From Bacteroidales bacterium (lineage in GTDB: Bacteria; Bacteroidota; Bacteroidia; Bacteroidales; JAIPAP01): a stretch of 34,269 nucleotides of DNA. The notes under the pieces were generated by a model. The model saw only the letters and a program-made list of their open reading frames with translations. It was not told the DNA's origin and ran no database searches. The position numbers and the translations under genes are program-made. Numbering within the stretch: position 1 is the first letter of the stretch; each line of letters starts with the position of its first letter. Shown piece by piece: positions 1 to 34,269 of this stretch. Where the stretch lies: positions 1 to 34,269 of the forward strand of contig JAIPAP010000044.1 of assembly GCA_021740045.1 (NCBI GenBank), given 5' to 3'.

Positions 1-297
1 CTAACGTTCCTTCCACCGGCCGGGATAAAGTGAGGTGTGGAAGACAGCTTGGATAATAACCTGCCTTGTATTACTATCAATTGTATAGTGAATCATGAAT
101 GGGAACTTCTTCATGGGAAGACAATGAACTTTATCATAACGCAGCTGGAAGTGCGGGGTTCTTTCAAGCTTTGTTAATTCTTTATGCAACGAGTTTTCAA
201 ATCTTTCTCCAAGTCCATATTGCTTTTTATCATAATAATCAATAGCATCCTGAATATCATGGAGTGCCAGGGGAGCAATTACTATTTCGTAAGCCAT
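1..297 (-). CDS. ParE/RelE-family toxin of a toxin-antitoxin pair
   Basis: A complete 98-residue protein with ATG at 295-297 and TAG at 1-3. It has the RelE/ParE fold pattern: an N-terminal strand (YEIVIAPLALHDI), a helical segment rich in charged residues (DAIDYYDKKQYGLGERFE), then the typical FPFMIHYTID and VIIQAVFHTSLYPGRWKER strands. ParE-family toxins usually end in a similar 'V..v.HtsrdP..W..R' motif. Known members poison gyrase or cleave mRNA on ribosomes; which of these applies here cannot be told. It starts one base after the stop codon of the upstream antitoxin, so the two are co-transcribed and probably translationally coupled. The family call is firm; the target is inferred. Confidence 0.88.
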   Translation of the reverse strand: MAYEIVIAPLALHDIQDAIDYYDKKQYGLGERFENSLHKELTKLERTPHFQLRYDKVHCLPMKKFPFMIHYTIDSNTRQVIIQAVFHTSLYPGRWKER

Positions 298-298
298 T

Positions 299-505
299 TT
301 ACGGTCTATTAAAACGTAATTGTTTTCTGGCCTCTTTCCAAGGGATTAAATCATCAGGATTAGAATTTTTAATCCGCTCCCTTACAATCTCCTTATGCTC
401 CTCGGGTATTTCCATCTCATCGGTTACTTCCACTCCAAGCTGCTCAAACAGCTCTATAAAAAATTCGTATTTTTCTTCAGGTATTTCAAGGATTATGGTT
501 TTCAT
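299..505 (-). CDS. Antitoxin partner of the ParE-like toxin
   Basis: A small acidic 68-residue protein encoded immediately before the ParE-like toxin. It begins with a strand (MKTIILEIPEEKYEFFIELF) and continues with a charged helical part ending in PWKEARKQLRFNRP. This resembles the small antitoxins paired with ParE toxins in Bacteroidota, where the C-terminal helix wraps the toxin. No DNA-binding domain can be assigned with certainty. The gene order antitoxin-toxin with a one-base gap and a promoter just upstream supports a functional module. Confidence comes mainly from context. Confidence 0.75.
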   Translation of the reverse strand: MKTIILEIPEEKYEFFIELFEQLGVEVTDEMEIPEEHKEIVRERIKNSNPDDLIPWKEARKQLRFNRP

Positions 506-527
506 ACATATCTTTTTTATGCTAACG

Positions 528-558
528 CAAAGTTAAGCAATAAACATATTGATTGAAA
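528..558 (-). promoter_or_regulatory. Bacteroidota-type promoter for the toxin-antitoxin operon
   Basis: On the minus strand the -7 box TAACTTTG (528-535) matches the TAnnTTTG consensus exactly. A TTTC (555-558) lies 19 nt upstream, one mismatch from the TTTG -33 box. The predicted start is about 20 nt before the antitoxin ATG. Confidence 0.6.
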
Positions 559-575
559 GCAGGACACAAAAAAAG

Positions 576-742
576 GATTTAAACCAGAATAGTTGGTAGC
601 TGGTAGTAGCCAGTTAGAACTACTATTCCACCTTTTCGCACCCCCAACCCCCTGAAGGGGGCTTTATCCAGAGCATGCATACTATTTTGCTTATAAATAA
701 ATAGATGCAGGGAAAAAGTCCCCTTCAGGGTATTTAGGGGCG
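576..742. repeat. Direct repeat copy 1 (about 167 bp)
   Basis: This noncoding unit is repeated at 803-970 with a few differences. It begins GATTTAAACCAGAATAG and contains two inverted GC-rich segments, CCCCCTGAAGGGGGCTTT and AAAGTCCCCTTCAGGG, each self-complementary and also complementary to each other. Such CCCCTGAAGGGG palindromes are common intergenic repeats in Bacteroidota. No coding capacity was seen. Confidence 0.75.
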
Positions 743-802
743 TATTTATTTAGTGGAATATATCATAATTGTAGGCGAAGCTAAACCAAGCTGCAATATA
801 AA

Positions 803-970
803 GATTTAAACCAGAATAGTTGGTAGTTGGTAGTAGCCAGTTAAAACTACTTTTCCACCTTTTCGCACCCCCAACCCCCTGAAGGGGGCTTTATCCAGAG
901 TACGCACACTATTTTCCTGATAAACCAATTGAGGCAAGGAGCAAAGTCCCCTTCAGGGAATTTAGGGGCG
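803..970. repeat. Direct repeat copy 2 (about 168 bp)
   Basis: Second copy of the 576-742 unit, separated from it by 60 bp. The 5' part and the two CCCCTGAAGGGG palindromes are conserved, while the segment between the palindromes has diverged more. That pattern suggests the palindromes are the maintained part. No gene is present in the whole 506-1,080 interval. Confidence 0.75.
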
Positions 971-981
971 CTTTAGGAGTT

Positions 982-1019
982 CCCCTTCCCGATAGCCCTC
1001 AGGACTATCGGGAAAGGGG
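982..1019. repeat. Long intergenic hairpin
   Basis: CCCCTTCCCGATAG (982-995) pairs with CTATCGGGAAAGGGG (1005-1019) around a 9-nt loop, with one bulged base. It lies between the direct repeats and the cyd terminator. It has no T-run on either side, so it is probably a repeat element and not a terminator. Confidence 0.6.
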
Positions 1020-1021
1020 GT

Positions 1022-1055
1022 GGAAAAGAAAAGCGTCCATTTATTGACGGACGCT
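1022..1055 (-). terminator. Rho-independent terminator of the cyd operon
   Basis: On the minus strand a 7-bp stem AGCGTCC/GGACGCT (1049-1055 with 1032-1038) is followed at once by a TTTTCTTTT run. It sits 26 bp after the stop codon of the small membrane peptide gene, which marks the end of the cyd transcript. Confidence 0.8.
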
Positions 1056-1080
1056 ATCCTAAGCTTAATCAATTTCTTTA

Positions 1081-1224
1081 TCAGCCTTGCTCATCGCCTT
1101 CGTCATACTTCTTCAGCGCCTCCTTATCATACCGCTTCAGGGCGAAGATGACAAACCAATACGACACCAGGATAAGGGCGGGCCAGCTTATCAACCAAAG
1201 TACTTGTTCTAAATATGGATTCAT
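1081..1224 (-). CDS. Small CydX-like membrane peptide of the cytochrome bd operon
   Basis: A 47-residue ORF with ATG at 1222-1224 and TGA at 1081-1083. It starts MNPYLEQVLWLISWPALI and has a single hydrophobic helix (about residues 7-30), followed by a charged tail (KRYDKEALKKYDEGDEQG). It lies 19 bp downstream of cydB and before the operon terminator. Cytochrome bd oxidases in several phyla carry a one-helix accessory subunit (CydX/CydS/CydH) of 30-40 residues that stabilises the hemes. Position, size and topology fit such a role. Sequence similarity to E. coli CydX is not obvious, so this is a functional inference from context. Topology is probably N-out or N-in with the charged tail in the cytoplasm. 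Confidence 0.7.
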   Translation of the reverse strand: MNPYLEQVLWLISWPALILVSYWFVIFALKRYDKEALKKYDEGDEQG

Positions 1225-1243
1225 AGCTTATTGTTTTTCGTTT

Positions 1244-2407
1244 TTAATAATGATGTTCTCCGTCCGACATTTCATCCGCATCGATCTTCTTTTTATTGAT
1301 CGCACTCCAGGCATAATAAATATACGCCAGCACAAAAGGTACAAACAGCGACACATACGACATCACCGTAAGGGTGTACTCACTCGATGAGGCATTTTGT
1401 ATGGTAAGCGAACTTTGCAGATCGAAATTTGACGGATAAAACGGTGTGTTGTTGTATCCTGCTACCATAAATAGCCCCAGCACAGTCAGCACTGTCCCTA
1501 TGCCGGTAAGCCAAATACCTTTCGTGTAGGTTTTGAGCAGCGATTTGATAATGCCATAGAGCACCAATACCACCCCGGCCAAAAAGATCACCAATACCAG
1601 GGGCATGGCCAGGAAGTTGTTCAGGTATTTATAGGATTCCATCGAAACGATGCCTTCCTTGGGGTCGTAGGCAAATCCTTCCATAATCAGCAACCGTATG
1701 ACAAAATACAGGAAGAAGACCAGGAAGGGGATGGTGTTGTATAGGAGTTGCTTTTTCGAACGCCTGAAAATATTTTCATCATCGATATTATTCATAAAAT
1801 ACAACACAGCCAGGATGCGGGCCAGGAAGAACACCGAAAGCCCCAGGGCAACATTATGAAAGTTGAGCACTGCCTCCAATCCATGTGCCGGTGTTTCCCA
1901 GCGCGAAATGGTGACATCCACGGTGGTAAAGATATTGGCCACATTTTGTTTCCCCACCGAAAATTCGGCGCCATTAAAGAAGGTGCCTACGGCGGTTCCG
2001 ATCAGGATAGTACCCAAGGCTCCATTGATAAACAGGAAAACTTCATAGGTTCTCGGGCCGAATACATTATTGGGTTTTGAGCGGTATTCATACGAAATGG
2101 CCTGTATGATAAAGCAAAACAGGATAAGCATCCAAACCCAGTAGGCGCCGCCAAAACTCGTGGAATAAAACAAGGGGAAGGAGGCGAAAAAAGCGCCGCC
2201 AAAAGTCACCAGGGTGGTAAAGGTGAATTCCCATTTACGTCCCAGGGAGTTGACGATCATGCTGCGTTCGGTTTTATTTTTCCCCAGGGTGTAGATCATG
2301 GTTTGGCCGCCCTGCACAAACATGAGGAAGACCAGCAGGCTTCCCAGCAGGGAAATAATGAACCACCAATAATGTTGCAATTGCAGATGCGATAATACTT
2401 CAAACAT
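1244..2407 (-). CDS. cydB: Cytochrome bd quinol oxidase subunit II
   Basis: A 387-residue polytopic membrane protein of the CydB family, with about eight to nine predicted helices. Conserved CydB features include FMFVQGGQTMIYTLG near residue 30, GRKWEFTFTTLVTFGGAFFA and the Bacteroidota-typical ending KKKIDADEMSDGEHHY. CydB is the heme-free partner of CydA. Together they oxidise quinol and reduce O2 to water with high affinity, supporting growth at low oxygen. The start codon is one base from the cydA stop, so translation is coupled. The length is normal for Bacteroidota CydB. The signature is strong and no key segment is missing. Confidence 0.97.
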   Translation of the reverse strand: MFEVLSHLQLQHYWWFIISLLGSLLVFLMFVQGGQTMIYTLGKNKTERSMIVNSLGRKWEFTFTTLVTFGGAFFASFPLFYSTSFGGAYWVWMLILFCFIIQAISYEYRSKPNNVFGPRTYEVFLFINGALGTILIGTAVGTFFNGAEFSVGKQNVANIFTTVDVTISRWETPAHGLEAVLNFHNVALGLSVFFLARILAVLYFMNNIDDENIFRRSKKQLLYNTIPFLVFFLYFVIRLLIMEGFAYDPKEGIVSMESYKYLNNFLAMPLVLVIFLAGVVLVLYGIIKSLLKTYTKGIWLTGIGTVLTVLGLFMVAGYNNTPFYPSNFDLQSSLTIQNASSSEYTLTVMSYVSLFVPFVLAYIYYAWSAINKKKIDADEMSDGEHHY

Positions 2408-2408
2408 T

Positions 2409-3980
2409 TTAGCGCCCTCCTTCTTTTGGTCCTATTTTAACTTGCTTGGTCATGATGCGTATTTCGGCAATAAGCAATGCCGTGAAGAGTACTGCAAACA
2501 ACCAGAAAGTGAGTTCAACACTTCCGGCGTCGAGGCGGGAAACGGCAGCCATGGTGGGCATCAAATCCTGGATAACCCAGGGCTGCCTGCCCATCTCGGC
2601 GGTTACCCAGCCAAACATGGAGGCCAGGTAGGCCAGTGGCATAGTAATAATGGACACGCGCAGCCATAGCTTGTTTCCATCCAGTCGCCGCTTATAGAGC
2701 AGGATCAGGATAACGATAAAGAACAATACAAAATAAAATCCCAACAGCACCATTAAATGGAAGCTGTAGAAAGTCAAGGGCACGTTTGGTATCAGGCGGT
2801 TGGGGTCGTTAAAATACCCGTAGCCAAAATACTGGAAATTTTCATCCAATACTTTTCTAGCCGAAGCCATTGCAGCTTCATCCTTGTTATCTTTGGCTAT
2901 TTTATAATTCGAAAGCGCCCGTATGGCTTTTCTTCCCCGCCTGATCTTTTCATTGGCCGATAAGGCGGTAACCTTCTTGCCACTTTTGTCGGTGTATTCG
3001 TAACTACCTTCAATAATGTCCTCTATCCCGGGGACAAAAGCTTCAAAGTCTCTATAAGCCAAATAGGAGAGCATATTGGGGATTTCAATCTTAAAGGCAA
3101 AATCTTTTACATTCTTGCGGGCTTCCTCCGGGTTCTGTGTTGAAAACATACCTATGGCAATCAATCCGGCATTTTTCTGCCCCTTGTACAATCCTTCGAT
3201 GGCGGCAAATTTCATCGGCTGGTTTTTGGCGACCAATTGCCCCGATATATCTCCTACCAGAATGGTGAAAATACTGGAGATCAATCCAAACACTCCGGCA
3301 ACCAGTATGCTTCTTTTGGCAAAAACCACCTCGCGCTTCTTTAGTAAAAACCAGGCACTGATGCCAATCACGAAAATTGCTCCCAGCACAAAGGATGATG
3401 AAATGGTGTGCAGGAATTTGTTAACTGCCATGGGCGAGAGAAAGACATCCCAGAAATTGGTCATCTCATTCCTTGCCGTTTCCGGATTAAAGGTCATACC
3501 GGCCGGAAGTTGCATCCAGGCATTGGCCACCAATATCCATAAAGCGGACAAATTGGCTCCAAATGCTACCAGCCAGGTGGATACCAGGTGAAACTTTTTA
3601 CTCACCTTTTTCCACCCGAAAAACATCACAGCCACAAAGGTGGATTCGAGGAAAAAGGCCAGGATACCCTCTATAGCCAGCGGCGCTCCAAAGATATCAC
3701 CCACAAACCAGGAATAATTCGACCAGTTGGTGCCAAATTCGAATTCCAAAATTAGTCCCGTGGCTACTCCTATGGCAAAATTGATCCCGAAAAGCTTCAT
3801 CCAGAATTTAGTGAGTTTTTTCCACTCGGGATTCCCGGTTTTGTAATAAATGGTTTCCATAAACGCCATTATAAACCCCAGGCCGAGTGTTAATGGCACA
3901 AAAAGCCAATGATACATGGCCGTTAGTGCAAATTGTGCACGCGACCAATCGATCAAAGAATAGTCAAAATTTTCTACCAT
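2409..3980 (-). CDS. cydA: Cytochrome bd quinol oxidase subunit I
   Basis: A 523-residue CydA. Heme-ligand positions are visible: His24 in TAMYHWLFVPLTLG, His191 in NKFLHTISSSF and Met410 in SFHLMVLLG, equivalent to E. coli His19, His186 and Met393. Glu104 and Glu112 (LAIEGILAFFLES) and Glu462 before the GRQPW motif (464-468) are also present. The quinol-binding loop starts NQPMKFAAIE (about 253-262) and is long, running to about residue 395, so this is the long-Q-loop type. It catalyses quinol oxidation coupled to O2 reduction in the cytoplasmic membrane. It lies between the DUF4492 gene (3 bp upstream) and cydB. The protein looks intact and functional. Confidence 0.97.
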   Translation of the reverse strand: MVENFDYSLIDWSRAQFALTAMYHWLFVPLTLGLGFIMAFMETIYYKTGNPEWKKLTKFWMKLFGINFAIGVATGLILEFEFGTNWSNYSWFVGDIFGAPLAIEGILAFFLESTFVAVMFFGWKKVSKKFHLVSTWLVAFGANLSALWILVANAWMQLPAGMTFNPETARNEMTNFWDVFLSPMAVNKFLHTISSSFVLGAIFVIGISAWFLLKKREVVFAKRSILVAGVFGLISSIFTILVGDISGQLVAKNQPMKFAAIEGLYKGQKNAGLIAIGMFSTQNPEEARKNVKDFAFKIEIPNMLSYLAYRDFEAFVPGIEDIIEGSYEYTDKSGKKVTALSANEKIRRGRKAIRALSNYKIAKDNKDEAAMASARKVLDENFQYFGYGYFNDPNRLIPNVPLTFYSFHLMVLLGFYFVLFFIVILILLYKRRLDGNKLWLRVSIITMPLAYLASMFGWVTAEMGRQPWVIQDLMPTMAAVSRLDAGSVELTFWLFAVLFTALLIAEIRIMTKQVKIGPKEGGR

Positions 3981-3983
3981 ACC

Positions 3984-4232
3984 CTATTTGTTTGTTTTGG
4001 TTAATTCTTCTATTACATAATCGCTTCGTTGCTCGTCAGTTTCGAAGTTGGATTGCAAAAAATCGGGGAAGAAAAAAAGCCGTAACACGGCAAACATAAT
4101 GAAAAGCTTAATAATAATGATGACCCACAGTTTACGCCCCCAGGTCATGCTCCTGAAACCTTCCAGGTAAAAATTGAATATGCGGATGAAAATATTCCTT
4201 TTCCCCTTGTTGGGCTCCATATTTTTCTGCAT
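3984..4232 (-). CDS. DUF4492 small membrane protein at the head of the cyd operon
   Basis: An 82-residue protein with the family core FYLEGFRSMTWGRKLW followed by a single transmembrane helix (VIIIIKLFIMFAVLRLFFFP). DUF4492 proteins are found almost only directly upstream of cydAB in Bacteroidota and Epsilonproteobacteria. Their function is not established, though a role in assembly or stability of cytochrome bd is likely. The start used here (MQKNMEP) could alternatively be the second Met, four codons on. Only 3 bp separate it from cydA, so it is the first gene of the operon. Confidence 0.9.
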   Translation of the reverse strand: MQKNMEPNKGKRNIFIRIFNFYLEGFRSMTWGRKLWVIIIIKLFIMFAVLRLFFFPDFLQSNFETDEQRSDYVIEELTKTNK

Positions 4233-4310
4233 TTATGTTAGCATACTATTTATTAATGGTTTCATTCCCTCTTTGCTAAAATACAAGTTTCTGTGAGGGA
4301 AATTCATAGT

Positions 4311-4339
4311 AAAAACCATAAACCCTCAAAAAGGTTTTT
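4311..4339 (-). terminator. Possible weak terminator after the cytochrome c lipoprotein gene
   Basis: AAAAACC (4311-4317) pairs with GGTTTTT (4333-4339) around a 15-nt loop, giving a T-rich 3' side on the minus strand. The stem is short and AT-rich, so it may be only a weak stop between the lipoprotein genes and the cyd operon. Confidence 0.3.
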
Positions 4340-4362
4340 AATTTAGAAGGTCTCTAAATAGA

Positions 4363-4402
4363 ATATGTACATATACAAAGGGATGAATGTATATGTACAT
4401 AT
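4363..4402. promoter_or_regulatory. Twin palindromic sites upstream of the cyd operon (candidate operator)
   Basis: Two identical copies of the perfect 12-bp palindrome ATATGTACATAT lie at 4363-4374 and 4391-4402, with centres 28 bp apart. They sit 130-170 bp upstream of the DUF4492 start. A smaller inverted repeat, ATTTAGA/TCTAAAT, lies at 4341-4359. Paired palindromes before an oxygen-respiration operon look like binding sites for a dimeric regulator; which one is unknown. The two arms could also form one 13-bp hairpin. No TAnnTTTG -7 box was found nearby. Confidence 0.5.
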
Positions 4403-4438
4403 CATAAATCAGAAATCATTACCAAAAAGTGCGTGGAC

Positions 4439-4963
4439 TTACTTCTTCTTACTGAAGTCCACCTCGTCCATGGAGATGGTTCCCCCGTCGTTGCCCCAGT
4501 TGTTAAGAATAAAGTTGACTACGGCAACAGCTTCTTCCCTGGTTACTTCCTGTGGAGGCATGGGTGTGTTATAGGTAACACCGTTTACCACCATTTTTTC
4601 CTCCGAACCGTTTATTACCTGCAATACAGCGCGCTCTTTATCAGCCATCAGGTAATCGGAGTTGGCCAACGGTGGATAAACGCCTTCCACACCCTTGCCG
4701 TCTTCCATGTGGCAGGTGATGCATTTCTCATTGTAAACTTTTGCGCCCATCGGGAACTTTTCCTTGGCCGTTTGGGCTTCGGCCTTTTGTCCGGGCTTTT
4801 CTGAAGTAGTTTGCGATACTTGCTCTTTTTTCACATCACTATTCTTTTTGCCGGATGACTTGTTATCGGCATTGCTGCTGCCGCCGCAAGAAGTCATTAA
4901 ACCGGCTGTAAGGAACAGTGCAGTGAGAAAAACGCTTGCCAAAATATTGATTTTCTTATTCAT
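4439..4963 (-). CDS. Exported c-type cytochrome lipoprotein (monoheme)
   Basis: A 174-residue lipoprotein. The signal peptide ends in a lipobox at GLMTSC (Cys26). A Ser/Lys/Gln-rich linker (about 27-68) then leads to a class I cytochrome c domain with one heme site, CITCH (81-85), and a likely axial Met in TPMPPQEV (Met135). The linker would hold a mobile heme domain away from the membrane, as expected for a periplasmic or surface electron carrier. It is the last gene of a three-lipoprotein run and lies between the two bd-type enzyme loci. A role in delivering electrons to one of them is plausible but inferred. Confidence 0.9.
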   Translation of the reverse strand: MNKKINILASVFLTALFLTAGLMTSCGGSSNADNKSSGKKNSDVKKEQVSQTTSEKPGQKAEAQTAKEKFPMGAKVYNEKCITCHMEDGKGVEGVYPPLANSDYLMADKERAVLQVINGSEEKMVVNGVTYNTPMPPQEVTREEAVAVVNFILNNWGNDGGTISMDEVDFSKKK

Positions 4964-5007
4964 AAGTAACTTTTTTTAGGGGTTTATGATCAGTGTTTTG
5001 TGTTTCA

Positions 5008-5472
5008 TTAATAATCAATGGTCAAAATGCGGCCATCGGTGAAATTGAAGAACTTTTCCTTATCTGCCACCATCACCCCTTCCATCAGGTCGTCGGCTGA
5101 TTTGCCGGCAGCTTTCAGGCAACCGGGGCAGGCCATAATGTCGATCCCCTTTTTCATAAGGCTTTTTAAAAGGGCTTTTGATGATTTGAAGGCATTCATC
5201 GGAAAGTCCTCCGAATCTTTTAAAACAGCCTTAACGCCTTCAATATCAAAATATACGATAACATCTTTATCGACGCTCATTTTATCGGCAAGGGTTGCAG
5301 CCATTAAAAGACGATGAACATCATCGCCGGCATGGGTAATATGAATGAAGACCCCTTCTTGTTGATCGAGGTTGGTCACCACTTGGGGGTGGGGATACTC
5401 TTCGTCTTGTTGCTTGTTTTGGCAGGCCATTGCCAAAAATAAGACCAGTAATGCCAGCGTTAGTTTTCTCAT
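5008..5472 (-). CDS. DsrE-like lipoprotein with a CPGC motif
   Basis: The start is taken at the ATG at 5470-5472 because the longer reading frame begins with TTG. The 154-residue product has a lipoprotein signal (LVLFLAMAC, Cys17) and a DsrE/DsrF-like domain: GVFIHITHAGDDVHRLLMAA, then DVIVYFDIEGVKAVLK, and a redox-type motif ACPGCLKAAG (Cys115 and Cys118). DsrE-family proteins handle sulfur (persulfide) transfer or act as small alpha/beta modules. Exported lipoprotein versions are common in Bacteroidota next to cytochromes and metal-handling genes, but are poorly characterised. It is flanked by the HMA and cytochrome c lipoprotein genes in one orientation with short gaps, suggesting an operon. 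Confidence 0.75.
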   Translation of the reverse strand: MRKLTLALLVLFLAMACQNKQQDEEYPHPQVVTNLDQQEGVFIHITHAGDDVHRLLMAATLADKMSVDKDVIVYFDIEGVKAVLKDSEDFPMNAFKSSKALLKSLMKKGIDIMACPGCLKAAGKSADDLMEGVMVADKEKFFNFTDGRILTIDY

Positions 5473-5562
5473 GGTTAACAGGTTTTTAAAATTCAAGCTA
5501 AAACTAATAGAAAATTACAACATATGAAATAAAAACCTATATAAATTCTATCAGTATACCGT

Positions 5563-5922
5563 TTATTCGGTTTTTTTGCTGAATTTGTAATTGGTGACAT
5601 CATAGCCTTTGTTTTTAATGGCCTTTTGAATATCCTCAATGGAAGTTTTGCTGGCATCGAATTCAACGGTTGCCTTACCATCCTTATGTGATGCCGTAAC
5701 CTCTATAATACCACCCAACTCGGTTACACTTTTTTTCACTGTGTTCTCACAGCCGGTACAGGTCATGCCTTTTACATCGAGGGTGGTGAATTTCAGGTTT
5801 TCGCCGGCCACTTCCGAAGCGCTTATGGTTTCAGCTTTGGCTTTATCTTCCTTTTGTTGCGTTGAATACTGGCATGAAAACGCCACGGAAGCTAACAGAA
5901 GAAAAAGTACGTATTTTTTCAT
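5563..5922 (-). CDS. Heavy-metal-associated (HMA) domain lipoprotein
   Basis: A 119-residue protein with a lipoprotein signal (LLLASVAFSC, Cys17), a short charged linker and an HMA domain carrying the metal-binding motif GMTCTGC (52-58; Cys55 and Cys58). The rest of the domain, ENTVKKSVTELGGI and GKATVEFDASKTSIEDIQKA, has the usual beta-alpha-beta pattern. Such domains bind Cu(I), Zn(II) or Hg(II). Being exported and next to heme enzymes, copper or metal delivery to respiratory proteins is a reasonable guess, not shown. First gene of the lipoprotein run HMA-DsrE-cytochrome c. Confidence 0.9.
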   Translation of the reverse strand: MKKYVLFLLLASVAFSCQYSTQQKEDKAKAETISASEVAGENLKFTTLDVKGMTCTGCENTVKKSVTELGGIIEVTASHKDGKATVEFDASKTSIEDIQKAIKNKGYDVTNYKFSKKTE

Positions 5923-6012
5923 AGGTTGCTGGTTTTAATTATGGTTTTAATGTTTTAATTCAAATTCTTCGGGTTTGTTTTATGATGTTGTTCCAAATTG
6001 CTTCAAAATAAA

Positions 6013-6034
6013 CCCCGGATTTCCTGATCCGGGG
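6013..6034 (-). terminator. Terminator after the multiheme bd-superfamily operon
   Basis: A perfect 8-bp stem CCCCGGAT/ATCCGGGG (6013-6020 with 6027-6034) with a 6-nt loop, followed on the minus strand by TTTATTTTG. It lies about 90 bp after the stop of the 939-residue cytochrome and before the HMA gene, separating the two units. Confidence 0.7.
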
Positions 6035-6122
6035 TGTTACTTCATTAACAATTTTGATGTGTTGATTGTTTGCCCTTCGCTTGCTGTATGCATGTTAAAT
6101 CAATATAATACCCATTTAGTAA

Positions 6123-8942
6123 CTATCTGACCTTAAATTTGCGAAACATAAAAAACAGTATACCAACTAGCGCCGGAATAAAAGCCAATGCATTCGATTG
6201 GGACGTATTTGTGTTGTTCATTTTAGCGGTTTCATTACCGGCTTCTTTATCCTTGAGAACTTGTTGGCCTTTATTCTCTTTTAGAACAGGAACCCGGTAT
6301 TTATAATTTTTCTTAATCATATTCCGATGATGCCCGTTGAATTTCATATCAATGGTATGACAAACATCGCAGTTCTTGTTGGTTCCAATGGTTCCCGAAA
6401 TGCCCATGTATTGAATGGGTTGCATATTATCACGTTCTTTACCGTACATGTTTGTTGCCATGTAAACGGCATGGGGCGAGCCATGGCAGGCAGCGCACAT
6501 TACACCATGTGTATCGGTGCGATTGCGGTACAATTCACTACCACCGGCCACCCAACGGTTAAATCCGTCAATTCCCCGGCCAGAGCTCATCACATCAAAA
6601 TTCACGTGGCAGCTCAGGCAGTCGGTTTCCTGTAGCCAGGGCATTCGTGGATTCACCTGTTTAACCGATTCAACACCCCGCAGGGGGAGATTTTGCATCA
6701 GCCTTTCGGCAGATGGTTTTCCGCGCTCGTCTTCATGTTTTAACAAGGCCATTGCATGGTCTTCCATTTTACCATGACAAAGAGTACAATTGAAGCCCTT
6801 TTCAGCATGGCGGCTGCGGAGGCATTCGGTGGTTCCGCCCGGAGTATTGGGATGGCACAGGTTACAAGCATCACCGCTCATACCCGATAAATAATTGGCA
6901 TGAAATCCGTGCATGGCAGACGAGAAATTCAGGTGTTCTTTTTTGCCCCCAGCGCCAATGGCCGGATCCCCATGGCAGGATTGGCACAGCACCGGATTAC
7001 CGTTTTTGGCTTGCTCGTATAGATTGGTGTTGCTTAAGCGGTCGTGAACCTGAAGAATGTTTATGGACGTTTCATCAGCTATGCCGGCCACATCATTCCA
7101 TCGCCAACCACCCTGATGACAGTTGCGGCAGCCCATCTCGGTGGAGGTAGGAGCTATGGCTTTGGTCATTGCCAGCTTTTCTCCTGTTTCCTTATTATAG
7201 GCCGTTATGGTGAAAGCCGGATAAGGATTGAATTTTCCGTCATCCCGGTAAGGGGTAACAGGGATAAATTCAGCTATAAATGAATTATGAACATTAGGGT
7301 GCATAGTGCCGGTAACTTTATTTCCGGAAAGGCCCACGCCGGGTTCCAGCTTGGCCCCATAAACTTTTTCGGCATATTTCCAGAATGGAACATGTTTTTC
7401 AGGATTGCGGTACCCTTCCTGCACTTCATACTTCAATTCAACTCCCGAGCTGATCACCTGGGGTTTTTCACCCCGTTTGATCAGCTGGGCCCATATGGTA
7501 TTGGCCGGTGGCAGAAACGAGAACCAACGGCTGTTATCGGAAATGCAATGCATCCCCAAGTCGTTCCAGGCCAGCAATACGTATTCATCCTGCTCTTTAT
7601 CGAAGGGTGGGATTTCCGGTACTTCAGCTTCGGCAATGTGTTTCTTTCCGGGCTGTTCTTTTTTGCCGTTTATTTTGCGGGTAATGTATGCGGCAACGGC
7701 TTTTCTCTCCTTATCCGTACCAAAAAAGTGTGGCATGTAGGTTTCTATCCTGCCCAGGCCGGTGAGTTTGGCTTCCATGCCACGCTCTGTGAGATGATCG
7801 GTGCGGGGAATAATATCATTGTAGCCTCCAACAGTATGGCAGGAAAGACATTGGTGTGCAAAGATCACCTCGCCGGCTTCCAGGAGGTTTTCATCGTTTA
7901 CTTCATGGATTGGCGCCCATTTGGCGTTTTTCAGGTAACCTTCCTTATTGATCTTTTCAGCTTCGTTTACCTTAATGGAATTGGAATACATGTATTCATA
8001 GATCACATAAGGCTTGCGGGCAATTTCGCGTAAATATTCGAATCCACCAATCCAGCCCAATCCAATTACTATTAACAAACCAACAATGACCGATTGGGCC
8101 TTGCGGTTGAATTTTAGCAGCATTGTCAATCCAAGGGCGAATAGCAGGATGGAGGAGATAAAGAAAACGCTGTCGAATGTATTGGCTTCGGGATTGTACA
8201 TGAAGAGGTTTTGCTCGGCAGGCGCCGGAAGCACATTCAGATACAGGATGCCGCCAATCAATAAAAGAACGATGGGCGCATACATCCATTTAACGTTATA
8301 CCGTAAAAGCTGCGCCCTGAAGTCAAGGTCTTTAGTAAGAACTGCCGTGATCATACCAAATAACCCGGCAAGCGTAAAGGCAATACCAGTGCGGAAGATA
8401 AGGGACGGTAAAAAGGAGGGATTGAAAAAACCGTGAACAAATTCATTGGTGGTAAGCCATTCGCCCGGTGTGAGCATGAAGTCGATAATACCGTTGATGA
8501 TAAACAGGCTCAGCCAGGCAAAGGCAAAATACAACCATCCCACCGTCATATGTGCCTTACGGTTCATCGAATCGAAGCGATAATGGTAAATAAGCAAAGC
8601 GATTATCTCCCCGACAAAGAAAACCCATTCGGTTGCCCAGGCAAACACAAAATTATGGATCAGGGTGGATGTTGCTGCCGGATTGACTAAAGATATAATG
8701 AACCAAATTCCCACGCCGCTTACCCCACCGAAAACCATAGTGAGCAACAGGAAAAACCGGGTGTGTGATTTTACATATTGCAGCAGGCGGTTATCGTTGT
8801 TTCTTACCGCTTTATGTTCGGTTAAAACAAGGTATAAACCTCCGCCCACAGCCAGATGAGCAATAAACACATGCAGAATTGCGATGGTGGCAATGAGTAT
8901 GCTGCCACCGGTTGCCGGAATTTGCCAAATGGGATAATTCAT
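6123..8942 (-). CDS. Bd-superfamily membrane core fused to an octaheme cytochrome c domain
   Basis: A 939-residue protein. Residues 1 to about 310 hold around eight transmembrane helices related to CydA (start PIWQIPATGGSILIATIAIL; His24 and His29). Then comes a long exported part with eight CxxCH sites: CLSCH, CRNCH, CQSCH, CNLCH, CTLCH, CLSCH, CAACH and CDVCH. A motif NDLGMHC lies between the first and second hemes. A final helix (ALAFIPALVGILFFMF) and basic tail RKFKVR anchor the C-terminus. Proteins of this type belong to the less studied branches of the cytochrome bd superfamily that carry c-type hemes (described as OR-C in comparative work). Their electron donor and acceptor are not established. 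The gene overlaps the preceding CydA-like gene by 4 bp (ATGA), so the two form a complex. Canonical GRQPW and QPMK quinol-site motifs are absent. Confidence 0.85.
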   Translation of the reverse strand: MNYPIWQIPATGGSILIATIAILHVFIAHLAVGGGLYLVLTEHKAVRNNDNRLLQYVKSHTRFFLLLTMVFGGVSGVGIWFIISLVNPAATSTLIHNFVFAWATEWVFFVGEIIALLIYHYRFDSMNRKAHMTVGWLYFAFAWLSLFIINGIIDFMLTPGEWLTTNEFVHGFFNPSFLPSLIFRTGIAFTLAGLFGMITAVLTKDLDFRAQLLRYNVKWMYAPIVLLLIGGILYLNVLPAPAEQNLFMYNPEANTFDSVFFISSILLFALGLTMLLKFNRKAQSVIVGLLIVIGLGWIGGFEYLREIARKPYVIYEYMYSNSIKVNEAEKINKEGYLKNAKWAPIHEVNDENLLEAGEVIFAHQCLSCHTVGGYNDIIPRTDHLTERGMEAKLTGLGRIETYMPHFFGTDKERKAVAAYITRKINGKKEQPGKKHIAEAEVPEIPPFDKEQDEYVLLAWNDLGMHCISDNSRWFSFLPPANTIWAQLIKRGEKPQVISSGVELKYEVQEGYRNPEKHVPFWKYAEKVYGAKLEPGVGLSGNKVTGTMHPNVHNSFIAEFIPVTPYRDDGKFNPYPAFTITAYNKETGEKLAMTKAIAPTSTEMGCRNCHQGGWRWNDVAGIADETSINILQVHDRLSNTNLYEQAKNGNPVLCQSCHGDPAIGAGGKKEHLNFSSAMHGFHANYLSGMSGDACNLCHPNTPGGTTECLRSRHAEKGFNCTLCHGKMEDHAMALLKHEDERGKPSAERLMQNLPLRGVESVKQVNPRMPWLQETDCLSCHVNFDVMSSGRGIDGFNRWVAGGSELYRNRTDTHGVMCAACHGSPHAVYMATNMYGKERDNMQPIQYMGISGTIGTNKNCDVCHTIDMKFNGHHRNMIKKNYKYRVPVLKENKGQQVLKDKEAGNETAKMNNTNTSQSNALAFIPALVGILFFMFRKFKVR

Positions 8943-9994
8943 CGTTCTATATCGGTTTTGGGTTTAAGCATCAATTTTAACATGTAGTAAATCAGGTAAA
9001 GGCCTGCTAAAAATACCACCAGGAACATGGTGAGTGAACCGTACTCCGGTTGGAGCACCATATCGCCCGGGGTGTAGATATCGCCAAAATAGGCGTGCCG
9101 CACCAATTCGCGCATAACCACCATAATGGCTAAAATAATGGGGGCAATAATGAGCAGCGATCTTAATTGTTGCTTTAGCCCCTGTATAACAGCTGCCAGG
9201 GCCAGAATAAACCCAATGGATATCAGGATGGTGTAGATCATATTGCCGCCCAAAAACAACGAATAGATCTCCGATGGCAGGGTGAACAGGAAAATGATCC
9301 CCAATGCGATTTGGACTACCGTAGCATAGGCAAATATCTTAATCCCGCGTTTCATCTCCGAATCGCGTTCCTGTGGCTCAGTCTTTTTCCTGAAATAATA
9401 CCAAAGCGCCTTCCCGAGGCCGGCAATGGCAATGGCCCCGGTCATAAAATGCAGGTAACGCGGAAACAGCGTGGGTTCTCCCCAGTTCAGGTTGGTCCCG
9501 CCCGGGTTTTCAAAATACATACTCCAGCGCTCAGGCCGCAGCATAAGGGTGCTGTTGTTTACCAGCATGAAGCCAATGTACAGTAGTATAAGCGTTGAAA
9601 GCACCAGGCTTCCCCTGGCCAATGCCTTGTTTTTTCCGGTTTTATAAACAAAGATGTAAGCTCCGTAATACCCAAGGATCAGAAACGGGATTACCAGCAG
9701 CCAGGGAACCGCCATCAATATGGAACTGGAATAAAAAAACTGCCCGTAGATCACCTGCACGAACAGCAAGGGGGGTACCCCAAAATTGATCGTCAGGGCG
9801 ATGAGGGTTGGGATACTGAAAGCATCGTTTTTTACCGTTTTGCCTTTAAATGAATCCCAAAGGGTGAAAATGCTGCCGCCAACGATAAAATTCATCAATA
9901 CCAGGTGCAGCAAAAACGTAACCAGCAATAAGACCTGCGACCACATCCAATGGGCCGGCAGTACATCGGGGGCCGGGATGATTTGTAAGATCAT
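8939..9994 (-). CDS. CydA-like membrane subunit partner of the octaheme fusion
   Basis: A 351-residue, strongly hydrophobic protein with about eight to nine helices. It begins ILQIIPAPDVLPAHWMWSQ and continues LLLVTFLLHLVLMNFIVGG, with His residues in the first two helices (His15, His30) as in bd-superfamily subunit I proteins. It lacks c-type heme motifs and a Q-loop. It is the first gene of a two-gene operon whose second gene starts inside its stop codon, so the two subunits are almost certainly made together and form a heterodimer analogous to CydA/CydB or CydAA'. The exact reaction is unknown: oxygen reduction or a reversed quinone-linked reaction are both possible. Confidence 0.8.
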   Translation of the reverse strand: MILQIIPAPDVLPAHWMWSQVLLLVTFLLHLVLMNFIVGGSIFTLWDSFKGKTVKNDAFSIPTLIALTINFGVPPLLFVQVIYGQFFYSSSILMAVPWLLVIPFLILGYYGAYIFVYKTGKNKALARGSLVLSTLILLYIGFMLVNNSTLMLRPERWSMYFENPGGTNLNWGEPTLFPRYLHFMTGAIAIAGLGKALWYYFRKKTEPQERDSEMKRGIKIFAYATVVQIALGIIFLFTLPSEIYSLFLGGNMIYTILISIGFILALAAVIQGLKQQLRSLLIIAPIILAIMVVMRELVRHAYFGDIYTPGDMVLQPEYGSLTMFLVVFLAGLYLIYYMLKLMLKPKTDIER

Positions 9995-10022
9995 GGGTTT
10001 TGGTTTTTGATAGACATGCTAA

Positions 10023-10030
10023 CAAATGTA
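10023..10030 (-). promoter_or_regulatory. -7 box of a promoter for the CydA-like/octaheme operon
   Basis: TACATTTG on the minus strand matches the Bacteroidota TAnnTTTG -7 consensus exactly, about 30 nt upstream of the ATG at 9,994. The -33 position holds only a poor match (TTAT), so strength may depend on an activator. Confidence 0.45.
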
Positions 10031-10132
10031 TGAAATTTACCTATCTTTTATAAGTGCATAAATAATTTAGAAGAATTATAAATATGGCAAAATGGGAGGT
10101 GTTTTGGCAACCTTCTTTACGTAAAAATAATT

Positions 10133-10156
10133 ATGGTTCCGTTATTCCGGAACCAT
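10133..10156 (-). terminator. Terminator downstream of the VOC protein gene
   Basis: ATGGTTCC (10133-10140) pairs perfectly with GGAACCAT (10149-10156). On the minus strand the stem is followed by AATTATTTTT. It lies 120 bp past the stop of the glyoxalase-like gene. Confidence 0.55.
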
Positions 10157-10277
10157 CAAAAAGAGGCCTAAGGTGATCAGGCTTGAGTCATTTGAATAGG
10201 GAGGATGTTTGTCAATGGTTATTGCGATTACTGAAAGCACTGCCAATTCGATTTGGAAAGGGGCTCTCTTATCCGGC

Positions 10278-10685
10278 TTAATTGATTTTTTTTATTTCCT
10301 TTGCAAAAGCAATAATATGTCCGTCTGGATCGGAAAAGTAGCAAACCTTATCTCCCCAATCTCTGTCAATAATGGGACTTATTAATTTTGCTCCGCTCTT
10401 TGTTGCATTTTCAAATTCTATCTGAATATCGTCAACATACAAATACAGTTCACATCTCGGAATACCACTTCCACTGCCTGGATGCGGTGTTTTGTCAGCT
10501 AATATTTTAGCTATGCCTTTGTTTGGCATTAGTCCAATTTTACAATTATCGGATAAGTTAAATTCCGACATGCCAGGAACATTTAGGTCAGGGGCTTTGC
10601 GAAATATATTTTGATAAAATTTACAACTTGCTTCTTGGTCGTTAACATACAAAATTGTTTCAATAAGTTTAATTTGGCTTATCAT
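10278..10685 (-). CDS. VOC-superfamily (glyoxalase/bleomycin-resistance-like) protein
   Basis: The start is placed at the ATG at 10683-10685 (MISQIKLIETILYVND), where homology to the family begins. An in-frame ATG at 10739 would add 18 unrelated residues and falls inside a palindrome. The 135-residue product shows one VOC module pair: an N-terminal ETILYVNDQEASCKFYQNIF with substrate-loop residues, then CELYLYVDDIQIEFENATKSGAK and VCYFSDPDGHIIAFAKEI. These proteins are cytoplasmic metal-dependent isomerases, dioxygenases or drug-binding proteins; the substrate cannot be told. It follows the esterase gene with a short gap. Confidence 0.85.
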   Translation of the reverse strand: MISQIKLIETILYVNDQEASCKFYQNIFRKAPDLNVPGMSEFNLSDNCKIGLMPNKGIAKILADKTPHPGSGSGIPRCELYLYVDDIQIEFENATKSGAKLISPIIDRDWGDKVCYFSDPDGHIIAFAKEIKKIN

Positions 10686-10736
10686 TTTTCTGTTTATTGC
10701 TGAATTATTGCCGGATGTTTTAGCTATGATCATTTT

Positions 10737-10757
10737 CATAGGGTCTCAGACCCTATG
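10737..10757. repeat. Perfect 10-bp inverted repeat between two genes
   Basis: CATAGGGTCT, one central base, then AGACCCTATG. It sits between the stop codon of the esterase (10760-10762) and the glyoxalase-like gene, and includes the upstream alternative ATG of the latter. No T-run follows on either strand, so it is not a classic terminator. Confidence 0.7.
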
Positions 10758-10759
10758 AA

Positions 10760-12148
10760 CTACATTTTCACAAACCTGCCCACAAAGCTAGTTTCATCCG
10801 TTTTAAGGATGATAATATAGCTTCCGGGCTGCAGCTGTTGCACCCTAATCTCCTTTTTGGGTTTTTCATCGGTTAGCCGCAGATTACCGTTTACATCGAA
10901 AATTCTGACAACAGCTCCCGGATTTTCAGAAAGCCGGTTGATGTATAAAATATCCGTCACCGGATTGGGGTATAGCTTTAGTGGCCTGATGTTCCTGTTT
11001 TCCTCAGCAACATTTGTCCCGGTGACAAACAGATACAAATAGGCTTCTTCGAAGTCCCCGCCCCAGGTATCCTCGTTGTGTTCGCCGCCTTCGATCACCT
11101 TGGATGAAACATGCTGGTAGCCCAGTGCATTTAAAGTATCTTCCATCTGATACATTCTGTTGATGTATTGTCCGCCTTCGTTCTCACCACAATTCTGATA
11201 GAAAAGAATATCCTGTTCAAAGCCTGTTTCGGCCAGAAAAGGCCAGATGGAATCGTAATTGGCCCAGTAGGCCGGCGAAAACGGTCCGCACTTGCTGAAC
11301 ACCTCCTGGTATTTCATGGCGCCGTAGAGTGAGATCACTCCTCCCAGAGAGCTTCCCATAATGCCGGTATTATCGCGATCCGGCAGCGTCCTGTAATTAT
11401 CATCAATATATGGCTTAAGGGTTTCCACGATAAAAGCCATGTATTCATCTCCTTCCCCGCCGGCGAAATCTGGATTGTACCAGGGAAGATACTCATTGGC
11501 CCGGTGTTGTCCGTCATTGTCGATACCCACCACGATGGGCACGGGATAGCCTTCTCCTTCCAGTTCATTCAGGGTTTCATCCACTTCCCATTCACCCATA
11601 AAGGAAGTATATTCATCAAAGAGGTTTTGCCCGTCGTGCATATAAAGTACCGGATAACTATTCTGGCTCTGTTCGTAGTCGGGAGGCAGGTAAAGCCAGA
11701 TACGGCGGTAACGGTCGAGTTGAGGCATATAAAAATCTTCATCCATGATGATCACGTTTTCAGCGGCTGTTGAACCCCCGCCTCCGCCGTCATCTGCCCA
11801 GTTGTAGATGACCACATACACGGTTTCTCCGTTACCGAAGGTAAAGGAACGGTTATCAATTTCTTCTCCGTTGGGGCCTTTTTCTACAGTTTCCCAGCTG
11901 CCACGGGTGAATTTGTATTCAATGGTTTCCCCGTTCGAAAAGCCTTCAAGGGTGATTTCCCATAGATTATCCGCATTCTTTTGCATAACATAAGCAGCAT
12001 CCCCTGGATTCCAGCCGTTAAAATTGCCGGCTATGTACAGCTCATCCTCCGGCGGGGTGTAACCGGGCAATGAATCGACAATAAAAGTAACCTGGGCCTG
12101 CGAGGCCGTTAGCAAGAGGGCCAGGATGAGTGTGGTAAAAGTTTTCAT
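10760..12148 (-). CDS. Secreted CBM20-esterase with T9SS sorting domain
   Basis: A 462-residue exported enzyme. The signal peptide (1-18, ending SQA) is followed by a starch-binding CBM20-like domain (about 20-118: LYIAGNFNGWNP, then IEYKFTRGSWETVEKGPNGE). A Gly-rich linker (GGGGG, 121-125) leads to an esterase D-type alpha/beta hydrolase (about 130-375) with YPVLYMHDGQNLFDEY and the nucleophile motif GSSLGG (265-270, Ser267); a late His (GGEH, His357) fits the catalytic triad. A type IX secretion C-terminal domain starts at about 388 (LYPNPVTDILYI). Likely a surface or released carbohydrate esterase acting on an alpha-glucan or acylated sugar; the substrate is inferred only from the CBM. An exact -7-like box TATTTTTG lies at 12209-12216, with a poor -33. 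Confidence 0.9.
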   Translation of the reverse strand: MKTFTTLILALLLTASQAQVTFIVDSLPGYTPPEDELYIAGNFNGWNPGDAAYVMQKNADNLWEITLEGFSNGETIEYKFTRGSWETVEKGPNGEEIDNRSFTFGNGETVYVVIYNWADDGGGGGSTAAENVIIMDEDFYMPQLDRYRRIWLYLPPDYEQSQNSYPVLYMHDGQNLFDEYTSFMGEWEVDETLNELEGEGYPVPIVVGIDNDGQHRANEYLPWYNPDFAGGEGDEYMAFIVETLKPYIDDNYRTLPDRDNTGIMGSSLGGVISLYGAMKYQEVFSKCGPFSPAYWANYDSIWPFLAETGFEQDILFYQNCGENEGGQYINRMYQMEDTLNALGYQHVSSKVIEGGEHNEDTWGGDFEEAYLYLFVTGTNVAEENRNIRPLKLYPNPVTDILYINRLSENPGAVVRIFDVNGNLRLTDEKPKKEIRVQQLQPGSYIIILKTDETSFVGRFVKM

Positions 12149-12493
12149 CTTTTGTAAGTTTTAGTTTTTGGTTGCGTATGAATAAAGTTCATAAATTTTA
12201 CTATATGGCAAAAATAATCTTTTAAAGTAGAAAATGAGAGTAACCTCTATTCCCACACTTACCTATTTTGGCCCCTGTGGTGCGTTTATCTTTTATTATC
12301 TGTGAAATATGAGTCTGGGGTATCTCTGTATCCTTTGATTATCTGTATGCAGTAATCTTAAGAGGACGTAAAAACTCCCCCAGTAAAATTTCTCCCGGGT
12401 GACTATTTGCTAATCTATTCATTTTTAATCCTGCTTTATTTTAATGGTGATATTGAACTTTTTACTATCCCATTTTTTCATTATAAACGGATG
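12149..12493. other. Intergenic stretch without a gene
   Basis: 345 bp of AT-rich DNA between two convergently ordered secreted-protein genes on the same strand. Apart from the possible -7 box at 12209-12216, no ORF, hairpin terminator or repeat was recognised. Confidence 0.6.
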
Positions 12494-13498
12494 TTAATCC
12501 TTTACGAATTTACTTGTAAGTATTTTGTTTTCAATATGTAATACTATGAAATACACACCATTTTCAAGATGAGAAACCTCAATTATATCATGATTATTAA
12601 TTTTATCAACTGATATGGATTCCACAATCCGTCCGTTTATATCAACAATTTCAGCTGATTCAATATCGAATTTCCTTCCCTTTTTTATATAAATGTAATC
12701 GTCGGTTGGGTTGGGAAATACCTGAAGATAAGTGTCAGTTGTATGCTGCCGGTTGATCGAGAGGCCTGTTCCTTCCAGCTTTTTTACTTTTTTCTCCACA
12801 GTATCCATTATCCAAAAGTTAGCACCATCATATGTTATGTCAGTCGCATGAGATGGTATTCCATATTTCCAAAACTCTTGTTCTCCATCAGTGGTTGTTA
12901 TTATATCATCAAAATGACTAATTGCATAAATAGAATCATTCGCTATAGTCATACCGACCAAATGAGTACAACATAAGGTTGTGTCAGTTTTAGTGTCCCT
13001 GTCAATTTCAATTAAACACGGACCATAACCTCCATCATATGAAACATAGAATTTGTGATCATAATATGTTAACCCCCATAAACCTCCAGGTGGTAAAGTA
13101 AATTCCACACCAAAAATTTTTATCGTATCAATTTTATTTCCATCCGATTTATCTATTTGATATAAATGATAAACCGGATAAGTATATGGGCCTATTGTTG
13201 TGTCTCCAACAATATCGGTATTCAAAGCCCACAATGTATCATTTACAAATGAGATTCCTGTTATTGTAGCGTTCTCAACCACTATTGAATCTTGAGTTTC
13301 TCCGGAAGTACTTACACTATAAATCTTTCCTGAATCATTATCACCAATCCACAGGTTTGTCCCATCCCAGGTTAATCCCCAGGGATTCAGTGCAGGAGAA
13401 TTAAACTCGGTAATAACTTCAAGTGTGTCAATTTGGGCTGACAGATAACTGATGCCCAACCCTAAAATACCTAAAAATGTTAAAATTGCTTTTTTCAT
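12494..13498 (-). CDS. Secreted beta-propeller-like protein with T9SS sorting domain
   Basis: A 334-residue exported protein: signal peptide (1-21, LGISYLSAQ), then repeated blades of the type NPWGLTWDGTNLWIGDND, GISFVNDTLWALNTD, GLWGLTYYDHKFYVSYDGG, GMTIANDSIYAIS and DITYDGANFWIMDT. This pattern resembles SMP-30/NHL or YncE-like six-bladed propellers. From about residue 258 a T9SS sorting domain follows (VFPNPTDDYIYI to the end). The ligand or enzymatic role cannot be told. It has its own promoter, and no partner gene is evident. Confidence 0.8.
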   Translation of the reverse strand: MKKAILTFLGILGLGISYLSAQIDTLEVITEFNSPALNPWGLTWDGTNLWIGDNDSGKIYSVSTSGETQDSIVVENATITGISFVNDTLWALNTDIVGDTTIGPYTYPVYHLYQIDKSDGNKIDTIKIFGVEFTLPPGGLWGLTYYDHKFYVSYDGGYGPCLIEIDRDTKTDTTLCCTHLVGMTIANDSIYAISHFDDIITTTDGEQEFWKYGIPSHATDITYDGANFWIMDTVEKKVKKLEGTGLSINRQHTTDTYLQVFPNPTDDYIYIKKGRKFDIESAEIVDINGRIVESISVDKINNHDIIEVSHLENGVYFIVLHIENKILTSKFVKD

Positions 13499-13524
13499 GG
13501 TTTTGTTTTTAATTGGTTCTACTG

Positions 13525-13556
13525 CAAATATAGTGGAATTTTTTAATTATTACAAT
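13525..13556 (-). promoter_or_regulatory. Promoter of the secreted propeller gene
   Basis: On the minus strand the -7 box TATATTTG (13525-13532) is an exact TAnnTTTG match. ATTG (13553-13556) lies 20 nt upstream, a near match to the TTTG -33 box. The leader to the ATG at 13,498 is about 20 nt. Confidence 0.65.
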
Positions 13557-13645
13557 TTTTTGTTTTGATGGCCATTATTCCCGGCCGGATTTATGGGGAT
13601 TTGGTATATAGTCCAATAATGTCAAAGACCACTAATTAAAAAGAG

Positions 13646-13666
13646 CCGGTCAAGGTAATTGACCGG
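13646..13666 (-). terminator. Terminator of the ExbB-like gene
   Basis: A perfect 8-bp stem CCGGTCAA/TTGACCGG with a 5-nt loop, followed on the minus strand by CTCTTTTTAA. It lies about 20 bp after the stop codon of the 127-residue membrane protein. Confidence 0.75.
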
Positions 13667-13686
13667 GTTTTAAACAATACATGAAT

Positions 13687-14070
13687 TTAGATGTTGAGCG
13701 ATTCCCATTTTTTCTTGTTAAAATACCAGAATAATAATGAAATGATTAGTACAAAAGCACAAAAAATGGGTACTTTAAACGATTCAATAATCCCACTCAT
13801 AACAAGTTGGGGTGAAATATCGGTTTTTTGAATCATCACTTCCAGTACTTCAATCATTCCCGCAATTTGATTAAGAATGCCGGAAATGAAAACAACAACA
13901 CCCAAAACAATCATAGAGTCGATGTTTGTTTTCTTAATGGTTTTCTTTTTAGTCAAAAAAAGTTGAACGCTTAAATAGGGACCATAAATTAATACACCCA
14001 AAATTGACCCTCCGATTAATAAAAAAGTGAATCCTTCAAGAGTCGTAAACAGATATTCGAACATTGACAT
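13687..14070 (-). CDS. Small membrane protein resembling MotA/TolQ/ExbB
   Basis: 127 residues with three predicted helices: FLLIGGSILGVLIYGPYLS, MIVLGVVVFISGILNQI and FKVPIFCAFVLIISLLFWYF. The segment GMIEVLEVMIQKTDISPQLVMSGIIESF resembles the ExbB/TolQ core (a GxxE...ISPxLVxxGIxEA-type motif), but the protein is much shorter than a normal ExbB (about 230). Short stand-alone versions occur in Bacteroidota and their function is unknown. It is divergent from a LytS/LytTR two-component system, which may regulate it. A TAGATTTG -7-like box lies at 14107-14114 on its strand. Confidence 0.5.
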   Translation of the reverse strand: MSMFEYLFTTLEGFTFLLIGGSILGVLIYGPYLSVQLFLTKKKTIKKTNIDSMIVLGVVVFISGILNQIAGMIEVLEVMIQKTDISPQLVMSGIIESFKVPIFCAFVLIISLLFWYFNKKKWESLNI

Positions 14071-14294
14071 AATTAATAAAATTTAGTTAAACATTTAATA
14101 TCGATTCAAATCTACACCGAAAATCAAATCAATTTTTAAGAATTATCTGTTCAACCCATTTTTGACTTCAACTAACCATTTAATTCAAATAATTGGAAGT
14201 AGGCTTAGTATTCCTGTAGTTTGTAGAACCGGAAATGCATTTTAGCGAAATTTACAGTATAAAATTTTGATATTTCATATATTTGAAAAAAAAT

Positions 14295-15341
14295 ATGAAT
14301 ATACCGCTAAAGAGAATAATCAGAATAGCAATTCACATTTTATTTTGGATTTGTGCATGGTTCTTTTTCTTCTTTTACTATAAAAGATATAGCGAAGTTA
14401 ATATCTTTACATTAACTGCATCAATAATCAACTTAATTGCCGCAATAGCCACAGTTTATACGTTTAATTACTACCTGATTCCAAATATTCTATTAAAAAA
14501 CAAGTTGAGAAAATTTATTGCGCTAGCTTTTGTAGCGGTTGTTATGTTCTTCTACATACAACTACTATTAACGCTATTATTAGTGGTGAAATTGCTAAAC
14601 ACCGGGAGCAGGTTATTTCCTGAAATGATCGATGTAGTGATGCTCTTTTTTAATATGTTCTTTGTTGTATTTATTGCCATCGCCATAAAGTTCTACAAGC
14701 GTTGGAATGAGAAGAATTTTCGTGAACAACAAGTGCAGAAAGAAAAAGTAGAAGCTGAACTGCAAATGCTGAAAACGCAAATTAATCCACACTTTTTGTT
14801 TAATACGCTTAACAGCATATATGTATTGGCCATGAAAAAATCAGAGCAAACGGCTAATATAGTTATGAAACTTTCGGATATATTGGATTACATTCTCTAT
14901 AAAATTGATGCTCCCCGAATCGATATTTCTAGTGAAATTAGAATAATCGAAAACTATATAGAACTCGAAAGAATTCGATTTACCGATAGAGTTAATCTTA
15001 ATTTTACATCCCACTTTAAATCGAAAAATCTTCAGATTCCACCCATGTTAATTATTCCTCTCGTTGAGAATGCTTTTAAACACGGTTTGTCAAAATCAAT
15101 AGATAAATCTTTCATAAATATCACAATAGAAGAGTCTGATCAGATGTTGCATATAGCTGTTTCTAATAGTAAAAGTCATAACACGATGAAAAGCGAAGTA
15201 GGTGGAATTGGCTTATTAAATGTAAAGAAACGATTGGATTTGCTTTTTAATGATAGTTACAAACTAGATATTTCTGAAAAAAACAAGCGTTTTGATGTAA
15301 ATTTGTCGATTCCGGTAATTAATTGTATTACAAATGATTAA
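14295..15341 (+). CDS. LytS-type sensor histidine kinase
   Basis: The start is chosen at the ATG at 14295; the longer frame begins with a TTG at 14283. The 348-residue kinase has four membrane helices (about 8-30, 37-60, 74-101 and 110-133), a short coiled segment (EKNFREQQVQKEKVEAEL), and the His_kinase domain of the LytS/YehU class: QINPHFLFNTLN with the phospho-acceptor His166. The ATPase follows, with the N-box PLVENAFKHG (Asn259) and GGIGLLNVKKRL (from 303). There is no large extracellular sensor, so it probably senses a membrane signal. Its stop overlaps the start of the response-regulator gene by 8 bp, giving translational coupling. A TATATTTG box at 14278-14285 is close to the start, which would leave almost no leader. 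Confidence 0.92.
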   Translation: MNIPLKRIIRIAIHILFWICAWFFFFFYYKRYSEVNIFTLTASIINLIAAIATVYTFNYYLIPNILLKNKLRKFIALAFVAVVMFFYIQLLLTLLLVVKLLNTGSRLFPEMIDVVMLFFNMFFVVFIAIAIKFYKRWNEKNFREQQVQKEKVEAELQMLKTQINPHFLFNTLNSIYVLAMKKSEQTANIVMKLSDILDYILYKIDAPRIDISSEIRIIENYIELERIRFTDRVNLNFTSHFKSKNLQIPPMLIIPLVENAFKHGLSKSIDKSFINITIEESDQMLHIAVSNSKSHNTMKSEVGGIGLLNVKKRLDLLFNDSYKLDISEKNKRFDVNLSIPVINCITND

Positions 15342-16035
15342 ATGTTTAATTATAGACGATGAGCCTTTGGCGCGGGAAGCAATTAAGGTTTATATAGAAA
15401 AAACACCAGAGCTCGATTTGGTGGATGAGTGCGAGAATGTTCTTCAGGCCATGGCTTGTTTACGTAAGAATCACGTAGATTTGCTATTCCTTGATATCGA
15501 AATGCCTGAAATTGACGGGATTTCATTTCTACGGATGTTAAAGAATACACCTGGTGTAATTTTTACAACTGCATACCGAAATTATGCTGTCGAAGCATTT
15601 GATTTAGACGTAATAGATTATTTATTAAAACCTATTTCATTTGATCGATTTGTTTCGGCCATTAATAAGTACTTCGAAAGAACCAATATATCCTCAAACG
15701 CCAAAACGGAATTAAAAAGGGAAAAGACAAATTACCTGAATGTTAAAGCTAATCGTAAAATCTATAAGGTAGATATTTCAAAAATTCAATACATAGAGAG
15801 TCTTAAAGATTACGTTAAAATTGTTTGTTCCGATGAATCAATCGTTACCCATGATTCTTTGTCAAATTTGGAAGCCTTCCTGGACGAATATGGATTTATA
15901 AGAATCCACAGGTCTTTTTTGGTGGCCCTTGCAAAAATTAGATCTTTCGATACAGAATCTGTTTTTCTTGAAAACAATGAATTACCAATCTCACGCTCCT
16001 ATAAAAAATCTGTACTGGCAATTTTGGGAAAGTAA
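15334..16035 (+). CDS. LytTR-family response regulator
   Basis: A 233-residue regulator with an N-terminal receiver domain (1-120): acidic pocket IIDDEP, phospho-acceptor Asp54 in FLDIEMPEIDG and the conserved Lys98 in DYLLKPI. After a linker (about 105-130) a LytTR DNA-binding domain follows (about 131-232): YLNVKANRKIYKVDISKI, YIESLKDYVKIV, then FIRIHRSFLVAL. LytTR proteins bind direct repeats upstream of target promoters and often control membrane or exported proteins. The partner kinase is the overlapping upstream gene. The divergent ExbB-like gene and the 14,071-14,282 intergenic region are natural candidates for its target, but this is inference. Confidence 0.95.
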   Translation: MIKCLIIDDEPLAREAIKVYIEKTPELDLVDECENVLQAMACLRKNHVDLLFLDIEMPEIDGISFLRMLKNTPGVIFTTAYRNYAVEAFDLDVIDYLLKPISFDRFVSAINKYFERTNISSNAKTELKREKTNYLNVKANRKIYKVDISKIQYIESLKDYVKIVCSDESIVTHDSLSNLEAFLDEYGFIRIHRSFLVALAKIRSFDTESVFLENNELPISRSYKKSVLAILGK

Positions 16036-16040
16036 AAAAT

Positions 16041-16112
16041 AGCATCATTCACCCTGTCGTTTTCATCCGGCTCCAAAGAAGGCGGAAACATGCTTCATAA
16101 CTGCTTAATTGT
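16041..16112. repeat. Short dispersed repeat, copy A
   Basis: This segment (ACCCTGTCGTTTTCATCC, then AAAGAAGGCGGAAACATGC and GCTTAATTGTT) recurs at 28,578-28,670 with few changes, apart from 22 extra bases in the second copy. At 28.6 kb it follows an IS91-like relic directly, so it may be part of the 3' flank of that element. Confidence 0.7.
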
Positions 16113-16143
16113 TACAGGACTCTTCATTATCATTACTTTAGGT

Positions 16144-16407
16144 TCATTTATTTTTCTGTAAAGGATTAATAACTTCCCTAAGCATAAATCTTAATGCTTT
16201 GGAGGTATAGGATTTGTCATTAAATGTACCTATACCATTAGCTTCAGTCCCGGGGTGGAAAAACATAAAGGCGCCGGTAACACCTACACAGCCCAGCAAA
16301 AATACTTTTTGAGCATCAGCACCGGAATGGTTTTGGGCTTCCAAACGGAATAGCCATAATTAAAACCTATGGCCGGAAAACCCATTGTTACATCATGGGC
16401 ATAAAGC
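16144..16407 (-). pseudogene. Decayed serine hydrolase (class C beta-lactamase-like), C-terminal remnant
   Basis: Minus-strand reading shows two frames of one old gene. One gives HDVTMGFPAIGFNYGYSVWK (upstream). The other gives QNHSGADAQKVFLLGCVGVTG followed by AFMFFHPGTEANG and ends FMLREVINPLQKNK. The order 'GYGxxWK...lgcxGxtGaFmfFhP' matches the C-terminal end of class C beta-lactamase-related hydrolases, where the G-H-S/T-G box would normally stand (here degraded to CVGVTG). The frames meet near 16,335-16,345, so at least one frameshift is present, and no SxxK-bearing N-terminus was found upstream. This is a relic, possibly of a paralogue of one of the two intact serine hydrolases in the window. 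Confidence 0.55.
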
Positions 16408-16593
16408 TAAGCATGACAGCTTTTATTACCTTTATATTTATCAAGAAGATAATCTGAAAGATGCTTTTTCGGTAAAGCATATTCCTTTTGTTATAGAATC
16501 GCCAAAGTATTTTCCGTGAATAACTGTTTGGTGTTTTTTATCCTGTTGCATATTCCGGATATAAAAGAACAATCGGTTTTCGAATGACACAGC

Positions 16594-17763
16594 TTATATA
16601 TGTTCTTTGACGATTTGCCAGGCCTGAGAAAAGAGGTCAAAAGTGATAGCAGACCCGCTAACAGGAATGGTTCCTTGCGGACCTTCCGGGGTATCGTTTC
16701 TGTTTACAGCCACAAAGATGGTAGTACCGTATTCAGGAAAATAGTACCATTCGGTTGCAATTCCGGGATTCGATCCGCTATGACCGAGCAACTTCGTTTC
16801 AAATATATTACCCTCAGCGTTGGCGGGCAGTACTCCGATTCCTAAGCCCGTGGATGATTCTGGAGCAAAAGACTCCATAGATGTCATCAGATCAACGGTT
16901 TCCTTTTGAAGTATTTCCCCATTGAATAATTTATCGCTAATTTGAAGCATATCTTCGGCTGTTGATACCCCTGCGCCTGCGGTCCAATCCCATGAGAAAT
17001 TCCAGTTGGCAATGCTTACTACCTCTTCTGTAGTGAAAAGCCAGCTGTAGGCATTCACATTTGGTTCTTCCAAGGCACCCTGCTTACTTAATCGTGTTCG
17101 TGTAAGCTGTGCCGGTTCGGCAATTTTTTCCTCAAATAAGTCAGCTACAGTCTCACCGGTAGCAGCCTCCATGATCATCCCTAAAATATAATAACCGGTA
17201 TTGCTATAGCTAAACGCTGTACCGGGAGAAAAAACCGGCGTGTTTAGGACAGAATGTGACAAAATCTCCTGATTTGTCCATTCCTTGGATGGATTGGCCA
17301 TTAACTCCTGCCAAAAAGAAACATTGTGTGTTATATCAAAGATTCCCGAACTATGATTTAGTAACATTTTGATGGTCATTTGATCACCCTGAGGTATCCG
17401 TTCAGGCAACCATTTTTCTACTGTATCATCCAATGACAATATTTCTTCTTCAATCAGTTTCATGGTTAGCACAGCAGTTAATGGTTTGGAAACGCTTGCC
17501 AACCACACTTGCATATCTGCATTCATTAATTTGGCAGTAGCTGTGTCTGCTGTGCCTGCTGCCAGTAACCAGCTGTCTGTGGGAGTTTTAATACCCAAAA
17601 TGATTCCGGGGATGTTTTCGTCTGCCACTGCTTGTTCTAAAACCGTCTGTAAATCATCACCGAGCTTGTCACTCTCAATGGAATCTTTGTCACAAGCAGT
17701 AATAAAAAAGAGCAAAATCATCAACATTTGCGCAACCATCCTAAAGCAATAATCTTGTTTCAT
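16594..17763 (-). CDS. Lipoprotein serine hydrolase (class C beta-lactamase/DD-peptidase-like)
   Basis: A 389-residue lipoprotein (signal LLFFITAC, Cys24). The serine beta-lactamase/esterase fold is evident: SxxK as SVSK (Ser90, Lys93) in WLASVSKPLTAVL, the second motif YSN (Tyr186-Asn188) in FSYSNTGYYILG, and the third as HSG (328-330) in LLGHSGSNPG. Family members include DD-carboxypeptidases, esterases and D-aminopeptidases; few are true beta-lactamases. Activity is therefore uncertain. The protein acts outside the cytoplasmic membrane. A -7-like box TAAATTTG lies at 17800-17807. No operon partner was seen; the decayed relative lies just downstream. Confidence 0.88.
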   Translation of the reverse strand: MKQDYCFRMVAQMLMILLFFITACDKDSIESDKLGDDLQTVLEQAVADENIPGIILGIKTPTDSWLLAAGTADTATAKLMNADMQVWLASVSKPLTAVLTMKLIEEEILSLDDTVEKWLPERIPQGDQMTIKMLLNHSSGIFDITHNVSFWQELMANPSKEWTNQEILSHSVLNTPVFSPGTAFSYSNTGYYILGMIMEAATGETVADLFEEKIAEPAQLTRTRLSKQGALEEPNVNAYSWLFTTEEVVSIANWNFSWDWTAGAGVSTAEDMLQISDKLFNGEILQKETVDLMTSMESFAPESSTGLGIGVLPANAEGNIFETKLLGHSGSNPGIATEWYYFPEYGTTIFVAVNRNDTPEGPQGTIPVSGSAITFDLFSQAWQIVKEHI

Positions 17764-17799
17764 AGTAATTATTAATTTGATTTTTAAATATACTTATTT

Positions 17800-17807
17800 C
17801 AAATTTA
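17800..17807 (-). promoter_or_regulatory. -7 box for the serine hydrolase gene
   Basis: TAAATTTG on the minus strand fits TAnnTTTG exactly, about 37 nt before the ATG at 17,763. The -33 region has only a GTTT-like match at about 18 nt, so this is a moderate candidate. Confidence 0.45.
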
Positions 17808-17918
17808 CTTTGCCTGGTATAAATAAAACATTATTCTGCATGGCATTTAAGGCAAACACATTAAAACCGTCACTGGTCTATTAACATTCTGACTAACGTA
17901 AAATTATATTTTTGATGT

Positions 17919-19253
17919 TCAGGTTGTTAATAGATCTAATTCTTCCCTATGGATGTCAAATTTAACCATTTGTTTTTTAATTCTTTTCACAATTCCAAGT
18001 TTTCTTTTCTGGTCAAGAAACAGGTATTCCTTTGGGGGTTGATAAGGAACTTTCTTGGTTATCATTGTCCATATGATTACTCCTAGCTTTCTTGCAGTTG
18101 CTGATACGGCTGCTTGCCTGCCTTTTTTGAAGGCTATCTTTTTAAAGAAATCTGACAAATGGGTATCTTTAAGGTTGCCTATGGCATTGGCAGCCTGGCG
18201 CAGGGCTATTTTTAGTCTGTTACTTCCCTTGGGAACTTTGCTGCTCAATACTTTTCCGCCTGATATTTTATTATTGGGTGCCAGGCGCAACCACGAAACA
18301 AACTCTTTGGATGTTTTAAACTTCTCAAAACCATGTGGTCCTATTTCGCTCATAATACTTAAAACCGTGGCATGGCTAACTCCTTCTATAGCCAGTAAGT
18401 CAACTCCATTGAAATACTGAAAGGCTACCTGATTAAAGTCCTTTATTGTTGCAGCATTTTTGTTTTGTCTTTTGTGAGGTTTTTCGGTGGTTTTGAATTT
18501 TTTCATTTCAGGATGGTCTTTTAAGTATTTCTGCACGAATTTGTCTATCTCTTTATCACATTGCTGGATTTGTTTTTGATAAAACTGGTATGCCTGGAAC
18601 TCTTGCTTCAATCCAAAAAGAAAATCTTCCCGATTATTGCCATGTAGTGCTTTGGCAATTTCCTGCTTTGATTTTCGACAATTATAATGTCTGTGCTCTG
18701 CCAAAGATTCTGGATTGTGATTCCCTTTGCAGATATCTTCAATGATAGCCAACCCCGTCTGTCCACAAATATCTTTTACCACCACGTCAAGGCGGAAATT
18801 TAAAAACTTCAGGTATTTCTGCATTTTGCGGGAAGCCCCGGAAGCCTGATTAACCAGATTGCTTCTTTGTCGGCAATAGGTACGCAATATCTCGGTGGTT
18901 TCATCAGGAAGAAAACTGCTTGTTAAAAGGCCAAGTGAATGTAGCTTCTGTATCCAGCGTGCATCCTTTACATCAGTCTTTCTTCCTTTGGCATTCTTTG
19001 TAAATTTCCCATTGCAAAGCACAACTTCAAAACCATGTCTGATGAGTTCAGTGAAAAGATTTTGCCAATAATCCCCGGTTGACTCCATAGCTACCGAGGT
19101 AATACCATATTCTTTCAGGTGCTGGCAAATAGCCTGTAAATCTTCTGCATAAACACCAAACTCCTGAACATCTTCCAGAGCCTGTCCTACGGCTACATAA
19201 TGCGATTTGCTGCCAATATCAATCCCTGCGGCATTGGGATTGATGATTTCCAT
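17919..19253 (-). CDS. IS110-family transposase (DEDD recombinase)
   Basis: A 444-residue transposase. The N-terminal RuvC-like DEDD domain shows Asp12 in AAGIDIGSKSHYVAVG, Glu57 in SVAMESTGDYW, and Asp94/Asp97 in KGRKTDVKDARWIQKL. The C-terminal Tnp_20 domain begins near VDLLAIEGVSHATVLSIMSE and carries ISGGKVLSSKVPKGSNRLK, with the serine that attacks DNA in this family. IS110 recombinases are guided by a bridge RNA made from a noncoding end of the element. The gene is full length with no frameshift, so the element could be active. Starts at the ATG at 19251-19253. Confidence 0.97.
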   Translation of the reverse strand: MEIINPNAAGIDIGSKSHYVAVGQALEDVQEFGVYAEDLQAICQHLKEYGITSVAMESTGDYWQNLFTELIRHGFEVVLCNGKFTKNAKGRKTDVKDARWIQKLHSLGLLTSSFLPDETTEILRTYCRQRSNLVNQASGASRKMQKYLKFLNFRLDVVVKDICGQTGLAIIEDICKGNHNPESLAEHRHYNCRKSKQEIAKALHGNNREDFLFGLKQEFQAYQFYQKQIQQCDKEIDKFVQKYLKDHPEMKKFKTTEKPHKRQNKNAATIKDFNQVAFQYFNGVDLLAIEGVSHATVLSIMSEIGPHGFEKFKTSKEFVSWLRLAPNNKISGGKVLSSKVPKGSNRLKIALRQAANAIGNLKDTHLSDFFKKIAFKKGRQAAVSATARKLGVIIWTMITKKVPYQPPKEYLFLDQKRKLGIVKRIKKQMVKFDIHREELDLLTT

Positions 19254-19466
19254 TTCCAGTTTCTTTTTTCTTCCCAGGTGAAAAAGTTTTTAAGGGTTAA
19301 TGATAAAAAAGACCCTAAGGAAATGTATCTTTGATTTGAGAATTATTCTGAACGGGGTTCTTGCCTTTGGCGAGACCACCACTGAAATTATCAACAAGTC
19401 CCGACCCCATAGTCGGGACTTTTTACATTTCAACCAGAATGAACGCACGGACTCTCAATGGTACCA
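19254..19466 (-). ncRNA. Candidate bridge RNA region of the IS110 element
   Basis: In the IS110 subgroup the guide (bridge) RNA comes from the noncoding end upstream of the transposase. This 212-bp stretch has the right place and size. It contains a perfect 10-bp hairpin AAGTCCCGAC/GTCGGGACTT (19396-19421) and a smaller one around TCTCGCCAAAGGCAAGA (about 19364-19380, one mismatch). The large hairpin also looks like a terminator if read on the plus strand (followed by TTTT). RNA ends and guide loops cannot be fixed by eye. Confidence 0.35.
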
Positions 19467-19576
19467 TTGCTTAAATCGGTCTTAGACATAGGGCCACTAC
19501 AAATTTAAGCATAGTCGGTTTTAATCCGCCCGTTAGCGCAAGAAATTAATCGAGGTTTCTTGATGGGGGGAATGAT

Positions 19577-19708
19577 GCCCAACGGTTTGCGGCTATGCAC
19601 CGTTGCCATTTTCACTTATTATTTTCTTAATTGAATCAAAGCTCAAATTTACGAGTAATTTTCCTATGAAACACGATTCTGGCAATGGTGTATGAGCCGC
19701 TGTTAGCA
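19577..19708 (-). repeat. attC-like recombination site 1
   Basis: A 132-bp imperfect palindrome. The low-coordinate end is GCCCAAC and the high-coordinate end GTTAGCA. Arms GCGGCTATGCACCGTTGCCA and TGGCAATGGTGTATGAGCCGC pair nearly fully, with one extra base on the high-coordinate arm. The spacer after AAC is 5 nt on one side and 1 nt on the other. The box GTTGGGC on the minus strand fits the integron R' consensus GTTRRRY. It lies 128 bp downstream of the T9SS protein gene at 19,836. A short ORF inside it is not credible. Confidence 0.6.
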
Positions 19709-19750
19709 ACTGGGCATTGTCTTTTCTGTGCGGTGGGGCAGGCAAGCTCT

Positions 19751-19796
19751 TTGCCAGGTTTTGGCTGGTGTGTTGGCTTTTTGAACGACCTGGCAA
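19751..19796. repeat. Inverted repeat next to attC-like site 1
   Basis: TTGCCAGGT (19751-19759) and ACCTGGCAA (19788-19796) are perfect inverted copies 28 nt apart, and GGCAAGCTCTTTGCC (19741-19755) overlaps them. A GTTAAGC box, which fits GTTRRRY, follows nearby. It may be a fragment of another cassette site. Confidence 0.45.
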
Positions 19797-19835
19797 TGCG
19801 CTTGACTGTTAAGCATTGGCTTTTTAAGTAGTAAG

Positions 19836-21419
19836 TTATTGTATGATAATTCTTCTTGTAATTAAGGTCTTGTCGTTCTGAATTTTCATGATATAAAGTC
19901 CGGGGTTTAGTTGTTTGATGTCAAGTTGGGTGGTTCCTGATGAAGCTTTTGATTTTAGAAGAATTCTTCCGTTTATGTCTAAAATTTCAATAATAGTATT
20001 CAGTACTTGATAGTTTACTGGAAAGTCAATATTTAATACTGAATTTGCAGGATTGGGATAAATCTTTATTTCATCAGTTTTCGGCATATTTTCAACTATA
20101 TTTACCGTTGTATCCAAAATACCAAATACCCAGTAGTTTTGCAGCGACCCATAAACAAAATTTGAGCAATTAACATCACCGCTTGGACTATACCGCATCT
20201 CACCAGCAACAGCATATTTATAATCACTATGTTTTACAACACCATATACCCGTTCTGTTACTTCACCTCCGATGCATTGCTGCCAAATCAGGTTGCCAAT
20301 ACTGTATGCTTTAAATATCCAGATTGATGGTTCTTCAGGACTGTTTGATGGATTTCCTACAACATCACCATTAAAAGACTGTGTGTTAGCAAAAACCATA
20401 AAACCACCATCGGATGTTTGAAAAATTCTCTTTGGAGACTCCCCATTAGAGCCGCCATAGCATTTTTGCCAGAGAATGGTTCCCGTATAATCAATTTTTA
20501 TTAACCACACATCATGATCACCATGCCAACCCGAACCAACAAGGTCACCATCCTTCGAGCCACCAATACCTGCAATCAGATAACCATTTTCAACTTCCAA
20601 TAGTTTGTTGACGGCTTCAGGTCCGCTCCCTCCATAACATTGGTGCCACTCAGGGTTCCCAACACTATCCATCTTAAAAACTATTGCATCAGCGCCGCCG
20701 GGAGCCGGATAAACAATACAATCAACATTTCCGCCAATACCATTGGGTTTACCGTACAAACCGGCAAGGTAACCCCCATCACTTGTTTGAATAATGCCAT
20801 TGATAAATTCAAACTGGGATGATCCAATGGATTGATCCCAGTCAGTATTACCAGCACTGTCCAGTTTTATAATCCATCCGTCATAACCTCCCCACCAATT
20901 TGTGATGTCGCCACCCTGGGAGTCAATTTGTGCCGTTGCAATAACTCCTCCATCAGCAGTAGCTTCACCATATTGATCGCCACTTAAAATGCCTATAGTG
21001 TTCCCCAGTGCTCTTTCCCAAAGAATATTGCCGAGGCTGTCTATTTTTGCAACCCATAAATTATAAGCTTCAGGATATGGCTCTAAAGCAGCACCCCCTA
21101 TTAAATAATAGTAAGGATTGCCAATAGCTCTAACGATTCTGAGAGCATGCGCATAATCAAAACATTTCTGCCAAATCAGGTTGCCGGAATCATCAATCTT
21201 AATCAACCAACCACCACCATTACTTTCAAAACATTCAACTTCTCCTCCTCCTGTTCCCGCAATGCCTGTAACTAAATACCCACCATCGGTTTCAGCAATA
21301 TCATAACCCCAGTCTGAGGCCATACTGCCATAACTCTGTTGCCAGTTTATTTGGAATTGGCCATAGGTAAACAAATGGATAGTCAGAAAAGCAACAATTA
21401 ATGTAATCAGTTTATTCAT
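19836..21419 (-). CDS. Large secreted repeat protein with T9SS sorting domain
   Basis: The start is taken at the ATG at 21417-21419, which has a strong AGGAGG nine bases upstream and opens a signal peptide (MNKLITLIVAFLTIHLFTYG). The longer frame to 21,446 has no such support. The 527-residue product carries repeats of the form 'WLIKIDDSGNLIWQKCFD', 'WIIKLDSAGNTDWDQSIGSS', 'IIQTSDGGYLAGLYG' and 'LIKIDYTGTILWQKCYGGS', the beta-propeller-like repeat common in Bacteroidota exported proteins. A type IX sorting domain follows near the end (IYPNPANSVLNI). Function unknown; likely surface-bound or released. It lies just downstream of the giant secreted protein, separated by a hairpin. Confidence 0.85.
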   Translation of the reverse strand: MNKLITLIVAFLTIHLFTYGQFQINWQQSYGSMASDWGYDIAETDGGYLVTGIAGTGGGEVECFESNGGGWLIKIDDSGNLIWQKCFDYAHALRIVRAIGNPYYYLIGGAALEPYPEAYNLWVAKIDSLGNILWERALGNTIGILSGDQYGEATADGGVIATAQIDSQGGDITNWWGGYDGWIIKLDSAGNTDWDQSIGSSQFEFINGIIQTSDGGYLAGLYGKPNGIGGNVDCIVYPAPGGADAIVFKMDSVGNPEWHQCYGGSGPEAVNKLLEVENGYLIAGIGGSKDGDLVGSGWHGDHDVWLIKIDYTGTILWQKCYGGSNGESPKRIFQTSDGGFMVFANTQSFNGDVVGNPSNSPEEPSIWIFKAYSIGNLIWQQCIGGEVTERVYGVVKHSDYKYAVAGEMRYSPSGDVNCSNFVYGSLQNYWVFGILDTTVNIVENMPKTDEIKIYPNPANSVLNIDFPVNYQVLNTIIEILDINGRILLKSKASSGTTQLDIKQLNPGLYIMKIQNDKTLITRRIIIQ

Positions 21420-21447
21420 GTATACCTCCTCTGAGATAACCGGCATA

Positions 21448-21474
21448 CTCCCCCTGTCCTAAAGACAGAGGGAG
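21448..21474 (-). terminator. Hairpin between two secreted-protein genes
   Basis: CTCCCTCTGTC/GACAGGGGGAG on the minus strand, 11-bp stem with one wobble pair and a 5-nt loop. There is no T-run after it, so it may be an mRNA stabiliser or a dispersed palindrome and not a true terminator. The next gene starts 29 bp further on. Confidence 0.4.
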
Positions 21475-21489
21475 CTACCAGATTCAAAT

Positions 21490-24400
21490 CTATTTGCTGA
21501 TTACTATTTTTCCCGACTGGCTGAAACCTGCCGCCTTAATAGTATAAATATAAACACCGGGTTTGATGCTTTGGGTATCCCATAGTTTCTGACCTTGCTG
21601 TCCGGAAACTTCGAGTATTGCAACTGTACTTCCTGTTGCATTTGTAACTGTAATTGTTGCTTCGGTCTCATCTACTGGCAACGAATAGTCAAATGCTGCC
21701 CATTGCTTTGCTGGGTTGGGCTTTACAGAAATATTCAATCCATATGCTTTTCCAAGTGAATTTGGATTGATGGTACTACTGCTTTTATATCCTGTTGAGC
21801 CATCTGCTTCCGGGCAATTCACATAATATTCATTGTACACACCTTCAAGTATGCTTTTTGCCTGGGCACCTGCAACTCCGGTACTGTTGGCGGCAATAAA
21901 AACAAGATTGGCTTTTTCTGTGCTATCCAACTGGAATGTGTTCTTGCCTTGCTGATACAGCGTTTGGTGCAGGTTCAACATATCAATGTAGTAGTTATGC
22001 TCAATTAGTTCATTGCCCTGCAGGTTATAAAGTTGTGGCAGCATATTGGCCAGGGTAAAAGCATCGGTGAAGTTTTTTTCGCTGATGTAGGATGAAATAA
22101 TCTGCCTGTCAGAAGTAATGCCTCCAAGGTTGTCCAGCCAATTCCGTAACTCAACATAATCAACAACCGTATCATTCAGGTTGCTACGGATAATATCATG
22201 TGCCGCACGGGTATATGCATGTTTGTATCCTGCCATTTGTTGTTGTAAGGCTGTTTTATAGGTAGTGCCTTCGGCCAATTGCTTCAACAGGTCTATCATA
22301 TATTCGGGCAGTGGCTCTTCCTTGTTTTCCAGATAGCTTATCAAAGTATCCTTTTTGAGCTCGTCAGGGTTTGCTGCCAAAATATCAAACAAGGCAGATT
22401 CGGTGAAGACATCTGTTTTATCAGCGGCTTCTTTTAAAACTTCTAACGATAAATGGGGAGAATCACCAAGTAATTGGGCACGCAATTCCCACATGTCATC
22501 GGGCTGGGCTGTTTGTATGTCAAGTTTTTCAGCTTCGGTATCGCCACCGTCAACATAACTATCGTAAAGTGATTTTACATTATTGTAATCAGTCAAATTA
22601 TCGTAATAATCCTGCTCTGCATCTACTTTTTGTTGGGGAGTTAAAACGAGCTTTAATTCTATGTCTCCACCATAATGAGAGTTGCAATTGTTGGTAACAC
22701 TTCTGCCAACTTTGGCTATATGGTATATTTTGTCATCATCAGGTATTTCATCGCTTTGGTTTTGATTATAGTAATAACCCACCAAATGTTCACCACCATT
22801 ATAAAAATGCCATGTAGCGCCGTTTTGCGAAAATGTATTCCCGGCAGTATAATTATCATTGCCTTGTTCAGATTGAATACCTGAATGTTTGTCAAACTCG
22901 AAATCATTTACATAAAAATCAGCGTAGTTATATATATTTTCATTACAGTAATATACCAAACCTTCATAACGATAATCATCTCTCCAGTTTTTACCATCCG
23001 AAAAATTGGCATAACTTAACCCATTAAAGCTGTTTTTATATACTTCATTAACAGCTTCTGAGTTGTTGATAATAATGCCAAAATAGTCCAAAGCAGGGCT
23101 GCCAGTGTATTTACTGAAATCATTGTCCTCAAATGCAAAACCGGTAACATTATCCGAGTAAATACCAGCCCCGCAATCCCATAAGTGCCCTATCTCAAAA
23201 TCAGCGTGTAGCACACTGGCATTGTTCATATATCTGGCTTTAACCCCGTATGCGTTATCAATGAATTCAGCCCTGCTTACACTAAAAGTTACCGGGCTTG
23301 TTCCATCTTTTAAAGCACTTACAGCACTGTAAAAACCGATAAAAGTACATCGGTCGTAATCTTCTTCAGGACAGGGAGCTTGTTGTGAATTGCAAATTGC
23401 TTTAACACCAAACTTAGCGTCGTATCCTGCAATGGCACTGTTCCAGGTAGATACGCCTTCTACCTGGTCGTTCACGCTAAAATCACAGCCCTGAAAATCA
23501 ATACCTTTTACATGGGCCAGGTCAACATGTTTGTAAAATGTTACATCACCCAAATAATCTTCTGTTATTTCGAAGGTACAATTTTTAAAATTGCTGTTGT
23601 AATCCATTTCCTGAGTCGTGTCATATGGATTGTAATTATTGTAATGTAGTGCATGGATTGATTTTGCATTGTTTCTGAATATGGCATCGGTAGCATGTAC
23701 TATACCACCGGTTGATGACCAGTCGCCGGGTTTCCAAAGGTCAACGGCAATCAGGGCGTTTTCTATGGTGGCACCGTTTATCAGTTTAAGGTAGCCCTGT
23801 TGATAATCACCATTGGCATCGGGGTATTGGTGGGCTGTTCTTTCGCCCCAAACCTGGATGCCTTGCCAAGATTGGCCACATCCATTTTTTAGTGTGCCAC
23901 CATCGATAATTAACATGCCGCCTTGCTTGACAATAATTTTACTATCCTTAGGAACATTTACTAGTCCCTTAATGGTTAATTCTGCTCCTGATTCAATGAT
24001 CAAACCAGTGGATAATGATATAGACTTTTCCCAAATAATAGATTCGCCGGAGCTTATTGAATAATAAACCTCATTAACTTTAGGTTGCAAATCAGCTTCC
24101 CACATTGTACGGCCATAAGTTGCTGCTCTCAACTTATTCTGACAATAATTAATATCCAATTCCATTACTCGCACATGAGGAAATTCTCCATATTCCTCCC
24201 AGTTCTCCATGGTAGCATTTTTGTAATATATGCCAGCATCGGTCGCAATGTAAAGTACATCCTCAGAACCATATTGATAAACAATATTATTTACAGGCAG
24301 TTCTGGGAGGCTTTTATTTGGATCTGCATCCTGCCAGACATTGCCCCCAGTTGTTGAATATGCAACTCTAATATCAATATTATCATAACCAATTAATGTA

Positions 24401-25344
24401 ATCCATACACGATTAGGATCAGTTGGATGTACTGCAATGCCTGAAATGATTGGATAAACATCATTTCCCATACCAGGATAGGTAATTGGCACATATCCAA
24501 GAGTACCACTATAGTCTCCATTATTACCACCGTATATTGTTTTATACATCTGCGGTACTAATGGATTTCCGTTTAGATCTGGTGAAACCCCTCCGGTTGC
24601 AATATAAATATAATTAGGATCTGCATAGCAAAAGTCCATTTCAGTTATTTGTCTTTTCCATAATTGAGTCTCATATTTCCCAATATCGGAATCAATTTCC
24701 CATAGATCATTTGAAGTATGTCCGTCAGGCCAGTCATATATTCTTTTATATATTTCACTAAAACTGAAGTAATCTGAATTATCATTTGGAAATGTCTTTA
24801 AACTAAATGTTTTTGGTATGTGACATAAGCTACTAGGGTCATACCCATCAAAAGGTCTTTTAGATGATTCAGTTGTTTTTTGACCAGTGGATAAATTAAA
24901 CGAATAAAGGCTATTATCACTATTGCTAAGAAAGTACAAATCTTTATTTACACCAGATGACCTTGCTGAATAAGAATCTCCACCACCACTGATGAATCGC
25001 CATTCGTTATCCTTTTTGTAGTAATGAAAACAGTCTTGATTAGCAGTGAAAATTATATCTTTCTCGAATTCAGAATCATCAAAACTCCAATGCAACATAT
25101 TCTGGAAACCGGTGTTTCTGAACTCCCATGAAGATCCGGTCCCATTTAAATCCCCAACTGAAAATCCTGCATGATGACCATAATATATAAGAGGATCCGT
25201 TGGCGGACAATAAGGTGGATACTCCAATATATGACCGTCTGCGTAATATCCATTTCCTATATAACCAGCATGGGGAATAGGAGGGTCTATTAAATTCTCT
25301 CTGCCTTTTACACCCCCCCCAATAAAAATAGTACTCATCTGCAT
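21490..25344 (-). CDS. Giant secreted protein, C-terminal fragment after a frameshift (T9SS)
   Basis: A 1,284-residue reading frame that does not begin with a signal peptide; its first 11 codons overlap the frame of the upstream gene. It continues that protein if one G is removed from the GGGGGGGG run at 25,313-25,320. Visible parts: sortilin/BNR-like propeller segments early on (NRVWITLIGYDNIDIRVAYS and similar), a middle region with right-handed beta-helix-like repeats (short strands with many Asn and Asp), a helical region rich in charged residues (about 930-1,150), and a type IX sorting domain at the end (SVKPNPAKQWAAFDYSL). Likely a surface adhesin or enzyme of unknown function. The start at 25,344 is not real. 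Confidence 0.75.
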   Translation of the reverse strand: MQMSTIFIGGGVKGRENLIDPPIPHAGYIGNGYYADGHILEYPPYCPPTDPLIYYGHHAGFSVGDLNGTGSSWEFRNTGFQNMLHWSFDDSEFEKDIIFTANQDCFHYYKKDNEWRFISGGGDSYSARSSGVNKDLYFLSNSDNSLYSFNLSTGQKTTESSKRPFDGYDPSSLCHIPKTFSLKTFPNDNSDYFSFSEIYKRIYDWPDGHTSNDLWEIDSDIGKYETQLWKRQITEMDFCYADPNYIYIATGGVSPDLNGNPLVPQMYKTIYGGNNGDYSGTLGYVPITYPGMGNDVYPIISGIAVHPTDPNRVWITLIGYDNIDIRVAYSTTGGNVWQDADPNKSLPELPVNNIVYQYGSEDVLYIATDAGIYYKNATMENWEEYGEFPHVRVMELDINYCQNKLRAATYGRTMWEADLQPKVNEVYYSISSGESIIWEKSISLSTGLIIESGAELTIKGLVNVPKDSKIIVKQGGMLIIDGGTLKNGCGQSWQGIQVWGERTAHQYPDANGDYQQGYLKLINGATIENALIAVDLWKPGDWSSTGGIVHATDAIFRNNAKSIHALHYNNYNPYDTTQEMDYNSNFKNCTFEITEDYLGDVTFYKHVDLAHVKGIDFQGCDFSVNDQVEGVSTWNSAIAGYDAKFGVKAICNSQQAPCPEEDYDRCTFIGFYSAVSALKDGTSPVTFSVSRAEFIDNAYGVKARYMNNASVLHADFEIGHLWDCGAGIYSDNVTGFAFEDNDFSKYTGSPALDYFGIIINNSEAVNEVYKNSFNGLSYANFSDGKNWRDDYRYEGLVYYCNENIYNYADFYVNDFEFDKHSGIQSEQGNDNYTAGNTFSQNGATWHFYNGGEHLVGYYYNQNQSDEIPDDDKIYHIAKVGRSVTNNCNSHYGGDIELKLVLTPQQKVDAEQDYYDNLTDYNNVKSLYDSYVDGGDTEAEKLDIQTAQPDDMWELRAQLLGDSPHLSLEVLKEAADKTDVFTESALFDILAANPDELKKDTLISYLENKEEPLPEYMIDLLKQLAEGTTYKTALQQQMAGYKHAYTRAAHDIIRSNLNDTVVDYVELRNWLDNLGGITSDRQIISSYISEKNFTDAFTLANMLPQLYNLQGNELIEHNYYIDMLNLHQTLYQQGKNTFQLDSTEKANLVFIAANSTGVAGAQAKSILEGVYNEYYVNCPEADGSTGYKSSSTINPNSLGKAYGLNISVKPNPAKQWAAFDYSLPVDETEATITVTNATGSTVAILEVSGQQGQKLWDTQSIKPGVYIYTIKAAGFSQSGKIVISK

Positions 25345-26557
25345 TCTTTGTAGAAGCAGCTAATGCCATCCACTCTTTTACACCATAACCGATTGTATGG
25401 TAAAGTTGATGCCAACTACCATCATCGCAGTAATAAATATAGATTTCAGAATCATCTGAACCTGGGTTAGGACCCCAAATATATGCAAACAACCTATTTT
25501 CATTGGCTGGTGTAACTGCAATGTTTATGCGGTAAGGTTCAAAAGGTAATAATGCTGAAAAGTCAAGTCCCGTGCTTGATCCGGTCATAGTAGTCCATGT
25601 ATCTCCTCCATCTGTACTCTTGAAAATATCCTGTGCACTCGCATACAAAGTGCTGCTACTTCCCGGTTTAAATTTTATACTTCTAAAATCCATATTATTG
25701 CCACTAGGTCCACTGAAGACTTTCTCCCAAACAGGATTTGGATCAAATGCGTTGGTTGTTCGGAACACTCCATTTGAGGTTGCAGCAAATACGATATCTG
25801 GATAATTTTGATCAATTTCCAGTTTTCTTACTGTTCCACCATTAATATAGAACTCCTGGAGAAATCCATCATTGATTTCATGCCACGATGCGCCATAATC
25901 TATTGAGCGGTACATACCTATGGTGTAAATGGGATTGGTGTTTCCCCAGTTTGGAGAATATGCGATTTCTACACCGCCATCCGCTACACCGGTTGCAATA
26001 ATTATTTCTTGATTATTATTAGGGTTTACTACTACATCCGCAACTGAAGTTATGGGTAATGCATCTGTATTTACAACTTCCCATAAACCGCCATCATTTT
26101 CAGTTCGCCATAAACCACCAAAACCTGTGCAGGCATATATCGTTTGATTGAATATCCCGTAACCTGGATCAAATGTAATTCGATGTATTTGCCCAACACC
26201 ATTTGAGGAAGAATTCACCGGACCATCCGATGGTCCTATGCAAACCCAATTGGGATTCTCATATCTATTATCGACAGGCGTAAAAGACTGGGCATAGTCA
26301 ATTATTGCTCTATTAGCAATACTGAAATCGCCATTTGGATAAAGTCTTTTACCCCATATTTGAGATAATCGCTCATGGGCAACTTTTTGACCACCTTCCG
26401 TTTCATCGTCAGGATTGTATCTATCAGAGTTATAAAATGCATTAAGATAATCGTAAAATGTTGCATCCTCTGGCAGATTAGCTACTTGTGAAACTGATTT
26501 TAACGGATTAAAAACTGTTAGACAAAATAACACTAAAATAATCCAGTTTTTTAGCAT
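25079..26557 (-). CDS. Giant secreted protein, N-terminal fragment before a frameshift
   Basis: The start is placed at the ATG at 26555-26557 (MLKNWIILVLFCLTVFNPLK), which gives a normal signal peptide; the ATG at 26,602 would add 15 residues. The first roughly 427 residues are real. They hold BNR/sortilin-type propeller repeats (GGLWRTENDGGLWEVVN, MYRSIDYGASWHEIND, VFRTTNAFDPNPVWEKV, DIFKSTDGGDTWTTMTG). After YYFYWGG at the 8-G run the frame changes to a Arg/Ser-rich tail without sense, ending at 25,079. With seven Gs the frame would read on into the downstream fragment, giving one protein of about 1,700 residues. It may be a sequencing error, a true mutation or phase variation. Confidence 0.75.
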   Translation of the reverse strand: MLKNWIILVLFCLTVFNPLKSVSQVANLPEDATFYDYLNAFYNSDRYNPDDETEGGQKVAHERLSQIWGKRLYPNGDFSIANRAIIDYAQSFTPVDNRYENPNWVCIGPSDGPVNSSSNGVGQIHRITFDPGYGIFNQTIYACTGFGGLWRTENDGGLWEVVNTDALPITSVADVVVNPNNNQEIIIATGVADGGVEIAYSPNWGNTNPIYTIGMYRSIDYGASWHEINDGFLQEFYINGGTVRKLEIDQNYPDIVFAATSNGVFRTTNAFDPNPVWEKVFSGPSGNNMDFRSIKFKPGSSSTLYASAQDIFKSTDGGDTWTTMTGSSTGLDFSALLPFEPYRINIAVTPANENRLFAYIWGPNPGSDDSEIYIYYCDDGSWHQLYHTIGYGVKEWMALAASTKNADEYYFYWGGCKRQREFNRPSYSPCWLYRKWILRRRSYIGVSTLLSANGSSYILWSSCRIFSWGFKWDRIFMGVQKHRFPEYVALEF

Positions 26558-26686
26558 TGTAAAATGCTTTCTAATTTCAAAGAGACAATGGTTACTTTTC
26601 ATTTTTACTGTTTTTATGAGTTAGTATTTCATAAGCAGTAAGAATGAAGTAAAACAACTTTTACAAAATTTTGAAATACAAATACT

Positions 26687-27616
26687 CTATCTGCTTACAA
26701 TTAATTTTTGTCTATTTATCAGCACTTCATTACTAAAATGACTAATAAAATACAATCCGGTAGATAAACTTCCAATATCAATATTTATGGTTTCATCTTG
26801 TGCATGAATGTATTTTCTTATTACAGTTTGACTTTGAATATTCATGATTTCAATTTCTCCAGCTATGCTTTTCTCAAAAAATGATATAGTCACTATCTGA
26901 TCGGCTGGAATTGGATACACATGGAATGATGGCTCAACAACATTAATTTCCGGTGTATAAACGACTAAGTCACACGGGGTTTCCCGACAGTAATAATATA
27001 GAAAAGTATGTTGGGTATATTTTTGATGACTTGATTTAACTGGTGTGAACATTTCTTCGAATAACCCATAGTAAGAACCCATACCCTCGTAATAATAATA
27101 AGGGTCAATTCCGTTTGAAAATATCCTTGTTTCAAATCCAAGATAAACACCAGAAGTTATTGCAGCTAAAATATATTCCGTAAAACCTGGTATCAGACAA
27201 AATCTGGCGGTGTCTCCAACTTGAACGGAAAAATCATATAGGAGAAAATCCTCATTTACCGGACAATAATAGCTATTGTATAAAAGAATTGCATATACTT
27301 TTTTATCAAAACTATCATCCCTGAGGAACCCGTAGAGTTCATAATCCCCGTTGGGTACAAATGGGGGTGGGGCATCAGTCGGCACTAATGAACGTCTGAA
27401 TACTTTCATGTAATCGAAATTTTCAATAGTTGTATCGCCTAATGTAAAATATTCCCAGAGGCCATCAACAGTTTGGGGAGTATCAATATCATCATATCTT
27501 ATTATCCATTGAACACCTTCTAATGACATAGGTATGTATTCCTGACTCATCACTGGATTTTGTAATACTATGAAGAAGGAAATCATTAGTGGAATTGAAA
27601 GAATTCTATGTTTCAT
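26687..27616 (-). CDS. Secreted protein of unknown function with T9SS tail
   Basis: The start is taken at the ATG at 27614-27616 (MKHRILSIPLMISFFIVLQN), which opens a signal peptide ending near VMSQ; the longer frame begins with TTG. The 309-residue product has a mid region rich in Tyr and Phe (FLLYDFSVQVGDTARFCL, GFETRIFSNGIDPYYYYEG, HTFLYYYCRETPC). A C-terminal sorting domain starts near FHVYPIPADQIVTISF, a variant of the usual YPNP motif. Similar short T9SS proteins are common in Bacteroidota and mostly uncharacterised. It sits 129 bp upstream of the giant protein gene on the same strand, possibly in one unit. Confidence 0.75.
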   Translation of the reverse strand: MKHRILSIPLMISFFIVLQNPVMSQEYIPMSLEGVQWIIRYDDIDTPQTVDGLWEYFTLGDTTIENFDYMKVFRRSLVPTDAPPPFVPNGDYELYGFLRDDSFDKKVYAILLYNSYYCPVNEDFLLYDFSVQVGDTARFCLIPGFTEYILAAITSGVYLGFETRIFSNGIDPYYYYEGMGSYYGLFEEMFTPVKSSHQKYTQHTFLYYYCRETPCDLVVYTPEINVVEPSFHVYPIPADQIVTISFFEKSIAGEIEIMNIQSQTVIRKYIHAQDETINIDIGSLSTGLYFISHFSNEVLINRQKLIVSR

Positions 27617-27687
27617 AATTTCATATTTTTTAAAATTTAAGCTGTTTGTAAAGTTACAGTGAGGAGGTGACAAATTATGTCACCCTA

Positions 27688-27888
27688 TCATTTTTTCACA
27701 AAGTATTTTCTTGTGGTCTTGCAATAATTAATATTATGTCCTTGCTCTCGCAAAGTATTAATCATTCGAATGATAGTCCTTTGGGAGCATCCAAATTTTT
27801 CACTTGCTTGTTTTAATGAAAATAGTTGCCCTTTCTCAATCATTTCAAGCAAATAGTTTAGTTTTTCGCTGTAGGTCAAATAGTCCAT
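27688..27888 (-). CDS. Small helix-turn-helix DNA-binding protein
   Basis: 66 residues: a helix (YSEKLNYLLEMIEKGQLF) and then a clear HTH (SLKQASEKFGCSQRTIIRMINTLREQG), ending in a wing-like NYCKTTRKYFVKK. It resembles the HTH_11/DeoR-type winged helix that forms the N-terminus of WYL regulators, but here it stands alone without a ligand or WYL domain. It is 71 bp upstream of the T9SS protein gene on the same strand and may control this block. It may be a free-standing repressor or the trimmed remainder of a larger regulator. Confidence 0.75.
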   Translation of the reverse strand: MDYLTYSEKLNYLLEMIEKGQLFSLKQASEKFGCSQRTIIRMINTLREQGHNINYCKTTRKYFVKK

Positions 27889-28006
27889 GGTTATTTTGTT
27901 TTTCTTGTGTGTTGGCTAAATTTTAAGCTCTTTTGGTTTTTTCATGTCAGCTTGTGTTTCGGCAAAAAACCAAATGTGCTTAAATGTGCGGTGGCCTTCG
28001 CCTTGT

Positions 28007-28140
28007 TGCTAACGGCTCGCAGCTAAGAAACGTGGGGCATTTCGGAGCGATTTCCTTTCCACCGAAACGATAAGTTTCTATGGAGATAAACCCTTACGGA
28101 AACCACTGTCCGCCCCATGTTTTCTTAGGTGCTGTTGAAC
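28007..28140 (-). repeat. attC-like recombination site 2
   Basis: 134 bp. Ends are TGCTAAC (28007-28013) and GTTGAAC (28134-28140; reads GTTCAAC, fitting RYYYAAC, on the minus strand). Arms CTAAGAAACGTGGGGC and GCCCCATGTTTTCTTAG pair with one unpaired base on the high-coordinate arm. Spacers are 9 and 5 nt. It is the first site of the regular cassette series. Confidence 0.65.
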
Positions 28141-28215
28141 TCAACCTCCGGTAGCTAAAGAACACACCAGCTGCCGGAGGTATAAGCTCATAGCATAATC
28201 AAAAATTAAAATGTT

Positions 28216-28582
28216 ATGAGTAAAAGTACAAAAAATTACAGTTGGCTCAACACCAAGCCTAATTCAGCTAAAACTTTAATCGAAAAAGCCAAAAGCGAAG
28301 CCCCCGGATTTCGGCAGCACGTTGCCAAATTTGAAGAACAGGTAAAGGGAAGCTCACGGATTAATGCCCCGGCAACAAGTAGAGGCAGAATGGGTTGAAA
28401 TTGCACAGACAAGGCTGGGCATCCAGCCAGAGCGCTGTTCAGCCTGTAATAGGTTCTTGATCATAACAACCTGCCTTGTATAATACCACCCGCTTATTTT
28501 ATTGAATCCCCATAGAAAAGCAAAGGCCCGTAGTCCGGAGGCTGAGTTCACCTGTCCGACTGCCGGCGGAACATAAAGCATA
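28216..28582 (+). mobile_element. Internally deleted IS91-like relic, copy 1
   Basis: The first 60 codons (28216-28398; MSKSTKNYSWLNTKPNSAK, then EAPGFRQHVAKFEEQV) resemble the N-terminus of the tyrosine-recombinase partners of Bacteroidota IS91-like elements. Another frame, 28364-28483, encodes 39 residues (MPRQQVEAEWVEIAQTRLGI, then PERCSACNRFL) that resemble the C-terminal tail of an IS91 transposase. The middle of both proteins is missing, so this is an inactive relic. From 28,297 it is about 97% identical to the copy at 33,984. The identity of the parent element is tentative. Confidence 0.45.
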
Positions 28583-28670
28583 ATGAACCCTGTCCTTTTC
28601 ATCCGACTCTAAAGAAGGCGGGTTTATCCGCCGGTTTGGCGGAAACATGCTTCATTAGTGCTTAATTGTT
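28578..28670. repeat. Short dispersed repeat, copy B
   Basis: Matches 16,041-16,112 apart from 22 extra bases (around TTTATCCGCCGGTTTGGCGG). It lies directly after the IS91-like relic and before the serine hydrolase gene. It contains the small hairpin GGCGG/CCGCC. Confidence 0.7.
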
Positions 28671-28729
28671 GGCGCATCGTGCTTTTTCAAATTGTTAATG
28701 ATGCATCTTTCTGGTTAAGTTTATGACAA

Positions 28730-29959
28730 TTACTTATAATGCCCCAAAACCAACTTTTTCGTCTCAAACATTAAGTTGTGCAGTAATAATGATTGTTCCT
28801 GAAGAAGGCTCATATCATTTTCTCCATTATTAAAATTCCAACAGTTCGTTAAAACAAAAACTGTAAAGTTGTTTGCCGGGTCTGCGTAACACCTGACTGA
28901 AATGCCGGAACCATCTCCACCATGACCATACCCCAGGTTTTTATAATTGAATAATCCCATTCCATAGCCGGTAGAGTTGATTTGAGAGATTGGTACACAA
29001 GCCATCATATAATTGCTTACATAAGCCATTTTGATTCCCGCTTGACCGCTAAGCAGAAGCTGATAAAATTTGCTCAAATCGCGTGCTGAGGTTATGATAT
29101 TGCCTTCACCAACATTTGCAGACATGTTTTGAGTGGTCAGGTTAACAGGCTCACCTGAAAGCCATGCCCAGGAATCAAGATAGGGTTCGGGAATTGTTTG
29201 TTCGTTGCCCATATCCGGAAAACTGGTTTCGTTCAATGCAAGGGGCTTAATAAACTCATCTTCCATAAACTGTCGGATTGATTTACCGCTTACCCTTTCG
29301 ATGATTTTCGCCAGCAGTTGATATCCACTATTTGAGTAAACCCAACCTTCACCGGGTTCAAATTCAAACTTTCCATGCTCGCTGATATAGGAAGTCATTA
29401 GGTCGATCGTCATTGTAAACTCCGGGTTTTGTGAGAAAATACTGTCAAGAAAGCCGGCGCCATCACTATGATTAATTAGATCATAAACTCCTGCTGTATG
29501 ATTAAGTAACTGCCAGATTGTAATCTTGTCTTTGAATGGGATGTTATAGCCTTCCGTATCAGGTAAATACGGAATGTCTTTACCCGGTATCGGGGCAGTG
29601 ACCAAGGAATCGAAATGAAGCAGGCCTCTTTGATAAAGCAATACAATACCGGCAGCCGTAAAAGATTTCGTTGTGCTTTGTCCGCGAAAATGTATACTTT
29701 CCGAAAAGTTATCGGCAAACCCTTGGTGTCCGAATCCGGTTTCGTCGTTATGCATTACACGGATAGCAAAACCTCCGGGAAATCCAGGATATTCTGCTAA
29801 GTAATCAGCATAGGTCTGGTCTGTCAGTGCCTGTATCTTTTCATTCAACCTCGTGTTATCCGGTTGAATATCATCCTCATATTTTGTGCATGACGCGAAG
29901 AATAAAAAAATTACCAGCAGATTGATTAAAAATGTTCTTGGTAAAAATGTTTTTTTCAT
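28730..29959 (-). CDS. Lipoprotein serine hydrolase (class C beta-lactamase-like), cassette gene
   Basis: A 409-residue lipoprotein (signal IFLFFASC, Cys24) of the same superfamily as the gene at 16,594 but clearly different in sequence. Motifs: SxxK as STTK (Ser95, Lys98) in RGQSTTKSFTAAG, YSN (Tyr208-Asn210) in GWVYSNSGYQLLAK, and HGG in LGYGHGGDGSGIS. The substrate is unknown; penicillin-binding-protein-like esterase or peptidase is likely. In the cassette model it is the gene of one cassette, followed by the IS91-like relic and attC-like site 2. No obvious -7 box was seen upstream. Confidence 0.87.
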   Translation of the reverse strand: MKKTFLPRTFLINLLVIFLFFASCTKYEDDIQPDNTRLNEKIQALTDQTYADYLAEYPGFPGGFAIRVMHNDETGFGHQGFADNFSESIHFRGQSTTKSFTAAGIVLLYQRGLLHFDSLVTAPIPGKDIPYLPDTEGYNIPFKDKITIWQLLNHTAGVYDLINHSDGAGFLDSIFSQNPEFTMTIDLMTSYISEHGKFEFEPGEGWVYSNSGYQLLAKIIERVSGKSIRQFMEDEFIKPLALNETSFPDMGNEQTIPEPYLDSWAWLSGEPVNLTTQNMSANVGEGNIITSARDLSKFYQLLLSGQAGIKMAYVSNYMMACVPISQINSTGYGMGLFNYKNLGYGHGGDGSGISVRCYADPANNFTVFVLTNCWNFNNGENDMSLLQEQSLLLHNLMFETKKLVLGHYK

Positions 29960-30001
29960 AGTCGTGTTTTATTATTCTAATTGTTTTCTTTAGCGCATGT
30001 G

Positions 30002-30124
30002 CGCTAACGGTTGGTGGTATGAAACGTTGCACCTTTCGAATCACAAAATTATCAGCCCGCTAAACTGTTTCTTCTGTTCAAAAATAGCACTATCCGTGCA
30101 ATGTTTTATTACCGCGTGTTGGCA
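30002..30124 (-). repeat. attC-like recombination site 3
   Basis: 123 bp. Ends CGCTAAC (30002-30008) and GTTGGCA (30118-30124). Arms GGTATGAAACGTTGCAC (30016-30032) and GTGCAATGTTTTATTACC (30096-30113), 18 against 17 bases with one unpaired A. Spacers are 7 and 4 nt. It lies upstream of the serine hydrolase gene and downstream of the nucleoside-hydrolase-like gene. Confidence 0.65.
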
Positions 30125-30164
30125 TCAGTTTGAATTTTAGAGGCAATGTTTATCAATTATAAGT

Positions 30165-30299
30165 CAATGTCGTTTAGTTAAGTAAATTTTGTCATCTATA
30201 TTAGTTTGACGTTGTCAGGAGCTTCGCACGCTGACAAGTCTGCCATACTACTAACCTGTCAACGTCTAAAGACTTGACAGCGTTAACTAAACGACATTG
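30165..30299. repeat. Hairpin-rich 135-bp element with 17-bp terminal inverted repeats
   Basis: Ends CAATGTCGTTTAGTTAA and its exact reverse complement, TTAACTAAACGACATTG. Inside are two further hairpins, each with one bulged base: GAC-G-TTGTCAG with CTGACAAGTC (30208-30240), and CTGTCAA-C-GTCT with AGACTTGACAG (30256-30280). The size and layout suggest a MITE- or REP-like element. It sits between attC-like site 3 and the nucleoside-hydrolase-like gene. Confidence 0.7.
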
Positions 30300-30313
30300 A
30301 ATTAAAAGTGTTT

Positions 30314-31159
30314 TTAGTAAGCATATTTTTTAAAAAACTGTTCTGTATCCCTTATGTCTTGTAAACCTAAAATCCAACATACTTCGGCAAGATCTGAAAA
30401 GTCCAGTCCTCCTGCCGCAATTGCTGCATTATGGTAACGTCCCTCTTTCCCATTATATTCATTTGATATTTCAATGGCAAGCTGCCATATATCAATCAGT
30501 TCAGGATTCGCTATTTTATTCTTCAATAGTGTATAATCAGGAGAACGAAATCCCGGTGTTCCATTTCCTACCGCGTTACCATCAGGTATCTTATGGTAAT
30601 CAGCATTTTCCTTTACAAATTTCAAGTTTTCAGGAGCTGTAACTTCCTCATTCCAATCAGCGTGTTGAACTACATGAATACGTTGCGAAATATTTACTTC
30701 AGGTAATTCAGATTGAATAGCTTTTATCAGACTGGCGGTAAAATCAGATTGGCCTGCATCTGCAATCCAAACATCACCCTGGTTGGCAAGAGTGGCTTTA
30801 ATTATACCTTTAACGTGCTTAACAGCGTTATTGTAGTTTTCATGTGCATCCGACCAGTTTTCTCCAAAGGCAAGCTGAAATAAAGGATTTGGCGGAACAT
30901 ATAGCCCTTCCTGAATGCCATAAGTACCGGCAACTGCATGATAATGTATATTTGAAAATTTAGGGTTAGCCAATAAAGTAGCTGTTGCTGCAACAGTATG
31001 AAGGTCATCTACATCAGTTTTACAATCAAATTGTACTAATAACAGGTCTTTTTCTATATTAAACTTTCCTGCTAGTGGAAAACGCTTATCTATGGCATTA
31101 CTTTTAAAAACCAGGAAAATAGTCGCGAGTGCAATCAATATTAATGCTTTATATTTCAT
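30314..31159 (-). CDS. Exported nucleoside-hydrolase-like protein, cassette gene
   Basis: 281 residues with an N-terminal signal peptide (1-22, LATIFLVFKSNA). The first strand carries FDCKTDVDDLHT (44-55), like the calcium-binding DxDxGxDD motif of nucleoside hydrolases with the last Asp pair kept and the middle Asp replaced. Later segments (GDVWIADAGQSDFTASLIKAI, RIHVVQHADWNEE) fit the Rossmann-like fold. Related secreted proteins in Bacteroidota (nucleoside hydrolase-like, DUF1593-type) are poorly characterised. It is not certain that the enzyme is active on nucleosides. It is the only gene between attC-like sites 3 and 4. Confidence 0.55.
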   Translation of the reverse strand: MKYKALILIALATIFLVFKSNAIDKRFPLAGKFNIEKDLLLVQFDCKTDVDDLHTVAATATLLANPKFSNIHYHAVAGTYGIQEGLYVPPNPLFQLAFGENWSDAHENYNNAVKHVKGIIKATLANQGDVWIADAGQSDFTASLIKAIQSELPEVNISQRIHVVQHADWNEEVTAPENLKFVKENADYHKIPDGNAVGNGTPGFRSPDYTLLKNKIANPELIDIWQLAIEISNEYNGKEGRYHNAAIAAGGLDFSDLAEVCWILGLQDIRDTEQFFKKYAY

Positions 31160-31252
31160 ATTTTATTAGTTTGATTAATAATTCGTTCTCGTGATTGTAT
31201 TTTGAACCTTCGGTTTAATAGTAATTGTCATCTCCCTCTATGCCAAAATTGT

Positions 31253-31393
31253 AGCCAACGTCCCGGCTATATGCGCCTGGCCGTGGTTTCAGACCAGCTG
31301 TGGCTTTATTAGCTTGAGGGCATGTAAGCGGGTAAAACGAAACCCTAAATATGCTGTGGATGCCATGGCTGGCGTATAATAGCTATGTTATGG
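31253..31393 (-). repeat. attC-like recombination site 4
   Basis: 141 bp. Ends AGCCAAC (31253-31259) and GTTATGG (31387-31393). Arms GGCTATATGCGCCTGGCCGTGG (31265-31286) and CCATGGCTGGCGTATAATAGCT (31363-31384) pair almost throughout, with one extra T on the high-coordinate arm. Spacers are 5 and 2 nt. The end boxes match the integron consensus only loosely. Confidence 0.6.
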
Positions 31394-31401
31394 GGTGTTA
31401 T

Positions 31402-32259
31402 TCATTTGTTCATTATCCGTTTAGCATCTTCTGCCGTTAAGAATTTTAAATTGGTAACTTCTCCAAGTTCCTTTTTCACCAGAGCAGACCATTTTTTCTG
31501 CTCATCTTTTTTTAACTTATCATTCTCATAAAGGTTTTTATAGTCAAAATTCTCGAACTTTATTATTTCATAATGAGTCAGGATTTCGTCCTTTTTATTT
31601 TTTGCATTCTTAAATATTTTATTCAAATAGGAGATAACTCCTTCATATAAAATGATTTCTGATGTTTCATTGTATTCAAGAATACTATCATATAGGTTGT
31701 ACTCTTTTATATTGCCAAACCCGTCAACTGCTTTAATAGAATCTCCTTTATGATTTAGTTGATTTTGAATTATTCTGAAAAAATTCGTATTGAAATTCTC
31801 AGGACTTTTGTTGGCTTTATCAACTAAGTTAACTTTATGGGCCCCGACGACATTCCTAATCTCAATTACTGTTAAATCATCTAGTTTTAGTTTTACCGAA
31901 TTTTTATTTTCTATTTTAAATGTTTCAAATAATTCTATTATCGCTAGTTTTTGTTGTTGAATAGCATTTAAAATCCCATATAGTTTTAAATACGCTTCTC
32001 CTAAATCTAGTTGATGCGATTCCGAAAATTTTTGAAGCCCAAAAGTTGAATAACTTCGGATTGCATTCTCTGTATCTTCTATTAAATCTATGCAGCTCCT
32101 AACTCTCAAAGGGTCAAATGAATATTGAAGTTTTAAGAGCTTTCTAGTTATTTCATCATTATCTTCACTCCATTTTATGGACGTTCCCCAATTCAGACAA
32201 GCCAAAACTACTTTAGCGAGTTTTTCTTTGGTAGTATTATTTTTAAAATCACCATTCAT
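31402..32259 (-). CDS. Helical protein of unknown function with a possible HEPN motif, cassette gene
   Basis: 285 residues, almost wholly alpha-helical by composition, with no signal peptide. I do not recognise a family with certainty. The stretch VIEIRNVVGAHKVNL contains R-N-x4-H, the active-site pattern of HEPN ribonucleases, in a helix-loop context. It is followed by further helices (PENFNTNFFRIIQNQLNHKG). HEPN proteins often act in toxin-antitoxin or anti-phage systems. No nucleotidyltransferase partner is adjacent here, so the idea is tentative. It is the only gene between attC-like sites 4 and 5; codon use is AT-rich, as in its neighbours. Confidence 0.4.
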   Translation of the reverse strand: MNGDFKNNTTKEKLAKVVLACLNWGTSIKWSEDNDEITRKLLKLQYSFDPLRVRSCIDLIEDTENAIRSYSTFGLQKFSESHQLDLGEAYLKLYGILNAIQQQKLAIIELFETFKIENKNSVKLKLDDLTVIEIRNVVGAHKVNLVDKANKSPENFNTNFFRIIQNQLNHKGDSIKAVDGFGNIKEYNLYDSILEYNETSEIILYEGVISYLNKIFKNAKNKKDEILTHYEIIKFENFDYKNLYENDKLKKDEQKKWSALVKKELGEVTNLKFLTAEDAKRIMNK

Positions 32260-32281
32260 ATTGTCTTTTTTTCTTAATATC

Positions 32282-32414
32282 CCCTAACGGAAAGCTATAT
32301 GCACCGTGCGGGATTTACAGAGACGCGTTCTCATTCCCCGTTACATATTTTGCTATAGCCGACAACCAAAAACACTGGAAGCCCGCCCGCATGGTGTATT
32401 ACAGCATGTTGTTT
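32282..32414 (-). repeat. attC-like recombination site 5
   Basis: 133 bp. Ends CCCTAAC (32282-32288) and GTTGTTT (32408-32414). Arms AGCTATATGCACCGTGCGGG and CCCGCATGGTGTATTACAGC (32293-32312 with 32386-32405) pair with one extra A on the high-coordinate arm. Spacers are 4 and 1 nt. It overlaps the last 62 bp of the lipoprotein gene at 32,353. Confidence 0.6.
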
Positions 32415-33048
32415 GCAGATTTTTATTTTCATCAATTTTTGTATAACTCTTCACAGAAATATAGTGTATCACTACAATTAATCTTATCAAATCATCATCA
32501 AAATCTACTTTATCATTGATTTTTTGAAATCCTGCTATAACAGAAGGTGGTATTGCCCCAGAAGCTATTAATACATCTTTATAAGATTTAAATACAGAAT
32601 CTTTCGATATAGCTTTATCTAGAATATTTATATACTTCCCTCTTAGTTTTGGTATTATTTGCCTTGTCACAGTATCTTCCCTATTTTCATAAGAATACCC
32701 ATATTCAAAAACCCAAATTTCATCAAATGTTTGGGTTTCTCTATAATCCTTAATAAATGAATCAATCTTTGATTTATCTGCGAATAATCTATTATTAAAA
32801 TCTTGCTTTGATTTAATAAATTTAAGATTTTCCATATAAATCCGATACCCGGCACTAATCGAGTTTGTTTTTGTCTGATTCAAAACTAATTCATCAAAAA
32901 AATTCAAAATTCTATTTAATTCCTTTATCTCTGTTTTGTTGAAGTCGTTTTTTAATTGATATTCAATTGATTGATCTGGGTCATCAATCGAATTGCAGCC
33001 CAGAGTTATGATTGTCAATGTAATTATAAGTCTAATTTTTATGTACAT
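32353..33048 (-). CDS. Lipoprotein of unknown function, cassette gene
   Basis: 231 residues with a lipoprotein signal (LTIITLGC, Cys18). The mature part is helical and charged, with FDEIWVFEYGYSYENRED in the middle and VIHYISVKSYTKIDENKN near the end. No family was recognised. The last 20 or so codons (TTCCNTPCGRASSVFGCRL) read into attC-like site 5 and the stop lies in the site's loop. The Cys-rich tail is therefore set by the site and may not be part of the ancestral protein. Confidence 0.6.
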   Translation of the reverse strand: MYIKIRLIITLTIITLGCNSIDDPDQSIEYQLKNDFNKTEIKELNRILNFFDELVLNQTKTNSISAGYRIYMENLKFIKSKQDFNNRLFADKSKIDSFIKDYRETQTFDEIWVFEYGYSYENREDTVTRQIIPKLRGKYINILDKAISKDSVFKSYKDVLIASGAIPPSVIAGFQKINDKVDFDDDLIRLIVVIHYISVKSYTKIDENKNLQTTCCNTPCGRASSVFGCRL

Positions 33049-33071
33049 AGTGTCTTTTGTCTAAAATTTGT

Positions 33072-33204
33072 ACACAACGGTTGGCGGCTATGGTGCGTGC
33101 TGCATTTTTACCTATATGTTTGTTGATTTGCAGCATCTTCAAATATATCACTATCTTTTCTTAATTGCACTACCTGCGGCGTACACTATGAGTCGCTGTT
33201 AAGT
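33072..33204 (-). repeat. attC-like recombination site 6
   Basis: 133 bp. Ends ACACAAC (33072-33078) and GTTAAGT (33198-33204). The high-coordinate box reads ACTTAAC on the minus strand and fits RYYYAAC exactly. Arms GGCTATGGTGCGTGCTGCA and TGCGGCGTACACTATGAGTC pair with several wobbles and one extra base. Spacers are 7 and 3 nt. It follows the HepT gene with 10 bp between. Confidence 0.65.
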
Positions 33205-33214
33205 GCTACCTGTT

Positions 33215-33552
33215 TTATTCGTCTAATAATCCTTCAACTTCGGTTTTAAGTTTGGGTAAATGATTGATCACGATACTCCAAATCATGTCGTCAGAGACTC
33301 TATCGTATCCATGAATTATCCGGTTTCGAGTACCAATAATCTGGTGAGCGTTATTCATCTCAAAACTCTTATCTTTTTTCAAAATCCGGTTGACAGCTTC
33401 TCCAATGATCTCAATATTTCGCTCAATCGCCCGCTTTGTCTTGATGTCATTTTGATATTCGGCGAAAATTTTAGGTCTGTCCGTATAATACTTTCAATTT
33501 CTTTTATTGATTGAAGAATATCGAAAAGCCAGGTTTTGATTTCAGGATTCAT
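33215..33552 (-). pseudogene. hepT: HepT toxin, broken by a single frameshift
   Basis: The gene starts with ATG at 33550-33552 (MNPEIKTWLFDILQSIKEIE) and continues in a shifted frame from about 33,490 (DRPKIFAEYQNDIKTKRAIE, then RNIEIIGEAVNRILKK), ending with TAA at 33215-33217. The catalytic HEPN motif Rx4HxY is present as RNRIIHGY in the downstream half. One missing base near 33,485-33,497 would restore the reading frame. HepT is the RNase toxin of type VII toxin-antitoxin systems, silenced by AMPylation by MntA. As it stands, the first half stops early at 33,379, so the toxin is inactive, unless this is a sequencing error. It overlaps the MntA gene by 11 bp. Confidence 0.8.
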
Positions 33553-33844
33553 ATATAATTCTTTTTGAAGAATTGATTGATTGTCGTAAATAAGGATTTT
33601 TGATCGCTTTGTTCTCCAATAAATCAACTTGTCGCCTAAATATCTTTTCGAGTGCTTGTTTCAGGCTGAAATAATTGTCTGCATAATTTTGCAAGTCTAT
33701 ATTGGAGAAGTCTACCAGTAAGTCGATATCGCTATTTTTGTCGTATTTACCAGTCAAAATTGAACCAAATACAGCTAGCTGCGAAACATAATGCTGTTCG
33801 CACAATTTACGGACTTTGTCTATATTTTGATCAATAATGCTCAT
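33542..33844 (-). CDS. mntA: MntA nucleotidyltransferase antitoxin
   Basis: The start is chosen at the ATG at 33842-33844, since the longer frame opens with TTG. The 100-residue minimal nucleotidyltransferase has the GSx(10)DxD signature: AVFGSILTGKYDKNSDIDLL in the middle, with both Asp residues of the DID pair intact. A conserved third Asp lies in QVDLLENK. In type VII systems MntA transfers AMP to a Tyr of HepT and thereby blocks it. Its stop overlaps the HepT start (ATGAATCCTGA), as usual for this pair. The antitoxin looks intact although the toxin is frameshifted. Confidence 0.88.
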   Translation of the reverse strand: MSIIDQNIDKVRKLCEQHYVSQLAVFGSILTGKYDKNSDIDLLVDFSNIDLQNYADNYFSLKQALEKIFRRQVDLLENKAIKNPYLRQSINSSKRIIYES

Positions 33845-33901
33845 ATCCCAAAAATACGATTTTTTTAGGAATAAAATCAATAGATGCTTTTACCAGGTTG
33901 C

Positions 33902-33908
33902 ACTTAAC
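33902..33908 (-). repeat. Half of an attC-like site, rest lost
   Basis: ACTTAAC fits the AAC box exactly (GTTAAGT, GTTRRRY, on the minus strand), and is followed by GGTTAGTATAAGAATAG. No matching far arm is found before the IS91-like relic begins near 33,975. The site was probably truncated by that insertion or its remodelling. Confidence 0.4.
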
Positions 33909-33983
33909 GGTTAGTATAAGAATAGTAGCCGATTGCGGGCTTCATACCTGTCAAGCTACAAGAAAGTTGAAGCGGGCTAAAGA

Positions 33984-34269
33984 GAAGCCCCCGGATTTCG
34001 GCATCACGTTGCCAAATTTGAAGAATAGGTAAAGAGAAGCTCACGAATTAATGCCCTGGCAATAAGTAGAGGCAGAATGGGTTGAAATTGCACAGACCAG
34101 GCTGGGCATCCAGCCAGAGCGCTGTTCAGCCTGTAATAGGTGCTTGATCATAACAACCTGCCTTGTATAATACCACCCGCTTATTTTATTGAATCCCCAT
34201 AGAAAAGCAAAGGCCTGTAGTCCGGAGGCTGAGTTCACCTGTCCGACTGCCGGCGGAACATAAAGCATA
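33984..34269 (+). mobile_element. IS91-like relic, copy 2 (runs to the window end)
   Basis: Aligns to 28,297-28,582 without gaps; I count nine mismatches in 286 bases. The 5' coding part is further damaged (a TAG in the recombinase-like frame at GAATAG), and the transposase-tail frame persists. No functional gene is present. Together with copy 1 it brackets the cassette series in direct orientation. Confidence 0.6.

What the first reader, a model, noticed from the sequence alone, without database searches (positions are those of the whole stretch)
17851..19538. IS110 element sitting inside an attC-like site
Removing the IS110 element joins GGCAAAC-AC-ATTAAAACCG to CGGTTTTAAT-CCGCCC-GTTAGCG plus the TGCTTAAAT/ATTTAAGCA pair. 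This makes a hairpin with the same box and spacer asymmetry (2 against 6 nt) as the cassette sites. An IS1111/IS110 group that targets attC is known from other bacteria. Here the site's orientation is opposite to the minus-strand cassettes, which would make it a different cassette or an inverted piece.
Basis: partly seen in the sequence, partly recalled or inferred. Interest (0 to 1): 0.65.

Follow-up and report, generated by a model that had tools for sequence, protein, structure and literature searches.

The report
RNA-guided IS110 that targets attC
A jumping gene that seems to carry its own guide RNA has landed just behind a gene-cassette recombination site, and most of its examined relatives, nearly all in Bacteroidota, sit in the same kind of place; the fold-back structure that first drew attention to it is probably coincidence.

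Summary
Comparison with 80 relatives puts the element at 17888-19571 (minus). That stem is not enriched in the family.

The conclusion holds in another form. The left end abuts an attC-type site (19574-19709), 7 nt after its CGTT, in the orientation of the minus-strand cassettes. CGTT+7 stands before the left end in 60 of 71 relatives with a readable left junction. For one relative an uninterrupted site was found in two other genomes of its genus.

The leader folds like a bridge RNA, with compensatory changes. Its putative donor guide tracks the element's right end. Its putative target guide tracks the nucleotides between CGTT and the core, and fits the occupied attC better than other attC-like sites of the same locus.

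attC targeting is known for IS1111-group elements (noncoding region downstream). This group is IS110-type (upstream). In two genomes the guide fits the element's own right end instead. New variant of a known kind.

The parts
17888..19571 (-). IS110-type insertion sequence, 1684 bp between two AT dinucleotides
   Evidence: Ends from comparison with 80 relatives, among them five Aquimarina longa copies; empty site for the homologous junction of relative L029, none for the window itself
17919..19253 (-). IS110 transposase, 444 aa (P0001); D12, E57, D94, D97 and S337 invariant among 18 aligned homologues
   Evidence: Pfam PF01548 and PF02371; NCBIfam NF033542; alignment A2; profile match to IS621 8wt6 (E 4.1e-14) and ISCro4 9t56 (E 1.4e-12)
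19311..19495 (-). predicted bridge RNA (seekRNA) in the 5' leader; limits approximate
   Evidence: consensus fold of 24 leaders, 32 pairs, 13 with a sequence in which both sides changed and the pair is kept; MAFFT alignment of 68 leaders
19439..19447 (-). putative left target guide, TGCGTTC plus AT
   Evidence: In the family this stretch matches the 7 nt between CGTT and the left end beyond 10,000 permutations and better than other attC-like sites of the same locus. In the window itself only 3 of 7 match
19345..19353 (-). putative left donor guide, GTTCAGA plus AT
   Evidence: In the family it agrees with the right end beyond 10,000 permutations
19500..19508 (-). TTAAATTTG, promoter-like motif before the predicted RNA (Bacteroidota -7 motif TAnnTTTG, recalled)
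19531..19537 (-). GCTAACG, subterminal box, inverted with respect to CGTTAG of the right end
   Evidence: Exact GCTAACG within 400 nt upstream of the transposase in 69 of 80 relatives and the window
17888..17898 (-). right end CGTTAGTCAGA, with the CGTT+7 layout of the target
   Evidence: CGTTAG in 67 of the 70 relatives in which a right end was found
19572..19573 (-). left AT (core dinucleotide, inferred)
17886..17887 (-). right AT (core dinucleotide, inferred)
19574..19709 (-). attC-type site at whose R' end the element is attached: R'' TTGCTAAC, stem GCGGCTCATACACCATTGCCA / TGGCAACGGTGCATAGCCGC, R' CGTTGGGC
   Evidence: Hairpin z 6.4 and 5.8 against shuffles; limits
16594..17763 (-). ORF downstream of the right end, serine hydrolase family PF00144, same strand as the transposase

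Best explanation
This is an IS110-type insertion sequence, most likely guided by a bridge RNA, of a group found mainly in Bacteroidota whose preferred target is the right-hand (R') end of attC sites. The transposase would use an RNA made from the leader (about 320 nt in the window). One stretch is a guide for the target (7 nt plus AT), another a guide for the element's own right end (7 nt plus AT). Insertion is at CGTT-N7-AT, so the attC stays whole and the element becomes the first part of the next cassette, usually on the strand of that cassette's gene. Shown here: the ends, the attC next to them, an empty site for one relative, compensatory changes in the RNA fold, and agreement of the guides with target and right end. 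Inferred: that the RNA is made and bound, that AT is the exchanged core, and that the element moves with the cassette or drives its expression.
For: CGTT exactly 7 nt before the left end in 60 of 71 relatives with a readable left junction, and in the window. My script preferred CGTT-flanked candidates, so I repeated the count anchored on GCTAACG alone: CGTT 38-55 nt upstream in 59 of 68 loci, against 3, 4 and 4 in three other 18-nt windows. Hairpin z>3 at 33 of 59 CGTT-flanked left junctions, window included, against 38 of 287 other CGTT-N7-A places in the same loci. Unoccupied attC homologues: 27 (28 listed, one, L069, is occupied), all with A and 18 with AT after CGTT-N7. Empty site of L029: L108 93% over 183 nt (13 nt left of the junction) and L109 84% over 220 nt (54 nt left of it), no break. 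Target guide against target: 237 of 406 matches, permuted 167.2 +/- 7.9, 0 of 10,000. Same-locus test: occupied 2.83 against 1.43 matches of 4; higher in 23, lower in 2, equal in 4 of 29 loci; Wilcoxon p 5.7e-5. Donor guide against right end: 83 against 64.6 +/- 3.0, 0 of 10,000. Fold with 13 of 32 pairs compensatory. IS621 profile match.
Against: The window's own target guide fits its target poorly (3 of 7 by eye; 2 of the last 4). No empty allele was found for the window: its downstream flank had no match longer than about 50 nt elsewhere in 60 genomes. 11 of 71 left junctions are not attC CGTT+7: L006 has +8, L058 AGTT+7, L043 and L053 follow another copy's right end, and L010, L014, L033, L049, L050, L051 and L054 have none of these. 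The hairpin test gives z<=3 at 26 of 59. Donor-guide agreement has exceptions: of 18 unique pairs 12 agree in the last five positions, 4 have one mismatch there, and 2 were mis-extracted. Right-hand guides were not looked for. Guides of related elements are not independent; the same-locus test lessens this. No integron integrase passes the family cut-off in the 30 genomes searched, so 'attC' rests on structure and on where homology ends. No experiment.
Confidence: 0.88

Rival explanations
1. One reading: the element interrupts an attC-like hairpin formed by ATTAAAACCG/CGGTTTTAAT with TGCTTAAAT/ATTTAAGCA, in the orientation opposite to the cassettes.
For: The arms exist; the window's stem score is the highest of 52 copies.
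Against: Three arms are inside the element as defined by its relatives; the pairing is not enriched in the family and 4.3% of mismatched pairs reach the window's score.
Confidence: 0.03
2. The whole unit (element plus boxes GCTAACG and CGTTAGTC) is a cassette with its own composite attC and is moved by an integrase; the transposase is a passenger.
For: The boxes look like R'' and R'; in two mini-elements (L045/L047 and L053) they bound a hairpin (by eye).
Against: In full-length copies the segments inside the boxes do not pair beyond mismatched controls (14.77 against 14.39, z 0.88). The constant DNA runs past G^TT by several nt on the right and starts 7 nt after CGTT on the left, unlike a cassette. 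Agreement of guide and target is not expected.
Confidence: 0.05
3. An ordinary IS110 with a short loose target that happens to be common in cassette arrays; attC is not the target as such.
For: L010, L049 and L051 sit at sites without CGTT and with little guide match (by eye); the guide signal lies in four positions next to the core.
Against: CGTT is outside the guide's seven positions yet precedes 60 of 71 left ends; hairpins are enriched there; occupied sites fit the guide better than other attC-like sites of the same locus.
Confidence: 0.14

Closest known systems
IS1111-attC group (ISKpn4, ISPst6, ISPa25; ISPa21 as an attC-associated IS1111-group element)
   Same: IS110/IS1111-type DEDD transposase; [quoted passage not shown] guide RNA shown for ISKpn4 and ISPst6 (PMC11187229, passages; ISPa21 in PMC11616780, passages; the 2008 and 2009 original papers were not seen)
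   Different: IS1111 elements have the noncoding region downstream of the transposase and identifiable sTIRs (PMC11187229); here it lies upstream. The host named in the ISPa21 passage is Pseudomonas aeruginosa; here 75 of 80 record titles name Bacteroidota. Here the guide varies with the attC end that is occupied.
IS621 / ISEc21 (IS110 type) with bridge RNA or seekRNA
   Same: noncoding region upstream (ISEc21, PMC11187229); RNA with target and donor guides that include the core (IS621, PMC11208160, passages); profile match to IS621 8wt6
   Different: Target is the attC R' end; inferred core AT, against CT for IS621; promoter-like motif inside the leader; subterminal box GCTAACG / CGTTAG
Group IIC-attC introns
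   Same: A mobile element that inserts at attC sites (a passage and a reference title in PMC9229058; abstract start of PMC7923331 in a listing)
   Different: Ribozyme retroelement, unrelated machinery

Membership tests
IS110 family | DEDD transposase with RuvC-like and Transposase_20 domains | tested here: met
IS110 type (against IS1111 type) | long noncoding region upstream of the transposase | tested here: met
   321 nt upstream and about 30 nt downstream in the window; similar layout in the relatives read
IS110 type with bridge RNA | left target and left donor guides ending in the core | tested here: met
   by agreement with target and right end; RNA itself not observed
IS110 type with bridge RNA | right target and right donor guides | not tested
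   not searched for systematically
IS110 type with bridge RNA | conserved RNA fold | tested here: met
   24 of 68 leaders folded, mostly near relatives of the window; 13 of 32 pairs compensatory
IS1111 group | noncoding region downstream of the transposase | tested here: not met
IS1111 group | subterminal inverted repeats | tested here: inconclusive
   6-bp CTAACG / CGTTAG near the two ends; shorter than I recall for IS1111
IS1111-attC group | IS1111-type element inserted at attC | tested here: not met
   attC insertion met, IS1111 type not met
attC site (window 19574-19709) | R''-L''...L'-R' imperfect inverted repeat with GTTR in R' | tested here: met
   (the stem passes on both strands; orientation from CGTT and the ORF order)
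attC site | homology between copies ends at the G^TT exchange point | tested here: met
   for attC sites of relatives: 26 of 38 alignments that end at query positions 172-204 end within 0-5 nt of CGTT; none was listed for the window's own attC
integron | integron integrase gene | tested here: not met
   TIGR02249 over cut-off in 0 of 1 own genome and 0 of 29 relatives' genomes; the arrays may be CALINs
attC site | recombination by an integrase | not testable with these tools
   needs an assay

The most novel reading that the evidence does not exclude
A lineage of IS110-type elements, spread mainly through Bacteroidota, lives on gene-cassette arrays by encoding attC R' ends in a variable RNA guide. 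It has arrived at the niche of the IS1111-attC group by another route, re-aims its guide among R' variants, and has at least twice re-aimed it at its own right end (L043 and L053), producing stacks. Because it lands in fixed orientation just upstream of cassette genes while leaving attC intact, it may be carried by, and switch on, the cassette behind it.
Probability: 0.5. Interest if true: 0.7.

Novelty: new variant of a known kind. Interest (0 to 1): 0.57.

Why it matters
It gives a natural data set in which an apparently RNA-guided transposase chooses among many similar sites (attC R' ends), so that guide-target rules and natural retargeting can be tested from sequence. It links two mobile systems, RNA-guided IS elements and gene cassettes, in genomes where no integron integrase passed the cut-off (30 searched). 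If the element rides inside the next cassette, it offers a way for cassette genes to gain a promoter.

Tried and rejected
Composite attC from GCTAACG and CGTTAGTC: not supported in full-length copies, although two mini-elements show it. A first hairpin test left out short attC sites and was replaced, with 60 shuffles per left junction and 25 per control. Rfam, evalue mode, gave one hit over the attC, a miRNA family far below its gathering score. phmmer of the single protein found no solved structure; the profile did. Tyrosine recombinases near attC in Maribacter (L122) are Xer-like by score; two are copies of one protein, one of them broken. Relatives of 38-42% identity on other plasmids (L125-L128), and L089 (44%), show no attC layout by eye, while L124 (61%) and L088 (74%) do; none of these is in the tallies. 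At 43% L075 and L076 still have CGTT+7.

Rows and choices: one search kept the best 80 of 116. Left ends were picked by a script that preferred CGTT; four (L010, L014, L033, L058) were set by a motif by hand and four (L043, L053, L069, L076) read by eye; one search repeats the count without that preference. Unreadable left junctions: L009, L013, L038, L042, L046, L073, L079, L080, L081. The target-guide test used 59 loci with CGTT+7 (window included), 58 unique pairs. The donor-guide test used 65 loci, 18 unique pairs, with two mis-extracted pairs (L002, L019) left in. L053's target guide was read by eye because the pattern missed it. L045 and L047 have identical flanks and both count in several tallies. 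L080 and L081 (26%) are not of this group.

Literature: PMC11187229 (passages and one section), PMC11208160 (passages); PMC8618304, PMC9668308, PMC11616780, PMC11089894, PMC3589745, PMC9229058 (passages); PMC12444791 (reference-list passage); others only in listings. Searches bearing on IS110 with attC; one search was on integrons in Bacteroidota. No title or abstract start in those listings names an IS110-type attC group in Bacteroidota; the library lacks most subscription papers, and supplements and ISfinder were not searched.

Full report
Observation. The transposase is an IS110 protein on the minus strand, 17919-19253. A DNA search finds only this copy in the 3.9-Mb genome; a protein search adds a 34% relative on another contig.

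Ends. One search returned the best 80 of 116 relatives. Upstream of the transposase most share a leader that begins AT(T)CC, has GCTAACG usually 31-37 nt in (further in L004, L010 and L057), and runs into a conserved segment (GACTCTATG...GGCCG...). Downstream they share CGTTAGTCAGA and then diverge. Five copies in Aquimarina longa have the same end sequences (AATCCCTC......CGTTAGTCAGAA) in different surroundings. In the window this places the element at 17888-19571 with AT on both sides. The pairing is not enriched in the family; the window's score is the highest of 52 copies but is reached by 4.3% of mismatched pairs.

Target. CGTT stands exactly 7 nt before the left end in 58 of 67 relatives with a placed left end, and by eye in L069 and L076. 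With L043 and L053, which follow another copy's right end, the count is 60 of 71. L006 has 8 nt, L058 has AGTT, and L010, L014, L033, L049, L050, L051 and L054 have neither. Since my script preferred CGTT-flanked candidates, I repeated the count from GCTAACG alone: CGTT lies 38-55 nt upstream in 59 of 68 loci, and in 3, 4 and 4 of 68 in three other windows of the same width. The DNA before CGTT folds like an attC: z>3 at 33 of 59 CGTT-flanked left junctions (window included) against 38 of 287 other CGTT-N7-A places in the same loci, some of which will be real attC sites. In the window the site is 19574-19709. The stem itself passes on either strand; the minus orientation follows from CGTT at the junction and from the position just downstream of the minus-strand ORF 19836-21446. 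Alignments between attC homologues mostly end at CGTT (26 of 38 of those ending nearby lie within 0-5 nt of it), as expected for exchange at G^TT. Of 27 unoccupied homologues all have A, and 18 AT, after CGTT-N7.

Empty site. The joined flanks of the A. longa copy L029 were searched in 66 genomes of that genus. L108 aligns at 93% over 183 nt, 13 of them left of the junction, and L109 at 84% over 220 nt, 54 of them left of it, without a break. AT stands once in the empty site and on both sides of the element in L029. No such allele was found for the window.

Guide RNA. 24 of 68 leaders, mostly near relatives of the window, give a consensus fold of 32 pairs, 13 with compensatory changes. Two stretches of 7 nt plus AT stand out. 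The second agrees with the element's right end (83 matches against 64.6 permuted, 0 of 10,000): 12 of 18 unique pairs agree in the last five positions, with TCAGA, TCTCA, TCAAG, TTAGA, TTATA, TCAGG, TCAGT and TCAAC forms; 4 (L028, L043, L055, L071) have one mismatch there; 2 (L002, L019) were mis-extracted. The first agrees with the 7 nt between CGTT and AT (237 of 406 against 167.2, 0 of 10,000), with the signal in the four positions next to the core. To lessen host-lineage effects I compared the occupied attC with 45 other attC-like sites in 29 of the same loci: 2.83 against 1.43 matches of 4, higher in 23, lower in 2, equal in 4. The base after the first guide's AT equals the base after AT at the left end in 68 of 68 copies (T 43, C 25), which I cannot fully explain. 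The window's own guide fits its target poorly (3 of 7).

Retargeting. In Belliella filtrata (L043) and Arenibacter latericius (L053) a copy follows directly on another family right end, in L053 that of a mini-element. Their target guides read GGTCAGA-AT and GATCAGA-AT (by eye), which fit CGTTAGTCAGA-AT rather than the usual attC ends.

Consequences. The insertion leaves the attC whole and puts the element at the start of the next cassette. The main ORF behind the right end is on the transposase's strand in 50 of 64 loci (6 opposite, 8 without one), starting a median 53 nt after the right end. That the element supplies transcription to that gene, or travels with it, is inference.

What it is. 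By the criterion of PMC11187229 (passages) the upstream noncoding region makes it IS110-type, not IS1111-type. attC targeting is known for the IS1111-attC group (PMC11187229, PMC11616780, PMC11089894, PMC3589745; passages), so this is a new variant of a known kind. No integron integrase passes the family cut-off in the 30 genomes searched, so the arrays may be clusters of attC lacking an integrase, a class described in PMC8618304 and PMC9668308 (passages).

Noticed in passing
L045 about 2884-2985 (same in L047) and L053 about 2122-2212: Short non-autonomous copies (about 100 bp) with the element's left and right ends; inside them GATAACG or GCTAACG ... CGTTAGTC folds like a small attC (by eye). 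A possible route by which attC-like hairpins arise.
   Followed up: partly
window 27922-27996; L066 and L079 downstream of the right end: Recurrent hairpin-like motif (CACATTTAAGCACATTTGGTTTTTTGCC type) near cassette borders; it underlies the similarity between window 19492-19522 and 27966-27996.
   Followed up: no
L005, right after the element's right end: The ORF behind the element in a Chlorobiota MAG begins like a Cas9 protein (by eye; motif recalled, not searched).
   Followed up: no
G060-G088, e.g. L119:1707-2834 and L122:15249-16316: 29 genomes with these elements have no integron integrase over the cut-off; the three recombinases examined (280-375 aa) are Xer-like and match the integron integrase profile in two pieces. 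What moves these cassettes is unclear.
   Followed up: partly
window 19438 and 19571, and the leaders of the relatives: The base after the target guide's AT equals the base after AT at the element's left end in 68 of 68 copies, as if the guide also had to fit the left junction.
   Followed up: partly
unoccupied attC homologues in L002-L077: All 27 (two of them from identical flanks) have A at the eighth position after CGTT, so cassette starts here share more than GTTR.
   Followed up: partly
window 28292-28582 and 33979-34269: A 291-nt stretch repeated at 97% identity, the second copy running to the contig's end.
   Followed up: no
window 16594-17763 and 28730-29959: Two serine hydrolase (PF00144) ORFs in one array; three other ORFs carry Por secretion tails.
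   Followed up: no
L007 (Woesearchaeota MAG), L045 (Atribacteria MAG): Members of the group on short contigs binned outside Bacteroidota; L045 has flanks identical to L047 from a Bacteroidales MAG, so mis-binning is likely.
   Followed up: no
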